Assembly: GCF_022809715.1 (NCBI RefSeq)
Contig: NZ_CP094459.1
Span: 558,001 to 622,000 of the forward strand
Length of the DNA: 64,000 bases
Direction: 5' to 3'
DNA from: Burkholderia pyrrocinia
GTDB lineage: Bacteria > Pseudomonadota > Gammaproteobacteria > Burkholderiales > Burkholderiaceae
Shown here: positions 1 through 64,000 of the stretch, one piece after another
Layout: the number at the start of each line of letters is the position of its first letter
How positions within the stretch are numbered: position 1 is the stretch's first letter
Made by a program: the position numbers and the translations under genes
Notes under the pieces: model-generated
The model's input: only the letters and a program-made list of their open reading frames with translations
Database searches by the model: none
Told to the model about the DNA's origin: nothing

Positions 1-47
1 GCGTTTGCGCGAAGGTGGCCGGCGCGAACCTGGAAATATTGCAATGA
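1..47 (+). CDS. murG: C-terminal end of murG (partial, probable)
   Basis: An open frame enters from the left edge in frame 3 and ends in TGA at 45-47, overlapping the murC ATG in an ATGA arrangement. Only about 14 residues are inside the window, too few to identify the protein by sequence. In the dcw cluster of beta-proteobacteria the gene directly before murC is murG, the N-acetylglucosaminyl transferase that makes lipid II, and such overlaps are usual there. The call therefore rests on context and the overlap. The alternative is that this is untranslated sequence before murC. Confidence 0.45.
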
Positions 48-1441
48 AACATATCGTCAAACACATTCATTTCGTCGGGATCGGCGGCGCGGGCATGAGC
101 GGCATCGCCGAAGTGCTCGTCAACCTCGGCTACGAGGTCAGCGGCTCGGACCTGTCGCGCAACGCGGTGACCGATCGTCTCCAGGCGCTCGGCGCGCGGA
201 TCGCGATCGGCCACGACGCGGCGAACATCGAGGGCGCGAACGCGGTCGTCGTGTCGACGGCCGTGCGTTCGGACAACCCGGAAGTGCTGGCCGCACGCCA
301 CCAGCGCGTGCCGATCGTGCAGCGCGCGGTGATGCTCGCCGAACTGATGCGCCTGAAGCAGGGGATCGCGATCGCCGGCACGCATGGCAAGACCACGACG
401 ACGAGCCTCGTCGCGAGCGTGCTCGCGGCCGGCGGCCTCGATCCGACCTTCGTGATCGGCGGACGGCTGATCAGCGCCGGCGCGAACGCGCGGCTCGGCA
501 CGGGCGACTTCATCGTCGCCGAGGCCGACGAGTCGGACGCGTCGTTCCTGAACCTGTATCCGGTGATCGAAGTCATCACGAACATCGACGCCGACCACAT
601 GGACACCTACGGCCACGATTTCGCGCGGCTCAAGCAGGCGTTCATCGAATTCACGCAGCGCCTGCCGTTCTACGGCAGCGCGGTCGTGTGCGTCGACGAT
701 CCGAACGTGCGGCAGATCATCCCGTTCATCTCGAAGCCGGTCGTGCGCTACGGCCTGTCGCCGGACGCGCAGGTGCGCGCGGAAGACATCGATGCGCGCG
801 ACGGCCGGATGTATTTCACGGTGATCCGCGAAGGGCGCGCACCGCTCGCGGTCGTGCTGAACATGCCGGGCCTGCACAACGTGCAGAACGCGCTCGCGGC
901 GATCGCGATCGCGACCGACCTCGGCGTGGCGGACGACGCGATCCAGCAGGCGCTGGCGGAATTCAACGGCGTCGGCCGGCGCTTCCAGCGTTACGGCGAA
1001 GTGCCGACCGCGGACGGCGGCCAGTACACGCTGATCGACGATTACGGCCATCACCCGGTCGAGATGGCCGCGACGATCGCGGCCGCGCGCGGCGCGTTTC
1101 CGGGCCGCCGCCTCGTGCTGGCGTTCCAGCCGCATCGCTACACGCGCACGCGCGACTGCTTCGACGATTTCGTCAACGTGCTGTCGACGGTCGATGCGCT
1201 GGTGTTGACGGAAGTCTACGCGGCCGGCGAGGCCATGATTTCAACGGCCAACGGCGACGCGCTGTCGCGCGAGCTGCGTGCGGTGGGGAAGGTTGACCCG
1301 GTGTTCGTCGCGACGGTCGACGACGTGCCGGACGCATTGGCGAAGGTCGCGCAGAACGGCGACGTGGTGATCACGATGGGCGCGGGTTCGATCGGCGGCG
1401 TGCCGGCGAAGCTCGTGCAGAACACACAACAGAAGGCATGA
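44..1441 (+). CDS. murC: UDP-N-acetylmuramate--L-alanine ligase MurC
   Basis: A cytoplasmic Mur ligase that adds L-alanine to UDP-MurNAc using ATP, the first step of the peptidoglycan stem peptide. The 465-residue length is normal for the family. The N-terminal Rossmann region carries GIGGAGMSG (about 12-20), the ATP loop GTHGKTTT starts near residue 112, and EADESDASF and the C-terminal DDYGHHP follow in the usual order. I chose ATG 44 rather than a TTG at 5, because the family begins directly with the HFVGIGG strand and the ATG overlaps the preceding stop. The next gene, ddlB, starts 1 nt after the murC stop, so they are almost certainly cotranscribed. Confidence 0.97.
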
Positions 1442-1442
1442 C

Positions 1443-2384
1443 ATGAGCGGGATCGATCCGAAACGTTTCGGCAAGGTGGCGGTGTTGTTCGGCGGCGAAT
1501 CCGCCGAGCGCGAGGTGTCGCTCACCTCGGGCCGCCTCGTGCTGCAGGGCCTGCGTGACGCGGGCGTCGATGCGCATCCGTTCGACCCGGCCGAGCAGCC
1601 GCTGTCGGCGCTGAAGGACGAAGGCTTCGTGCGCGCGTTCAACGCGCTGCACGGCGGCTACGGCGAGAACGGCCAGATCCAGGGCGCGCTCGATTTCTAC
1701 GGGATCCGCTACACGGGCAGCGGCGTGCTCGGGTCGGCGCTCGGTCTCGACAAGTTCCGCACGAAGCTCGTGTGGCAGCAGACGGGCGTGCCGACGCCGC
1801 CGTTCGAGACGGTGATGCGCGGCGACGATCTCGCGGCGCGCGCGCCGGAAATCGTCGCGAAGCTCGGCCTGCCGCTGTTCGTGAAGCCGGCGAGCGAAGG
1901 CTCGAGCGTCGCGGTGCTGAAGGTGAAGACGGCCGACGCGCTGCCGGCCGCGCTGCAGGAAGCCGCGACGCACGACAAGATCGTGATCGTCGAGAAGAGC
2001 ATCGAGGGCGGTGGCGAATACACCGCGTGCATCGCCGGCGATCTCGACCTGCCGCTGATCAAGATCGTGCCGGCGGGCGAGTTCTACGACTACCACGCGA
2101 AGTACGTCGCCGACGATACGCAGTACCTGATCCCGTGCGGCCTGCCGGCCGAACAGGAAGCGGAGCTGAAGCGCATCGCGCGCCGCGCGTTCGACGTGCT
2201 CGGCTGCACCGACTGGGGCCGCGCGGATTTCATGCTCGACGCGGCCGGCAATGCGTATTTCCTGGAAGTGAACACGGCCCCCGGGATGACCGACCATTCG
2301 CTGCCGCCGAAGGCTGCGCGCGCGGTCGGCATCAGCTATTCGGAGCTGGTCGTGAAGGTGCTGTCGCTCACGCTCAACGACTGA
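1443..2384 (+). CDS. ddlB: D-alanine--D-alanine ligase
   Basis: An ATP-grasp enzyme that joins two D-alanines into the dipeptide later added by MurF. It has 313 residues, typical for DdlB. The N-terminus shows [14 protein letters not shown], the ATP-grasp core has KPASEGSSV, and the C-terminal metal and substrate motif [12 protein letters not shown] lies near residues 278-290. It sits between murC and ftsQ, the position of ddlB (not ddlA) in the dcw cluster. The ATG at 1443 follows the murC stop by a single base, so translation is probably coupled. Confidence 0.97.
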
Positions 2385-2403
2385 CGCAGGAACGAAACGA
2401 CGT

Positions 2404-3156
2404 ATGTGGAACAACGTTCGCCAACTTAACCTTGCCGCCAGCGCGCTGTACGCGCTGCTGCTGCTCGTGTTGGCGGCGGCCGGCTGCTACTGGCTGATCC
2501 AGCGCCCGACGTTCGCGCTGCGGGAAATCCGGATCGACGGCGACACCGAGCACATCAACTCGCCGACGGTGCGCGCGGGCGTGGTCGGCCGGCTGAAGGG
2601 CAATTTCTTCACGGTCGATCTCGATACGGCGCGCGCCGCGTTCGAGCAGATGCCATGGGTGCGGCACGCGAGCGTGCGCCGGGTGTGGCCGAATGCGCTG
2701 GCTGTCACGCTCGAGGAGTACAAACCGCTCGGGACCTGGGGCAGCGACCAGCTGGTGAGCGTCGACGGCGAGCTGTTCACCGCGAACCAGGGCGAACTGG
2801 ACAAGGAGCTGCCGGCGTTCGACGGCCCGGAGGGCAGTGCGAAGGAAGTCGTCACGCGGTATCGCGACTTCGGGAAATGGTTTGCGCCGCTGAAGGCGGC
2901 GCCGGAAGAAGTGACGCTGTCGGCGCGGTACGCGTGGACGGTGAAGCTGTCGAACGGCATGCAGGTCGAGCTTGGCAAGGAACGCAACAGCGACACGCTG
3001 CATGACCGGAGCCAGCGCCTTGTCGCGGCCTGGCCGGCCGTCACGGAGCGTTGGGGCAACGACATCGAGTACGCGGACCTGCGCTATCCGAACGGATTCG
3101 CGATTCGCGCGGCAGGCATGCGGTTCCTGACCGATACCGACAAGCGCAAGAAGTAA
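2404..3156 (+). CDS. ftsQ: Cell division protein FtsQ
   Basis: A bitopic inner-membrane divisome protein that links early and late division proteins through FtsB and FtsL. The 250-residue product has a short cytoplasmic start, one hydrophobic segment at about 13-35 (rich in Leu and Ala), then a periplasmic POTRA domain starting with the strand FALREIRIDGDTEH and the FtsQ beta domain with PWVRHASVRRVWPNALAVTLEEYKP-type sequence. Its place between ddlB and ftsA fits. It starts 19 nt after ddlB. Confidence 0.96.
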   Translation: MWNNVRQLNLAASALYALLLLVLAAAGCYWLIQRPTFALREIRIDGDTEHINSPTVRAGVVGRLKGNFFTVDLDTARAAFEQMPWVRHASVRRVWPNALAVTLEEYKPLGTWGSDQLVSVDGELFTANQGELDKELPAFDGPEGSAKEVVTRYRDFGKWFAPLKAAPEEVTLSARYAWTVKLSNGMQVELGKERNSDTLHDRSQRLVAAWPAVTERWGNDIEYADLRYPNGFAIRAAGMRFLTDTDKRKK

Positions 3157-3182
3157 CGAGAGATCACACGCAAGAGCACTTT

Positions 3183-4415
3183 ATGAGCAAAGACTACAAG
3201 GATCTGCTGGTTTCCCTCGACATCGGCACGTCGAAGGTGGTGGCCATCGTCGCCGAGCTGAAAGGCGAGGGTCACTACGAGGTGATCGGCCTCGGCCAGA
3301 GCGAGTCGAAGGGTCTGAAGAAAGGTGTGGTGGTCAACATCGAGGCCACCGTGCAGTCGATCCAGCGCGCGCTCGAGGAAGCCGAGCTGATGGCCGACTG
3401 CAAGATCACCAACGTGTTCACGGGGATCGCGGGCAGCCACATCCGCAGCTTCAACTCGAGCGGGATGGTCGCGATCAAGGACAAGGAAGTCACGCAGACC
3501 GACGTCGCGCGTGTGATCGAGACCGCGAAGGCGATCAACATCCCGACCGACCAGCAGGTGCTGCACATCCTCACGCAGGAATTCATCATCGACGGCCAGG
3601 AAGACGTGCGCGAGCCGATCGGGATGAGCGGCATCCGCCTCGAGGTGAAGGTGCACATCGTGACGGGCGCGGTGAGCGCCGCGCAGAACATCGTCAAGTG
3701 CGTGCGCCGCTGCGGGCTGGAAGTGAACGACCTGATCCTGCAGCCGCTCGCGTCGTCGCTGGCCGTGCTGACGGAAGACGAGAAGGATCTCGGCGTGGTG
3801 CTGGTCGACGTCGGCGGCGGCACGACGGACATCGCGATCTTCGCCGAAGGCGCGATCCGCCACACCGCGGTGATTCCGATCGCCGGTGACCAGATCACGA
3901 GCGACATCGCGATGGCGCTGCGCACGCCGACGCCGGATGCGGAAGACATCAAGGTCGGCTACGGGATCGCGAAGCAGGCGCTCGCCGATCCGGACGAGAT
4001 GGTCGAAGTGCCGGGCCTCGGCGAACGCGGCCCGCGCACGCTGTCGCGCCAGGCGCTCGCGGCCGTGATCGAGCCGCGCGTCGAGGAACTGTTCTCGCTC
4101 GTGCAGCAGGTCGTGCGCGAGTCGGGTTACGAAGAACTGCTGAGCTCCGGCGTGGTCATTACCGGCGGTGCCGCGATGATGCCGGGCATGGTCGAGCTCG
4201 GCGAAGACATTTTCCTGAAACCGGTGCGCATCGGCGCGCCGGAGTATGCAGGCGGCCTCTCCGACGTCGTGCGCAATCCGCGCTACTCGACGGCGATGGG
4301 GCTGCTCGTCGAAGGCAGTGCTCAGCGCATGCGCGGCCGCAAGGTCGCCGTGCAGTCCGGCAACGCGGGGCAGGTTTTCTCGCGGATGAAGGAATGGTTC
4401 CTGAGCAATTTCTGA
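3183..4415 (+). CDS. ftsA: Cell division protein FtsA
   Basis: An actin-like ATPase that tethers FtsZ filaments to the membrane and recruits later division proteins. The 410-residue product begins MSKDYKDLLVSLDIGTSKVV. It contains the phosphate 1 loop DIGTSK, the phosphate 2 motif VDVGGGTTDIAIF and an adenosine motif around VVITGGAAMMPG. The C-terminus ends in an amphipathic stretch (SRMKEWFLSNF), the expected membrane-targeting sequence. An in-frame start at 3051 would lie inside ftsQ and add residues that do not fit FtsA, so ATG 3183 was chosen. Confidence 0.97.
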   Translation: MSKDYKDLLVSLDIGTSKVVAIVAELKGEGHYEVIGLGQSESKGLKKGVVVNIEATVQSIQRALEEAELMADCKITNVFTGIAGSHIRSFNSSGMVAIKDKEVTQTDVARVIETAKAINIPTDQQVLHILTQEFIIDGQEDVREPIGMSGIRLEVKVHIVTGAVSAAQNIVKCVRRCGLEVNDLILQPLASSLAVLTEDEKDLGVVLVDVGGGTTDIAIFAEGAIRHTAVIPIAGDQITSDIAMALRTPTPDAEDIKVGYGIAKQALADPDEMVEVPGLGERGPRTLSRQALAAVIEPRVEELFSLVQQVVRESGYEELLSSGVVITGGAAMMPGMVELGEDIFLKPVRIGAPEYAGGLSDVVRNPRYSTAMGLLVEGSAQRMRGRKVAVQSGNAGQVFSRMKEWFLSNF

Positions 4416-4526
4416 CGAACCGAATCGAAATTCGCGCTGGTGCCGGCGGCTGGCGCGCGACAGGGGGTTGCCCGATCTCCTGCCGAATAACGGCCGATTA
4501 GCAGTCATTCTCTTGACGGAGGCAAC

Positions 4527-5723
4527 ATGGAATTCGAAATGCTGGAAACCGAGACCAACGGCACCATCATCAAGGTGGTCGGCGTTGGCGGCGCTGGCGG
4601 CAATGCCGTCCAGCACATGATCAACCGCGGCGTGCAGGGCGTCGACTTCATCGTGATGAACACGGACGCCCAGGCGCTGTCGCGTTCGCGTGCATCGTCG
4701 GTGATCCAGCTTGGCAACACGGGCCTCGGCGCCGGTGCGAAGCCGGAAATGGGCCGTGCGGCAGCGGAAGAAGCGCGCGAGCGCATTGCCGACGCACTGC
4801 GCGGCGCGCACATGGTGTTCATTACGGCCGGCATGGGCGGCGGTACGGGCACGGGCGCGGCACCGGTGGTCGCGCAGATCGCGAAAGAGATGGGCATCCT
4901 GACGGTCGGTGTCGTCAGCAAGCCGTTCGAGTTCGAAGGCGGCAAGCGGATGCGCGTCGCCGAAGCAGGTTCGCAGCAACTGGAGGATCACGTCGACTCG
5001 CTGATCGTCGTGCTGAACGACAAGCTGTTCGACGTGATGGGCGACGACGCCGAGATGGACAAGTGCTTCCAGTGCGCGGACGACGTGTTGAACAACGCGG
5101 TCGCAGGCATCGCCGAAATCATCAACGTCGACGGCCTCGTGAACGTCGACTTCGAAGACGTGAAGACGGTGATGGGCGAGCAGGGCAAGGCGATGATGGG
5201 CACGGCGACGGTCGCCGGTGTCGATCGCGCACGCCTCGCGGCGGAACAGGCCGTGGCGAGCCCGCTGCTCGAAGGCGTCGATCTGTCGGGCGCGCGCGGC
5301 GTGCTGGTCAACATCACGTCGAGCCGTTCGCTGCGCCTGTCGGAAACGCGCGAAGTGATGAACACGATCAAGAGCTACGCGGCGGAAGATGCCACGGTGA
5401 TCTTCGGTGCGGTGTACGACGACGCAATGGGCGATGCGTTGCGCGTGACGGTCGTGGCAACGGGTCTGGGCCGTGCGGCGAAGAAGCAGCAGTCGGCTCC
5501 GATGACGCTGCTGCGCACGGGTACGGACAACCAGCCGGTCAGCGCGGTGTCGCATGGCTATGCGCAACCGCATCACGTCAGCACGGCCGACTACGGCGCG
5601 CTCGATACGCCGGCGGTGTGGCGCAACTCGCGCGAAACCGCGGCATCGCACGTGCAGGCGCTGCAGGAGAAGGGTGTCGACACCTACGACATCCCGGCTT
5701 TCCTGCGCAAGCAGGCTGACTGA
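4527..5723 (+). CDS. ftsZ: Cell division protein FtsZ
   Basis: A tubulin-like GTPase that forms the Z ring. The 398-residue product has the N-terminal GVGGAGGNAV loop, the tubulin signature GGGTGTGAAPV near residues 104-114, and NVDFEDVKTVM in the C-terminal subdomain. It ends with the conserved tail DIPAFLRKQAD, which binds FtsA and other partners, after a variable linker of about 60 residues. The 111-nt gap to ftsA contains a good ribosome-binding site (GGAGG before ATG). The gap may hold a separate ftsZ promoter, but I could not define one clearly. Confidence 0.98.
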   Translation: MEFEMLETETNGTIIKVVGVGGAGGNAVQHMINRGVQGVDFIVMNTDAQALSRSRASSVIQLGNTGLGAGAKPEMGRAAAEEARERIADALRGAHMVFITAGMGGGTGTGAAPVVAQIAKEMGILTVGVVSKPFEFEGGKRMRVAEAGSQQLEDHVDSLIVVLNDKLFDVMGDDAEMDKCFQCADDVLNNAVAGIAEIINVDGLVNVDFEDVKTVMGEQGKAMMGTATVAGVDRARLAAEQAVASPLLEGVDLSGARGVLVNITSSRSLRLSETREVMNTIKSYAAEDATVIFGAVYDDAMGDALRVTVVATGLGRAAKKQQSAPMTLLRTGTDNQPVSAVSHGYAQPHHVSTADYGALDTPAVWRNSRETAASHVQALQEKGVDTYDIPAFLRKQAD

Positions 5724-5740
5724 CGCAAACACAGGCGAAG

Positions 5741-5760
5741 CCGCGGCGGATTCGCCGCGG
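5741..5760 (+). terminator. GC-rich hairpin after ftsZ
   Basis: A perfect 8-bp stem (CCGCGGCG / CGCCGCGG) with the 4-nt loop GATT sits 17 nt after the ftsZ stop. No T run follows, so it may act as an mRNA 3' end or pause site rather than an intrinsic terminator. Confidence 0.35.
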
Positions 5761-5911
5761 TATCGCCGGCGTGACGGATGCTGCGGACCACGACAGGCCG
5801 CGTCGGATGCGACGCCGGGCCGGGAAGCGTGCCCTCTTCGCTTCGGCGGGGCGGGATGGGCCGTGCTGTCCGCAACACGCCGAAAAACCGTATCGCTATG
5901 AGGGACCAGCC

Positions 5912-6418
5912 ATGATTCAAGTGGGCGACGCGCTGCCCGACGTGCAGTTGTTCGAGTTCATCGACGACGCGCGCGAAGGGTGCACGCTGGGGCCGAATGC
6001 CTTCAGCGTGCGCGACCAGGTTGCGGGAAAGCGGGTGGTGATCTTCGGATTGCCGGGCGCTTTCACGCCGACCTGCTCGGCGCAGCATGTACCGGGCTAC
6101 GTCGAACACGCCGAGCAACTGCGCTCGGCGGGTATCGACGAGATCTGGTGCGTGTCCGTCAACGACGCATTCGTGATGGGCGCATGGGGACGTGATCTGC
6201 ACACCGCGGGCAAGGTGCGCATGATGGCGGACGGCAGCGCGGCTTTCACTCATGCGCTGGGGCTGACGCAGGATTTGTCCGCGCGTGGCATGGGAATTCG
6301 TTCCCTGCGCTATGCGATGGTGATTGACGGCGGTGTGGTCAAGACGCTGGCCGTCGAGGCGCCGGGCAAATTCGAAGTGAGCGATGCGGCGAGTGTTCTC
6401 GCGACGTTGACGTCCTGA
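5912..6418 (+). CDS. Peroxiredoxin, Prx5/redoxin type
   Basis: A thiol peroxidase of the Prx5-like redoxin family, expected to reduce hydrogen peroxide and alkyl hydroperoxides in the cytoplasm. The 168-residue product has the signature PGAFTPTCSAQH with the peroxidatic cysteine at residue 55. Other cysteines are near residues 24 and 84; which, if any, resolves the disulfide is unclear. The ATG at 5912 was chosen because the protein begins MIQVGDALPDVQLFEF, the first strand of the fold. A longer frame from 5771 runs through the GC-rich intergenic hairpin and looks non-coding. It lies alone between ftsZ and lpxC. Confidence 0.92.
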   Translation: MIQVGDALPDVQLFEFIDDAREGCTLGPNAFSVRDQVAGKRVVIFGLPGAFTPTCSAQHVPGYVEHAEQLRSAGIDEIWCVSVNDAFVMGAWGRDLHTAGKVRMMADGSAAFTHALGLTQDLSARGMGIRSLRYAMVIDGGVVKTLAVEAPGKFEVSDAASVLATLTS

Positions 6419-6597
6419 TCGTGCGGTGCGCCGTTGCCTGCCGGCAACGCTGCTCACCAGCCTCAGGACGGTTGTAACACGGGCTGATGACCGGAAACGC
6501 CTCCGTTCCGGGCATCGGCCCGTCCCGTATCGGCGCGGGTAAACTGCCGAAACAGGTTGATACGCAGTTTCAAACAGCGTTGAATAGGGAATTACGC

Positions 6598-6603
6598 TAT
6601 AAT
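6598..6603 (+). promoter_or_regulatory. -10 element before lpxC
   Basis: A perfect TATAAT lies 55 nt before the lpxC ATG in the 240-nt gap after the peroxiredoxin gene. I see no convincing -35 at 16-18 nt (TTGAAT at 6580 is only 12 nt away), so the promoter may depend on the -10 and an activator. The rest of the gap holds no gene. Confidence 0.45.
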
Positions 6604-6658
6604 CTCATCTATCGAATATAACTCCTGATTGATATCTTCAATCAAGACGAAGAACACC

Positions 6659-7576
6659 ATGCTGAAGCAGCGCACCATCAAATCGATCGTGAAGACCGTG
6701 GGTATCGGTCTGCACTCGGGCCGCAAGGTCGAACTGACGCTCCGTCCGGCGGCGCCCGGCACGGGCATCGTCTTCTCGCGCGTCGACCTGCCCACGCCCG
6801 TCGATATTCCCGCATCGGCCATGTCGATCGGCGACACGCGGCTCGCGTCGGTGCTGCAGAAGGATGGCGCGCGCGTGTCGACCGTCGAGCACCTGATGTC
6901 GGCGTGCGCGGGGCTCGGCATCGACAACCTGTATGTCGACGTGACGGCCGAGGAAATCCCGATCATGGACGGCAGTGCCGCGTCCTTCGTGTTCCTGATC
7001 CAGTCCGCCGGCATCGAGGAGCAGAACGCGCCGAAGCGGTTCATCAAGGTGACGAAGCCGGTTGAAATCCGCGACGGCGACAAGTTCGCGCGTCTCGATC
7101 CGTTTTTCGGCTTCAAGCTGAAATTCACGATCGACTTCCGTCACCCGGCCGTCGACAAGACCGGCCAGGAACTCGAGGTCGATTTCGCGAACACGTCGTA
7201 CGTGCGCGAGATCGCGCGCGCGCGCACGTTCGGGTTCGCCCATGAAGTCGAAATGATGCGCGAGCTCGGCCTGGCGCGCGGCGGCAGCATGGACAATGCG
7301 ATCGTGCTCGACGAGTACCGGATCCTGAACAACGACGGGCTGCGCTACGACGACGAGTTCGTGAAGCACAAGATGCTCGACGCGATCGGCGACCTGTACG
7401 TGGTCGGCCATCCGCTGCTGGCGTCGTACACCGCGTACAAGTCGGGGCACGGGCTGAACAACGCGCTGCTGCGCGAACTGCTCGCGCACGAAGACGCATA
7501 CGAGATCGTCACGTTCGACGATCCGCAGGCCGCGCCGAGCGGCTTCGCGTTCGACGCGCAGACTGCGTTCGCCTGA
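6659..7576 (+). CDS. lpxC: UDP-3-O-acyl-N-acetylglucosamine deacetylase LpxC
   Basis: A zinc amidase that catalyses the committed step of lipid A synthesis in the cytoplasm. The 305-residue length matches the family. Expected zinc ligands are H78, H237 and D241 (motifs VEHLMS and [10 protein letters not shown]), with catalytic E77 and H264 (KSGHGLNN); all are present, one residue offset from the E. coli numbering. The start [21 protein letters not shown] is typical, so ATG 6659 is preferred over a start 30 nt upstream. It has its own -10 element upstream and an intrinsic terminator downstream, so it appears to be a single-gene transcript. Confidence 0.98.
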
Positions 7577-7593
7577 CCGGCGTTCGGCACCAG

Positions 7594-7622
7594 CAAAAAA
7601 ACGGCCTGCGGGCCGTTTTTTT
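7594..7622. terminator. Terminator between lpxC and dciA
   Basis: An ACGGCC-TGC-GGGCCGT type hairpin is flanked by seven A on the left and seven T on the right, so it can end transcripts from both lpxC (+) and the convergent dciA (-). Confidence 0.85.
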
Positions 7623-7649
7623 ATTGGCAGGCCGCCGCCGGCGGCGCGC

Positions 7650-8129
7650 TCAGCGTGGCGATTTCGCGCCGTGCCGTGCCGCCATCCTTGCGAGCGCGGC
7701 CTGCAGCGGCGACGGTTCGAGGTGGTCGGCGAGGTCGCGCAATGCGGCGGCACCGACCGAGGTCATCCGCGCCTGCTTCACGTGCGGCGGCTCGGGCGCG
7801 TCCTTCGGACGCACGCGCACGCGCAGCGTCGCGACGGGCCAGCCGCGCTTCTGGAGATCGCCGAGCAGCCGCGGCTCGACCTGCCGCAGCCGCGCGGCCA
7901 GCGCATTGTGAGCGGCAAAGAGGGTCAGGGTGCCGTCCTTGACGAACCCCGGTTCGACATGATTCGCAAGATAGTCGGGCAGGAGCGCGGACAGATCGCG
8001 CTGCAGCGACGCGATCTGCTCGACGCCGGCGCGCAGCGCAGTGAACGCGTCGGTGCGGCCGAGCACTTCGGACACGGGTTGCGGGCGATGCGCGGCGAGC
8101 GGGCCGAAACGCTTGGAAAATCGGTTCAT
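7650..8129 (-). CDS. dciA: DUF721 protein, DciA-type helicase operator
   Basis: The 159-residue product has a DUF721 (DciA) domain in its middle: LQRDLSALLPDYLANHV, then the strand pattern LTLFAAHNALAARLRQ and LRVRVRPKD. DciA proteins work with the replicative helicase DnaB in bacteria that lack the phage-derived loaders DnaC or DnaI. In Pseudomonas the dciA gene also sits beside lpxC and secA, which supports the name. I chose ATG 8129 (MNRFSKRFGPL); the frame extends further upstream but only through GC-rich sequence of Arg/Gly/Ala composition. The 255 nt between this start and secA hold both divergent promoters and no other gene. Confidence 0.8.
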   Translation of the reverse strand: MNRFSKRFGPLAAHRPQPVSEVLGRTDAFTALRAGVEQIASLQRDLSALLPDYLANHVEPGFVKDGTLTLFAAHNALAARLRQVEPRLLGDLQKRGWPVATLRVRVRPKDAPEPPHVKQARMTSVGAAALRDLADHLEPSPLQAALARMAARHGAKSPR

Positions 8130-8384
8130 CGAGGCATTCTTCGGGCGCGCACGCGCGCGGACGTTGACGCCGATTGTACCCGCGCCGGCCCGTGCACGGG
8201 CGGCTTTCGCCCCGTCCGCCCGGCCTCGGCGCGCAATGCCCGTCCGGCCGAGACGCGGGCGCACGCGTCCTCGCGTGCTAAAATTCACCGTTTGAGTCCA
8301 CTAATTCGCTAAGCCGCCGAGGCTCGGGCGTCGGGGCGTGCAATACGCGCCGGACGCCGGTGCTGCGACGCAGGATCCGATCCG

Positions 8385-11183
<2,799 letters not shown>

Positions 11184-11189
11184 TCGACG

Positions 11190-11212
11190 GCGGCGCGCGT
11201 CACGCGCGCCGC
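11190..11212 (+). terminator. 10-bp GC hairpin after secA
   Basis: A stem GCGGCGCGCG / CGCGCGCCGC with loop TCA starts 7 nt after the secA stop. It is followed by TTCGTTCG rather than a T run. It probably protects the secA 3' end or acts with the next hairpin at 11285-11307. Confidence 0.4.
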
Positions 11213-11284
11213 TTCGTTCGCAGCTTCGAGTGAGTGATGTGAGTTGCGGCGGCCCGCGCGTGCGGCCGCCGGTTCTTCCAATCG

Positions 11285-11307
11285 ATGCCGGCGTGTGCCG
11301 GCATTTT
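11285..11307 (+). terminator. Terminator-like hairpin between secA and argJ
   Basis: The stem ATGCCGGC / GCCGGCAT with loop GTGT is followed by three further T. It is the better candidate for ending the secA transcript. It lies only about 20 nt before the argJ start, so an argJ transcript that starts upstream would have to pass it. Confidence 0.5.
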
Positions 11308-11327
11308 CCATCCGGCAGGTGTGCCCC

Positions 11328-12569
11328 ATGGCTGTCAATTTTCCGTCGATCGATCCCGCCCAACTGCATCCCATCGCCGGCGTCACGCTCGGTTGGGCGG
11401 AAGCGAACATCCGCAAGCCGAATCGCAAGGACGTGCTGGTCATCTCCGTCGACGAAGGGGCGACGGTCGCGGGCGTGTTCACCGAAAACCGTTTCTGCGC
11501 CGCGCCGGTCACCGTCTGCCGCGAGCATCTGGCGAAGGTGCGCGCGGGCGGCGCGGGCATTCGCGCGCTCGTCGTGAATACGGGCAATGCGAATGCCGGC
11601 ACCGGCGAGCCGGGCCTCGTGAACACCCGCGAGACCTGCACGGAACTCGCGCGCCTCGCGGGCATCGAGCCGGCGCAGGTGCTGCCGTTCTCGACCGGCG
11701 TGATCCTCGAGCCGCTGCCGATCGACCGCCTGAAGGCCGGCCTGCCGGCCGCGCTCGCGAACCGCAAGGCCGCGAACTGGTTTGACGCCGCGCAGGCGAT
11801 CATGACGACCGACACGCTGCCGAAGGCAACGTCGCGCCAGGTCGCGATCGATGGCCATACGGTTACGCTGACGGGCATCAGCAAGGGCGCCGGCATGATC
11901 AAGCCGAACATGGCGACGATGCTCGGCTTCCTCGCGTTCGACGCGAACGTCGCGCAGCCGGTGCTCGACACGCTCGTGAAGGAAGTCGCCGACCGCTCGT
12001 TCAACTGCATCACGATCGACGGCGACACGTCGACGAACGACTCGTTCATCCTGATCGCGTCGGGCAAGAGCACGCTGCCTGCAATCACGTCGACCGATTC
12101 GCCGGCCTATGCAGCGCTGCGCGATGCGGTGACGGAAGTCGCGCAGGTGCTGTCGCAACTGATCGTGCGCGACGGCGAAGGCGCGACGAAATTCATGACG
12201 GTGCAGGTCGAAGGCGGCAAGAGCGTCGCCGAATGCCGCCAGATCGCGTACGCGATCGGCCATTCGCCGCTCGTGAAGACGGCCTTCTACGCATCCGACC
12301 CCAACCTCGGCCGGATTCTCGCGGCGATCGGCTATGCGGGCGTCGCGGATCTCGACGTCGGCAAGATCGACCTCTATCTCGACGACGTGCTCGTCGCGAA
12401 GGCCGGCGGCCGCAATCCGGCCTACCAGGAAGAGGACGGCCAGCGCGTGATGAAGCAGAGCGAAATCACGATCCGCGTGCTGCTCGGCCGCGGCGACGCG
12501 CAGGCCACCGTGTGGACGTGCGACCTGTCGCACGATTACGTGAGCATCAACGCGGATTACCGCTCCTGA
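11328..12569 (+). CDS. argJ: Bifunctional ornithine acetyltransferase / N-acetylglutamate synthase ArgJ
   Basis: ArgJ moves the acetyl group from N-acetylornithine to glutamate in the cyclic arginine pathway; bifunctional forms also use acetyl-CoA. The 413-residue proenzyme cuts itself before a conserved threonine, seen here in [10 protein letters not shown] (between A and T), giving alpha and beta chains. N-terminal [15 protein letters not shown] and [11 protein letters not shown] and the C-terminal [15 protein letters not shown] are family motifs. ATG 11328 is preceded by GGCAGGTG; a longer frame from 11244 runs through the intergenic hairpins. The DUF815 gene follows after 19 nt. Confidence 0.96.
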
Positions 12570-12588
12570 CCGGGAGTGTTCGAACGAC

Positions 12589-13458
12589 ATGGACAAGCTT
12601 GAACAGTTTCTGACGCGCGCGGAAGCGCTGCTCGGCCGGCTCGAGGGGATGCTGCCGCCCACGCCGGCGGCCATCGACTGGAACGCCGCGCACGCGTTCC
12701 GCTGGCGCAAGCGCCAGGGGCGCGGCTACCTGCAGCCGGTGCCGGCCGTATCGTCGATCACGCTCGGCGACCTGTACAACATCGATCGCCAGAAAGGGCT
12801 GATCGAGCAGAACACGCGGCAGTTCGTGCAGCAGAAGCCGGCCAACAACGTGCTGCTGACCGGCGCGCGCGGCACCGGCAAGTCGTCGCTGATCAAGGCG
12901 TGCCTGAACGCGTATGCGAAGGACGGGCTGCGCCTGATCGAAGTCGACAAGGACGATCTGCACGATCTCGGCGACATCGTCGACCTGATCTCGCAGCGTC
13001 CCGAGCGGTTCATCGTGTTTTGCGACGACCTGTCGTTCGAGGAAGGCGAATCGGGTTACAAGGCGCTGAAGGTCGCACTCGACGGCTCGATCGCCGCGCA
13101 GTCGGACAACGTGCTGATCTACGCGACGTCGAACCGCCGCCATCTGCTGCCCGAGTACATGAGCGACAACGAGTCGTACAAGCATCTCCCGGATGGCGAG
13201 ATTCATCCCGGCGAAGTCGTCGAGGAGAAGATCTCGCTGTCGGAGCGCTTCGGCCTGTGGGTCAGCTTCTATCCGTTCAAGCAGGACGACTACCTCGGCA
13301 TCGTCGCGCACTGGCTGCGTCATTTCGGCTGCGCGGATGCGGAGATCGAGTCCGCGCGCGGCGACGCGCTCGTATGGGCGCTCGAGCGCGGTTCGCGGTC
13401 GGGGCGCGTCGCGTGGCAATTCGCGCGCGACTGGTCGGGTCGCAAGGAGCAGGCATGA
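12589..13458 (+). CDS. DUF815-family AAA ATPase
   Basis: A 289-residue cytoplasmic ATPase with Walker A LLTGARGTGKSSLIKA (near 87-102) and Walker B FIVFCDDLSFEEGE. The whole pattern, including IDRQKGLIEQNTRQF before the P loop and ATSNRRHLLPEYM after it, is that of DUF815 (PF05673). The role of this family is not established. It overlaps the mutT-like gene that follows by 4 nt (ATGA) and trails argJ closely, so it is probably in an operon with the Nudix gene. Confidence 0.9.
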   Translation: MDKLEQFLTRAEALLGRLEGMLPPTPAAIDWNAAHAFRWRKRQGRGYLQPVPAVSSITLGDLYNIDRQKGLIEQNTRQFVQQKPANNVLLTGARGTGKSSLIKACLNAYAKDGLRLIEVDKDDLHDLGDIVDLISQRPERFIVFCDDLSFEEGESGYKALKVALDGSIAAQSDNVLIYATSNRRHLLPEYMSDNESYKHLPDGEIHPGEVVEEKISLSERFGLWVSFYPFKQDDYLGIVAHWLRHFGCADAEIESARGDALVWALERGSRSGRVAWQFARDWSGRKEQA

Positions 13459-13913
13459 GCACGGATTTCGCACAGGGCGCCGTGCGCGCGCCGGATGGCC
13501 GCAAGGTGACGGAAGTCGCGGTTGGGGTGATGGTGCAGCCGGATGGCCCGGTCGGCCGCTGCCGTTACCTGCTCGCGCAGCGGCTGCAGGGCAAGCCGTA
13601 TGAAGGCTACTGGGAGTTTCCGGGCGGCAAGCTGGAGGCCGGCGAGAGCGTCGAGGACGCGCTGGCGCGCGAACTGCACGAGGAACTCGGCATCGTCGTC
13701 ACGGCGAGCCATCGCTGGCACACGCTCGAACACGATTATCCGCACGCGTACGTGCGGCTTTATTTCTGCAAGGTGACGGGCTGGACCGGCGAGCCGCACA
13801 GCAAGGAAGGGCAGGCGTTCGTGTGGCAGCAACTGCCGGTCGACGTCGCGCCGCTGCTGCCGGCGGCGCTGCCGGTGCTCGAACTGCTCGAGAAGGAAGC
13901 GGCGTCGCAATGA
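13455..13913 (+). CDS. mutT: Nudix hydrolase, MutT type (probable 8-oxo-dGTPase)
   Basis: A 152-residue Nudix hydrolase. The Nudix box GGKLEAGESVEDALARELHE continues into ELGI and covers about residues 57-80; all catalytic glutamates are present. The ensemble VAVGVM, AQRLQGKPYEGYWEFPGGKLE and WHTLEHDYPHAYVRLYF matches MutT, which clears 8-oxo-dGTP from the nucleotide pool. The substrate is inferred from similarity; another nucleoside triphosphate is possible. The ATG overlaps the previous stop codon. The convergent yacG gene begins 60 nt downstream. Confidence 0.88.
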   Translation: MSTDFAQGAVRAPDGRKVTEVAVGVMVQPDGPVGRCRYLLAQRLQGKPYEGYWEFPGGKLEAGESVEDALARELHEELGIVVTASHRWHTLEHDYPHAYVRLYFCKVTGWTGEPHSKEGQAFVWQQLPVDVAPLLPAALPVLELLEKEAASQ

Positions 13914-13973
13914 TGCCGCGGCGGCCTGCCTGAAAGGCGGGCCATATCGCCGGCGGGCGGTGCCGCGCGCCGC

Positions 13974-14174
13974 TCAGCTGTCGCGGCGGTCGTCCGTGCC
14001 GTCTTCTTCCGACGAAGGGCCTTCGTCGGACGTACCGCCGATCCGGTACTTTTCCGCAGCCCAGGCGCCGAGGTCGAGCTGCTTGCAGCGAGCCGAACAG
14101 AACGGGCGGAACTGATTTTCAGGGATCCAGCGCACTTCGGCGCCGCACGACGGGCATTTCACAACGGTAGTCAT
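13974..14174 (-). CDS. yacG: DNA gyrase inhibitor YacG
   Basis: A 66-residue zinc-binding protein. The motifs CPSCG (near 7-11) and [12 protein letters not shown] give a four-cysteine zinc site of the YacG family, and the acidic C-terminus ([13 protein letters not shown]) is common in it. E. coli YacG binds GyrB and inhibits gyrase. An upstream in-frame ATG at 14195 would add seven residues (MPDRRFR), but the family starts at [11 protein letters not shown]. It is the last gene of the reverse-strand set pilB-pilC-pilD-coaE-zapD-yacG, an arrangement also seen in other proteobacteria. Confidence 0.92.
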
Positions 14175-14202
14175 ACGAAAGCGTCGATCCGGCACGCGGC
14201 CG

Positions 14203-14970
<768 letters not shown>

Positions 14971-15025
14971 CTAGGGTAGGAATTGAAACAATGCAGCACA
15001 TTCTAATGCTCACTCTCTACCCTAG
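14971..15025 (-). repeat. Inverted repeat before zapD
   Basis: CTAGGGTAG (14971-14979) and its exact complement CTACCCTAG (15017-15025) are separated by 37 nt in the 109-nt gap between coaE and zapD. Read on the minus strand, the second arm ends just before the zapD GAGG element and TTG start. The tetramer CTAG is usually rare in such genomes. The arms could form a hairpin in the leader or be a divided protein-binding site. Confidence 0.6.
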
Positions 15026-15067
15026 CAACGCACCAATTTCGTACGCCATCACGATCGCGCACGAGGG

Positions 15068-15676
15068 TCAGTGCGCGGCGGCCGCGAATCCGAGATAGCG
15101 TTGGTGCAGCGCATCGACCTGCGCGGCGAGCGCATCGGGCGTCGTCGCGTCGTTGACGATCACGTCGTCGGCCGCCGCGAGACGGGCTTCGCGCGTCGCC
15201 TGTCTCGCGATGATCGCCTCGACCTGCTCGCGCGTGAACCCGTTGCGCTGCATCACGCGCGCGATCTGCGTCTCGACCGGGCAGTCGACGACGAGCACGC
15301 GATTGCTGCGCGCCTTCCAGTTGCCCGACTCGACGAGCAGCGGCACGACGAACATCACGTACGGGCCCTGCGCTTCGCGTGCGTCGCGATCGGTTTCCGC
15401 GCGGATCAGCGGATGCGTGATCGCTTCGAGGCGCCGGCGCGCGTCGTCGTCGCTGAAAATCAGTGCACGCATCTTCGCGCGATCGAGCGAACCGTCCGCG
15501 GCAACGAAGCTGCGGCCGAATGCCTGTTCGATCGCAGGCATCGCGAGGCCGCCGGGCGCGGTGATGCGGTGGGCGATCAGGTCGGTATCGACGAGCGATG
15601 CGCCGCGGGCGCCGAACAGGTCCGCGACGGTCGTCTTGCCGCTGCCGATGCCGCCGGTGAGTCCTACTGCGAACAT
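15068..15676 (-). CDS. coaE: Dephospho-CoA kinase CoaE
   Basis: CoaE catalyses the last step of coenzyme A synthesis, ATP-dependent phosphorylation of the ribose 3'-OH. The 202-residue product begins [20 protein letters not shown], with the P loop at about 8-16, followed by [16 protein letters not shown] (family aspartate motif) and [13 protein letters not shown]. Stop and start of the adjoining pilD and coaE are 1 nt apart, so they are cotranscribed; the link of pilD with coaE is found in many proteobacteria. Confidence 0.96.
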
Positions 15677-15677
15677 G

Positions 15678-16598
15678 TCAGCCTCCGAGCGCCGCGTAGA
15701 AAGGGGTGCCGAAAAACAGCGTCGCGACGCCGCCCGCCGCGAGGAACGGGCCGAACGGAATCGGCTCCTCGAAGCGCATGCGGCCGCGCCAGGTCGCGAC
15801 GAGCCCGACGGTCGCGCCCGTCACCGCGGCGAACAGCACGACCTGCGGCAGTGCGGCCCAGCCCATCCACGCGCCGAGCGCGGCGAGCAGCTTCAGGTCG
15901 CCGAAGCCGATGCCCTCGATGCCGCGCAACCATTTGAACAGCCAGTAGATCGACCACAGGAACAGGTAGCCGGCCATTGCGCCGATCACGGCCGAGCGCA
16001 GCGACGTGAACGTGCCGCCGAGGTTCAGCACGAGCCCGGCCCAGAGGAGCGGCAGCGTCATCGAATCGGGCAGGTAGCCGGTGCGGATATCGATCGCGCT
16101 CATCGCCAGCAGCGCGGCGCACAGCGCGAAGGCGGCAAGCGCGGCGACGGTCGGGCCGAACGCGGCGAGCGAGCCGGCGGCGAGCAGTGCGCACGCGAGT
16201 TCGACAAGCGGATAACGGATGCCGATCGCGTGGCCGCAGCGGCGGCAGCGTCCGCGCAATATCAGGTAGCTGACGAGCGGGATGTTTTCCCATGCGCGCA
16301 GCACGTGGCCGCAATGCGGGCATGCGCTGCGCGGGCGCCACAGATCGTAGCGCGGCGGATAACCGTCATCGGGGGCGGTGCCGGCGTTGCCGGTCGCTTC
16401 GGCGATCTCGGCCTGCCATGCGCGCTGCATCATCACGGGCAGCCGGTGCACGACCACGTTCAGGAAGCTGCCGATGCAAAGGCCGATGACGACCGCGAAC
16501 GCATACTGCAGCGCGGGCGGCAGCATCGCCAGCGCGAACAGCGTGCTCTCGGGCGAATCGGGAACGGCGGACAGGGGCGCGGGCGTCATGAGGCTCAA
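15678..16598 (-). CDS. pilD: Prepilin leader peptidase / N-methyltransferase PilD
   Basis: An integral membrane aspartic protease that cuts and N-methylates type IV prepilins and type II secretion pseudopilins. The 306-residue product has a long first cytoplasmic loop with the four-cysteine zinc site (CPHCG and CRRCG), about seven more hydrophobic segments, and the two catalytic aspartates in [12 protein letters not shown] and [12 protein letters not shown]. Between the first TM segment and the cysteines is an insertion rich in Ala, Gly and Pro. It lies between pilC and coaE on the same strand. Confidence 0.94.
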
Positions 16599-16634
16599 GG
16601 TTCGGACTAAAAGGCGACAGAATCGGTTGCGATG

Positions 16635-17840
16635 CTACACCACGTTGCCGAGCTGAAGGATGGGCAGATACATCGCGATCACGAGGCCGCCGACGAGTGC
16701 GCCCAGTACGATCACGATCAGCGGTTCGCCGAGCGCCGCGAGCGTATCGAGACGCGCGTCGAGCTGGCGTTCGCACAGCGCGGCGAGGTCGGCGAGCATC
16801 GTGTCGAGCGCGCCGGTCTCCTCGGCGACGGCGATCGGCTGCACGACGTCGTCCGGAAAGCAGCCGGCCGACTGCATCGCATCGGCGAGACGCGCGCCGC
16901 GCAGCACGCGTGCCGCGATGTGCGCGGTGGCCTGCTCGAACACCGGATGGCCGGCCGTGCGCTCGAGCGTGGCGAAGGCGTCTGCGAGCGGCACGCCGGC
17001 ACCGAGCAGCGTCGCAAGCGAGCGGCACCAGCGTGCGGCTGCGAACCGCGTGAGCGCGCTGCCTGCGAGCGGGGCGTGCAGCAGGCGCCACGCGAGCGCA
17101 TGGCGCAGCGGCGCCGAGCGCCGAAGCGCGTGATGAGCGGCAAGCCCCGTTGCCGCGGCACCGGCCACGAGCACACCGCCCCACGCCGACAGCGCGGAGG
17201 ACAGCGCAAGCAGTGCACGGGTCGGCGCCGGCAGTGCGGTGCCGAATCCGTCGAAGATCTGCCGGAACGTCGGCACGACCCACACCATCAACGCAGCCGA
17301 GATCGCGAGCGCGAACAGGATGACGGCTGCCGGATACGCGAGCGCGGCACGCAGCTTGCGCCACTGCGCGTCGGCACGCTCGCGGTGTTCCGCGACCCGT
17401 GTCAGCACGATGCCGAGCGAGCCGGACGCTTCGCCGACCTCGATCAGCTGGCGATACAGCGTGCCGAACTGCGCGGGATAGCGGGCGAGCGCATCGGCGA
17501 AGCGCTGCCCGCCGACGATCTCGCGGGCGAGGCCCGCGGCGATGCGCGGCACGCCGTCGCGCGTGCGCGTGCGCGCGAGCATCTCGAGCGACGGCGCGAG
17601 CGGCAGCCCGGCCTGCAGCAGGCTCGCGAGCTGGCGCGTGAAGCGCGTGATGTCGCGTGCGCCGGCCGTCGGCGGCCGGGCCGGCCCGCGGACGTCGAGC
17701 GACAGCACCGCGATGCCGTCGCGCGCGAGCGCGGCGCGCGCAGCCGCGGCGTCGAAGGCAATGACGGCCCCGCGGCGCGGCGTGCCGTCACGGCGGCGGC
17801 CGCGCCACGCGAAGCGGGTTTCGCGTGGCGGCGTGCGCAT
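16635..17840 (-). CDS. pilC: Type IV pilus inner-membrane platform protein PilC (GspF family)
   Basis: The platform protein on which the pilus ATPase acts. The 401-residue product contains two T2SSF domains: FTRQLASLLQAGLPLAPSLEML near residue 75 and WCRSLATLLGAGVPLADAF near 275. Each is followed by hydrophobic helices, and the C-terminus ends YLPILQLGNVV, the usual PilC/GspF ending. The ATG at 17840 lies 2 nt after the pilB stop on this strand. The open frame continues upstream over pilB, but that part is a shadow. Confidence 0.92.
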   Translation of the reverse strand: MRTPPRETRFAWRGRRRDGTPRRGAVIAFDAAAARAALARDGIAVLSLDVRGPARPPTAGARDITRFTRQLASLLQAGLPLAPSLEMLARTRTRDGVPRIAAGLAREIVGGQRFADALARYPAQFGTLYRQLIEVGEASGSLGIVLTRVAEHRERADAQWRKLRAALAYPAAVILFALAISAALMVWVVPTFRQIFDGFGTALPAPTRALLALSSALSAWGGVLVAGAAATGLAAHHALRRSAPLRHALAWRLLHAPLAGSALTRFAAARWCRSLATLLGAGVPLADAFATLERTAGHPVFEQATAHIAARVLRGARLADAMQSAGCFPDDVVQPIAVAEETGALDTMLADLAALCERQLDARLDTLAALGEPLIVIVLGALVGGLVIAMYLPILQLGNVV

Positions 17841-17842
17841 GC

Positions 17843-19120
17843 TCAGGCCGCCGGTGTCACGGCGACGGCTTCCGCGATGCTCGTCGTGCCGTCCCGGACG
17901 CGCGCGAAGGCCGCGTCGCGCAGATTGCGCACGCCTTCGGCCGCCGCGCATTGCGCGAGTTCGCCGACGCTCGCTCGCGCGACGATGCGTTCCGCCAGTT
18001 CGGGCGATACCGGCATCGTCTGATGCAGGCCGATGCGGCCGCGATAGCCGATACCGTGACACGCGGAACAGCCGCGCGCGACGAACGGCCGCCATCCGGC
18101 TGCCAGGGCCGCCGGGTCGCAGCCGGCTTCCCGCAGTACGCGCGCCGGTGCGTCCGAGTGCATGCGGCACGCGACGCACAAGCGCCGGACGAGGCGCTGC
18201 GCGGTGACGAGGTGCAGCGCGGCCGCGAGGTTGTACGGCGCGACACCGATGTCGAGCAGCCTCGCGACGGCGGCCGGCGCGTCGTTCGTGTGCAGGGTCG
18301 ACAGCACGAGATGGCCGGTCTGCGCGGCCTTGATCGCGACGTCGGCGGTCTCCGCATCGCGAATCTCGCCGACCATGATGATGTCCGGATCCTGTCGCAG
18401 CAGCGCGCGCAGCGCCGTCGCGAACGTGAGCCCTGCCTTTTCGGCGACACCGACCTGGCTGATGCCGTCGAGCTGAATCTCGGCGGGATCCTCGACCGTG
18501 CAGACGTTGTGTGCGTCGCGATCGAGCATCTGCAGCGCGCAGTAGAGCGACAGCGTCTTGCCGCTGCCGGTCGGGCCCGTGACGAGCACGAGGCCGTGCG
18601 GTGCACGTATCGCGGCTTCCATTGCTGCTGCCTGCTGCGCGTCGAAGCCGAGGCGGGCGAGCGTCAGATCGGGCGGCAGCGTTTCGAGGCGACGCAGCAC
18701 GAGCTTTTCGCCGAACAGCGTGGGCAACGAACTGACGCGATAGTCGCCGCGCGTGCCGCCGTCGATCGCGATGCGCAGCCTGCCGTCCTGCGGCAGCCGC
18801 CGCTCGGCGATGTCCATGCGCGCGAGGACCTTGATCCGCGTGACGAGCGCGTCGCGCAGGTGTAACGGCGGCCGCGCATGTTCGTGCAGCACGCCGTCGA
18901 TGCGCAGGCGGATGCGCCAGCCGGCTTCGAACGGTTCGACGTGGATGTCGGATGCGTCGCGCACGCGTGCCGCGTGAAGCGTGTCGGTCAGCAGCCGCAC
19001 GGCCGGTGCGTCGTCGAGTTGGGCCGCGTCGAGCGCGTATGGTGCGGCGGCGGGCGACGCATCGGAGTGGGCGGGCGGCGGCTGCGTGCGCAGCGGCGCC
19101 CCGGGAGGAGGGAAATGCAT
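17843..19120 (-). CDS. pilB: Type IV pilus assembly ATPase PilB, short form
   Basis: A hexameric ATPase of the GspE/PilB family that powers pilus assembly. The 425-residue product has ASDIHVEP (N2 domain), Walker A LVTGPTGSGKTLSL, the Asp box, Walker B, the His box STLHTNDAPAAVARL, and a C-terminal tetracysteine site (CVACR and CSACHGIGYRGR). Typical PilB is about 560-570 residues and begins with an N1 (MshEN) domain. Here only about 45 Pro/Ala-rich residues precede the N2 domain. I chose ATG 19120 because the frame upstream loses similarity to the family; no clear ribosome-binding site is seen. It could be a competence or T2SS-type ATPase, but the pilC-pilD neighbours favour pili. Confidence 0.85.
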   Translation of the reverse strand: MHFPPPGAPLRTQPPPAHSDASPAAAPYALDAAQLDDAPAVRLLTDTLHAARVRDASDIHVEPFEAGWRIRLRIDGVLHEHARPPLHLRDALVTRIKVLARMDIAERRLPQDGRLRIAIDGGTRGDYRVSSLPTLFGEKLVLRRLETLPPDLTLARLGFDAQQAAAMEAAIRAPHGLVLVTGPTGSGKTLSLYCALQMLDRDAHNVCTVEDPAEIQLDGISQVGVAEKAGLTFATALRALLRQDPDIIMVGEIRDAETADVAIKAAQTGHLVLSTLHTNDAPAAVARLLDIGVAPYNLAAALHLVTAQRLVRRLCVACRMHSDAPARVLREAGCDPAALAAGWRPFVARGCSACHGIGYRGRIGLHQTMPVSPELAERIVARASVGELAQCAAAEGVRNLRDAAFARVRDGTTSIAEAVAVTPAA

Positions 19121-19203
19121 GTGAGCCGGCGCGTCGGCCGCCTGTTGAACGTGATCTGCAGATGGTCGCGCGTCGCGGGCGGCGCCGGCAGTCGGCCGTT
19201 CGG

Positions 19204-20496
19204 CTAACGCAGGGCGGTGCGTGCGGTGCGCGCGCCGCGCGGCTTGAAGAGCTTGACGGTGCGCACGGCCTGGTCGTCGCTGCGCATCACCTCGAGCATC
19301 ACGTCGCCGATTTTCAGGCACACGTCGTCTTCCGGAATTTCCTCGAGGGTTTCGAGAATCAGCCCATTCAGCGTCTTCGGCCCGTCGGTCGGCAGCTTCA
19401 GGTGCAGCCAGCGGTTCAGTTCGCGCAGCGGCATGCCGGCCGTGACGATGCATTCGCCGTTCTCGTCCCAGCCGCCCGCGCGTTCGCTGCGCGGCATCGA
19501 CGTCGTGAATTCGCCGATCAGCTCCTCGATGATGTCTTCGGGCGTGACGAGCCCTTCGAGCTCGCCGTATTCGTTGACGACGAGCGCGGTACGCTGCCGG
19601 GTCTCCTGGAAATACTGGAGCTGCTGAACCACCGGCGTGCCCGACGGCACGTAGTACGGCTCGGCGAGCAGCGAGCGCAGCGTTTCGCGGTCGAACTCCT
19701 GGTTGTGCAGCGCGGTCAGCGTCTTGCGCACGTGCAGCACGCCGAGCACCTTGTCGATGTCGCCTTCGTAGACGACGAGCCGGTTGTGATAGCAGGTTTC
19801 GAGCTGGTGCAGGACGTCGTCGAGCGGCGCATAGAAGTTGAGCGATTCGATCTGGCGGCGCGGCACCATCACGTCGTCGACCGTGATGTTCTCGAGGTCG
19901 AACAGGTTGAGCAGGATGCTGCGGTGCTTGGTCGGCATGAAGCTGCTCGACTCGAGCACGATGGCCCGCAGTTCGTCGGTGGACATCCGCTGGTCGCGGC
20001 CCTTCTTCGTGTTGATGCGCAGCACCCACAGCACGCCGTTCGCGAGCGCGTTGACGAACCAGACGACCGGCTTGAACACGCGCATCAGCGGCGCGATCAC
20101 GAGGCTCGCGGGCAGGGCGATGCGTTCGGGGAAGGTCGCGCCGACGATCTTCGGCGCGATTTCCGCGAACACGATGATCAGGAACGCGACGATGCCGGTC
20201 GCGATCGACAGCGCGAGATTGTTGCGGCCGAACGTATGGAGCGCGAGCGACGTCGTCAGGACCGGGATGATCGTGTTGAACAGGTTGTTGCCGATCAGGA
20301 TCACGCTGAGCAGCAGGTCAGTACGCGTGAGAAGCCCCTGGGTGGTCTTCGCGCCGAGTGCGCCCTGGCCGGCGAGATGCTTCAGCCGATGGCGATTGAG
20401 CGCCATCATCGCGGTCTCGGAAATGGAGAAGAAGCTGGAACAGAGGAGAAGCAGGAAGACGGCGCCGATTTGCGCCCATAAGGGAATTTGGTCCAC
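19204..20496 (-). CDS. HlyC/CorC (CNNM) family membrane protein with CBS domains
   Basis: The 430-residue product has an N-terminal DUF21/CNNM domain of about 180 residues with several membrane helices (SSFFSISETAMMALNRHRLKHLA is the family start), two CBS domains in the middle (VMVPRRQIESLN and LVVNEYGELEGLVTPEDIIEELIGE) and a C-terminal CorC_HlyC transporter-associated domain. Members are linked to magnesium or cobalt efflux and tolerance; the exact ion here cannot be told. It ends about 80 nt before pilB and may share the pil transcript. Confidence 0.92.
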   Translation of the reverse strand: MDQIPLWAQIGAVFLLLLCSSFFSISETAMMALNRHRLKHLAGQGALGAKTTQGLLTRTDLLLSVILIGNNLFNTIIPVLTTSLALHTFGRNNLALSIATGIVAFLIIVFAEIAPKIVGATFPERIALPASLVIAPLMRVFKPVVWFVNALANGVLWVLRINTKKGRDQRMSTDELRAIVLESSSFMPTKHRSILLNLFDLENITVDDVMVPRRQIESLNFYAPLDDVLHQLETCYHNRLVVYEGDIDKVLGVLHVRKTLTALHNQEFDRETLRSLLAEPYYVPSGTPVVQQLQYFQETRQRTALVVNEYGELEGLVTPEDIIEELIGEFTTSMPRSERAGGWDENGECIVTAGMPLRELNRWLHLKLPTDGPKTLNGLILETLEEIPEDDVCLKIGDVMLEVMRSDDQAVRTVKLFKPRGARTARTALR

Positions 20497-20597
20497 GCGT
20501 CGGAAAGGGCAGTGAAGGACAGGAATGGAGGGAATATAGCAGAGGCCGGCGACCGCGATGTGTCGTGCGCGACACGATGGGCCCGCAGCGGCCGGGC

Positions 20598-20631
20598 AAA
20601 AAAAAACCGTGCACGCAGTGCACGGTTTTTT
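20598..20631 (-). terminator. Terminator of tRNA-Pro
   Basis: A 9-bp stem ACCGTGCAC / GTGCACGGT with loop GCA. On the minus strand it is followed by nine T. It starts 8 nt after the tRNA 3' end. On the plus strand six T also follow the hairpin, so it could act in both directions. Confidence 0.85.
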
Positions 20632-20638
20632 ACAAATC

Positions 20639-20715
20639 TGGTCGGGGTGAGAGGATTCGAACCTCCGGCCTCTACGTCCCGAACGTAGCGCTCTACCAGG
20701 CTAAGCTACACCCCG
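20639..20715 (-). tRNA. tRNA-Pro (anticodon CGG)
   Basis: Read on the minus strand, this 77-nt gene has the acceptor stem CGGGGTG / CACCCCG, a D arm around AGCTTAGCCTGGTAGAGC, the anticodon arm CTACG-TTCGGGA-CGTAG with anticodon CGG, the T arm with GGTTCGAATCC, discriminator A and an encoded CCA. All stems pair. It reads CCG codons, very frequent in this GC-rich genome. Between it and ispB (20716-20896) there is no gene; a TATAGT at about 20780 on the minus strand could be its -10. Confidence 0.95.
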
Positions 20716-20896
20716 ATTTGGACTCTTCCGATTTCGCAGTCTTCTTCAAGACCGCTGCGTCGTCGAGCAAGAACATAACTATAACGACGTTTCTTCGAAA
20801 ATGGAATACCTTGGCGAAGAAATTTTTCGAGACGGGGGAATCGCACCGTGTCGAACGTGCGTCGTCGCAGCAGTGGCGACGACGCACGCAATGCGT

Positions 20897-21892
20897 TTAC
20901 GACTGCCGCGACGTCGAGTACGAGCACAGCGCGAGCAGGCTCTCCTTATAGATCGAATCGGGGAACGCGGCGATCGCTGCCGCTGCCGCCTGCGCTTCCT
21001 GGCGTGCGCATTCGAGCGTGTGATCCAGCGCGCCCGAACGTGTGATCGCTTCGAAAATCGTGTCGAAGCGATCGGTGCCGCCCTGTTCGATCGCCTCGCG
21101 TGCAAGCGCCGACTGTTCCGGCGTGCCGCGTTCGATCAGGTAGATGAGCGGCAGCGTCGGTTTGCCTTCGCGCAGGTCGTCGCCGGCATTCTTGCCCATC
21201 GCCTCGACGGTGCCCGCGTAGTCGAGCCAGTCGTCCATGATCTGGAACGCGGTGCCGATCCGGCGGCCGTATTCGGCGGCGGCGGCTTCGGTCGGCGCAT
21301 CGGCGCCGGCGAGCACCGCGCCGAGACGCGCCGACGCCTCGAACAGTTTGGCTGTCTTGTAGCGGATCACCTGCATGTAGCGCGTTTCGTCGACGTCCGC
21401 GTCGTGCATGTTGAGGAGCTGCAGCACCTCGCCTTCGGAAATGATCGTCGTCGCTTCGGACAGGATCTCCATCACGCGCATCTTGCCGACGCCGACCATC
21501 ATTTCGAACGAGCGCGAATAGAGGTAATCGCCTACCAGCACGCTCGCCGCGTTGCCGAACAGCGCGTTGGCGGTCTGGCGGCCGCGGCGCAGCTCGGATT
21601 CGTCGACGACGTCGTCATGCAGCAGCGTGGCCGTATGGATGAACTCGACGACGGCGGCCAGCACGTGCCGCTGGTGCGACGTCTCGCCGAGCGCGCCGGC
21701 GACGAGCAGCAGCAACGCCGGACGCAGCCGCTTGCCGCCCGCGCCGATGATGTACTCGGCGATCTGGTTGATCAGCAGCACGTCGGACGCGAGGCTTTGC
21801 CGGATAACGCGATTCACCTGCTCCATGTCGCTGGTGATCGGAGCGAGCAGGTGGGCGGCGCTGAGGGTGGGGGAGGCGGTGGACGACGACAT
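20897..21892 (-). CDS. ispB: Octaprenyl diphosphate synthase IspB
   Basis: A trans-polyprenyl synthase that builds the side chain of ubiquinone by adding isopentenyl units to farnesyl diphosphate. The 331-residue product has the first aspartate-rich motif LLHDDVVDESELRRG and the second MDDWLDYAG, plus the GGKRLRP substrate motif. The chain length (C40) is inferred from the usual quinone of these bacteria. Its divergent neighbour is rplU, as in E. coli, where ispB and rplU-rpmA are also head to head. The TGA-terminated C-terminus ends in CSYSTSRQS. Confidence 0.94.
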   Translation of the reverse strand: MSSSTASPTLSAAHLLAPITSDMEQVNRVIRQSLASDVLLINQIAEYIIGAGGKRLRPALLLLVAGALGETSHQRHVLAAVVEFIHTATLLHDDVVDESELRRGRQTANALFGNAASVLVGDYLYSRSFEMMVGVGKMRVMEILSEATTIISEGEVLQLLNMHDADVDETRYMQVIRYKTAKLFEASARLGAVLAGADAPTEAAAAEYGRRIGTAFQIMDDWLDYAGTVEAMGKNAGDDLREGKPTLPLIYLIERGTPEQSALAREAIEQGGTDRFDTIFEAITRSGALDHTLECARQEAQAAAAAIAAFPDSIYKESLLALCSYSTSRQS

Positions 21893-22018
21893 GATGATGG
21901 AATTGGGTGATGCCGCGGATTATAAGTCGAATCCGAGATCTCCCGGTCTGTCGGACGTGCCGCAGCCGCGATTTTGGCCGTCCGGCCGAGGCCGGCGTAC
22001 GGCAATCGTCGATCGGTT

Positions 22019-22047
22019 TTGACTTGGGTGCTAACCCCATGTATAAT
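22019..22047 (+). promoter_or_regulatory. Sigma-70 promoter of rplU-rpmA
   Basis: TTGACT (22019-22024) and TATAAT (22042-22047) are 17 nt apart, close to the ideal. The rplU ATG lies 55 nt downstream. It is the best housekeeping promoter in the window. Confidence 0.85.
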
Positions 22048-22102
22048 CACGTGTTTTCCGCGCGTGGTGTGCGGAAAAATTGGATCCAGAGTGAGGTTCT
22101 CA

Positions 22103-22414
22103 ATGTACGCGGTCATAAAAACCGGCGGCAAGCAGTACAAGGTTGCCGTTGGCGAAAAACTCAAAGTAGAACAGATACCGGCTGACATTGACGCTGAAAT
22201 CACGCTCGACCAGGTTCTCGCAGTGGGCGAAGGCGAATCGATTAAGTTCGGTACGCCGCTGGTCAGTGGGGCTTCCGTCAAGGCCACCGTTGTGTCGCAC
22301 GGTCGTCACGCCAAGGTCACCATCTTCAAGATGCGTCGCCGGAAGCACTACCAAAAGCACGGCGGCCACCGCCAGAACTACACTGAGCTGCGCATCGACG
22401 CGATCAACGCGTAA
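22103..22414 (+). CDS. rplU: 50S ribosomal protein L21
   Basis: A 103-residue ribosomal protein that binds 23S rRNA. It begins [20 protein letters not shown] and has the C-terminal [23 protein letters not shown] motif, both diagnostic for L21. ATG 22103 was chosen over a longer frame from 21974, which would run through the promoter. rpmA follows after 24 nt. Confidence 0.98.
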
Positions 22415-22438
22415 GCGCCTCGGTTAAGGAGCAATCAG

Positions 22439-22702
22439 ATGGCACACAAAAAGGCAGGCGGCTCTTCCCGGAACGGCCGCGACTCCGAGTCGAAACGTCT
22501 CGGCGTGAAGGTGTACGGCGGCCAGGCAATCAATGCCGGCGGCATCATCGTGCGTCAGCGCGGCACGCGCATGCACGCAGGCGAGAACGTCGGCATGGGC
22601 AAGGATCACACCCTGTTCGCGCTGGTCGACGGTCACGTGAAGTTCGCGACGAAGGGCGCGGACAAGAAGCATCTGGTCATCGTCGTCCCGGCGGCTGCCT
22701 AA
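22439..22702 (+). CDS. rpmA: 50S ribosomal protein L27
   Basis: An 87-residue ribosomal protein near the peptidyl transferase centre. It begins [20 protein letters not shown], the standard L27 start with the functional N-terminal tail intact, and has [22 protein letters not shown] strong ribosome-binding site (TAAGGAG) precedes it. It is followed by an intrinsic terminator. Confidence 0.99.
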
Positions 22703-22729
22703 GTTCAGGCACCCACGGGCTTCGAGCCG

Positions 22730-22762
22730 AAAGGCCCCGCAGTCTTCGCGGGGCCTTTTTTA
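22730..22762 (+). terminator. Terminator after rpmA
   Basis: The stem AAGGCCCCGC / GCGGGGCCTT with a short AGTCTTC loop is followed by TTTTTATTT. It closes the rplU-rpmA operon. On the minus strand the A-rich left flank is short. Confidence 0.9.
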
Positions 22763-22885
22763 TTTGGCCGCCGGGCGCATGTGCGTTCCGGCGACCGTCG
22801 TGCAACCGGCGTACGATCGGCCGAACGGCAGATTGTTCAAGCGCGCCGGCGCGCGGCACAATAGCGGAAATACTGGGCGGAGTGA

Positions 22886-24001
<1,116 letters not shown>

Positions 24002-24091
24002 GCGGTTCCGGAATGCGCCGGGCGTGCCGCCCGGCGTCGGCGTTCAATCGCGCCCGGCCGGGCAGGCATCAGATACAGGAGACAGTGCAGG

Positions 24092-25210
24092 ATGCGTTCG
24101 ATCATCGCGGATTCGAAGCGATTGGTGGTGAAGGTGGGCTCCAGCCTCGTGACCAACGACGGCAAGGGGCTCGATCATGCTGCAATCGGCCGCTGGGCCG
24201 CCCAGATCGCCGCGCTGCGCGCTCAGGGCAAGGAAGTCGTGCTCGTCAGTTCGGGCGCGATTGCCGAAGGGATGCAGCGGCTCGGCTGGAGCAAGCGGCC
24301 GCGCGAAATCGACGAGCTGCAGGCCGCCGCCGCAGTCGGCCAGATGGGGCTCGCGCAGGTCTATGAAAGCCGTTTCACCGAACACGACATCCGCACCGCG
24401 CAGATCCTGCTCACGCACGCCGACCTGGCGGACCGCGAGCGTTACCTGAATGCGCGTTCGACGCTGCTCACGCTGCTGCGGCTCGGCGTCGTGCCGATCA
24501 TCAACGAGAACGACACGGTCGTTACCGACGAAATCAAGTTCGGCGACAACGACACGCTCGGTGCGCTCGTCGCGAACCTGATCGAAGGCGATGCGCTGAT
24601 CATCCTGACCGACCAGTCGGGGCTGTTCACGGCCGATCCGCGCAAGGATCCGAACGCGACGCTCGTCGCCGAGGCCAATGCGGGCGCGCCGGAACTCGAG
24701 GCGATGGCGGGCGGTGCGGGCTCGAGCCTCGGCCGCGGCGGGATGTTGACGAAGATTCTCGCGGCGAAGCGTGCGGCGCACAGCGGCGCGAACACCGTGA
24801 TCGCGAGCGGTCGGGAGTCCGACGTGCTCGTGCGTCTGGCGGCCGGCGAGGCGATCGGCACGCAACTGATCGCACGTACCGCGCGGATGGCGGCGCGCAA
24901 GCAATGGATGGCCGATCACCTGCAGGTGCGCGGCCATGTCGTGATCGATGCCGGCGCGGTCGAGAAACTGACGGCCGGCGGCAAGAGCCTGCTGCCGATC
25001 GGCGTGACCGGCGTGCAGGGCGCGTTCGCGCGCGGCGAGGTGATCGCGTGCGTCGGTCCCGACGGGCGCGAAGTGGCGCGTGGGCTCACGAACTACAGCA
25101 GCGCCGAGACGAAGCTGATTCAGCGCAAGCCGAGCGGCGAGATCGAGACCGTGCTCGGCTACATGCTGGAGCCTGAACTGATCCATCGCGACAACCTCGT
25201 GCTGGTGTGA
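24092..25210 (+). CDS. proB: Glutamate 5-kinase ProB
   Basis: ProB catalyses the first step of proline synthesis, ATP-dependent phosphorylation of glutamate, and is usually feedback-inhibited by proline. The 372-residue product has an amino-acid kinase domain ([50 protein letters not shown]) and a C-terminal PUA domain (residues about 280-360, ending in the region [16 protein letters not shown]). ATG 24092 has AGGAGA upstream. proA is not in this window. Confidence 0.97.
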
Positions 25211-25237
25211 CTGTCCGCTCCGGATCCGGTAGCCAAA

Positions 25238-25265
25238 TAAAAAGCCCGCGTGATGCGGGCTTTTT
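25238..25265 (+). terminator. Terminator after proB
   Basis: The stem AAAGCCCGC / GCGGGCTTT with loop GTGAT is flanked by A and T runs. It lies 27 nt after proB. The reverse gene at 25307 ends 40 nt further on, so this may serve both directions. Confidence 0.88.
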
Positions 25266-25306
25266 GCATGGTGCGGGACGGAGCAGGCGGCTCGTGCCGC
25301 GTACCG

Positions 25307-25864
25307 TCAGCGCAACTGGCTCATTGCGGTGCGGTGAAACCGGATGTTCTCCAGGATCTGCTTGGTCGAGCCTTGCGGCATCTTGTTCGCGCAGAAATAG
25401 TCCTGATAGAGCGACGAGTGGTACGCATTCAGTTCGCCGTTCTCGATGCGCCGCCAGTCGTTCTCGACCGTGCGGTCCCAGCCGTCGTGTTCCGCATTCA
25501 GGCCGGCGTACTGCCGCCATTCGTAGGTGTCGCAGCGGATGCCTTCGTAGTTCACATTGCGCGCGCCGGCCGGGCTCGTGATGACGACGGCGTAGCGCAC
25601 GACGCCATCGGTGCCGACCGCGAGCGACTTCGCATCGACGAAGAACTTGAGCGGCGTGTTCTGCGATACGTTGAACGGCAGCAGGTCGCCCGTCTGCGGC
25701 AGCGGCGGCAGTGTGTCGACCGCGTTTTCCTTCCAGGTGCCCTGGCGGTCCAGCAGATACACGAACTCGCTGTCATCCTTGTTGGTCGGCGTCTTCGAAT
25801 TCGCGCAACCGGCCAGCATGGCCGCTGCGGCAATCGATGCGAGCGCGAGAGCAATCGCTTTCAA
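25307..25864 (-). CDS. CNP1-like lipoprotein
   Basis: The 185-residue product begins with a signal sequence (MKAIALALASIAAAAMLAGC); the lipobox LAGC puts the lipidated cysteine at residue 20. The remainder, with WKENAVDTLPPLPQ, GTDGVVRYAVVITSPAGARNVNYEGIRC and FCANKMPQ, matches the CNP1-like family (PF08750), found mainly in beta-proteobacteria and named after a Neisseria cryptic protein. The function is unknown. Lipidation suggests an envelope location. A terminator separates it from rppH, so it probably has its own promoter in the short gap 25909-25927 or reads through. Confidence 0.85.
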   Translation of the reverse strand: MKAIALALASIAAAAMLAGCANSKTPTNKDDSEFVYLLDRQGTWKENAVDTLPPLPQTGDLLPFNVSQNTPLKFFVDAKSLAVGTDGVVRYAVVITSPAGARNVNYEGIRCDTYEWRQYAGLNAEHDGWDRTVENDWRRIENGELNAYHSSLYQDYFCANKMPQGSTKQILENIRFHRTAMSQLR

Positions 25865-25878
25865 TATGCATTCCTCGT

Positions 25879-25908
25879 AAAAAAAGGGCGCGACACAAGG
25901 TCGCGCCC
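25879..25908 (-). terminator. Terminator of rppH
   Basis: On the minus strand, GGGCGCGAC / GTCGCGCCC with loop CTTGT is followed by seven T. It lies 19 nt after the rppH stop and before the CNP1-like gene. Confidence 0.88.
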
Positions 25909-25927
25909 GGTCATGCAGTCCGACTCG

Positions 25928-26575
25928 TCATTTGCCGACGATCACGTGGGGCGGCATCTCGTCGAGCGTGCCCGCTTCCACTTCGATCTCCGAACAGACT
26001 ACCGATGTGTCGACAATCGTCAACGTCTGCTGGGCCTGTGCGCCGATGACGCGCGGATAGCGCGACAGACGCGGCCCGCGCGGCTTTTCGGCTCGCTGCG
26101 CCGGGCGGCGCAGGAAGCGCGACAGTTCCGTCAGCGCCAACTGATAGACATCCCGCTTGAACTCGATCACCGCATCGAGCGGCACCCAGTACTCGTTCCA
26201 GCGCCACGCATCGAACTCCGGGTGATCGGTCGCGCGCAAGCAAATGTCGCAATCGCGTCCAACCATCCGCAGCAGGAACCAGATCTGCTTCTGGCCGCGG
26301 TAATGACCGCGTACTTCGCGTTTGATGAACTTGTCAGGCACCTCGTAACGCAACCAGTCGCGAGTGCGGCCGATTATCTTGACGTGTTCCGGATGCAGGC
26401 CCGTTTCCTCGTGCAGTTCCCGGTACATCGCCTGCATGGGGGTCTCGCCGTACTTGATCCCACCTTGAGGAAACTGCCAGGAGTGCTCGCGGAGCCGCTT
26501 GCCCCAAAACACCTCGTTGCGCGCGTTCAAGAGGATGATGCCGACGTTCGGGCGAAAGCCTTCACGATCCAGCAT
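25928..26575 (-). CDS. rppH: RNA pyrophosphohydrolase RppH
   Basis: A Nudix enzyme that removes pyrophosphate from triphosphorylated 5' RNA ends and so starts RNase E-dependent decay. The 215-residue product begins [17 protein letters not shown] and has the Nudix box [19 protein letters not shown] with ETGL, residues about 38-60. The motifs [13 protein letters not shown] and GQKQIWFLL are RppH-specific. The last 50 residues are a family-variable tail. ATG 26575 follows GAAGGTGG. The gene is divergent from proS. Confidence 0.95.
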
Positions 26576-26608
26576 ACAACCACCTTCGAATCCTTTAAAA
26601 TTGCTTTG

Positions 26609-26614
26609 ATTATA
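26609..26614 (-). promoter_or_regulatory. -10 element of rppH
   Basis: On the minus strand a TATAAT lies 34 nt before the rppH ATG. No good -35 is visible at the expected distance. Confidence 0.4.
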
Positions 26615-26754
26615 AACAGATAACGGGCGCTGCGCACCGTGACGGAGCGAATCCGCGCGGGGCACACCGGCTGAATTGTCCCTGATTAGTCTGCTACGTC
26701 ATCTGCGCCATCGTCGTTCGTCGCGCGCAGCTTTTTCACCTTGAAACTTTTTCG

Positions 26755-26781
26755 GGCGCCCCGCCTGGGGGCGCCGTTTTT
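26755..26781 (+). promoter_or_regulatory. Terminator-like hairpin in the proS leader
   Basis: GGCGCCCC (26755-26762) pairs perfectly with GGGGCGCC (26768-26775); the loop is GCCTG and GTTTTT follows. The structure ends 12 nt before the proS ATG. The upstream gene (rppH) points away, so this hairpin cannot end any known upstream gene; it would act on the proS transcript itself. The rest of the 218-nt gap holds no gene. Confidence 0.6.
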
Positions 26782-26793
26782 GGAACCGTCCGC

Positions 26794-28530
26794 ATGAAAG
26801 CTTCCCGTTTCTTTATCGGCACCCTGAAAGAAGCACCCGCCGACGCAGAGATCGTCAGCCACAAGCTGATGGTACGCGCCGGCATGATCCGTCGCGTCGC
26901 CGGCGGCATCTATAACTACCTGCCGGTCGGCCTGCGTTCGATTCGCAAGGTCGAGGCGATCGTGCGCGAGGAAATGAACCGGGCGGGCGCCATCGAGCTG
27001 CTGATGCCGGCCGTGCAGCCGGCCGAGCTGTGGCAGGAATCGGGCCGCTGGGAACAGTACGGCCCCGAGCTGCTGCGCTTCAAGGACCGCAAGGACAACG
27101 ATTTCGTGATCGGGCCGACGCACGAGGAAGTCGTCACCGACATCGCGCGCAACCAGATCAAGAGCTACCGGCAGATGCCGGTGAACTTCTACCAGATCCA
27201 GACGAAGTTCCGCGACGAGATCCGTCCGCGCTTCGGCGTGATGCGCGGCCGCGAATTCATCATGAAGGACGCATATTCGTTCGACAAGGATGCGGCCGGC
27301 CTGAACGAGTCGTATCGCAAGATGTACGACGCGTACGTGCGCATCTTCACGCGCCTCGGCCTCGAGTTTCGTGCGGTCGCGGCCGACAGCGGCTCGATCG
27401 GCGGCAACTTCTCGCACGAGTTCCACGTGATCGCCGACACCGGCGAGGACGCGATCGCCTACTGCCCGACGTCCGAGTTCGCGGCGAACATCGAGGCGGC
27501 CGAAGCGCTGCCGCTGATTGCCGAGCGCGCTGCGCCGGCAGAAGCGATGGAAAAGGTCGCGACGCCGGGCAAGGCGAAGTGCGAAGCCGTCGCCGAACTG
27601 CTGGCCATCCCGCTCGAGCGCACGATCAAGTCGATCGTGCTCGCGACCGACAACGAAGGCGCCGAGCCGACCATCTGGCTCGTGATGCTGCGCGGCGACC
27701 ACGACCTGAACGAGATCAAGGTGTCGAAGCTGCCGGGCCTGAAGAACCACCGCTTCGCGACCGAACAGGAAATCGTCGAGTGGTTCGGCACGCCGCCGGG
27801 CTACCTCGGCCCGGTCGGCACGAAGAAGCCCGTGAAGGTGATCGCGGACCGCACGGTCGCGAACATGAGCGACTTCGTCGTCGGCGCGAACGAGGTCGAC
27901 TATCACATCGCGGGCGTGAACTGGGGCCGCGACCTGCCCGAGCCGGACGTCGCCGACGTGCGCAACGTGCAGAAGGGCGACCCGTCGCCGGACGGCAAGG
28001 GCGTGATCGACATCTGCCGCGGCATCGAGGTTGGCCACGTGTTCCAGCTCGGCACCAAGTACTCGGAAGCGCTGGGCGCGACGTTCCTAGACGAGTCGGG
28101 CAAGCCGCAGCCGATGCTGATGGGCTGCTACGGCGTCGGCGTCACGCGCATTCTCGGCGCGGCGATCGAACAGAACTTCGACGACCGCGGCATCATCTGG
28201 CCGGAGTCGATCGCGCCGTTCGAGGTCGTGCTGTGCCCGATGGGCTATGACCGCAGCGAAATGGTGCGCGAGACCGCCGACAAGCTGTACGCGGAACTCG
28301 TTGCGGCCGGCATCGACGTGATCCTCGACGACCGCGGCGAGCGTCCGGGCGTGATGTTCGCCGACTGGGAGCTGATCGGCGTGCCGCATCGCCTCGTGAT
28401 CGGCGAGCGCGGCCTGAAGGAAGGCAAGATCGAGTATCAGGGCCGCCGCGACGCCGAAGCGACGCTGCTGCCGGTCGACGCGGCCGCGGCGACGGTCGCG
28501 GAGAAGATCCGCGCCGCGCTCGCGCACTAA
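26794..28530 (+). CDS. proS: Prolyl-tRNA synthetase
   Basis: A class II synthetase that charges tRNA-Pro. The 578-residue length is that of the bacterial type with an editing (INS) domain in the middle. Motif 2 is in [28 protein letters not shown], motif 3 in [18 protein letters not shown]; the INS domain lies about residues 225-390, with [15 protein letters not shown] and GDHDLNEIK sequences. The C-terminal anticodon domain has [22 protein letters not shown]. It also charges the tRNA-Pro(CGG) found at 20639. No clear ribosome-binding site lies between the leader hairpin and ATG. Confidence 0.97.
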
Positions 28531-28551
28531 GCGCGGCGACCGGGGGACACG

Positions 28552-29154
28552 ATGGAATACACGTTCCTGTCGGCCACCGTGCTCCTGGTGCTGATCACCG
28601 ATCCGCTCGGCAACATCCCGCTGTTCATTACGGCGATGCGGGACGTGCCGCGCGAGCGGCGCGTGAAGCTGATCCTGCGTGAAGTGGGGATCGCGTTCGT
28701 GATCCTGCTGTTCTTCATGGTGGTCGGCGACCGCTTCCTGCGGATGATGAACCTCACCGACCTGTCGTTGCGGCTCGGCGGCGGGATCGTGCTGTTCCTG
28801 ATCGCACTGCGGATGATCTTCCCGCATCCGGACGGCGCGCTCGGCAGCGATCCGCGTGCGGGAGGCGAACCGTTCATCGTGCCGCTCGCGATTCCGGCAC
28901 TCGCCGGGCCGTCGGCGCTCGCGACGGTGATGCTGCTGACGTCGCAGGCGCCGGGCAAGATGTTCGAGTGGGTCGGCGCGCTGACGGTCACGATGCTCGT
29001 CTGCGCGGTCACGCTGGTATTGGCCGAACGGATCCAGCAGTGGCTCGGCGAGCGGACGGTCGCGGCGTTCGAGCGGCTGATGGGCCTCGTGCTCGTCGCG
29101 ATTTCGGTCGAGATGCTGCTGGCCGGCATCCGCGCGTTCGTGCACCAGCTGTAG
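28552..29154 (+). CDS. MarC family integral membrane protein
   Basis: A 200-residue membrane protein with about six hydrophobic segments. MEYTFLSATVLLVLITDPLGNIPLF at the start, RLGGGIVLFLIALRMI and FIVPLAIPALAGPSALATVMLL mark the MarC (UPF0056) family. The family's function is unknown; the early link to multiple antibiotic resistance was not supported. It starts 21 nt after proS and may be cotranscribed. A strong terminator follows. Confidence 0.9.
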   Translation: MEYTFLSATVLLVLITDPLGNIPLFITAMRDVPRERRVKLILREVGIAFVILLFFMVVGDRFLRMMNLTDLSLRLGGGIVLFLIALRMIFPHPDGALGSDPRAGGEPFIVPLAIPALAGPSALATVMLLTSQAPGKMFEWVGALTVTMLVCAVTLVLAERIQQWLGERTVAAFERLMGLVLVAISVEMLLAGIRAFVHQL

Positions 29155-29168
29155 GGCGGCGCGCACAC

Positions 29169-29214
29169 GAAAAAAAGCGGCGCTCCGGGAAACCGGAGCG
29201 CCGCTTTCTTTTAT
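29169..29214. terminator. Bidirectional terminator between marC-type gene and hpt
   Basis: A 14-bp perfect stem AGCGGCGCTCCGG / CCGGAGCGCCGCT with a GAAA loop, preceded by seven A and followed by TTCTTTTATA. It separates two convergent genes and fits both. Confidence 0.92.
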
Positions 29215-29233
29215 ATAGCGGGCAGCGCGGCGA

Positions 29234-29785
29234 TCAGACGTTCGCGGTCAGCGCGCGGATCGTCGGCAGGTTGCGCCAGTAGCCCTTCGCATCCATCCCG
29301 CAGCCGAACACGTAGCGGTCCGGCACCGAGAAGCCGCAGAAGTCGGGGTGCAGCGGTTTGGCCTTTGCGAGCGTCTTCTCGCACAGCACGGCCGACATGA
29401 AGCGCTGCGCGCCCATGTCGAGGATGCGGTCGCGGATCGCGGCCATCGTCTCGCCTTCGTCGAGGATGTCGTCGAGCACGAGCACGATCCGGTCCTTCAC
29501 CGACTCGCGCGGCGCGACGCGCCAGTGCATCTCCGGGCTGCCCTGCGTCGTGTTGCGGTAGCGGGTCAGGTGGATGTAGTCGAATTCGAGCGGGAAATCG
29601 AGATGCGGCAGCAGCATCCCGGTAAACACCGCGGCGCCGCCCATCACCGAGAGAACGAGCGGGAACGCATCGCCGATCTCGGCGCGGATCGCGTCGGCCA
29701 TCCGGGCGATCGACGCGTTGACGGCGTCGGCCGAGACGATCTCTTCGGAGTGGTCGAAAATGTGGAGGGCTTCTTCGCGGTTCAT
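29234..29785 (-). CDS. hpt: Hypoxanthine-guanine type phosphoribosyltransferase
   Basis: A purine salvage enzyme that joins PRPP with hypoxanthine or guanine. The 183-residue product has the PRPP loop VLVLDDILDEGETM, the substrate region FDYIHLTRYRNTTQG and the C-terminal FCGFSVPDRYVFGCGMDAKGYWRNLP. The base preference is inferred from the family. ATG 29785 (MNREEALHIFDHSEEIVS) was preferred to a TTG at 29812. It is convergent with the MarC-type gene. Confidence 0.88.
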   Translation of the reverse strand: MNREEALHIFDHSEEIVSADAVNASIARMADAIRAEIGDAFPLVLSVMGGAAVFTGMLLPHLDFPLEFDYIHLTRYRNTTQGSPEMHWRVAPRESVKDRIVLVLDDILDEGETMAAIRDRILDMGAQRFMSAVLCEKTLAKAKPLHPDFCGFSVPDRYVFGCGMDAKGYWRNLPTIRALTANV

Positions 29786-29879
29786 GTGTTCTGGCGGGCA
29801 GTCGGTATACAAATAAGGATGAAGCAGAACGGACGGCGCGCGCTACAGCAAAAACCCGCGCGCCGGCCGACGGGCGGAA

Positions 29880-31247
29880 TCAGCGCATGCCGGGCATCAT
29901 GCCCTTCAGGCCGCGCATCATCTTCTGCATGTTGCCGCCCTTCAGCTTCTTCATCATCGTACGCATCTGGTCGTACTGGTTCAGCATCCGGTTGACTTCC
30001 TGCACCGGCACGCCCGCGCCGGCCGCAATGCGGCGCTTGCGCGTCGCCTTGATGATTTCGGGTTTCGCGCGCTCGGCGGGCGTCATCGAGCTGATGATCC
30101 CTTCCATCCGGCGGATCTGCTTTTCGGCCTGGCCCATGTCGGCGCCGGCCGCCGCCTGCTGGAATTGCGCGGGCAGCTTGTCCATCAGCGACGACAGGCC
30201 GCCCATGTTCTTCATCTGCGAGATCTGCGCGCGGAAATCGTTCAGGTCGAAGTCGCCGCCCTTCTTGACCTTGTCGGCGAGCTTCTGTGCGGCCTGCACG
30301 TCGACGCCGCGCTGCGCTTCCTCGACGAGCGCGAGGATGTCGCCCATGCCGAGGATCCGGTTCGCCATCCGGTCGGGGTGGAACACCTCGAGGCCGTCGA
30401 GCTTTTCGGCGACACCGACGAACTTGATCGGCTTGCCCGTGATGTGGCGCACCGACAGCGCGGCGCCGCCGCGCGAATCGCCGTCGAGCTTGGTCAGCAC
30501 GACGCCGGTGAGCGGCAGCGTGTCGTTGAACGCCTTCGCGGTGTTGACCGCGTCTTGGCCGAGCATCGCGTCGACGACGAACAGCGTTTCGGCCGGCTTC
30601 AGCGTGCTGTGCAGCGCGGCGATTTCCTGCATCATCGCCTCGTCGATGCCGAGGCGGCCGGCCGTGTCGACGATCAGCACGTCATGGTAGTGGCGCTTCG
30701 CCCAGTCGACGGCCGCCAGCGCGATGTCGACGGGCTTCTGGTCCGGCGTCGACGGGAAGAAGTCGGCGCCGACCTGTTCGCTCACCGTTTTCAACTGCAT
30801 GATGGCGGCCGGACGATACACGTCGCACGACACGGTCAGCACCTTCTTCTTGTACTTCTCGCGCAACAGCTTCGCGAGTTTGCCGACGGTCGTGGTCTTG
30901 CCCGCGCCCTGCAGGCCGGCCATCAGGATCACGGCGGGCGGCGTGACCGCGAGATTCAGCTCGGCGGCCTTGCCTTCGTAGTCGCCGCCGATCACGGCGG
31001 TCAGTTCCTTCTGGACCACGCCGACGAGCGCCTGACCCGGCGACAGGCTGCTGATCACTTCTTCGCCGAGCGCCTTTTCCTTGACCTTGGCGATGAATTC
31101 GCGGACGACCGGCAGCGACACGTCGGCTTCCAGCAGCGCGAGACGCACCTCGCGGAGCATCTCCTGCGTGTTGGCCTCGGTGAGCCGGGCCTCGCCGCGC
31201 AGCGTCTTGACGACGCGCGCCATCCGTTGAGTGAGATTGTCGAGCAT
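29880..31247 (-). CDS. ffh: Signal recognition particle GTPase Ffh
   Basis: The protein of the bacterial SRP, which binds 4.5S RNA and targets membrane proteins to FtsY. The 455-residue product has the N domain (MLDNLTQRMARVVKTLRG), the G domain with GLQGAGKTTTVGKLAK (about residue 107), DTAGRLGIDEAMM and TKLDGDSRGGAALSV, and the methionine-rich M domain ending in KKLKGGNMQKMMRGLKGMMPGMR. It is divergent from the CcsA-like gene, an arrangement common in proteobacteria. Confidence 0.98.
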   Translation of the reverse strand: MLDNLTQRMARVVKTLRGEARLTEANTQEMLREVRLALLEADVSLPVVREFIAKVKEKALGEEVISSLSPGQALVGVVQKELTAVIGGDYEGKAAELNLAVTPPAVILMAGLQGAGKTTTVGKLAKLLREKYKKKVLTVSCDVYRPAAIMQLKTVSEQVGADFFPSTPDQKPVDIALAAVDWAKRHYHDVLIVDTAGRLGIDEAMMQEIAALHSTLKPAETLFVVDAMLGQDAVNTAKAFNDTLPLTGVVLTKLDGDSRGGAALSVRHITGKPIKFVGVAEKLDGLEVFHPDRMANRILGMGDILALVEEAQRGVDVQAAQKLADKVKKGGDFDLNDFRAQISQMKNMGGLSSLMDKLPAQFQQAAAGADMGQAEKQIRRMEGIISSMTPAERAKPEIIKATRKRRIAAGAGVPVQEVNRMLNQYDQMRTMMKKLKGGNMQKMMRGLKGMMPGMR

Positions 31248-31336
31248 GGGGAGCGATGGACAGTGGGGCCCGAAGGCGCGGCGGAACCGAACAAAGGGAG
31301 CCGTCGCGGGAAGGGGGCCTAGTGTAAACTTCGAAC

Positions 31337-32230
31337 ATGGATATTGTACTGTATGCCCTCACCGCATTCCTGTACGGCGGCCTCGCCGTCGCAGGCTGGC
31401 GCACGCACCGCCAGGGTGCGACGCCGCTCGTCGCGAGCGTGCCGGCCGTGCCGGTTCCCGCGTCCGCCGCGTCCGGGATGAGCGGGGCCGGCCGCGCGCT
31501 GCTGTTCGCCGCGCTCGTCGCGCACGGCGTGCTGCTCCACATGACGATTTTTCCGAACGACGCGATGGTGTTCGGCTTCGCGTTCGCGCTGTCCGCGATG
31601 TTCTGGCTCGGCGCCGGCATCTACTGGATCGAGAGCTTTTTCTTCCCGCTCGACAGCCTGCGCCTGCTGGTACTGCCGCTCGCGTGCGGCGCGTCGCTGC
31701 TGCCGCTGGTGTTCGGCGGCGTGCGGGTGCTGCCTTATGCCGCAGCGCCGCTGTTCAAGCTGCACTTCCTGATCGCGAACATCGCGTACGGCCTGTTCGC
31801 GATCGCGGCGCTGCACGCGATCCTGATGCTGATGGTCGAGCGGCGCCTGCAGTCGCTGCGCAACGGCGGGCGCGACGGCTCGACCGGCTGGATCGCGAGC
31901 TGGCTCGAAACGCTGCCGCCGCTGCTCACGCTCGAGAAGCTGCTGTTCCGCCTGATCGGCGCCGGCTTCGTGCTGCTCACGCTGACGCTCGCGTCGGGCA
32001 TCCTGTTCAGCGAGCAGGTCGACGCGCGCGCGCTGCGGCTCGACCACAAGACCGTGTTCGCGATCCTGTCGTGGCTGATGTTCGGCGGCCTGCTGGTCGC
32101 CCGCAAGACATCGGGCTGGCGCGGGCGCGGCGCCGCGCGCTGGGTGCTCGTGTCGTTCGCCGCGCTGCTGCTCGCGTATGTCGGCAGCCGGTTCGTTTTC
32201 GAGGTGCTGCTGCACCGTTCCGTGGTTTGA
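31337..32230 (+). CDS. CcsA/YpjD-like inner membrane protein (cytochrome c assembly family)
   Basis: A 297-residue protein with about eight hydrophobic segments. It contains the cytochrome c assembly protein domain, with conserved histidines in VAHGVLLHMT, FKLHFLIANIAYGLFAIAALHA and LDHKTVFAILSWLMFGGLLV, and the loop around WIESFFFPL. In E. coli the equivalent (YpjD) is also next to ffh. The family resembles haem-handling proteins, but this member's substrate is not established. PP0621-type and ampD genes follow closely. Confidence 0.85.
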   Translation: MDIVLYALTAFLYGGLAVAGWRTHRQGATPLVASVPAVPVPASAASGMSGAGRALLFAALVAHGVLLHMTIFPNDAMVFGFAFALSAMFWLGAGIYWIESFFFPLDSLRLLVLPLACGASLLPLVFGGVRVLPYAAAPLFKLHFLIANIAYGLFAIAALHAILMLMVERRLQSLRNGGRDGSTGWIASWLETLPPLLTLEKLLFRLIGAGFVLLTLTLASGILFSEQVDARALRLDHKTVFAILSWLMFGGLLVARKTSGWRGRGAARWVLVSFAALLLAYVGSRFVFEVLLHRSVV

Positions 32231-32243
32231 CCGCAGGTTTCCG

Positions 32244-32552
32244 ATGCGACAGATTCTTCTCCTGATTCTTCTCTTCTTCGCCGGTTCGTGGCTCGCACGC
32301 AAGCTGCGCCAGGCCCAGGAGCACGCGCAGGCACGCACCGGCCGCGGCGCGGGTGACGGCGGCGCGCCGGGTGCCGGCGCTGCGCGCCCGAACGGCGACA
32401 CGCGGTCGCTGCCCGAGCCGATGGTGCGCTGCGCCGAATGCGGCGTGCATGCGCCGAAGGGCGACGCCGTCGCCGCGGGCGGCGAATACTTCTGCAGCGC
32501 CGAGCACGCACAGCGCCACGCCGCGCGCGCGAGCGGTCACGACGCACGATGA
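32244..32552 (+). CDS. Small membrane-anchored zinc-ribbon protein, PP0621 family
   Basis: The 102-residue product has an N-terminal hydrophobic anchor (RQILLLILLFFAGSWLARKL), a Gly/Ala-rich linker and a C-terminal four-position metal site: CAECG, then CSAEH. This layout is that of the PP0621 family of unknown function. It starts 13 nt after the CcsA-like gene and overlaps ampD by 4 nt (ATGA), so the three genes form an operon. Confidence 0.8.
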   Translation: MRQILLLILLFFAGSWLARKLRQAQEHAQARTGRGAGDGGAPGAGAARPNGDTRSLPEPMVRCAECGVHAPKGDAVAAGGEYFCSAEHAQRHAARASGHDAR

Positions 32553-33139
32553 GCGGCGCGCCGCCGTTGTCGGTCGACGCGAACGGCTGGGTGCGCGAAG
32601 CGCGCCATGCGCCGTCGCCGAACTTCGAGGCGCGGCCCGCGGGTGCGGTGCCGACGCTCGTGGTCGTCCACAACATCAGCCTGCCGCCCGGCGAATTCGG
32701 CGGCGACGCGATCGAGGCGCTGTTCCTGAATCGCCTCGACTGCGATGCGCACCCCTATTACCAGAGTCATCTGCGCGGGGTGCGCGTGTCCGCGCACTTC
32801 CTGATCCGCCGCAGCGGTGAGCTCGTGCAGTTCGTGTCGTGCGACGAGCGCGCGTGGCACGCGGGCTCGTCCGAGTTCTTCGGTAGGGCGCGCTGCAACG
32901 ATTTCTCGATCGGCATCGAGCTCGAAGGCGCGGACGACGTGCCGTTCGACGACGCGCAGTACGCGATGCTCGCCGCGCTCTCGCGCGCGCTCGCCGCACG
33001 TTATCCGGTCGACGCATTCGCGGGGCACTCGGACGTCGCGCCGGGTCGCAAGACCGACCCGGGCCCGCATTTCGATTGGCAACGCTTCGCGAGCGATGCC
33101 GGTTTTTCCGCCGGATACTTTCCTTTCCGTCAGTACTGA
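32549..33139 (+). CDS. ampD: 1,6-anhydro-N-acetylmuramyl-L-alanine amidase AmpD
   Basis: A cytoplasmic zinc amidase that cuts the stem peptide from anhydro-muropeptides during cell-wall recycling; loss of AmpD often raises beta-lactamase expression. The 196-residue product has LVVVHNISLPPGEFGG (first zinc histidine), VSAHFLIRRSGELVQFV, and GHSDVAPGRKTDPGPHFDW with the later zinc ligands. The recycled peptide is reused by Mpl, encoded at 47937. Start at ATG 32549, overlapping the previous stop. Confidence 0.95.
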   Translation: MSGAPPLSVDANGWVREARHAPSPNFEARPAGAVPTLVVVHNISLPPGEFGGDAIEALFLNRLDCDAHPYYQSHLRGVRVSAHFLIRRSGELVQFVSCDERAWHAGSSEFFGRARCNDFSIGIELEGADDVPFDDAQYAMLAALSRALAARYPVDAFAGHSDVAPGRKTDPGPHFDWQRFASDAGFSAGYFPFRQY

Positions 33140-33156
33140 TCGCGGGGTTTTTTGAC

Positions 33157-33176
33157 CGGAGAAAGTTTTTTCTCCG
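33157..33176 (+). terminator. Hairpin after ampD
   Basis: CGGAGAAA pairs with TTTCTCCG around a GTTT loop, 17 nt after the ampD stop and just after a run of six T. It lacks a following T run, so termination activity is uncertain. Confidence 0.4.
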
Positions 33177-33238
33177 ACCAATGCCTTGTCGTGTCGGCGC
33201 GCGAGCGATGTCAAGACCTCTATCGCAAATTATCCGTT

Positions 33239-33266
33239 TTGACCTCGTCCGAATGTCCACTATACT
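33239..33266 (+). promoter_or_regulatory. Promoter of nrdA
   Basis: TTGACC (33239-33244) and TATACT (33261-33266) are 16 nt apart. A transcript would start near 33273 and carry a leader of about 320 nt before the nrdA ATG. The -10 lies inside the first NrdR-type box. Confidence 0.75.
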
Positions 33267-33303
33267 TGGTGCCAGTTGAGCAGTTCTGCACTAGATATAG
33301 TGT
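33257..33303 (+). promoter_or_regulatory. Two NrdR-type operator boxes
   Basis: Box 1, CCACTATACTTGGTGC (33257-33272), and box 2, GCACTAGATATAGTGT (33288-33303), both resemble the NrdR consensus (ACACTATATATAGTGT). Their starts are 31 bp apart, about three helical turns, the spacing expected for NrdR, the ATP/dATP-sensing repressor of ribonucleotide reductase genes. Box 1 covers the -10 element and box 2 lies just after the expected start site. nrdR itself is not in the window. Confidence 0.85.
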
Positions 33304-33591
33304 GTGTCGCAGGGGAAACCCCGAGCGGCACCGGCCGGCGGGCAACGCCGGCGGACGGGGTTCTCAGGGCGGCGCGTCGGGCCGGGCGGTCAGAGCGTCG
33401 CGATCAGCGCAGCGAATTTCGACGGGGCAGGGTACACATGACGAAGCACACGACCGGCTCGGTTGTCGCGCATCGACCGAACCGGCTTCCCCGACGCATC
33501 GCTCGCCTCTTACCGCTCGCGCACCGCATTGCGCAGCGTTCGTTTTAATCCGCGGTTCTCTCCGCACCATCCAACACCAGGAGCTTTGCAC
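33304..33591 (+). other. Structured untranslated leader of nrdA
   Basis: No credible gene lies here. The region begins with GGGG-AAA-CCCC at about 33312-33322, followed by a perfect 7-bp hairpin GCCGGCG (33334-33340) / CGCCGGC (33346-33352) with loop GGCAA, and GC-rich blocks that can pair over longer distance (CCCCG near 33319 with CGGGG at 33356). The ribosome-binding site CCAGGAGC precedes ATG 33592. It may only stabilise the mRNA or may hold a regulatory element. No known riboswitch family was recognised. Confidence 0.5.
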
Positions 33592-36582
33592 ATGCAAACC
33601 ACCGACAACGCGACGTCCCAGTACGAGAGCGCCTCGAGCCGTCCGCTCGGCGGGACCGAACAGGGCGCGCAAGCGCTCGCGCCGCAAGCCACGTTCGCCG
33701 ACTACAAGGTGATCCGCCGCAACGGCAGCGTGGTGTCGTTCGAGCCTTCGAAGATCGCGATCGCGGTGACCAAGGCTTTCCTGGCCGTCAACGGCGGGCA
33801 GGGCGCGGCATCGGCGCGCGTGCGCGAGCAGGTCGAACAGCTGACGCACAACGTGGTGCGCGCGCTCGTGCGCAGCCGCCCGAACGGCGGTACGTTCCAT
33901 ATCGAAGACATCCAGGACCAGGTCGAACTCGCGCTGATGCGCGGCGGCGAGCACAACGTCGCGCGTGCGTACGTGCTGTATCGCGAGAAGCGTCACCTCG
34001 AGCGCCAGCATGCGGGCGAGGAGGCAGCGGCGGCAGGCGGCGAGTCGAGCACCGGCATCAACGTCGTCGACAACGGCGTCTCGCGTCCGCTCGACATGAA
34101 CGCGCTGCGCGCGCTGATCGTGTCGTCGTGCGATGGCCTCGGCGCTGCGGTTAACCCTGAGCCGATCGTCGCGGAGACGGTGAAGAACCTGTACGACGGC
34201 GTGCCGATGAGCCAGGTCTACGACTCGGCGATCCTCGCTGCGCGCACGATGATCGAGAAGGACCCGGCATACAGCCAGGTCACGGCCCGCATCCTGCTGC
34301 ACACGATCCGTCGCGAGATCCTCGGCGAGGAAGTGGTGCAGGCCGAGATGTCGGCCCGCTACGCGGAATACTTCCCGCAGTTCCTGAAGCGCGGCGTCGA
34401 CGCCGGCCTGCTCGACGACAAGCTGCTGCAGTTCGACCTGAAGCGCCTCGGTGAAGCGCTCGACGCGAACCGCGACCTGCAGTTCGGCTACCTCGGCCTG
34501 CAGACGCTGTACGACCGCTACTTCCTGCACGTCGACGGCACCCGCATCGAAATGCCGCAGGCATTCTTCATGCGCGTCGCGATGGGCCTGTCGCTGAACG
34601 AGATCGACCGCGAAACGCGCGCGATCGAGTTCTACAACGTGCTGTCGAGCTTCGACTTCATGAGCTCGACGCCGACGCTGTTCAACTCGGGCACGCACCG
34701 CTCGCAGCTGTCGTCGTGCTACCTGACGACGGTCGCGGACGATCTCGACGGCATCTATGAAGCGCTGAAGGAAAACGCGCTGCTGTCGAAGTTCGCAGGC
34801 GGTCTCGGCAACGACTGGACGCGCGTGCGCGCACTCGGCTCGCATATCAAGGGCACGAACGGCAAGTCGCAAGGCGTGGTCCCGTTCCTGAAGGTCGTGA
34901 ACGACACGGCCGTTGCGGTCAACCAGGGCGGCAAGCGCAAGGGCGCGGTCTGCGCGTACCTCGAATCCTGGCACCTCGACATCGAGGAATTCCTCGAGCT
35001 GCGCAAGAACACGGGCGACGATCGCCGCCGTACGCACGACATGAACACGGCGAACTGGATTCCCGACCTGTTCATGAAGCGCGTGATGGAAGGCGCCGAC
35101 TGGACGCTGTTCTCGCCGTCGACCTGCCCGGACCTGCACGACAAGTTCGGTGCCGATTTCGAGAAGGCTTACACGGCTTACGAAGAGAAGGTCGCGCGCG
35201 GCGAGATCAAGCTGTTCAAGAAGATCCCGGCGCAGCAGCTCTGGCGCAAGATGCTCGGCATGCTGTTCGAGACGGGCCACCCGTGGATCACGTTCAAGGA
35301 TCCGTGCAACATCCGCTCGCCGCAGCAGCACGTCGGCGTCGTCCACTCGTCGAACCTGTGCACGGAAATCACGCTGAACACGAGCGACACCGAAATCGCG
35401 GTGTGCAACCTCGGCTCCGTGAACCTGCTCGCACACCTGGTGAAGCAGGCCGACGGCAGCTACGCGCTCGACCACGACAAGCTGAAGCGCACGATCAGCG
35501 TCGCGATGCGCATGCTCGACAACGTGATCGACATCAACTACTACGCGGTGCCGAAGGCGCGTAACTCGAACCTGAAGCACCGCCCGGTCGGCATGGGCAT
35601 CATGGGCTTCCAGGACTGCCTGCACCTGCTGCGCACGCCGTACGCGTCGGAAGCGGCGGTCGAGTTCGCCGATCGCTCGATGGAAGCGGTCTGCTACTAC
35701 GCGTACTACGCGTCGACCGAGCTGGCCGAAGAGCGCGGCCGCTACTCGAGCTACCGCGGCTCGCTGTGGGATCGCGGCATCCTCCCGCAGGACACGCTGA
35801 AGCTGCTGACGGAAGCGCGCGGCGGCTACGTCGAGGTCGACACGTCCGAGTCGCTCGACTGGACGACGCTGCGTTCGCGGATCGCCGCGCACGGCATGCG
35901 CAACTCGAACTGCGTCGCGATCGCGCCGACGGCGACGATCTCGAACATCATCGGCGTGTCGGCGTGCATCGAGCCGACCTTCCAGAACCTGTACGTGAAG
36001 TCGAACCTGTCGGGCGAATTCACGGTGGTGAACGAGTTCCTCGTTCGCGACCTGAAGGAACGCGGCCTGTGGGACGAAGTGATGGTCGCCGACCTGAAGT
36101 ACTTCGACGGCATGCTGTCGCGCATCGACCGCATCCCGGCCGACCTGCGCGCGATCTACGCGACCGCGTTCGAAGTCGATCCGACGTGGCTGGTCGAAGC
36201 CGCATCGCGTCGCCAGAAGTGGATCGACCAGGCGCAGTCGCTGAACATCTACATGGGCGGCGCGTCGGGCAAGAAGCTCGACGAGGTCTACAAGCTCGCG
36301 TGGCTGCGCGGCCTGAAGACGACCTACTACCTCCGCACGATGGCGGCGACGCACGTCGAGAAGTCGACGGTCGCACACGGCGCGCTGAACGCGGTGCCGA
36401 CGGGTGGTTCGAGCAGCGGCGGCGCGCAAGGCGCGGCAGGCGGCTTCGGTGCGGCAGGCGGCGATGCGTCGTCGGGCGCGATCGGCGCAGCGGCGGCACT
36501 CGCGCCGGTCGAGGCCGACGGTCCGGTGTGCACGATGCGTCCGGGCGATCCGGGCTTCGACGAATGCGAAGCGTGCCAGTAA
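33592..36582 (+). CDS. nrdA: Ribonucleoside-diphosphate reductase, alpha subunit NrdA (class Ia)
   Basis: The catalytic subunit of aerobic ribonucleotide reductase. The 996-residue product has an N-terminal ATP-cone (about 35-135, VIRRNGSVVSFEPSKIAIAV), which senses ATP/dATP. Active-site cysteines are in SSCYLTT (C376), SNLCTEI (C590) and AVCNLGS (C605), and the C-terminal redox pair is in ECEACQ. Before the tail is a Gly/Ala/Ser-rich flexible linker of about 50 residues (SSSGGAQGAAGGFGAAG). It is longer than the E. coli protein (761), as in many beta-proteobacteria. Start chosen at ATG 33592 with AGGAGC upstream. Confidence 0.97.
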   Translation: MQTTDNATSQYESASSRPLGGTEQGAQALAPQATFADYKVIRRNGSVVSFEPSKIAIAVTKAFLAVNGGQGAASARVREQVEQLTHNVVRALVRSRPNGGTFHIEDIQDQVELALMRGGEHNVARAYVLYREKRHLERQHAGEEAAAAGGESSTGINVVDNGVSRPLDMNALRALIVSSCDGLGAAVNPEPIVAETVKNLYDGVPMSQVYDSAILAARTMIEKDPAYSQVTARILLHTIRREILGEEVVQAEMSARYAEYFPQFLKRGVDAGLLDDKLLQFDLKRLGEALDANRDLQFGYLGLQTLYDRYFLHVDGTRIEMPQAFFMRVAMGLSLNEIDRETRAIEFYNVLSSFDFMSSTPTLFNSGTHRSQLSSCYLTTVADDLDGIYEALKENALLSKFAGGLGNDWTRVRALGSHIKGTNGKSQGVVPFLKVVNDTAVAVNQGGKRKGAVCAYLESWHLDIEEFLELRKNTGDDRRRTHDMNTANWIPDLFMKRVMEGADWTLFSPSTCPDLHDKFGADFEKAYTAYEEKVARGEIKLFKKIPAQQLWRKMLGMLFETGHPWITFKDPCNIRSPQQHVGVVHSSNLCTEITLNTSDTEIAVCNLGSVNLLAHLVKQADGSYALDHDKLKRTISVAMRMLDNVIDINYYAVPKARNSNLKHRPVGMGIMGFQDCLHLLRTPYASEAAVEFADRSMEAVCYYAYYASTELAEERGRYSSYRGSLWDRGILPQDTLKLLTEARGGYVEVDTSESLDWTTLRSRIAAHGMRNSNCVAIAPTATISNIIGVSACIEPTFQNLYVKSNLSGEFTVVNEFLVRDLKERGLWDEVMVADLKYFDGMLSRIDRIPADLRAIYATAFEVDPTWLVEAASRRQKWIDQAQSLNIYMGGASGKKLDEVYKLAWLRGLKTTYYLRTMAATHVEKSTVAHGALNAVPTGGSSSGGAQGAAGGFGAAGGDASSGAIGAAAALAPVEADGPVCTMRPGDPGFDECEACQ

Positions 36583-36945
36583 CGCAGCGCGCCTGACCTG
36601 AAGATGTGCCGTGCGGCGCGCACGACGACCGATCGAGGTTGAAGTGTGCGCCGCTCTCAACTAAAAAAATGATAAGGAATCTGTAACGCGGCACCAGCGT
36701 TGCAGGCAGCGACAAGCGATCGAAACATCCCCGACGACGTCGCGTTTCGATCAGCGTTCGATGCGTCGAGCGCACCTCGCGATACACGCGCGACACACGT
36801 CGCGCTCTGCATGAACGACGATGCGTTGCTCAAAGTGTTGTATCGAGGTCGCAACGCGAATCGAAAAAAGGATTTTTCGTGAGCGAACCCTTTTATCGCT
36901 CAGGAAAAGATGGTACAAACCGTTCTAAATTGATGGTGAGAATTT
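36583..36945 (+). other. nrdA-nrdB intergenic region with hairpins
   Basis: The 363 nt hold no gene with coding bias; a 60-codon frame at 36700-36882 lacks a ribosome-binding site. Visible structures are an inverted repeat GATCGAAAC (36718-36726) / GTTTCGATC (36744-36752), a 7-bp hairpin CGAAAAA / TTTTTCG (36862-36879), and GAGCGA / TCGCTC (36881-36901). The nrdB ribosome-binding site (GGTGAG) lies shortly after. The gap is long for two subunits of one enzyme and may allow separate control of nrdB. Confidence 0.55.
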
Positions 36946-38157
36946 ATGCTCAACTGGGATGACGAGAAGACTGCCGTAACTCCCGCGAGCGGAGCGCAGC
37001 ACAATGCGATGCGCGCCCCCGCAGGAGTGGCTGTCGGAATGCAGGCTGCGTCGCCTGCCGCCCATCAGGTCCGCGACATTTTCGAAGGCGATCTTGCGGT
37101 GCCGCCGCAAGCATCGGCTGTTCCCGCCGGCGGTTCGGAAGCGCGGGTCAATGTCGCCGACAAGCGCATCATCAACGGCCAGACTGACGTCAATCAGCTG
37201 GTGCCGTTCAAATACAAGTGGGCGTGGGAAAAGTATCTGGCCGGTTGCGCGAACCACTGGATGCCGCAGGAAATCAACATGTCCCGCGACATCGCTCTGT
37301 GGAAGGACCCGAACGGTCTGACCGAGGACGAGCGCCGCATCGTGAAGCGCAACCTCGGCTTCTTCGTGACGGCCGATTCGCTCGCGGCGAACAACATCGT
37401 GCTCGGCACGTACCGCCACATCACGGCGCCCGAGTGCCGGCAGTTCCTGCTGCGCCAGGCGTTCGAAGAGGCAATCCACACGCACGCATATCAATATATT
37501 GTCGAATCGCTCGGTCTCGACGAAGGCGAGATCTTCAACGCGTACCACGAGGTCGCGTCGATCCGCGCGAAGGACGAATTCCTGATCCCGTTCATCCACA
37601 CGCTGACGGACCCGGCCTTCAAGACCGGCACGCTCGAAGCGGATCAGAAGCTGCTGAAGTCGCTGATCGTGTTCGCCTGCATCATGGAAGGCCTGTTCTT
37701 CTATGTCGGGTTCACGCAGATCCTCGCACTCGGCCGCCAGAACAAGATGACGGGTGCTGCAGAGCAATATCAGTACATCCTGCGCGACGAGTCGATGCAC
37801 TGCAACTTCGGCATCGACCTGATCAACCAGATCAAGCTCGAGAACCCGCATCTCTGGACCGCGGAATTCCGCGCCGAGATTCGCGAGCTGTTCAAGCAGG
37901 CTGTCGAACTCGAATACCGCTACGCCGAGGACACGATGCCGCGCGGCGTGCTGGGTTTGAACGCGTCGATGTTCAAGAGCTATCTGCGCTTCATCAGCAA
38001 CCGCCGTTGCCAGCAGATCGGCCTCGATCCGCTGTACCCGAACGAGGAAAACCCGTTCCCGTGGATGAGCGAGATGATCGACCTGAAGAAGGAGCGCAAC
38101 TTCTTCGAGACGCGTGTGATCGAGTATCAGACGGGGGGCGCGCTGTCCTGGGAATAA
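36946..38157 (+). CDS. nrdB: Ribonucleoside-diphosphate reductase, beta subunit NrdB (class Ia)
   Basis: The radical-generating diiron subunit. The 403-residue product has a variable N-terminus of about 75 residues ([11 protein letters not shown] start), then [26 protein letters not shown], the metal-ligand helices [19 protein letters not shown] and [17 protein letters not shown], and the C-terminal tail ending in [16 protein letters not shown], which binds NrdA. It follows nrdA on the same strand. Confidence 0.97.
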
Positions 38158-38330
38158 CCCGCAGCAGCGAACCCGTCACATGATGGAGCAGCCGGCGGCC
38201 TCTCGGCCCCGGCCCAAGGTTTAGGAGCAAGAACGCCTGATGCAAAGCATGCCCGGTGCCTTAGCGGCCCAACGACACGACAGGCACTTTGCGAACCCTT
38301 CAGTGGGATGGGCAAACTTCCCTCCGGATA

Positions 38331-38542
38331 AAGCGGACGGCCGTGTGGCGGTCCGCTTGATCAAGCGATTAGGGGTAGCGGCGCGAGGTGCGCCGGCTAC
38401 CGACTTGATTTGGCGCGCGAGGCCATGTGGTCACGCGCGCCATACCGTATTCATTAGCGTAAGCGCGCGGTATCCGCGTACGCCGATGAATAGCCCGCTT
38501 CGAAGCGCACGTCCTGAACAGCGTCCGCGGGAAGCGGGTTTT
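38331..38542 (+). ncRNA. Candidate structured RNA between nrdB and the H1-like gene
   Basis: Five strong hairpins follow one another: AAGCGGAC / GTCCGCTT (38331-38358); ATCAAG...GGTAGC-GGCGC / GCGCC-GCTACC...CTTGAT (38360-38409); TGGCGCGCG / CGCGCGCCA (38411-38442); TATTCAT-GCGTA / TACGC-ATGAATA with inner CGCGG-TAT-CCGCG (38448-38492); and CCCGCTTC / GAAGCGGG (38494-38538) followed by TTTT. A weaker GTGCCT / AGGCAC pair is at 38256-38287. The only open frame (38240-38566) has mixed third positions, unlike the strong GC3 bias of nearby genes. This could be an independent RNA or the leader of the H1-like gene. I recognise no known family. The rest of 38158-38594 shows nothing else. Confidence 0.5.
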
Positions 38543-38594
38543 GACGAAGGGTGTAGTTTGAACTGACTCTCATCTGAACCTGAAGGAGAACAAC

Positions 38595-39248
38595 ATGGCT
38601 ACCGCCAAGAAGAAACCGGCTGCTAAGAAAGTTGCTGCCAAGAAGACCGTCGCGAAGAAGGCCGCTGCTCCGGCGAAGAAGGCCGCTGCAGTGAAGAAGG
38701 TTGCTGCGAAGAAGGTCGCGGTGAAGAAGGTTGCCGCGAAGAAGGCAGCACCGGCGAAGAAGGCCGCTGCGAAGAAGGTTGCGGCAAAGAAGGTCGCAAC
38801 GAAGAAGGTTGCAGCCAAGAAGGTCGCAGCGAAGAAAGTCGCAGTGAAGAAGGTTGCTGCGAAGAAGGCAGCGCCGGCCAAGAAGGCCGCTGCGAAGAAG
38901 GTTGCAGCCAAGAAAGTCGCAGTGAAGAAGGTTGCTGCGAAGAAGGCCGCACCGGCCAAGAAGGCTGCTGCCAAGAAGGCCGCGCCTGCGAAGAAGGCTG
39001 CTGCCAAGAAGGCTGCGCCTGCGAAGAAGGCCGCTGCGAAGAAGGCTGCACCCGCCAAGAAGGCTGCCCCTGCTGCGAAGAAGGCTGCCGCTCCGGCGAA
39101 GAAGGCTGCTGCTCCGAAGAAGGCCGTCGTGAAGAAGGCTGCACCGGCAACGACCGCGTCGACCGCATCGGTTGCGCCGGCATCGGGCGTGAAGACCGCG
39201 CTCAACCCGGCAGCGGCATGGCCGTTCCCGACCGGCAGCCGTCCGTAA
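38595..39248 (+). CDS. Histone H1-like Lys/Ala-rich DNA-binding protein
   Basis: The 217-residue product is almost wholly made of AAKK-type repeats: KKVAAKKVAVKKVAAKKAAPAKK blocks recur about three times and KAAPAKKAAAK recurs about four times. It resembles the C-terminal domain of eukaryotic H1 and the bacterial H1-like (HctB-type) proteins and should bind DNA non-specifically through lysines. The last 35 residues (SVAPASGVKTALNPAAAWPF and after) are not repetitive. It has a good ribosome-binding site (GAAGGAGA). The nucleotide repeats suggest a length that can vary between strains. Confidence 0.88.
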   Translation: MATAKKKPAAKKVAAKKTVAKKAAAPAKKAAAVKKVAAKKVAVKKVAAKKAAPAKKAAAKKVAAKKVATKKVAAKKVAAKKVAVKKVAAKKAAPAKKAAAKKVAAKKVAVKKVAAKKAAPAKKAAAKKAAPAKKAAAKKAAPAKKAAAKKAAPAKKAAPAAKKAAAPAKKAAAPKKAVVKKAAPATTASTASVAPASGVKTALNPAAAWPFPTGSRP

Positions 39249-39317
39249 TCGCGGCTGACCAGCATCACCCGGGCACTCACGTGGTGTCCGTGGGTTGAGT
39301 AGCGCTACTCAATCAGT

Positions 39318-39350
39318 CCCGCCATCTGGCTCAGGTGGCGGGATTTTTTT
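39318..39350 (+). terminator. Terminator after the H1-like gene
   Basis: CCCGCCA / TGGCGGG with a loop that can close further is followed by ATTTTTTT. It lies about 70 nt after the stop. Confidence 0.85.
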
Positions 39351-39392
39351 CGTCCGTATTCGCCCATGTACCGGCCGCGGCGAGTACGGACG

Positions 39393-39425
39393 AAAAAAAA
39401 CGCATGTGCAGCTTCGCACATGCGT
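39393..39425 (-). terminator. Terminator of the glycine-zipper lipoprotein gene
   Basis: On the minus strand, CGCATGTGC / GCACATGCG with loop GAAGCT is followed by eight T. Confidence 0.9.
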
Positions 39426-39461
39426 TCGACTGCGGCTTGCGCCGCATGCTGAGGTACCCGG

Positions 39462-39935
39462 TTAGTGCGTGACGCGCGTGACGCCGCCGCTCGACAGCAG
39501 CCGCACACGCTCGCCGGCGCGGAACGCTTCGCCGCTTGCTGCCTGCGTGATCGAGCGCAGGTCGCCGTTGTCGAGGCGCACGGTGATTTCGACACCGTTC
39601 GCCGTGCTGAGGTTTTCGCCGACCGCGTTGCCCGCGACCGCACCGACGAGACCGCCGGCGATTGCCGTCAGGATCGATCCCTTGCCGCCGCCGATCGCGC
39701 TGCCTGCGACCGCGCCGAGTGCGCCGCCGCCGAGCGTGCCGATCGCGCTGCCGCCGCCGTCGGACTGGATGCGAACCGCACGGACGCTTTCGACCGTGCC
39801 CATGCGGACCGTCTGTTCGCGCTGCGCCTGGCCGACGCTATAGACATCTGCCGAACCGGGTGCCGTGAAGCAGCCGGCGAGGGTCAGCGTGGCAGTCAGC
39901 ATGGCCGCGAGCGTGAGGTTTTTTTTCGTCAACAT
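39462..39935 (-). CDS. Glycine-zipper outer membrane lipoprotein (SlyB/Pcp-like)
   Basis: The 157-residue product begins with a lipoprotein signal (MLTKKNLTLAAMLTATLTLAGC); the lipobox LAGC sets the lipidated cysteine at residue 22. Residues about 65-105 are two glycine-zipper helices (IGTLGGGALGAVAGSAIGGGKG and AIAGGLVGAVAGNAVGE), followed by a basic, beta-rich tail (ITVRLDNGDLRSITQ). This is the 17 kDa surface antigen/SlyB arrangement; such lipoproteins have envelope-stress roles. It is 19 nt after the kinase gene and has its own terminator. Confidence 0.88.
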   Translation of the reverse strand: MLTKKNLTLAAMLTATLTLAGCFTAPGSADVYSVGQAQREQTVRMGTVESVRAVRIQSDGGGSAIGTLGGGALGAVAGSAIGGGKGSILTAIAGGLVGAVAGNAVGENLSTANGVEITVRLDNGDLRSITQAASGEAFRAGERVRLLSSGGVTRVTH

Positions 39936-39954
39936 TTTGGCTCTCCCACAATAT

Positions 39955-40893
39955 TCATTTGAGACTGTAACCGAATGCAGCCTCGAAGCGCGCGTCGATT
40001 TCGGTGCGCGTCAGTACGTAAGTCTGGGGCCCCTGGTGAGCGATCTTGATCGAGCCCATCAGGCTCGCGAGGCGGCCCGTGGTTGCCCAGTCGAGGCCGT
40101 TCTCGATACCGTACAGCAGGCCGCCCCGGAAGGCATCGCCGCAGCCGGTCGGATCGACGACACGCTCGGCCGGCACAACCGGAATCTGCTCCGTGCCCTG
40201 CTTGTGGCGGATGGTCGCGCCGTGCTCGCCACGCGTAATGACGAGGGCGTCGACCCGGCTGGCGATTTCGTCTTCGGACCATCCCGTTTTGTCGCTCACC
40301 AGCTTGGCCTCGTAGTCGTTGACCGCGACATAGGTCGCAAGTTCAATGCTGCGGCGCAGCGTCGCGCCGTCGAACAGCGGCAGGCCCTGGCCAGGATCGA
40401 ACACGAACGGCACACCGGCCTTGGCGAGCTCTTCCACGTGCTGCACCATCCCGTCGAAGCCGTCGGGGCCGACGATCGCGAGCTTGATGTCCGGCGCGTC
40501 GCCCGCATGGTTCAGGTGCGACTGCATCATCGCGCCGGGGTGGAACGCAGTGATCTGGTTGTTGTCGAGATCGGTCGTGATCATCGCTTGCGCCGTGTAC
40601 GTATCGGGCAACACGCGAACGTGATCGCAGCGCAGGCCGAGCTGGTCGAACCGGTCGAGATACGGCTGCGCGTCGAGCGCGCCCATCGTCCCCATCATGC
40701 GCGCATCGCCGCCGAGCAGGTGCAGCGCGTACGCGATGTTGCCCGCGCAGCCGCCGAATTCGCGGCGCATCGTCGGCACGAGGAAGCTCAGGTTGATGAG
40801 GTGCACCTGGTCGGGCAGGATGTGCTCGCGGAACCGCCCTTCGAAGGTCATGATGGAGTCGTAGGCGATCGAGCCGCAAATCAGCGTAGCCAA
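39955..40893 (-). CDS. PfkB-family nucleoside/sugar kinase
   Basis: The 312-residue product is a ribokinase-fold kinase. It has GGCAGNIAYALHLLGGDARMMGTMG in the first substrate motif and the PfkB signature DPTGCGDAFRGGLLYGI with the anion hole and catalytic aspartate. It ends in an adenosine kinase-like C-terminus. Related Burkholderia proteins act as broad nucleoside kinases on adenosine and inosine; I infer that this is one, but the substrate cannot be read from sequence alone. It stands between tpx and the glycine-zipper lipoprotein gene on the reverse strand. Confidence 0.82.
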   Translation of the reverse strand: MATLICGSIAYDSIMTFEGRFREHILPDQVHLINLSFLVPTMRREFGGCAGNIAYALHLLGGDARMMGTMGALDAQPYLDRFDQLGLRCDHVRVLPDTYTAQAMITTDLDNNQITAFHPGAMMQSHLNHAGDAPDIKLAIVGPDGFDGMVQHVEELAKAGVPFVFDPGQGLPLFDGATLRRSIELATYVAVNDYEAKLVSDKTGWSEDEIASRVDALVITRGEHGATIRHKQGTEQIPVVPAERVVDPTGCGDAFRGGLLYGIENGLDWATTGRLASLMGSIKIAHQGPQTYVLTRTEIDARFEAAFGYSLK

Positions 40894-40978
40894 GGTGTGC
40901 GTTCCTGTAGAAATGAGAGGCCCTGCGCGACAGCGCCGCGCGGAGGGCGCGGCGCGGCAGGGGACAGCGGGGAAATGC

Positions 40979-41482
40979 TTACTTCAGTGCGGCGAGCGCG
41001 GCGTCGTAGTTCGGCTCGTCCTTGATCTCGCCGACGAGTTCCGCGTGGATCACCTTGTCCTGCGCGTCGAGCACGACGACGGCACGTGCGGTCAGGCCGT
41101 TCAGCGGGCCGCTCGTCACGTCGACGCCGTATGCGTTCGCGAACGCGCGGCCGGTGCGGAACGTCGAAGCCGTCACGACGTTCGCGAGGCCTTCGGTCGT
41201 GCAGAAGCGCGTGGCGGCGAACGGCAGGTCGGCGGACACGACGACCACGACCGTGTTGTCGAGCGACGACGCGGCTTCGTTGAACTTGCGGGTCGACGTC
41301 GCGCAGGTCGGCGTGTCGAGGCTCGGCACGATGTTCAGCACCTTGCGCTTGCCGGCGAAGCTGGCGAGCGACAGGTCGGCGAGGTCCTTGCCGACCAGCT
41401 TGAAATCGGCGGCTTGGGCGCCGACGGCCGGGAACGTGCCGGCGAGATCGATCGGGTTGCCACCCAGCGTAACTTTGCTCAT
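40979..41482 (-). CDS. tpx: Thiol peroxidase Tpx
   Basis: An atypical two-cysteine peroxiredoxin that reduces peroxides with thioredoxin. The 167-residue product has the peroxidatic cysteine C60 in [14 protein letters not shown] and the resolving C94 in RFCTTEG, one residue offset from E. coli Tpx. It begins [18 protein letters not shown]. It is the second peroxiredoxin in the window (the other at 5912) and of a different subfamily. Confidence 0.95.
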
Positions 41483-41555
41483 GTTCGTGCTCCGAAATAG
41501 CGCGCCGCTCGGGCGCGCGGGTTGAGACGGGCGCGCAGGCGCGCGCCGCGGCGCG

Positions 41556-42908
41556 TCACGGATAGAAGATCTGGACGCGGAAATTCGAGGCGGGCGTGCC
41601 GTTCGTTTCGACGCGGACGATCATCGTCTGCGTCTTGCCGGGCGGCAGCCCGGCGTCGATCGGCGTGCCCGGGCGCACGTAGTCGCGCGGCGCGAGCACG
41701 CGGCGCACGGTCACGTGATTGGTGTCGTCGAGCAGCGTCAGTTCGAGCGACGGGTACGCGAGCGCGACACGGTAGCGGTTCGTCAGCGGCACCTTCAGCT
41801 CGAGCACGCGCGGGCCGTCGAGCTGGCGCAGGTCGGTCGCGTCGAGCCGCAGGCCGTCGATCGCGCGCGGCGGCGCGACCGTGCAGCCGAGCGGCGCGCA
41901 GGCCTGACGGAACCAGCCCTGCGTGACGGGCCAGTAGATCATCAGCGTCTCGCGCTGCCACCATGCGAGTTGCGCAACGAGCAGGAAGGCCAGTACTGCG
42001 GCGACCAGGCCGCCGAAAAAGCCGCCGAGCAACCCGCGCCGCTGCGGCGCGCGCGTCTCGCGCGTGACGGCGAAGGGCGGGCGATCGTCGTCGGTCAGCG
42101 CGGCCGGGAACGGCGCGGCGGGCGCGTCGGTGATCGCGGCCGGTGTTTTGTCGTGCCGGGCGACGGCGTCGGGCTCGGATCCGGTTTCGGGTGCGGTTAC
42201 GGCCGGCGCCGGAGCGAACGCAAAACGCGGCTCGCGCGGCGCGCGCTCGTCGTCCGGTACGGCGAAGTGCGCGTGGCCCACGGGTCCGGTGTCGTCGGTA
42301 GCGGCTTCTGCTTCCGACGGAATGTGGGCGACGAAGCGGGGCTCATGCGGGTCGCGTTCGACCGGGGGCACGACGGGCGCGGGCGATGCTTCGGCTTCCT
42401 GTTCCGTCTGCGTCGAATGCGGTTCGGCCGGTTGCACGGCGTCGGCGGATGCATCGAGCTCGGTCGGGGACGGGAACGGCGCGGGCGTACCCGACAGGTG
42501 AACGATGCCGGCTTCGGTGGACGGGAGCGCGAGCGGCACCAGCGGCGCGGCGCGCACGGTCTGCACGTTGTGCTGCAGCGACGGATCGACGCCGGCGTCG
42601 AGCCAGGGCGCCCACATGTCCCAGCCTTCGGGCTTGTAATCGGTGTCGGACGGCAACCCGGCCGGCGCGTCGGCGGCGAACAGCCGTGCGGGCGTGGCCT
42701 GATGGTGCGCGTCGCCGTTCTCCGGCGCGGCAGCCGTTTCGGTCAGTGCCGGTTCGGGCTGCTGCGCGTGCTCGGGAACGAGCGATTCCGACGCGTTGAA
42801 GACTTCGTGGCAACGCCCGCAGCGCACGAGCCCTTCATGCAGCGAGAGCTGTTCCTGCTGCAGTCGGAAGACGGTTTCGCAATGGGGGCAGCGCGTCGCA
42901 AGAAGCAT
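41556..42908 (-). CDS. Zinc-ribbon and DUF3426 membrane protein
   Basis: The 450-residue product starts with a MJ0042-type zinc ribbon ([20 protein letters not shown] then [10 protein letters not shown]), two Cys pairs in residues 8-37. A long Ala/Pro/Glu-rich low-complexity linker of about 240 residues follows, then one hydrophobic segment ([23 protein letters not shown]) and a DUF3426 domain of about 150 residues with [25 protein letters not shown]. The topology suggests a cytoplasmic zinc domain and a periplasmic beta domain. The function is unknown. It follows prmA by 45 nt on the same strand, a conserved pairing in beta-proteobacteria. Confidence 0.85.
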
Positions 42909-42953
42909 GTCGAGCCGGGCGGCCTGCTGGCCAGAGTGAAGGACAGCGCTATT

Positions 42954-43856
42954 CTAATGGCTTTCCCGCCGGGTTCCGGCAAGGCAGACCCAACCTTCGT
43001 GTTCGCGCCAGACCGAGATGTCGATGTAGCGCGCATAGACGGCTGCGACTTCGTCCGCCTGGCGCGCGAGCACGCCCGACAGCGCGATGCGCCCGCCCGG
43101 TTTGACCTTGGACGCGAGCATCGACGCCATCAGCTTCAGCGGGTTCGACAGGATGTTCGCGACGACGATGTCGAATTCGCCGTCCGGGCACGCATCGGGC
43201 AGCCCGTACGTGACTTCCGCGCGATTGCGTTCGCTGTTCTGCCGTGCCGATTCGACCGCCTGCGGATCGATGTCGATGCCGATGACGGGGGTCGCCCCGC
43301 ATTTTTTCGCGAGGATCGCGAGAATGCCGGAGCCGCAGCCGTAGTCGAGCACCGACTGGCCGGGCTTCACCGACTGTTCGAGCCATTCCATGCAAAGGCG
43401 CGTGGTCGGGTGGCTGCCGGTGCCGAACGCGAGACCGGGGTCGAGTTCGAGTACGAGCGCGTCGGGATCGGGCGCGTCGTGCCACGACGGCACGACCCAG
43501 ATCCGCTCGCCGATCGGGATCGGCTCGAACTGCGATTGCGTGAGCCGCACCCAATCCTGTTCCTCGACTTCGCGGACGTCGAATTTCGGTGCCTCGGCGA
43601 GGCCGATCTCGTTCGCGGCCGCCGCGAGCAGCACGGCCGGCTCATGGTCGGGCGACAGCAGCGCGACCACGCGCGAGTGCTGCCACGCGGTGCGATCGGG
43701 CACGAGGCCGGGCTCGCCGAAGAGCGGCTGTTCGTCGGGCGTGTCGGCGTCGGCGTCCTCGACGGACACCGACAGCGCGCCGAGGTCGAGCAGCGCGTCG
43801 GACAATGCCTCCGCATGCTCACGGGCCAGTTCGACGACGAGTTCGCGATAGCTCAT
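42954..43856 (-). CDS. prmA: Ribosomal protein L11 methyltransferase PrmA
   Basis: A SAM-dependent enzyme that trimethylates ribosomal protein L11. The 300-residue product begins [36 protein letters not shown] (N-terminal substrate domain), has the linker [26 protein letters not shown], and the SAM motif [20 protein letters not shown] with [10 protein letters not shown]. It begins 2 nt after the accC stop, so it belongs to the accB-accC transcript. Confidence 0.95.
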
Positions 43857-43858
43857 GC

Positions 43859-45226
43859 TTACGCTTCTTCCGGTGCGACCTGCTGCTTCTGCGCGAGCCG
43901 GTTTTCGAGGTAGTGGATGCTGGTGCCGCCTTCGACGAACTTCGAGTCGATCATCAGCTCGCGGTGCAGCGGGATGTTGGTCTGGATGCCTTCGACGACC
44001 ATTTCCGACAGCGCGATGCGCATCCGGCTGATCGCCTGCTCGCGGGTCGCGCCGTAGGTGATCAGCTTGCCGATCATCGAATCATAGTTCGGCGGCACGA
44101 AATAGCCATTGTAGGCATGCGAGTCGACGCGCACGCCGGGGCCGCCCGGCGTATGCCACGACGTGATCCGGCCCGGCGACGGCGTGAACTTGAACGGATC
44201 TTCTGCGTTGATCCGGCATTCGATCGCATGTCCGCGGAACTGGATGTCGCGCTGGCGCAGCGCGAGCTTCTCGCCGGCCGCGATGCGGATCTGTTCCTGC
44301 ACGATGTCGACGCCCGTGATCAGTTCCGACACCGGGTGCTCGACCTGCACGCGCGTGTTCATCTCGATGAAGTAGAACTCGCCGTTTTCGTACAGGAATT
44401 CGAACGTGCCCGCGCCGAGGTAGCCCATCTTCTTGCACGCGTCCGCGCAGCGGTCGCCGATGCGGTCGATCAGGCGGCGCGGAATGCCCGGTGCCGGTGC
44501 TTCCTCGATCACCTTCTGGTGGCGGCGCTGCATCGAGCAGTCGCGCTCGCCGAGCCAGATCGCGTTCTTGAACGCGTCGGACAGCACCTGGATCTCGATG
44601 TGGCGCGGGTTCTCGAGGAACTTCTCCATGTACACCTGCGGGTTGCCGAACGCACGGCCGGCTTCCTCGCGGGTCATGTTGACCGCGTTGACGAGCGCGG
44701 CCTCGGTGTGCACGACGCGCATCCCGCGCCCGCCGCCGCCGCCTGCCGCCTTGATGATGACCGGATAGCCGATCGCGCGCGCAATCTTGACGATCTCCTT
44801 CGGATCGTCCGGCAACGCGCCTTCCGAGCCCGGCACGCACGGCACGCCGGTCTTGATCATCGTCTGCTTGGCGGTGACCTTGTCGCCCATCATCCGGATC
44901 GTTTCCGGGCGCGGGCCGATGAACGTGAAGCCCGACTGCTCGACGCGTTCCGCGAAATCGGCGTTCTCCGACAGGAAGCCGTAGCCGGGATGGATCGCCT
45001 CGGCATCGGTGACTTCCGCGGCGCTGATCAGCGCCGGCATGTTCAGGTAGCTCAGGTTCGACGGAGCCGGGCCGATACAGACGGCTTCGTCCGCGAGGCG
45101 CACGTACTTGGCTTCCTTGTCGGCTTCCGAGTAGACGACCACCGTCTTGACGCCGAGCTCGCGGCACGCGCGCTGGATGCGCAGCGCGATTTCACCGCGA
45201 TTGGCAATGAGGATTTTTTCAAACAT
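43859..45226 (-). CDS. accC: Biotin carboxylase AccC
   Basis: The biotin carboxylase subunit of acetyl-CoA carboxylase; it carboxylates biotin on AccB using ATP and bicarbonate. The 455-residue ATP-grasp enzyme begins [25 protein letters not shown], has [11 protein letters not shown] (ATP loop near residue 163), and [20 protein letters not shown] with the active site. It follows accB by 84 nt. Confidence 0.98.
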
Positions 45227-45310
45227 AGCGAGTATTCGTCTCTTCGAGGGGCGCGCGAACGGCGCCTGGCGAGCATCGGCGGCGCGCGGCCGGAAGGCCG
45301 CGCAGCGGGC

Positions 45311-45784
45311 TTAGCCGATCACGAAAAGCGGCTGGCCGTATTCGACGGCCTGGCCGTTCTCGACGAGGATTTCCTTGATCACGCCGGCCTTGTCCGACTC
45401 GATCTCGTTGAGCAGCTTCATCGCTTCGATGATGCAGATCGTCTGGCCTTCCTTGACCGTGTCGCCGACCTGGACGAACGGGTCTGCGCCCGGCGACGGC
45501 GCGCGATAGAACGTGCCGACCATCGGCGACGTCACGACGTGGCCTTGCGGGACGGCCGGCGCGGCTGCGGCGCCGGCTGCCGGTGCAGCGGCACCGTCGG
45601 TCGGCAGCGCGGCCGACGGAGCGGGCGCGCTGATTTGCGGGGCATACCCAGCCGTCGGCTGTACGTAGACCGGCGGTGCGTTCTTGACGATGCGCACCTT
45701 GCCTTCGCCTTCCGTCACTTCCAGCTCGGAGATGCCGGATTCGGAGACGAGGTCGATCAGAGTTTTCAGCTTACGAAGATCCAT
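45311..45784 (-). CDS. accB: Biotin carboxyl carrier protein AccB (BCCP)
   Basis: The biotin-bearing subunit of acetyl-CoA carboxylase. The 157-residue product starts [23 protein letters not shown], has an Ala/Pro-rich linker in residues about 50-80, and a C-terminal biotinyl domain with EAMKLLNE, the biotin lysine being K123. The frame extends to 45802, but ATG 45784 is preceded by AAGGGGA at the right distance and matches the family start. Confidence 0.97.
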
Positions 45785-45850
45785 CGGGAATTCCCCTTTC
45801 AATACGTGAAAGCGCCGGTTAGGGGCCGGCGCTGAATCTAGATCGCGAAT

Positions 45851-46303
45851 TCAGCCGCGCGACGTGCCTTGCAGCTTGTCCAGCGCGTACTCGAGCGCGT
45901 ACAGATAACCTTTCCAGCCGAGCCCGCAGATCACGCCTTCGGCCTGGTCGGAAAAGTAGGAGTGGTGCCTGAACGCTTCGCGGCGATGCACGTTCGACAA
46001 GTGAACCTCGACGAACGGGATGCCAACGCCGGCGATCGCGTCCCGGATCGCGACGCTCGTGTGCGTATACGCGGCCGGATTGATCAGGATGAAATCGGTC
46101 TGTTCCTCCCGCGCGGCCTGGATGCGGTCGACCAGCGCGCCTTCATGGTTGCTCTGGAACGACGACAGTTCGGCGCCGGCTTCCCGGGCGCGCGCGGCAA
46201 GCGCCTGATCGATCTGCGCCAGCGTGACGCGGCCGTACACCTCCGGTTCCCGGGTGCCGAGAAGGTTCAGGTTCGGGCCGTGCAGCACCAGCAATCGTGT
46301 CAT
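45851..46303 (-). CDS. aroQ: 3-dehydroquinate dehydratase, type II
   Basis: The third enzyme of the shikimate pathway, a dodecameric type II dehydroquinase. The 150-residue product has [20 protein letters not shown] with the catalytic tyrosine Y23, the second motif [14 protein letters not shown], and [18 protein letters not shown]. It lies directly upstream of accB on the same strand (67 nt), a frequent neighbour in proteobacteria. aroE is encoded at 52053. Confidence 0.97.
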
Positions 46304-46333
46304 GGTCGCTTCTATTTCTGCGGAATTGCGCGA

Positions 46334-46363
46334 ACTTTAGCGCTATTTAGAGAAATTTGTCTA
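46334..46363 (-). promoter_or_regulatory. Possible promoter of aroQ-accB-accC
   Basis: On the minus strand TAGACA (46358-46363) and TAAAGT (46334-46339) are 18 nt apart in an AT-rich patch 31 nt before the aroQ ATG. The match is moderate. The remainder of the 194-nt gap up to the TlpA-like gene holds no gene. Confidence 0.4.
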
Positions 46364-46497
46364 GTTTTGCCGAACGGCCGAATTCGCCGGACCTGCAAGA
46401 ATTACCGGTGCGGATGCAAAGTATCGGCGAATTCACGCGAAATTGCGGCGATCGACGGGCAAATTGCCGCGAACGTGCGGGCCGGCGTTCGGGCAGG

Positions 46498-47049
46498 TTA
46501 CAGCGCGTCGAGCGTCTTTTTCAGCTCGGCCGGCTGGATTTGTCCCAATTTTGTCTCGCGAATCTTGCCGGTTTCGTCGATGACGACCGTAAACGGCAAC
46601 GCGCCAGCCGTATTCCCGAAATTACGGGCCAGATCGGCGCCCGCATAACCGCTGACGAAAACCGGATAGTCGACCTTCACTTTCTGCAGAAAGTTCTTCA
46701 CGTTCTGCTCGGAATCGACGCCGATCCCGATGAAACGGATGCCTTTCTGTTTGTACTGATGCGACAGCGCGACGAGCTCGGGCATCTCTTCGACGCACGG
46801 GCCGCACCACGACGCCCAGAAATTGACGACGACCTTCTGGCCCTTGAAGGCGGACAGCGTAGCCGGCTTGCCGTCGACACCCGTCAGCGCCGCCGCCCAC
46901 AACTGGTCGACCGGGCTGCCCGCTGCGGCGGGCGAGGCGACGGCGGCGCCGTCGTCGGCATTGCCGCGGAACCAATGGCCGGCGGTAATCCCGCCGGCGA
47001 CGGCGGCGGCCGCGACCACCGCGAGCGCCAACATGCGTTTCATCATCAT
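46498..47049 (-). CDS. TlpA-like thioredoxin-fold protein, membrane-anchored
   Basis: The 183-residue product has an N-terminal signal anchor (MLALAVVAAAAVAGGITAGHW) and a thioredoxin fold with the active site WASWCGPCVEEMPEL, followed by GIRFIGIGVDSEQNVKNFL and ALPFTVVID (cis-proline). This is the ResA/TlpA type, a periplasmic thiol reductase used in cytochrome c maturation or other disulfide reactions. Three ATG codons in a row at the start (47049-47041) make the exact first one uncertain. It starts 7 nt after the preceding gene, so they are cotranscribed. Confidence 0.88.
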   Translation of the reverse strand: MMMKRMLALAVVAAAAVAGGITAGHWFRGNADDGAAVASPAAAGSPVDQLWAAALTGVDGKPATLSAFKGQKVVVNFWASWCGPCVEEMPELVALSHQYKQKGIRFIGIGVDSEQNVKNFLQKVKVDYPVFVSGYAGADLARNFGNTAGALPFTVVIDETGKIRETKLGQIQPAELKKTLDAL

Positions 47050-47056
47050 CGTTGAA

Positions 47057-47701
47057 TCATTCAGGTTCGGAAGGGGCTTTGCCTGCTTCGACGAGCGTGC
47101 GCAGCGCGGCGGCATCCGCACGGGCGACCCGGCCGCGCGAGTCGGCCTTGACCGCGCCGCGCAGGTCGTCGCTCGCATAGAGCGCGAGGTGGATGCCGAT
47201 CGCGTCCACATCGCGCCGCGGGCGCCACAGGAAGCTCAGCGTCTCGACGTCGCCGCGGCCCGCGAAGTGCCGCGTCTCGGACACGTCGTACTGGATGTTC
47301 TGGTTCAGCAGGTAGATCGCGACGTCCTTCGGGTTGTCGGTGAATGCCTGCAGATGGATATCCGAATGCGCGTTTGCGGTGCCGTTCAGCACGGCGCCCG
47401 TCACATACGGACGGAACTCGGCGAGCCGGCGCATCCAGTCGAGCGCGATCTCGCGCAGCAGACGCAGTTCGTCCGGCTGCGTGTCGCTCTGGAACAGTGC
47501 GAGGTACTCGCGCAGTTCTTCCTCGATCTGATCGTTATCCGGCAGCCATTCGCCGGCAACGCGCGAATCGCCGAGCAACTGGCGCGCGGCCTTGCGTTTC
47601 GCGCCGGCATAGTCCAGCCCGTCCTCCGCGATCAGGCGGGCGGCGGACTGGGCGATTTCCTCGCGGACGCGCCGCGGGTCGACAAGAGGTTTGCGAGACA
47701 T
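47057..47701 (-). CDS. Uncharacterised conserved protein with a nucleotidyltransferase-like motif
   Basis: The 214-residue product is not one I can name with certainty. It is soluble and charged with no signal peptide. The N-terminal 60 residues (MSRKPLVDPRRVREEIAQSA) look helical. In the middle, AVLNGTANAHSDIHLQAF resembles the G-[ST]-x(n)-S-D-[IV]-D-L signature of the nucleotidyltransferase fold, but the second aspartate is histidine. The C-terminus is acidic. It is the first gene of the reverse-strand block and divergent from mpl; the 235-nt gap (47702-47936) must hold both promoters. Confidence 0.7.
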   Translation of the reverse strand: MSRKPLVDPRRVREEIAQSAARLIAEDGLDYAGAKRKAARQLLGDSRVAGEWLPDNDQIEEELREYLALFQSDTQPDELRLLREIALDWMRRLAEFRPYVTGAVLNGTANAHSDIHLQAFTDNPKDVAIYLLNQNIQYDVSETRHFAGRGDVETLSFLWRPRRDVDAIGIHLALYASDDLRGAVKADSRGRVARADAAALRTLVEAGKAPSEPE

Positions 47702-47936
47702 GATCCGGCAATCATACTAGATCGCCGCGGCGCCCGAACGCGGGTGCGGCGGCCTGCCGCCCGGTGCGCCGGCGGCGTTCGCGCGCATCGTTCCGGCCGC
47801 CGGGCACGGCAGGCCGTCAGTTACAATACTGCTCTTTGTGTCGCGGCGACGAGCGCCGGTCGCACGGCCTGTCCGGCGCGCCGCAGACGCATCTTTTCCG
47901 AATCGACGGCGCCCGGCGGCGCGAAAGCATTCATCT

Positions 47937-49322
47937 ATGCACATCCACATTCTTGGCATCTGCGGCACCTTCATGGGCGGTCTCGCCGTACTCGCGCGCG
48001 AGGCGGGCCACACGGTGACGGGTTGCGACGCGGGCGTCTATCCGCCGATGAGCACGCAGCTCGAGGCGCAGGGCATCACGCTGATCGAGGGCTACGGCGC
48101 CGAACAGATCGACCTGAAACCGGACCTGTTCGTGATCGGCAACGTCGTCACGCGCGGTAATCCGCTGATGGAGGCGATCCTCGATCGCGGCCTGCCGTAC
48201 GTGTCGGGCCCGCAGTGGCTCGGCGAGCACGTGCTGGCCGGCAAATGGGTGCTCGCGGTCGCGGGCACGCACGGCAAGACGACCACGTCGTCGATGCTCG
48301 CGTGGCTGCTGGAAGACGCGGGCCTGAACCCGGGTTTCCTGATCGGCGGCGTGCCGCTGAACTTCGGCGTGTCGGCGCGGCTCACCGATTCGAGCTTCTT
48401 CGTGATCGAGGCCGACGAATACGATACGGCGTTCTTCGACAAGCGCTCGAAGTTCGTCCATTACCGGCCGCGCACCGCGGTGCTGAACAACCTTGAATTC
48501 GATCACGCCGACATCTTCCCGGATCTCGCCGCGATCGAAACGCAATTCCACCACCTTGTGCGCACCGTGCCCGGTGTCGGCCGGATCGTCACGAACGGCC
48601 GCTCGGACGCGCTCGAGCGCGTGCTGGCGCGCGGCTGCTGGAGCGAGGTCGAGCGGTTCGGCGTCGACGGCGGCTGGCAGGCGTTGCCGGCCGAGGACGG
48701 CGTGCCGGTCGACGAGCGCTTTGCCGTGTATTCGCACGCGGAGCGTGTCGGCGAAGTCGCGTGGCAGGTGCAGGGCGATCACAACCGGATGAACGCGCTC
48801 GCGGCGATCGCCGCCGCGCGCCACGTCGGCGTGCCGCCCGCGCAGGCCGCGGCCTCCCTCGCGGCGTTCCGCAACGTGAAGCGCCGCATGGAAGTACGCG
48901 GCAGCGTGGACGGCGTGACCGTCTACGACGACTTCGCGCACCATCCGACCGCAATCGAAACCACGATCGCCGGCCTTCGTGCGCGCATCGGCAGCCGGAA
49001 TGCCCGCATCCTCGCGGTACTCGAGCCGCGCTCGAACACGATGAAGCTGGGCGTGATGAAGGCGCAATTGCCCGCGAGCCTGGCCGATGCCGATCTCGTG
49101 TTCGGCTACGGCGCGCCGACCGGGCGTGACGCGCTCGGCTGGAATCTCGGCGAGGCGCTCGCGCCGCTCGGCGACAAGGCGCGCGCGTTCGACGATCTGC
49201 ACCTGCTGGTGAAGGCCGTCACCGAGGCCGCACGCCCGGGCGACCACGTGCTCGTGATGAGCAACGGCGGCTTCGGCGGCGTGCACCAGAAGCTGCTCGA
49301 TGCGCTCGGGAGCCGCACGTGA
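47937..49322 (+). CDS. mpl: UDP-N-acetylmuramate:L-Ala-gamma-D-Glu-mDAP ligase Mpl
   Basis: A recycling Mur ligase that joins the free tripeptide (released by AmpD and others) to UDP-MurNAc. The 461-residue product begins MHIHILGICGTFMGGLAVLAREAGH, with ATP loop [31 protein letters not shown] and DDFAHHPTAIETTI. These distinguish it from MurC. ATG 47937 was chosen; the longer frame from 47838 adds an Arg/Ala-rich stretch not found in the family. It overlaps yqiA by 4 nt. Confidence 0.95.
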   Translation: MHIHILGICGTFMGGLAVLAREAGHTVTGCDAGVYPPMSTQLEAQGITLIEGYGAEQIDLKPDLFVIGNVVTRGNPLMEAILDRGLPYVSGPQWLGEHVLAGKWVLAVAGTHGKTTTSSMLAWLLEDAGLNPGFLIGGVPLNFGVSARLTDSSFFVIEADEYDTAFFDKRSKFVHYRPRTAVLNNLEFDHADIFPDLAAIETQFHHLVRTVPGVGRIVTNGRSDALERVLARGCWSEVERFGVDGGWQALPAEDGVPVDERFAVYSHAERVGEVAWQVQGDHNRMNALAAIAAARHVGVPPAQAAASLAAFRNVKRRMEVRGSVDGVTVYDDFAHHPTAIETTIAGLRARIGSRNARILAVLEPRSNTMKLGVMKAQLPASLADADLVFGYGAPTGRDALGWNLGEALAPLGDKARAFDDLHLLVKAVTEAARPGDHVLVMSNGGFGGVHQKLLDALGSRT

Positions 49323-49888
49323 TCCTGTATCTGCACGGCTTCCGGTCGTCGCCGGAATCGCAGAAGTCGCGGCTGCTTGCCGCGCGCATGGCCGAACTCG
49401 GCCGCACGGCCGAGTGGCGGTGCCCGTCGCTGTCCGTGTCGCCGCTCGACGCGATCGCCGTCGCGGAAGCCGAGGTTGCCGGTGCGCGCGACGTGACCGT
49501 CATCGGCAGCTCGCTCGGCGGCTATTACGCCACGTGGCTGGCCGAAAAGCACGGCTGGAAGGCCGTCCTGCTGAATCCGGCCATCGTGCCGCAGCGCGAT
49601 CTCGAGCAGCATCTGGGCGAACAGCCGCTGTGGCACGGCGGCGGCACGATCGTCGTCGAGCGCCGTCACCTGCACGAGCTCGACGCGCTGCGCGTGCCGG
49701 CGATCACGCGTGCCGAGCGCTACTATCTGTTCGCGGCGACCGGCGACGAAGTGCTCGACTATCGAGAGATGCTGGCCCATTACCCGGGCGCGAAAACGCG
49801 CGTGATCGAAGGCAGCGATCACGGCATCAGCGAATTTGCCGACTATGTCGACGACGTTCTCGCGTTTTGCGACGGAAAAGCGCGATAA
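49319..49888 (+). CDS. yqiA: YqiA/YcfP-type alpha/beta hydrolase (esterase)
   Basis: The 189-residue product is a small hydrolase: LYLHGFRSSPESQKSRL at the start, nucleophile motif IGSSLGGYYATWLA, and a C-terminal histidine in GSDHGISEF. The family has esterase activity toward short acyl esters; its physiological substrate is not known. The GTG start overlaps the mpl stop (GTGA), and no alternative start preserves the first beta strand. Confidence 0.88.
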   Translation: MILYLHGFRSSPESQKSRLLAARMAELGRTAEWRCPSLSVSPLDAIAVAEAEVAGARDVTVIGSSLGGYYATWLAEKHGWKAVLLNPAIVPQRDLEQHLGEQPLWHGGGTIVVERRHLHELDALRVPAITRAERYYLFAATGDEVLDYREMLAHYPGAKTRVIEGSDHGISEFADYVDDVLAFCDGKAR

Positions 49889-49968
49889 ACCGGCCGCGTG
49901 CCGATCGAATCCCCATCATCATGCGGCGCCGCCGATGCGGCGTCCGGCAGTCTGAACGAGAGTACTGA

Positions 49969-52056
49969 GTGAACGTTTTCTTCGAGGAATCGGGCAGTTT
50001 CAAGGCGGGCAGCGTGCTGTCGCGCCAGGGCGACGCATTTCAGGTCGAGTTGCCCGGCGGGCGGCGTGCGAAGGTGCGCGCGAAAGACGTGCTGATCGAA
50101 TTCGACAAGCCGGCCGCGGGCGAACTGATGCAGGAGGCCGACACGGCCGCGCAGCAGATCGATCTGGATTTCCTGTGGGAATGCGCGCCGGCCGACGAGT
50201 TCGCGTATACGGCGCTGGCCGAGGAGTACTTCGGCGCGGCGTACGGCCCGGTCGAGCGCGCGGCGCTGGTGCTGCGGCTGCATGGCTCGCCCGTCTACTT
50301 CCGCCGCAAGGGGCGCGGCCAGTACCAGCGCGCGCCGGAAGAGCAGCTCAAGATGGCGCTCGCGGCGCTCGAACGCAAGCGCCAGCAGGCGCTGGTCCAG
50401 GCGCAGTATGAAGAGGAACTGAAGGCCGGCAAGCTGCCGGAAGCGTTCGCGGGCAAGGTGCTCGGGCTGCTGACGCGGCCGGACAAGAACGCGATCGAAT
50501 ACAAGGCGATGGAAGCGGCGGCCGGCGCACGCGGCGTGTCGCCGGCGCGGCTGATGCTCGACTGCGGCGGCATCGCGTCGCCGCGTGCGCTGCACGAGGC
50601 GCGCTTCCTCGCGGAATTCTTCCCGCACGGCACGGGCTTTCCGCCTGTCGCGGTCGGCGCGCTGCCGGACGACCTGCCGCGCGCGAACGTCGAGGCGTTC
50701 TCGATCGACGACATCACGACGACCGAAATCGACGATGCGTTCTCGGTCGAACACCTGTCCGACGGCCGCGTGCGGATCGGCGTGCACATCGCGGCGCCGG
50801 CGCTCGGCATCGTGCGCGGCGACGCGGTCGACGCGATCGCGCGCACGCGCCTGTCGACCGTCTACATGCCGGGCGACAAGATCACGATGCTGCCGGACGA
50901 CGTCGTCGACGTGTTCACGCTGAAGGAGGGCGATTACCGCCCGGCGCTGTCGCTGTACATCATCGTCAACCGCGAAACGCAGGACATCGTCGCGAACGAG
51001 ACGCGTGCCGAACTCGTGTTCGTGAAGAACAACCTGCGTCACAACACGCTGGACGAGCTCGTCAACGAAGAGACGCTCGCGGCCGGCACCGGCGACTACC
51101 CGCACAAGGACGACATCGCCGTGCTGTGGCCGCTCGCGCAGGCGCTGTTCGAGAAGCGCCAGCTCGCGCGCGCGGGCTACGGCCTGAAGCGCGAAGTGCA
51201 GCGCAACACCGACTACAACTTCTACGTCGAAGGCGAGCACGTGTCGATCACGCCGCGCCGCCGCGGTTCGCCGCTCGACCTGATCGTGTCCGAGCTCGCG
51301 ATCCTCGCGAACTCGACCTGGGGCGCATTCCTGCACGACCACACGGTGCCTGGCATCTACCGCTCGCAGCGCGGCTTCGGCGCGCCGGGCCCGAAGCGCA
51401 CGCGGATGCAGACGACGGCCGCGCCGCACGAAGGCCTCGGCGTGCCGCAGTACGCATGGAGCACGTCGCCGCTGCGCCGCTACGTCGACCTCGTGAACCA
51501 GTGGCAATTGCTCGCGTGCGTGCAGCATGGCGTCACCGCCAAGCTCGCCGCGCCGTTCAAGCCGAAGGACGCCGACCTGTACGCGGTCGTGCAGGGCTTC
51601 GACGACACCTACACCGCGTATGCCGACTACCAGCGCCGGATGGAATATTTCTGGTGTCTGCGCTGGCTCGCGCAGGAGCAGAAGAAGCAGGTCGTCGCGA
51701 GCGTCGTGAAGGGCGATCTCGTGCGCCTCGAGGAAATTCCGCTGCTGCTGCACGTGCCGGGGCTCGGCGTGCATGCGCGCGGCACGCGCGTGCTGCTCGA
51801 CGTGATGTCGCTCGACGAGCTGACGATCGAGGCGTCGGTGCGGTTGCTGAACGTGCTCGACGCGCCGACCGTGACCAGCGGCGATGCGGCCGAGGAAGAG
51901 GATGACGCCGAAAGCGGCGACGACACGCTGATCGACGCGGAAGACGCTTCGGCCGAAACCGAGGCGGAAGCGCTGGCCGAAGCGGACGGTGCGGCGGCAG
52001 GTGACGGTGGCGAAGCCTCGCGCGGCAACGACGGCGAACAGGGGCGCGCATCATGA
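49969..52056 (+). CDS. rnb: RNase II/R-type exoribonuclease (RNB domain)
   Basis: A 3'-5' exoribonuclease. The 695-residue product starts with GTG (GAACGAGAG upstream) at [18 protein letters not shown]. The RNB catalytic domain runs about 230-540 with [19 protein letters not shown] (metal-binding aspartates) and [14 protein letters not shown]. The N-terminus carries a cold-shock-like domain; a canonical C-terminal S1 domain is not obvious. The last 60 residues are a low-complexity acidic tail rich in Glu, Asp and Ala. It overlaps aroE by 4 nt. Confidence 0.88.
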
Positions 52057-52919
52057 ACGCGGTTGCGTCGACGAGCGGCGCCGACCGCTACGTGGTGTTC
52101 GGCAACCCGGTGGCGCACAGCAAGTCGCCGTTCATCCACGCGCAGTTCGCCGCGCAGACCGGCGAGGCGATCGAGTACGCGCACCGGCTCGCGCCGGTCG
52201 ACGGCTTCGAAGCGGCCGTGCGCGCGTTCGTCGCCGAAGGCGGTCGCGGCGCGAACGTGACGGTGCCGTTCAAGCTCGAAGCGCACGCGCTCGCCGACAC
52301 GCTGTCGCCGCGCGCGGCGGCGGCGGGCGCGGTGAACACGCTGCGCATCGACGCCGACGGAAGCATCTACGGCGACAACACCGATGGCGTCGGTCTCGTG
52401 CGCGACATCGAAGCGAACCTCGGCGTGTCGCTCGCGGGCGCACGCATCCTGCTGCTCGGTGCGGGCGGCGCCGCGCGCGGGGTCGTGCTGCCGCTGCTCG
52501 AGCGCGCGCCGCTGTCGATCACGATTGTGAACCGCACCGCAAGCAAGGCCGAGGCGCTCGTCGGCCAGTTCATGCAGGCCGCACACGATGCGGGCTGCAC
52601 GCTCGCGGGCGGCGGCCCCGATGTGGTGCGCGCGGAGCCGTACGACGTGATCGTCAATGCGACGGCCGGCAGCCTCGATGCCGCGCTGCCGGCGTGCGAC
52701 GCGGCCGCATTCGGCGCGGGCACGCTGGCGTACGACATGATGTACGGCGCGCAGCCGACCGTGTTCATGCAGCATGCGGCGTCGCTCGGCGCACGCACGG
52801 CCGACGGGCTCGGGATGCTCGTCGAGCAGGCGGCCGAATCGTTCTTCATCTGGCGCGGCGTGCGGCCGGACGGTGCACCGGTACTTGCCGCGCTGCGCCA
52901 GGCGCTCGCGGCGAGCTGA
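52053..52919 (+). CDS. aroE: Shikimate dehydrogenase AroE
   Basis: An NADP-dependent enzyme that reduces 3-dehydroshikimate to shikimate. The 288-residue product has the substrate motif [16 protein letters not shown], the catalytic Lys/Asp region [12 protein letters not shown] and [11 protein letters not shown], the Rossmann motif [18 protein letters not shown] and [10 protein letters not shown]. It works in the same pathway as aroQ (45851). The ATG overlaps the preceding stop; mtgA follows after 14 nt. Confidence 0.96.
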
Positions 52920-52933
52920 ACGGAGCGCGGCAC

Positions 52934-53671
52934 GTGGTGGCGGTAAGCAGCACGCAGCGCACGCGAGCGGTGAGCCCGGCTCGCTGGATCGTCTACGCGG
53001 GTGCGGTGTTCGCGGGCGCGTGGCTCGCGACGCAGCTGTTCTATCTCGCGCAGATCGCGTTGTGGTCGTTCGTGAACCCGGGTTCGACCGCATTCATGCG
53101 CACCGACGCGTGGTGGCTGTCGCGCGACAAGCCGCCTGCGCAGATCCAGCACCAGTGGGTGCCGTACGACCAGATCTCGCGCAACCTGAAGCGCGCGCTG
53201 ATCGCATCCGAAGACTCGACCTTCGCGACCAACAACGGCTACGACGTCGATGCGATCCTGCAGGCGTGGGAGAAGAACAAGGCGCGCGGCCGGATCGTCG
53301 CGGGCGGTTCGACGATCACGCAGCAGCTCGCGCGCAACCTTTTCCTGTCGCGCGAGAAGAGCTATATCCGCAAGGGGCAGGAGCTCATCATCACGTGGAT
53401 GCTCGAAACGGTGCTCGACAAGGAGCGGATCTTCGAGATCTACCTGAATTCCGTCGAATGGGGCCGCGGCGTGTACGGTGCCGAAGCGGCCGCGCGCTAT
53501 TACTACAGGATTCCCGCGAGCCGGCTCGGCGCGTGGCAGTCGGCGCGTCTCGCGGTGATGCTGCCGAAGCCGCGCTGGTTCGACGCGCATCGCGGCTCGG
53601 CCTACCAGGCACAGCGCGCGGCAATCATCGCCCGCCGGATGGGTGCGGCCGCGCTTCCGCAATCGGAGTGA
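52934..53671 (+). CDS. mtgA: Monofunctional peptidoglycan glycosyltransferase MtgA
   Basis: A membrane-anchored GT51 enzyme that polymerises lipid II into glycan strands. The 245-residue product has one N-terminal TM segment (about 18-45), the catalytic Glu E93 in [15 protein letters not shown], and the motifs [16 protein letters not shown] and [13 protein letters not shown]. It starts at GTG 52934, 8 nt after a GGAG element; a second GTG three bases on is possible. A long frame upstream overlaps aroE but is a shadow. Confidence 0.93.
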
Positions 53672-53837
53672 ACGGCGCGCTCGCGCCGCCGCATTGTCCG
53701 TTCTGCCGTCAATGCGCCATTGGTGCGCTGCAGCGCATTCCTGTCGCGTGCATTTCGGGCCACATCCTTTAGACGAATTCATCTATTTCGCTTTGCTGAG
53801 CAATGCCCGTGACTGCGCGATTTTGTTTGCCGATATG

Positions 53838-53858
53838 GCGCGAAATCCGCGCTTTTTT
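53838..53858 (+). terminator. Terminator after mtgA
   Basis: GCGCG / CGCGC with loop AAATC is followed by six T, about 165 nt after the mtgA stop. The stem is short but the T run is good. Confidence 0.65.
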
Positions 53859-53976
53859 AGTATTCCCGGGTAAACACGAAAGACGTTGAAAGCAGCGCGA
53901 AATGCAACGTTTCGCGAACCGAAGCATTCCTGAAAGGTGTGCGCCGCACCGGCCGCCGGCCAAATATTTCAAAATT

Positions 53977-54004
53977 TTTCAAAGCCGATGTGCTCGCGTA
54001 TATT
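53977..54004 (+). promoter_or_regulatory. Candidate promoter before the S10 peptidase gene
   Basis: TTTCAA (53977-53982) and TATATT (53999-54004) are 16 nt apart in an AT-rich patch, with the ATG at 54098. The gap from mtgA (53672-54097, 426 nt) is less GC-rich than its surroundings and holds no credible gene. Confidence 0.45.
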
Positions 54005-54097
54005 GGCCAGCGCCTCGGCTTATCGGCCGCAATCGAGGCGGGGGGCGGCTTATCCGGCTGCTCGACACAAAAAACATCCGAGAGAAGGAAAGCAACG

Positions 54098-55708
54098 ATG
54101 CCAGCGAGCAAAGCGAAGCTGTTGTTGGGGGTGGTTTTTTCTTCGCTGATTCTGACGGCCTGCAACGACGACGTGACATCGTCCGCTGCTGCGAGCGCCG
54201 ACAACTCAGCCGATCCCGCCAGTCAGGTGGACAGGGCGTACAACGATCCGAACAGTTATTCGTCGAGCGCGAACGCGTCGCTCGACGCCTCCGCCGCGGT
54301 CGAAAAGGCCGCCGTCACGCATCACCAGATCACGCTGAACGGCAAGACGATCCGCTACACGGCCACGGCCGGCCACCTCGTCGCGCGCAATCCGCAGACG
54401 GGCGCGCCCGAGGCATCGTTCTTCTACGTCGCCTACACGGCCGACAACCAGCCCGCGGCGAAGCGGCCCGTCACGTTCCTGTACAACGGCGGCCCCGGCT
54501 CGGCATCGGTGTGGCTGCACCTCGGCTCGTTCGGCCCGCGGCGGGTCCAGACGGGCGACCCGAACGCGAACGCGTCGACGTTCCCGTTCGTCGACAACCA
54601 GGAAAGCCTGCTCGACACGACCGACCTCGTGTTCGTCGATGCGATCGGCACCGGCTTTTCCGAAGCGATCGCGCCGAACACGAACCAGACGTTCTGGGGC
54701 GTCGACCAGGACGCCGGCGCGTTCCGCGATTTCGTGACGCGCTACCTGACCGTGAACCAGCGCAACGATTCGCCGAAATACCTGTTCGGCGAGTCGTACG
54801 GCACGCCGCGCACCGACGTGCTCGCGAACCTGCTCGAGACGGCCGGCGTGAAGCTTGCCGGCATCGTGCTGCAGTCGTCGATCCTGAACTACAACACGAA
54901 CTGCGATATGGCGAGCGACTATGTCGGCAACTCCAACAACGGGTCGAGCCCGGTGAGCTGCGCGGGCTTCGCGCCGTCCTACGGCACCGTCGGCGCGTAC
55001 TACCAGCTCGACAATCCGAACCCGTCGAACCTGCCGCAGTATGCGGACCAGATGCGCCTGCTGACGGCCGGCAGCTACGCGCCCGCCGTGAACGCGTACC
55101 TGGCGAGCCATACGCCGCCGCCGCCGAATCTCGTCACGACGATGGCGAACTCGACCGGCGTGAAGCAGGCGCTGTGGAACGCGAACTTCAACGTGATCCC
55201 GACCTTCTTCGACAACAGCTTCCAGCTGTCGCTGATTCCGGGCACGCTGATCGGTCGCTACGACGCGCGCGTGAACGTGCCGGTGTCGAGCCCGCTCGCG
55301 GCGGACGGCGATCCGTCGAGCACGTTCATCACGAAGCCGTTCACCGACACGATCGGCAGCTACCTGCCGAACGAGCTGAAGTACACCGCGCAGTCGGCCT
55401 ACTCGTTGAGCAGCAATGCGATCAACACATGGGACTGGACGCACGACGGCCTCGCGATGCCCGACACGATCCCCGATCTGGCCGCTGCGCTGACGCTGAA
55501 TCCGTCGTTGAAGGTGCTGTCGCTGAACGGGTATCACGACATCGCGACGCCGTTCTACCAGACCGAGCTCGACCTCGCGCGGCTCGGGACGCAACCGAAC
55601 CTGACGATCAAGGACTATCAGGGCGGACACATGGTCTATCTCGACGATACGTCGCGTCCGCAGGAGAAAGCCGACCTCGTGACCTTCTACAACGCGGCCG
55701 CGCACTGA
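54098..55708 (+). CDS. S10 serine carboxypeptidase-like lipoprotein
   Basis: The 536-residue product begins with a lipoprotein signal (MPASKAKLLLGVVFSSLILTAC), lipidated cysteine near residue 22, then about 50 Ser/Ala/Asp-rich linker residues. The peptidase S10 fold shows the oxyanion motif YNGGPGSASVWLHLGSFGP, the nucleophile S233 in FGESYGTPR, D481 in NGYHDIATPF and H511 in GGHMVYLDD, so the triad looks complete. It should act in the envelope on peptides with an acidic pH optimum. ATG 54098 has GAGAAGGA upstream; a longer frame from 53939 lacks a start signal. An EF-hand-like secreted protein follows 82 nt later. Confidence 0.9.
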   Translation: MPASKAKLLLGVVFSSLILTACNDDVTSSAAASADNSADPASQVDRAYNDPNSYSSSANASLDASAAVEKAAVTHHQITLNGKTIRYTATAGHLVARNPQTGAPEASFFYVAYTADNQPAAKRPVTFLYNGGPGSASVWLHLGSFGPRRVQTGDPNANASTFPFVDNQESLLDTTDLVFVDAIGTGFSEAIAPNTNQTFWGVDQDAGAFRDFVTRYLTVNQRNDSPKYLFGESYGTPRTDVLANLLETAGVKLAGIVLQSSILNYNTNCDMASDYVGNSNNGSSPVSCAGFAPSYGTVGAYYQLDNPNPSNLPQYADQMRLLTAGSYAPAVNAYLASHTPPPPNLVTTMANSTGVKQALWNANFNVIPTFFDNSFQLSLIPGTLIGRYDARVNVPVSSPLAADGDPSSTFITKPFTDTIGSYLPNELKYTAQSAYSLSSNAINTWDWTHDGLAMPDTIPDLAAALTLNPSLKVLSLNGYHDIATPFYQTELDLARLGTQPNLTIKDYQGGHMVYLDDTSRPQEKADLVTFYNAAAH

Positions 55709-55790
55709 TGCGATACGCGACGCCGGCGAATGGCGCCCCCGGCGGCGCCTCGCCTGCCGTCGACGACCTCATTCCAGACTGGAGCCTGAT

Positions 55791-56189
55791 ATGAAGAATC
55801 GTTTCATCGTCGTTGCCGCGGCGCTCGTTTGCGCCGCCGCTGCAGCATCCGTATCCGCGTTCGCTCAGGAGAGCGACGCTGCCGCACCGGCGCGTGCGCG
55901 CCAGGCGCAGCTCGGCGATCCGTACGTGCCGCCGGCCGCGCGCAAGCCGACCGCCGGCACGCAGACGACGGGCGCCGCGCTGCATGCGCAGGTGGTGCGC
56001 AAGCTCGCGCGGCAGTTCGACTCGGCCGATACGCAGAGCACAGGTTCGATCACCGAGGCGCAGGCGCGCGCGGCCGGGCTCGGTTATGTCGCGAACCACT
56101 TCCGGCAGATCGATTCGGGCGGCAGCGGCCGCGTGTCGTTCGCCGACGTGCAGCGCTATATGCAGGCACGCAGCACGAGCCAGCAGTAA
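55791..56189 (+). CDS. Secreted EF-hand-like protein
   Basis: The 132-residue product has a signal peptide (MKNRFIVVAAALVCAAAAAS, cleavage around AFA-QE) and two EF-hand-like loops. Loop 1 (DTQSTGSITEAQ) and loop 2 (DSGGSGRVSFAD) keep the first Asp and the central Gly, but position 3 is Gln or Gly and position 12 is Gln or Asp rather than Glu. Calcium binding is therefore uncertain. Such proteins are common in Burkholderia and of unknown function. The neighbouring S10 lipoprotein is possibly in the same operon. Confidence 0.78.
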   Translation: MKNRFIVVAAALVCAAAAASVSAFAQESDAAAPARARQAQLGDPYVPPAARKPTAGTQTTGAALHAQVVRKLARQFDSADTQSTGSITEAQARAAGLGYVANHFRQIDSGGSGRVSFADVQRYMQARSTSQQ

Positions 56190-56210
56190 GCGCGGCGCGT
56201 GGTGAACAAA

Positions 56211-56248
56211 CGGGGGCGGAACCTGCTGCGCGGCGGGTTCCGCCCCCG
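56211..56248 (+). terminator. 13-bp hairpin after the EF-hand gene
   Basis: CGGGGGCGGAACC pairs perfectly with GGTTCCGCCCCCG (loop TGCTGCGCGGCG). It starts 22 nt after the stop. No T run follows, so the mechanism (termination or mRNA end protection) is open. The gap 56190-56538 also holds an AT-rich patch at 56296-56330 that could be the promoter of the sugar operon. Confidence 0.5.
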
Positions 56249-56423
56249 TGCACATGGCGCGGCCGTCGCGTCACGCGCGCAGCGTATCTCGCCTGAATTC
56301 TCATTATCTGGACAACGCATTCAAATATTGGAGACGAGTGCGTGCGCTCCTACAATCCGAAGCACATCGACAGCTTCGGACCCACGCATCGCGCGGCGCC
56401 CGACGCACACGGAGACACATTCC

Positions 56424-56525
56424 ATGAAGTTCGCCGGGCGCCTTATTCGGTGCATCGACCGCCGCCACGCCGCAGCATCGGACGCAGTTCCGGCGCCGCG
56501 CGAGCGGCTTCACCGATTCCGTTGA
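56424..56525 (+). CDS. 33-codon upstream ORF before the IclR gene
   Basis: ATG at 56424 has a good ribosome-binding site (GGAGA, 8 nt before). The frame encodes MKFAGRLIRCIDRRHAAASD and 13 more basic residues, and ends in TGA 13 nt before the IclR ATG, in another frame. It has no known motif. It could be a small protein, a leader peptide that couples translation, or chance. Confidence 0.3.
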   Translation: MKFAGRLIRCIDRRHAAASDAVPAPRERLHRFR

Positions 56526-56538
56526 AGAAGCCCGCCCC

Positions 56539-57438
56539 ATGACCAAGATGCCCGACTCCCTTGCCCTCGATGCCCGGCGCGCGACGCCGGACGATGGGTC
56601 GCTGACCGACAGCATCGGCGCGACCAGCACGCCGCTCGATCTCGCCGCACAGCAGGCCGGCACGCAGACGCTGCTGCGCGGTCTCGCGATCCTCGAGGCG
56701 ATCGCGAACGGCGCGCGCGACATGCGCGCGATCGGCGCCGCGCTCGGCACGACACGCAGCACGACGCACCGCCTCGTCAGCAGCCTCGTGCAGGCGCGCT
56801 ACCTGCGCCAGGTGCAGGGCGGCTACCTGCTCGGCCCGAAGCTGATCGAGCTCGGCACGATCGCGCTCGAGCAGATGCCGCTCACCGCGGTGGCGCGGCC
56901 GCATCTCGAAGCGCTCGCGGAAGCGACGCTCGACACGATCCATCTCGGCGTGCGCGACGGCGACGACGTGCTGTACATCGACAAGATTCCCGGCACGCGC
57001 GGCCTCGAGATGCGCTCGCGCGTCGGCCACCGGATGCCGCTCGCATCGACGGGCATCGGCAAGGCGATGATGCTCGACCTCGATCCCGACCTGTGGCGCT
57101 CGCTGTTCGAGGCCGCGCGGCGCGCGCTGGCCGGCGTCAATTTCAAGCCCGACAACCGGCCGGAGACGAGTGCGTTCCTGCAGCGCATGGCCCATTACGC
57201 GGCCGGCGGCTATACGTTCGACCTCGAGGAGAACGAGGCGTCGATCCGCTGCGTGGCCGCGCCGATCCGCGACGCATCGGGTGCGATCGTCGCGGCCGTG
57301 TCGGTCGCGAGCACGATTCCGTACATGCCGCACGACCGGATGGACGAACTGATTCCTCTCGTGCAGCGCGAAGCGCGAGCCATTTCCGCGGAACTGGGCT
57401 GGAGCCCGCCGCAGGGTACCCGCAGGATCAAACGATGA
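56539..57438 (+). CDS. IclR-family transcriptional regulator of the sugar operon
   Basis: The 299-residue product has a variable N-terminus of about 40 residues, a winged helix-turn-helix (about 44-105, LLRGLAILEAIANGARDMRAIGAALGTTRSTTHRLVSSL), and an IclR effector domain (about 115-285). It overlaps dgoK by 4 nt (ATGA) and heads the operon, so it probably regulates it in response to a sugar-acid intermediate such as 2-keto-3-deoxygalactonate or galactonate. The ligand is inferred from the neighbours. E. coli uses a GntR-type DgoR instead. Confidence 0.88.
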   Translation: MTKMPDSLALDARRATPDDGSLTDSIGATSTPLDLAAQQAGTQTLLRGLAILEAIANGARDMRAIGAALGTTRSTTHRLVSSLVQARYLRQVQGGYLLGPKLIELGTIALEQMPLTAVARPHLEALAEATLDTIHLGVRDGDDVLYIDKIPGTRGLEMRSRVGHRMPLASTGIGKAMMLDLDPDLWRSLFEAARRALAGVNFKPDNRPETSAFLQRMAHYAAGGYTFDLEENEASIRCVAAPIRDASGAIVAAVSVASTIPYMPHDRMDELIPLVQREARAISAELGWSPPQGTRRIKR

Positions 57439-58460
57439 CGACTTCGACCCGGGCCGTTCCGGTTGCCAGCTCCGCCACCCCGTCGCTGATCGCGCTCGAC
57501 TGGGGCACGACGTCGCTGCGCGCGTATCTGTACGACGCGCACGGCGCGCTCATCGACACGCGCAGCCGCGCGGCGGGCGTCATGCACGTGCCGGGCGGCG
57601 GCGCGCGCGCGTTCGACGCGGTGTTCGAGGACGCCTGCGGCGACTGGCTCGACCGCACGCCCGGGCTGCCGGTGCTCGCCGCCGGGATGGTCGGCAGCGC
57701 GCAGGGCTGGCGCGAGGCGCCGTACGTCGCGGTGCCGGCCGGCGCCGACGCGCTTGCCGCGGGTCTTATTACAGTGACGACGTCGCGCGGCGCGACGGTA
57801 TCGATCGTGCCGGGCGTGATCGCGACGGGCGAATTGCCCGACGTGATGCGCGGCGAAGAAACGCAGATATTCGGCGCGCTCGCGAGCGATCCCACGCTTG
57901 ATGCAGATCGTTCAGGGGTACTGATCGGCTTGCCGGGTACGCATGCCAAATGGGCGTGGGTCAAGGACGGGCTGATCGAGCGCTTCCAGACCTTCATGAC
58001 GGGCGAGCTGTTCGCGGCGCTGCGCGACCACACGATTCTCGGCCGCACGATGCGCGCGGGTGCGTTGCCCGATCATGCGGCGTTCGTGCACGGCGTGTCG
58101 GTCGCGCGCGGCGCGCAGCGCACGGGGCTGCTCGCGACGATTTTCAGCACGCGCACGCTCGGCCTGACCGACCGGCTCGCGCCCGACGCGCAGGGCGACT
58201 ACCTGTCCGGCCTGCTGATCGGCCATGAGCTCAATGCACTCGACGCGATGCTCGCGGAGCGCGGCATCGCGCTCGCGGACCAGCCGCTGCTGCTGATCGG
58301 CGACGACGGCTTGTGTGCGCGCTACGTCGATGCGCTCCAGGTATTCGGCCACACGCACGCGCGGGTCGTCGCGCATGCGACCGAGCGCGGCCTGTGGCGG
58401 ATCGCATCGCGCGCCGGGCTCGTGCGCGCGGACGGCGAGCCTATCCTGGCCGACCAATGA
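57435..58460 (+). CDS. dgoK: 2-dehydro-3-deoxygalactonokinase DgoK
   Basis: The enzyme phosphorylates 2-keto-3-deoxygalactonate at C6, the fourth step of the De Ley-Doudoroff route. The 341-residue product begins with ALDWGTTSLRAYLYDAHGAL and contains GMVGSAQGWREAPYV, LPGTHAKWAWVKDG and QTFMTGELFAALRDHTIL, all family motifs. ATG 57435 was chosen because it overlaps the IclR stop; dgoA follows after 23 nt. Confidence 0.93.
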   Translation: MTTSTRAVPVASSATPSLIALDWGTTSLRAYLYDAHGALIDTRSRAAGVMHVPGGGARAFDAVFEDACGDWLDRTPGLPVLAAGMVGSAQGWREAPYVAVPAGADALAAGLITVTTSRGATVSIVPGVIATGELPDVMRGEETQIFGALASDPTLDADRSGVLIGLPGTHAKWAWVKDGLIERFQTFMTGELFAALRDHTILGRTMRAGALPDHAAFVHGVSVARGAQRTGLLATIFSTRTLGLTDRLAPDAQGDYLSGLLIGHELNALDAMLAERGIALADQPLLLIGDDGLCARYVDALQVFGHTHARVVAHATERGLWRIASRAGLVRADGEPILADQ

Positions 58461-58483
58461 ACTGATTGCAGAGGAACCCAGTC

Positions 58484-59161
58484 ATGCCGTCCGACCTTAC
58501 GTTGCCCGCGCCGTACACGCCCCACGCCGCACTGATGCGCGCGTTCGATGCGTGCCCGCTGATCGCGATCCTGCGCGGGATCACGCCCGCCGACGCGGCC
58601 GACCACGGGCATGCGCTTTACGAAGCCGGCTTCCGGATCGTCGAGGTGCCGCTCAACTCGCCGGATCCGTTCGACAGCATCGCAAAGCTGCGGCGCGCGT
58701 TGCCCGACGATGCGATCGTCGGCGCGGGCACCGTGCTGCGTGCCGAGTATGTCGACCGCGTGCAGGACGCGGGCGGCGCGCTGATCGTGATGCCGCACAG
58801 CGACGCGGCGGTGATACGCCGCGCACGCGAGCGCGGCCTCGCGAGCGCACCGGGCGTCGCGACGCCGACCGAAGCGTTCGCGGCGCTCGCGAACGGCGCC
58901 GACGTGTTGAAGATGTTCCCGGCCGAGCAGCTCGGCGTGACGGTCGTGAAGGCATGGCGCGCGGTGATCGACCGCGCGGTGCCGCTGATCCCGGTCGGCG
59001 GAATTTCGCCGGACAACATGCAGCCGTTCCTCGCGGCCGGCGCGAACGGCTTCGGGCTCGGCTCGGCGCTGTACCGGCCCGGCCAGGCGGCCGACGCGAC
59101 CGCGGCGAACGCGCGCGCGTTCCAGGCCGGATTGCGCGTCGCGCGCGGCGGAGCCGCATGA
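58484..59161 (+). CDS. dgoA: 2-dehydro-3-deoxy-6-phosphogalactonate aldolase DgoA
   Basis: A class I aldolase that splits KDPGal to pyruvate and glyceraldehyde 3-phosphate. The 225-residue product has the Schiff-base lysine in ADVLKMFPAEQLG, the catalytic glutamate in FRIVEVPLNSPDPF, and ACPLIAILRGITP at the start of the barrel. ATG 58484 follows AGAGGA; an upstream in-frame TTG (58466) is less likely. It overlaps the SDR gene by 4 nt. Confidence 0.93.
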   Translation: MPSDLTLPAPYTPHAALMRAFDACPLIAILRGITPADAADHGHALYEAGFRIVEVPLNSPDPFDSIAKLRRALPDDAIVGAGTVLRAEYVDRVQDAGGALIVMPHSDAAVIRRARERGLASAPGVATPTEAFAALANGADVLKMFPAEQLGVTVVKAWRAVIDRAVPLIPVGGISPDNMQPFLAAGANGFGLGSALYRPGQAADATAANARAFQAGLRVARGGAA

Positions 59162-59940
59162 TGGGCCGCCTCGCGGGCAAGGTCGCGATGGTGACGGGCG
59201 CGGGCCGCGGAATCGGCGCCGCGATCGCCCGAGCGTTCGCGCGCGAAGGCGCGGCCGTCGCGCTCGTCGATCTCGACTTCCCGCAGGCGCAGCACACGGC
59301 CGCCGCGATCGCGCACGACGTCGACGGCGCGCGCGTGCTGCCGCTGCACGCGGACGTCGCGCGTCAGGATGCGGTGCGCGATGCGCTCGCGCAGACCGAA
59401 GCGGCATTCGGCCCGCTCGACGTGCTGGTGAACAACGCGGGCATCAACGTGTTCGCCGATCCGCTGACGATGACCGACGACGACTGGCGCCGCTGCTTCG
59501 CGGTCGATCTCGACGGCGTGTGGCACGGCTGCCGCGCGGCGCTGGAAGGCATGGTCGAGCGCGGCCGCGGCAGCATCGTGAACATCGCGTCGACGCATGC
59601 GTTCCGGATCATCCCGGGCTGCTTTCCGTACCCGGTCGCGAAACACGGCGTACTGGGGCTCACGCGCGCGCTCGGCATCGAATACGCGGCGCGCAACGTG
59701 CGCGTGAACGCGATCGCGCCGGGCTACATCGAGACGCAGCTCACGCGCGACTGGTGGGACGCGCAGCCCGATCCGGCTGCCGCGCGCGCCGAGACGCTCG
59801 CGCTGCAGCCGATGAAGCGGATCGGCCGGCCCGACGAGGTCGCGATGACGGCCGTGTTCCTGGCGTCCGACGAGGCGCCGTTCATCAATGCCGCGTGCAT
59901 CACCGTCGACGGCGGGCGCGCGGCGCTGTATCACGACTGA
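59158..59940 (+). CDS. SDR-family oxidoreductase, candidate sugar dehydrogenase
   Basis: A 260-residue short-chain dehydrogenase. The NAD(P) motif TGAGRGIG (near 13-20), NNAGIN, the catalytic Ser in NIASTHA and the YPVAK (Tyr and Lys) are all present. LVDLDF after the second strand suggests NAD preference (Asp). Its position between dgoA and araF suggests a role in oxidising the imported sugar, perhaps galactose or a related aldose. A second ATG three bases later could also be the start. Confidence 0.85.
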   Translation: MMGRLAGKVAMVTGAGRGIGAAIARAFAREGAAVALVDLDFPQAQHTAAAIAHDVDGARVLPLHADVARQDAVRDALAQTEAAFGPLDVLVNNAGINVFADPLTMTDDDWRRCFAVDLDGVWHGCRAALEGMVERGRGSIVNIASTHAFRIIPGCFPYPVAKHGVLGLTRALGIEYAARNVRVNAIAPGYIETQLTRDWWDAQPDPAAARAETLALQPMKRIGRPDEVAMTAVFLASDEAPFINAACITVDGGRAALYHD

Positions 59941-60042
59941 CGCAACGATTCGAAAGACCGCACGTGCGACGGCCGCGCGCACGCTGCGTCGAAACCAACA
60001 AGCGGCTGCATCCTGTTCGATGAAAACAAGGAGACACTGGAG

Positions 60043-61038
60043 ATGAAACGCAGAACGTTCGTAACGCTGGCCGCGGCAGCCGCGGTGGTGATGGGTAGCC
60101 CGGTTGCGCACGCGGCAGACCCGGTCAAGATCGGCTTTCTGGTGAAGCAGCCGGAAGAGCCGTGGTTCCAGGACGAGTGGAAGTTCGCCGAGATGGCGGC
60201 GAAGGAAAAGGGCTTCACGCTCGTGAAGATCGGCGCGCCGTCGGGCGAAAAGGTGATGAGCGCGATCGACAACCTGTCCGCGCAGAAGGCGCAGGGCTTC
60301 ATCATCTGCACGCCCGACGTGAAGCTCGGGCCGGGCATCGTCGCGAAGGCGAAGTCGCACAACCTGAAGATGATGACGGTCGACGACCGCCTCGTCGACG
60401 GCGCGGGCAAGCCGATCGAAGCGGTGCCGCACATGGGGATCTCCGCGTACAACATCGGCAAGCAGGTCGGCGACGGCATCGCGGCCGAGATCAAGAAGCG
60501 CGGCTGGAACGTGAAGGAGGTCGGCGCGATCGACATCACCTACGAGCAGCTGCCGACCGCGCACGACCGCACGAGCGGCGCGACCGACGCGCTGGTGGCC
60601 GCCGGTTTCCCGAAGGCGAACGTGATCGCGGCGCCGCAGGCGAAGACCGACACCGAGAACGCGTTCAACGCGGCGAACATTGCGCTCACGAAGAACCCGC
60701 AGTTCAAGCACTGGGTCGCGTACGGCCTGAACGACGAGGCCGTGCTCGGCGCGGTGCGTGCGGCCGAAGGGCGCGGCTTCAAGTCGGACAACATGATCGG
60801 CATCGGCATCGGCGGTTCCGATTCGGCGCTGAACGAGTTCAAGAAGCCGCAGCCGACCGGCTTCTACGGCACCGTGATCATCAGCCCGAAGCGTCACGGC
60901 GAGGAAACCTCGGACCTGATGTACTCGTGGATCACGCAAGGCAAGGCACCGCCGGCGCTGACGCTGACGACCGGCATGCTCGCGACGCGCGACAACGTGT
61001 CGAAGGTGCGCGAGGAGATGGGGCTCGCGTCGAAGTAA
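60043..61038 (+). CDS. araF: L-arabinose/D-galactose-type periplasmic binding protein AraF
   Basis: The 331-residue product has a signal peptide (MKRRTFVTLAAAAAVVMGSP, cleavage after AHA) and resembles E. coli AraF from memory: KIGFLVKQPEEPWFQDEWKFAEMAAKEKGF, GEKVMSAIDNL, GFIICTPD, and GYGLND- and GTVIISP-like regions. AraF binds L-arabinose and D-galactose. Next to dgoKA the likely ligand here is D-galactose, but the pocket cannot be judged without a structural alignment. Its ribosome-binding site is AAGGAGA. Confidence 0.9.
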   Translation: MKRRTFVTLAAAAAVVMGSPVAHAADPVKIGFLVKQPEEPWFQDEWKFAEMAAKEKGFTLVKIGAPSGEKVMSAIDNLSAQKAQGFIICTPDVKLGPGIVAKAKSHNLKMMTVDDRLVDGAGKPIEAVPHMGISAYNIGKQVGDGIAAEIKKRGWNVKEVGAIDITYEQLPTAHDRTSGATDALVAAGFPKANVIAAPQAKTDTENAFNAANIALTKNPQFKHWVAYGLNDEAVLGAVRAAEGRGFKSDNMIGIGIGGSDSALNEFKKPQPTGFYGTVIISPKRHGEETSDLMYSWITQGKAPPALTLTTGMLATRDNVSKVREEMGLASK

Positions 61039-61043
61039 GCGGC

Positions 61044-61077
61044 CCGCCGGCTGCCGCGGCGATGCGGCGGCCGGCGG
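61044..61077 (+). terminator. 14-bp araF-araG intergenic hairpin
   Basis: CCGCCGGCTGCCGC pairs with GCGGCGGCCGGCGG around a 6-nt GGCGAT loop, with one G-T wobble. It starts 6 nt after the araF stop and lacks a T run. It probably protects the araF mRNA 3' end, or causes partial termination so the binding protein is made in excess. Confidence 0.6.
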
Positions 61078-61105
61078 TCGATCGATTGGGAAGTGAGGAG
61101 ACGAC

Positions 61106-62617
61106 GTGTCAGCGGCACTGCGTTTTGACAATATCGGCAAGGTATTTCCCGGCGTGCGCGCACTCGACGGCATTTCGTTCGACGTGCATGCGGGCGAGGT
61201 GCATGGCCTGATGGGCGAGAACGGCGCGGGCAAGTCGACGCTGCTGAAGATTCTCGGCGGCGAATACCAGCCCGATGCGGGCAGCGTGCTGGTCGACGGC
61301 CAGCCCGTGCAGTTCGCGAGTGCGGCGGCGTCGATCGCGGCCGGCATCGCGGTGATTCACCAGGAGCTGCAGTACGTACCCGACCTGACGGTCGCGGAAA
61401 ACCTGCTGCTCGGCCGCCTGCCGAACGCGTTCGGCTGGGTGAAAAAGCGCGAGGCGAAGCGCTACGTGCGCGAGCGGCTCGCCGCGATGGGCGTCGACCT
61501 CGATCCCGACGCGAAGCTCGGGCGGCTGTCGATCGCTCAGCGGCAGATGGTCGAGATCTGCAAGGCGCTGATGCGCAATGCGCGCGTGATCGCGCTCGAC
61601 GAACCGACGAGCTCGCTGTCGCATCGCGAGACCGAGGTGCTGTTCAAGCTCGTCGACGACCTGCGCGCGCAGGGCCGCGCGCTGATCTACATCTCGCACC
61701 GGATGGACGAGATCTACCGGCTGTGCGATGCGTGCACGATCTTCCGCGACGGGCGCAAGATCGCGTCGCACGATGCGCTTGCCGACGTGCCGCGCGAGCG
61801 GCTCGTCGCCGAGATGGTCGGGCGCGAGATTTCGGACATCTACCATTACGCGCCGCGCGCGCTCGGCGACGTGCGGTTTTCCGCCGAAGGCGTCGACGGC
61901 CCGGCGCTGCGCGAACCCGCGAGCTTCTCGGTGCGCGCGGGCGAGATCGTCGGTTTCTTCGGGCTGGTCGGCGCGGGCCGCAGCGAACTGATGCGGCTCG
62001 TGTACGGCGCGGACCGCCGGCGCGCGGGCGTGCTGACGCTCGACGGCGCGCGCATCGACGTGAAGCGCACCGGCGACGCGATCCGCCACGGCATCGTGCT
62101 GTGCCCCGAGGACCGCAAGGAAGAAGGGATCATTGCGATCGCATCGGTCGCGGAGAACATCAACATCAGCTGCCGCCGCCATTCGCTGCGCGCGGGGCTG
62201 TTCATCGACCGCAAGACCGAAAGCGAAACGGCCGACCGCTTCATCCAGCGGCTGAAGATCAAGACGCCGAACCGGCGGCAGAAGATCCGCTTCCTGTCCG
62301 GCGGCAACCAGCAGAAGGCGATCCTGTCGCGCTGGCTCGCGGAGCCCGACCTGAAGGTCGTGATCCTCGACGAGCCGACGCGCGGGATCGACGTCGGCGC
62401 GAAGCACGAGATCTACGACGTGATCTACCGGCTCGCGGAGCGCGGCTGCGCGATTGTGATGGTGTCGTCGGAACTGCCGGAAGTGCTCGGCGTGTCCGAT
62501 CGCATCGTCGTGATGCGCGAAGGCCGGATCGCGGGCGAGCTGCCGCGCGAACAGGCGAACGAGCACGCGGTGCTGAACCTCGCGCTGCCGCAGACGAGCG
62601 CCGCCCAGGCGGCCTGA
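61106..62617 (+). CDS. araG: Sugar ABC transporter ATPase AraG
   Basis: The 503-residue product has two ABC domains, as in AraG/RbsA/MglA. Domain 1 has Walker [29 protein letters not shown] and LDEPTSSL. Domain 2 has the degenerate [13 protein letters not shown], and [15 protein letters not shown] and [10 protein letters not shown]. Start codon is GTG 61106 with GTGAGGAG upstream. It lies between araF and araH. Confidence 0.94.
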
Positions 62618-62687
62618 CGCGGCGCACGACATTCGAATCGACCAGGCGCGGCGTGGGCCGCGCGATGCAGGAGCAGGAGACACAATC

Positions 62688-63704
62688 ATGCAAGTCAGGG
62701 AAAACCTCGCCGGCGCAGCCGTGAAGCAGTCGGCCGACGCGCTGGTTCCACAGCAAAGCGACCGGCAGAAGTGGTGGCAGCACCTCACCGAGTACAGCCT
62801 CATCGCGATCTTCGCGGTGATGTTCATCACGATGTCGCTGACGGTCGATCACTTCTTCTCGATCGACAACATGCTCGGCCTCGCGCTGTCGATCTCGCAG
62901 ATCGGCATGGTCGCGTGCACGATGATGTTCTGTCTCGCGTCGCGCGATTTCGACCTGTCGATCGGCTCGACCGTCGCGTTCTCGGGCGTGCTGTGCGCGA
63001 TGGTGCTGAACGCGACCGACAACACGTTCGTCGCGATCATTGCGGCGGTCGCGGCCGGCGCCGCGATCGGCTTCGTGAACGGCGCGGTGATCGCGTACCT
63101 GCGCATCAACGCGCTGATCACGACGCTCGCGACGATGGAGATCGTGCGCGGGCTCGGCTTCATCGTGTCGAAGGGGCAGGCGGTCGGCGTGTCGTCGGAT
63201 ACGTTCATCGCGCTCGGCGGCTTGTCGCTGTTCGGCGTATCGCTGCCGATCTGGGTCACGCTGCTGTGCTTCATCGCATTCGGCGTGCTGCTGAACCAGA
63301 CCGTGTACGGCCGCAACACGCTCGCGATCGGCGGCAACCCCGAGGCGTCGCGGCTCGCCGGGATCAACGTCGAACGCACGCGCGTGTACATCTTCCTGAT
63401 CCAGGGCGCGGTGACCGCGCTCGCGGGCGTGATCCTCGCGTCGCGCATCACGTCGGGCCAGCCGAACGCCGCGCAGGGCTTCGAGCTGAACGTGATCTCC
63501 GCGTGCGTGCTCGGCGGCGTGTCGCTGATGGGCGGCCGTGCGACGATCTCGGGCGTCGTGATCGGCGTGCTGATCATGGGTACCGTCGAGAACGTGATGA
63601 ACCTGCTGAACATCGACGCGTTCTACCAGTACCTGGTGCGCGGCGCGATCCTGCTCGCGGCGGTGCTGCTCGACCAGCTGAAGAACCGCGGCGTACGCGA
63701 CTGA
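62688..63704 (+). CDS. araH: Sugar ABC transporter permease AraH
   Basis: The 338-residue membrane protein has about eight to ten hydrophobic segments and the BPD_transp_2 family motifs, including SRDFDLSIGSTVAFSGVLCAMVL near residue 85 and GGNPEASRLAGINVERTRVY near 220. The N-terminal 30 residues are polar. It completes the AraFGH importer; two permease copies likely form the channel. It follows araG by 70 nt. Confidence 0.93.
   Translation: MQVRENLAGAAVKQSADALVPQQSDRQKWWQHLTEYSLIAIFAVMFITMSLTVDHFFSIDNMLGLALSISQIGMVACTMMFCLASRDFDLSIGSTVAFSGVLCAMVLNATDNTFVAIIAAVAAGAAIGFVNGAVIAYLRINALITTLATMEIVRGLGFIVSKGQAVGVSSDTFIALGGLSLFGVSLPIWVTLLCFIAFGVLLNQTVYGRNTLAIGGNPEASRLAGINVERTRVYIFLIQGAVTALAGVILASRITSGQPNAAQGFELNVISACVLGGVSLMGGRATISGVVIGVLIMGTVENVMNLLNIDAFYQYLVRGAILLAAVLLDQLKNRGVRD

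Positions 63705-64000
<296 letters not shown>

Follow-up and report, generated by a model that had tools for sequence, protein, structure and literature searches.

Conserved and covarying hairpins upstream of a histone H1-like gene across Burkholderiales probably form a cis-regulatory mRNA leader

The window analyzed here, a 64,000-nucleotide stretch of the Burkholderia pyrrocinia genome (contig NZ_CP094459.1, positions 558,001 to 622,000), contains on its plus strand nrdB and, downstream of it, the gene for a protein of the histone H1-like family. H1-like proteins condense DNA, and the setting of their dose in bacteria is known best from Chlamydia. The nrdB stop codon (ending at 38157) and the H1-like start codon (38595) are separated by a gap of 437 nucleotides, and it is this gap, together with the genes on either side, that is described below. 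Assignment of the downstream gene is supported by Pfam and also by a match to NCBIfam NF038053 (129.4 bits against a cut-off of 80). The protein varies in length from 119 to 267 residues among relatives, and its end, which resembles KTALNPAAAWPFPTGSRP, is kept in most loci read, a feature missing in genus g52 (L273, L274, L277, and L286–L288). The features of the locus are as follows.

36946 to 38157, plus strand: nrdB, class I ribonucleotide reductase small subunit, the upstream neighbor (Pfam PF00268, E 4.7e-92).
38221 to 38293, plus strand: 5′ domain of the putative leader, with predicted stems 38221-38225/38236-38240 and 38241-38253/38283-38293 (RNAalifold; conserved in 49 dereplicated family gaps).
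38297 to 38322, plus strand: 5′ strand of a proposed long-range closing helix (consensus fold and pair counts in 38 sequences).
38333 to 38356, plus strand: hairpin H1.
38373 to 38402, plus strand: hairpin H2.
38412 to 38441, plus strand: hairpin H3.
38449 to 38491, plus strand: hairpin H4, the order-wide core, with a near-invariant lower stem, ATTCATT/(G)ATGAAT, and a covarying upper stem (alignment and pair counts).
38492 to 38540, plus strand: hairpin H5, which abuts H4.
38539 to 38542, plus strand: TTTT after the last stem, not conserved as a terminator U run.
38549 to 38586, plus strand: linker to the start codon, with the 3′ strand of the proposed long-range helix at 38549-38551, 38555-38560, 38569-38574, and 38580-38586 (pair counts).
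38583 to 38588, plus strand: ribosome-binding site AAGGAG of the H1-like gene (read in the sequence; invariant in 38 aligned family rows).
38595 to 39248, plus strand: histone H1-like protein gene of the HctB/HC2 type, 217 amino acids with Lys/Ala-rich repeats (Pfam PF07382, HC2, 95.6 bits).

Folding of the complete gap yields -199.3 kcal/mol, against -168.9 ± 5.8 kcal/mol for shuffled sequences (z = -5.2, with none of 100 shuffles as low). The stretch 38331-38542 alone gives z = -6.1 (20 shuffles), a value equaled or surpassed by only 2 of 602 pieces of the same size (212 nt) drawn from both strands of the window. An initial annotation had placed five successive stem-loops in this stretch, and they prove to be real, both in folding energy and in compensatory changes, which exceed a tree-based null in all five. 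The short loops that it attributed to them do not extend to the fifth hairpin, which has a long imperfect interior; the last stem is indeed followed by four T residues (GGG at 38536-38538, TTTT at 38539-38542). The element is also larger than first described, beginning at about 38218 and continuing as far as the H1-like ribosome-binding site, with conserved sequence outside the hairpin stretch at 38218-38330 and from about 38530/38541 to 38594. Two other strong folds lie on the plus strand of the window. The strongest of all (39221-39432, z = -11.0) holds a terminator-like hairpin after the H1-like gene (39315-39345) and another on the opposite strand (39427-39398), each ending in a T run and then CGTCC, and the second occupies 56181-56392 (212 nt, z = -6.5).

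A plus-strand open frame spans 38240-38566. Its third-position GC content (GC3) of 0.59 compares with 0.83 in nrdB and 0.71 in the H1-like gene, as the initial annotation had stated in saying that it lacks the bias of its neighbors; it is not the only open frame in the gap, as had also been stated, since minus-strand frames overlap the gap too. Read from a conserved ATG in 49 dereplicated relatives, the frame varies among at least 15 lengths, most of them between 70 and 120 codons. Given its changing length and the absence of the neighbors' GC3, a coding role was rejected, and these sequence properties make coding by the frame unlikely. The proposal that the bases are constrained by pairing and not by coding is, by contrast, supported by the compensatory changes in all five stems.

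Plain DNA similarity detects the gap in its own genome and in all 60 others of the genus among 101 genomes searched, and in none of the 40 from other families of the order. Across the family, 184 of 299 genomes, from 14 of the 25 genera, reach E <= 0.01, although a few of these matches are weak; the matches listed in a pattern scan include Burkholderia, Paraburkholderia, Caballeronia, Trinickia, Pandoraea, and Pararobbsia as well as metagenome bins. A repeat or mobile element was rejected on finding one copy in the genome, other matches covering only 18-30 bases. Between the window and 38 Burkholderia relatives (38 of 48 loci kept, the rest having been dropped on nrdB length and alignment checks), identity is 0.966 over the gap as a whole and 0.977 over the final 200 nt, versus 0.928 at third codon positions of nrdB. 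At one locus (L033) the end of nrdB is shifted, and the gap was set to the usual length.

The pairing itself is well preserved. For 65 hairpin pairs in 38 family sequences, 92.6% of cells are paired; displacing the partners by 1-3 columns leaves no more than 45.0%. Both partners have changed in 29 of the pairs, where shuffles give 14.6. In 127 family sequences, a G-test for covariation against a tree-based null returned no pair at E < 0.05, probably because changes are fixed in whole clades. The event-based test devised after this negative scan compares compensatory events on the tree with those obtained when substitutions are moved to random branches, in 200 null runs. Hairpins H1, H2, and H3 show 16, 13, and 11 events against null means of 1.2, 1.5, and 0.7, values reached in none of the 200 runs; H5 shows 3 against 0.5 (2 of 200), and H4, which hardly varies within the family, 1 against 0.0 (at most 2 of 200). 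The covariance analysis proposed in the initial annotation thus favors all five stems, each matched in at most 2 of 200 runs (the pairwise G-test scan giving 0 pairs), with the proviso that the tested structure is the consensus of the very sequences tested and is favored accordingly. Broken pairs in H1, H2, H3, and H5 are not significantly fewer than in the null. Covariation in the two stems of the 5′ domain is weak, amounting to 0 and 1 compensatory events, which the null equals in 200 and 26 of 200 runs, respectively.

Covariance models extend the element well past the range of DNA similarity. A model of 139 positions (R1) found 31 of 300 genomes of the order, and a model of H4 alone (R2) found 54 of 399 at E <= 0.001 and 48 at E <= 1e-9. 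The strong R2 matches span six Burkholderiales families (f1, f3, f4, f8, f10, and f18), and in a sample of the phylum 4 of 249 genomes match, all of them within the order. Outside the Burkholderia-like group, an H1-like gene lies directly downstream in 43 of 44 strong loci, the last of which (L301) coincides with a contig end; 41 of these genes were called by a script for Lys/Ala-rich open frames and two, L254 and L276, by eye, the gene of L276 being cut off by the end of its contig. The same association holds closer to the window, where the H1-like start, recognized by its Lys/Ala-rich frame, adjoins the element in 89 loci out of 90 in the family (one is truncated by its contig end) and in 116 of 120 pattern loci from among at least 120 matches, the other four lying at the end of the sequence examined. 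Ten further family genomes admitted under laxer filters all have the gene, nine by script and one (L317) by eye. Six weak R2 matches (E 2.9e-5 to 6.2e-4) are without an H1-like gene and were dropped as chance. Across lineages, then, the element is found directly upstream of one gene and on its strand, as is characteristic of a cis-acting leader.

With nrdB the association is looser. Of 44 strong loci, 34 have nrdB upstream in the same orientation, within the sequence examined. In the ten loci without it, upstream frames were viewed for seven and include, by reading, a LysR-like regulator (L292) and a divergent frame (L262). In genera g43, g45, and g64 the element accompanies the H1-like gene at a distance of about 10 kb from nrdB or on a different contig, and in genus g78 nrdB is likewise not beside them. 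Conversely, R2 finds no match in any of five genomes (G127, G110, G107, G118, and G113, all of 2 Mb or less) that have a true nrdB with no H1-like gene within 1.5 kb. From this comparison one further genome (G108) was left out, its downstream sequence being absent, and NrdB matches in G120 and G121 (30% and 27% identity) were rejected as not true nrdB. That the element stays with the H1-like gene when nrdB is elsewhere, and is absent from these five genomes, indicates that it belongs to the H1-like gene. The dependence runs one way only. Three genomes (G114, G106, and G128) have an H1-like gene near nrdB and no core hairpin, and the H1-like profile is commoner than the element: it matches 97 of the 399 genomes of the order at E <= 1e-10, 32 of them above its cut-off, against 48 strong H4 matches, so the element is not indispensable. 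In short, the element follows the H1-like gene rather than nrdB, and the gene does not need the element.

These distributions bear on the idea that the hairpins serve a joint nrdB–H1-like operon, blocking exonucleases or being cut so that parts of the transcript decay at different rates. The frequent presence of nrdB upstream would suit such a processing or stability element, as would the tight spacing in family f18 (L268–L271), where H4 begins only about 30-36 nt after the nrdB stop. The element is nevertheless kept in the 10 of 44 loci without nrdB beside it, next to other upstream genes where these were viewed, and the near-invariant lower stem of H4 exceeds what a protective stem would need; a role in processing is accordingly considered quite unlikely. 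The alternative offered in the initial annotation, a regulatory leader of the H1-like gene, is strongly favored by the persistence of the element beside that gene when nrdB is elsewhere.

H4 is the part that can be followed through the order. There, 94.7% of its cells are paired and 6 pairs have changed on both sides, with 35 double-changed cells against 7.7; on a tree built from the hairpin itself, 4 compensatory events are counted where the null gives 0.5, and 10 breaks where it gives 17.5, and none of 200 runs equals either value. Secondary structure in the leader is therefore kept by compensatory change, in five hairpins within the family and in H4 across the order. Of 43 distant leaders, 42 have another stem immediately after H4, scored as present when the minimum-free-energy fold pairs 4 or more of the first 9 bases. 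H4 and H5 alone seem, from the f18 loci, to be the minimal element; in one of these loci (L268), H5 is directly followed by CTCCC, which lies opposite GGAG in the ribosome-binding site. The invariance of most of the lower stem, ATTCATT/ATGAAT, could also be explained at the level of DNA, with H4 as an inverted-repeat site for a transcription factor and not an RNA hairpin. The variable loop length of H4, its covarying upper stem, its G-U pairs, and the presence in the family of four neighboring hairpins that also covary all speak for RNA, and leave a DNA-level site very improbable.

The initial annotation also raised the possibility of an independent small RNA, and pointed to the TTTT at the end of H5. 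Of 49 family sequences, 40 have a run of four T residues there and 9 have three. The next 8 nt contain 3 to 6 T residues in 27 distant loci, often interrupted, with an unbroken run of six in four, all among the five f3 loci. A terminator scan called nothing at H5–TTTT and one terminator after the H1-like gene (39315-39345), and no consensus promoter was found in the gap. H5 is thus, on sequence criteria, a conserved hairpin rather than a conserved terminator, which makes an independent small RNA less likely. Such an RNA would start upstream in the gap, end at H5–TTTT as a stable product of about 330 nt, whether independent or derived from the leader, and act in trans, possibly as one side of a dual-nature 5′ UTR. 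Its attractions are the H5 stem with its TTTT, the 6-T runs of family f3, and the precedent of B. cenocepacia, in which, according to the main text of PMC5688073, 5′ UTRs also yield short RNAs and candidate small RNAs end in 4 to 9 U. Against these stand a T run of only 3-4 in 49 of 49 family sequences and often interrupted in distant ones, the silence of the terminator scan at H5, conservation that continues downstream of H5 up to the start codon, and the want of any strong match away from an H1-like gene. The small-RNA proposal does not hold up well under these observations and is judged unlikely. Table 1 of PMC5688073 lists 15 small RNAs, the last on replicon 1 at 3666557 between BCAL3348a and BCAL3349; judging by tag order, none of those listed should lie near BCAL3427. 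This tag is given to the histone H1-like HctB of B. cenocepacia J2315 in a passage of PMC11054960, and its name and family suggest that it is the same gene as the H1-like gene of the window.

The consensus fold suggests how a leader might act on translation. It pairs 38297-38322 with 38549-38586, a linker in which most positions are kept in 70-100% of 49 family sequences, and brings CCTTCAG (38297-38303) opposite the complementary CTGAAGG (38580-38586) in the region of the ribosome-binding site. In 38 sequences 96.0% of the cells of this long-range helix are paired, and one pair, 38314-38559, shows a clear exchange, being A-U in 25 sequences and G-C in 9. The four parts of the helix have 0, 0, 1, and 0 compensatory events, the single event being reached by 9 of 200 null runs, and show no significant deficit of broken pairs. 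Its duplex energy is mostly no better than with shuffled upstream sequence (mean z -0.8, below -2 in 10 of 49). Pandoraea has CTCCT in the 5′ strand and AGGAG at the site, which would preserve the pairing with other letters, in a duplex again not better than shuffles. The segment 38296-38307 (CCCTTCAGTGGG) could form a small local hairpin in place of the long-range pairing; in two relatives (L073 and L077) this hairpin is, by eye, extended and the anti-SD match reduced.

Exposure of the site itself was calculated in two sets of leaders, one locus (L068) being left out of the family tests and the contig-end locus L301 out of the distant-leader test. On average AAGGAG is unpaired with a probability of 0.32 in the full leader; deleting the 5′ domain raises this to 0.53 and shuffling it to 0.50. 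The real leader gives a lower value than its shuffled mean for 43 of 48 sequences, and for 39 of them no more than one of 10 shuffles is as low, these 48 being related and not independent trials. Among six SD-bearing genes of the window the H1-like gene has the least exposed site, at 0.20 in this comparison; the other five, a small baseline, lie between 0.36 and 0.88. Masking of the ribosome-binding site by the fold of the 5′ domain is therefore predicted by these folding models, and with exposure tests on its side it is better supported than the long-range helix, for which tree-aware support is absent. In distant families exposure is 0.30, versus 0.34 with the upstream sequence shuffled, and is lower in 28 of 43 leaders; masking there would, in the models, be local.

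A highly conserved 5′ domain and alternative pairings of 38296-38307 are also what an attenuator or riboswitch might present, the 5′ domain binding a small molecule, such as a nucleotide, and H5 serving as terminator or expression platform. The 5′ domain, however, is largely rewritten in Pandoraea, and the full gap that includes it was not found by DNA similarity in the 40 genomes of other families; no Rfam riboswitch matches, and the terminator feature is not conserved. On balance, small-molecule sensing of this type is held to be improbable.

Taken together, the covarying hairpin set upstream of the H1-like gene in six Burkholderiales families is probably an mRNA 5′ leader that controls translation in cis. 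In the Burkholderia–Paraburkholderia–Pandoraea group, folding models suggest that the 5′ domain folds back on the region of the ribosome-binding site, and that this fold-back, through CCTTCAG and CTGAAGG, would hold the five hairpins in a closed multi-branched loop. The site would thus be closed by default and translation would stay low for as long as the fold persists; for other families the same models would hide the site in local pairing beside H5. In contrast to the freely covarying H1–H3, the lower stem of H4 is near-invariant and may be a recognition site for a trans-acting factor. A first candidate would be the H1-like protein itself, a very basic nucleic-acid binder, in a case of autogenous control, and a metabolite or another RNA-binding protein is a possible alternative. 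In such a scheme the leader would be transcribed with its gene, its opening would be regulated, and the H1-like protein would be the factor. The full proposal, with H4 as a receptor, most likely for the H1-like protein, whose occupancy sets the opening of the masked site and so provides autogenous dosage control of a bacterial histone-like protein, is advanced tentatively, as a reading less likely than not.

No family of Rfam 15 matches the element. In the window, Rfam 15 reports only a tRNA (20642-20715) above threshold; in the gap at E <= 10 it gives two matches, the best to SraB with 18 bits versus 130 and on the other strand. It gives none over threshold in 18 related loci and, in nine loci at E <= 1, four sub-threshold matches, none on H4–H5. 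A known RNA was rejected on the basis that no Rfam 15 family exceeds its threshold, in agreement with the initial annotation, which recognized no family. A published candidate structured RNA of Burkholderiales, the Burkholderiales-1 motif, resembles the element in kind and order and could be the same thing; it is known here from its row in a table of PMC2864571, which gives no Rfam accession. The main texts examined on small RNAs of B. cenocepacia, B. thailandensis, and B. pseudomallei contain no histone or nrd passage on the gap, and one unrelated mention of H-NS. Those of three B. cenocepacia studies, PMC5688073 included, do not mention BCAL3426–BCAL3428, and the one paper found for BCAL3427 concerns surface proteins. 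A description of the gap was not found in the literature covered; a prior listing is possible, for instance in the small-RNA tables of PMC4035088 and PMC3521395, which are arranged by tag or coordinate.

The element is rated here as a cis-regulatory leader, a kind of element already known. If this reading is true, it is likely a built-in switch controlling the amount of a DNA-packing protein made. The results argue for taking the gap off the list of candidate small RNAs. A leader element spread over six Burkholderiales families gives a concrete handle on the question of H1-like dosage, the covariance model finds the leader of the H1-like gene across the order, and the H4 hairpin can be used as bait for the factor that reads it.

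Among known systems, the 5′ UTR hairpins of rne and the leaders of ribosomal-protein genes are autoregulated leaders. Like the present element, they combine a structured 5′ leader and a highly conserved hairpin with the gene of a nucleic-acid-binding protein; they differ in that binding of the own product is here only a candidate, and in that no Rfam family matches. Structured short 5′ UTRs from the same genus, in B. cenocepacia, offer a second comparison, 82 of them being reported in the main text of PMC5688073 to yield short transcripts; that text mentions no histone. The closest parallel in terms of target comes from Chlamydia, where, according to PMC3469542, the small RNA IhtA holds down translation of the histone H1-like protein HctA. 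An RNA restrains the synthesis of an H1-like protein there and would do so here, but IhtA is a small RNA in its own right that targets the hctA mRNA, whereas the Burkholderiales element is attached in cis and is much larger.
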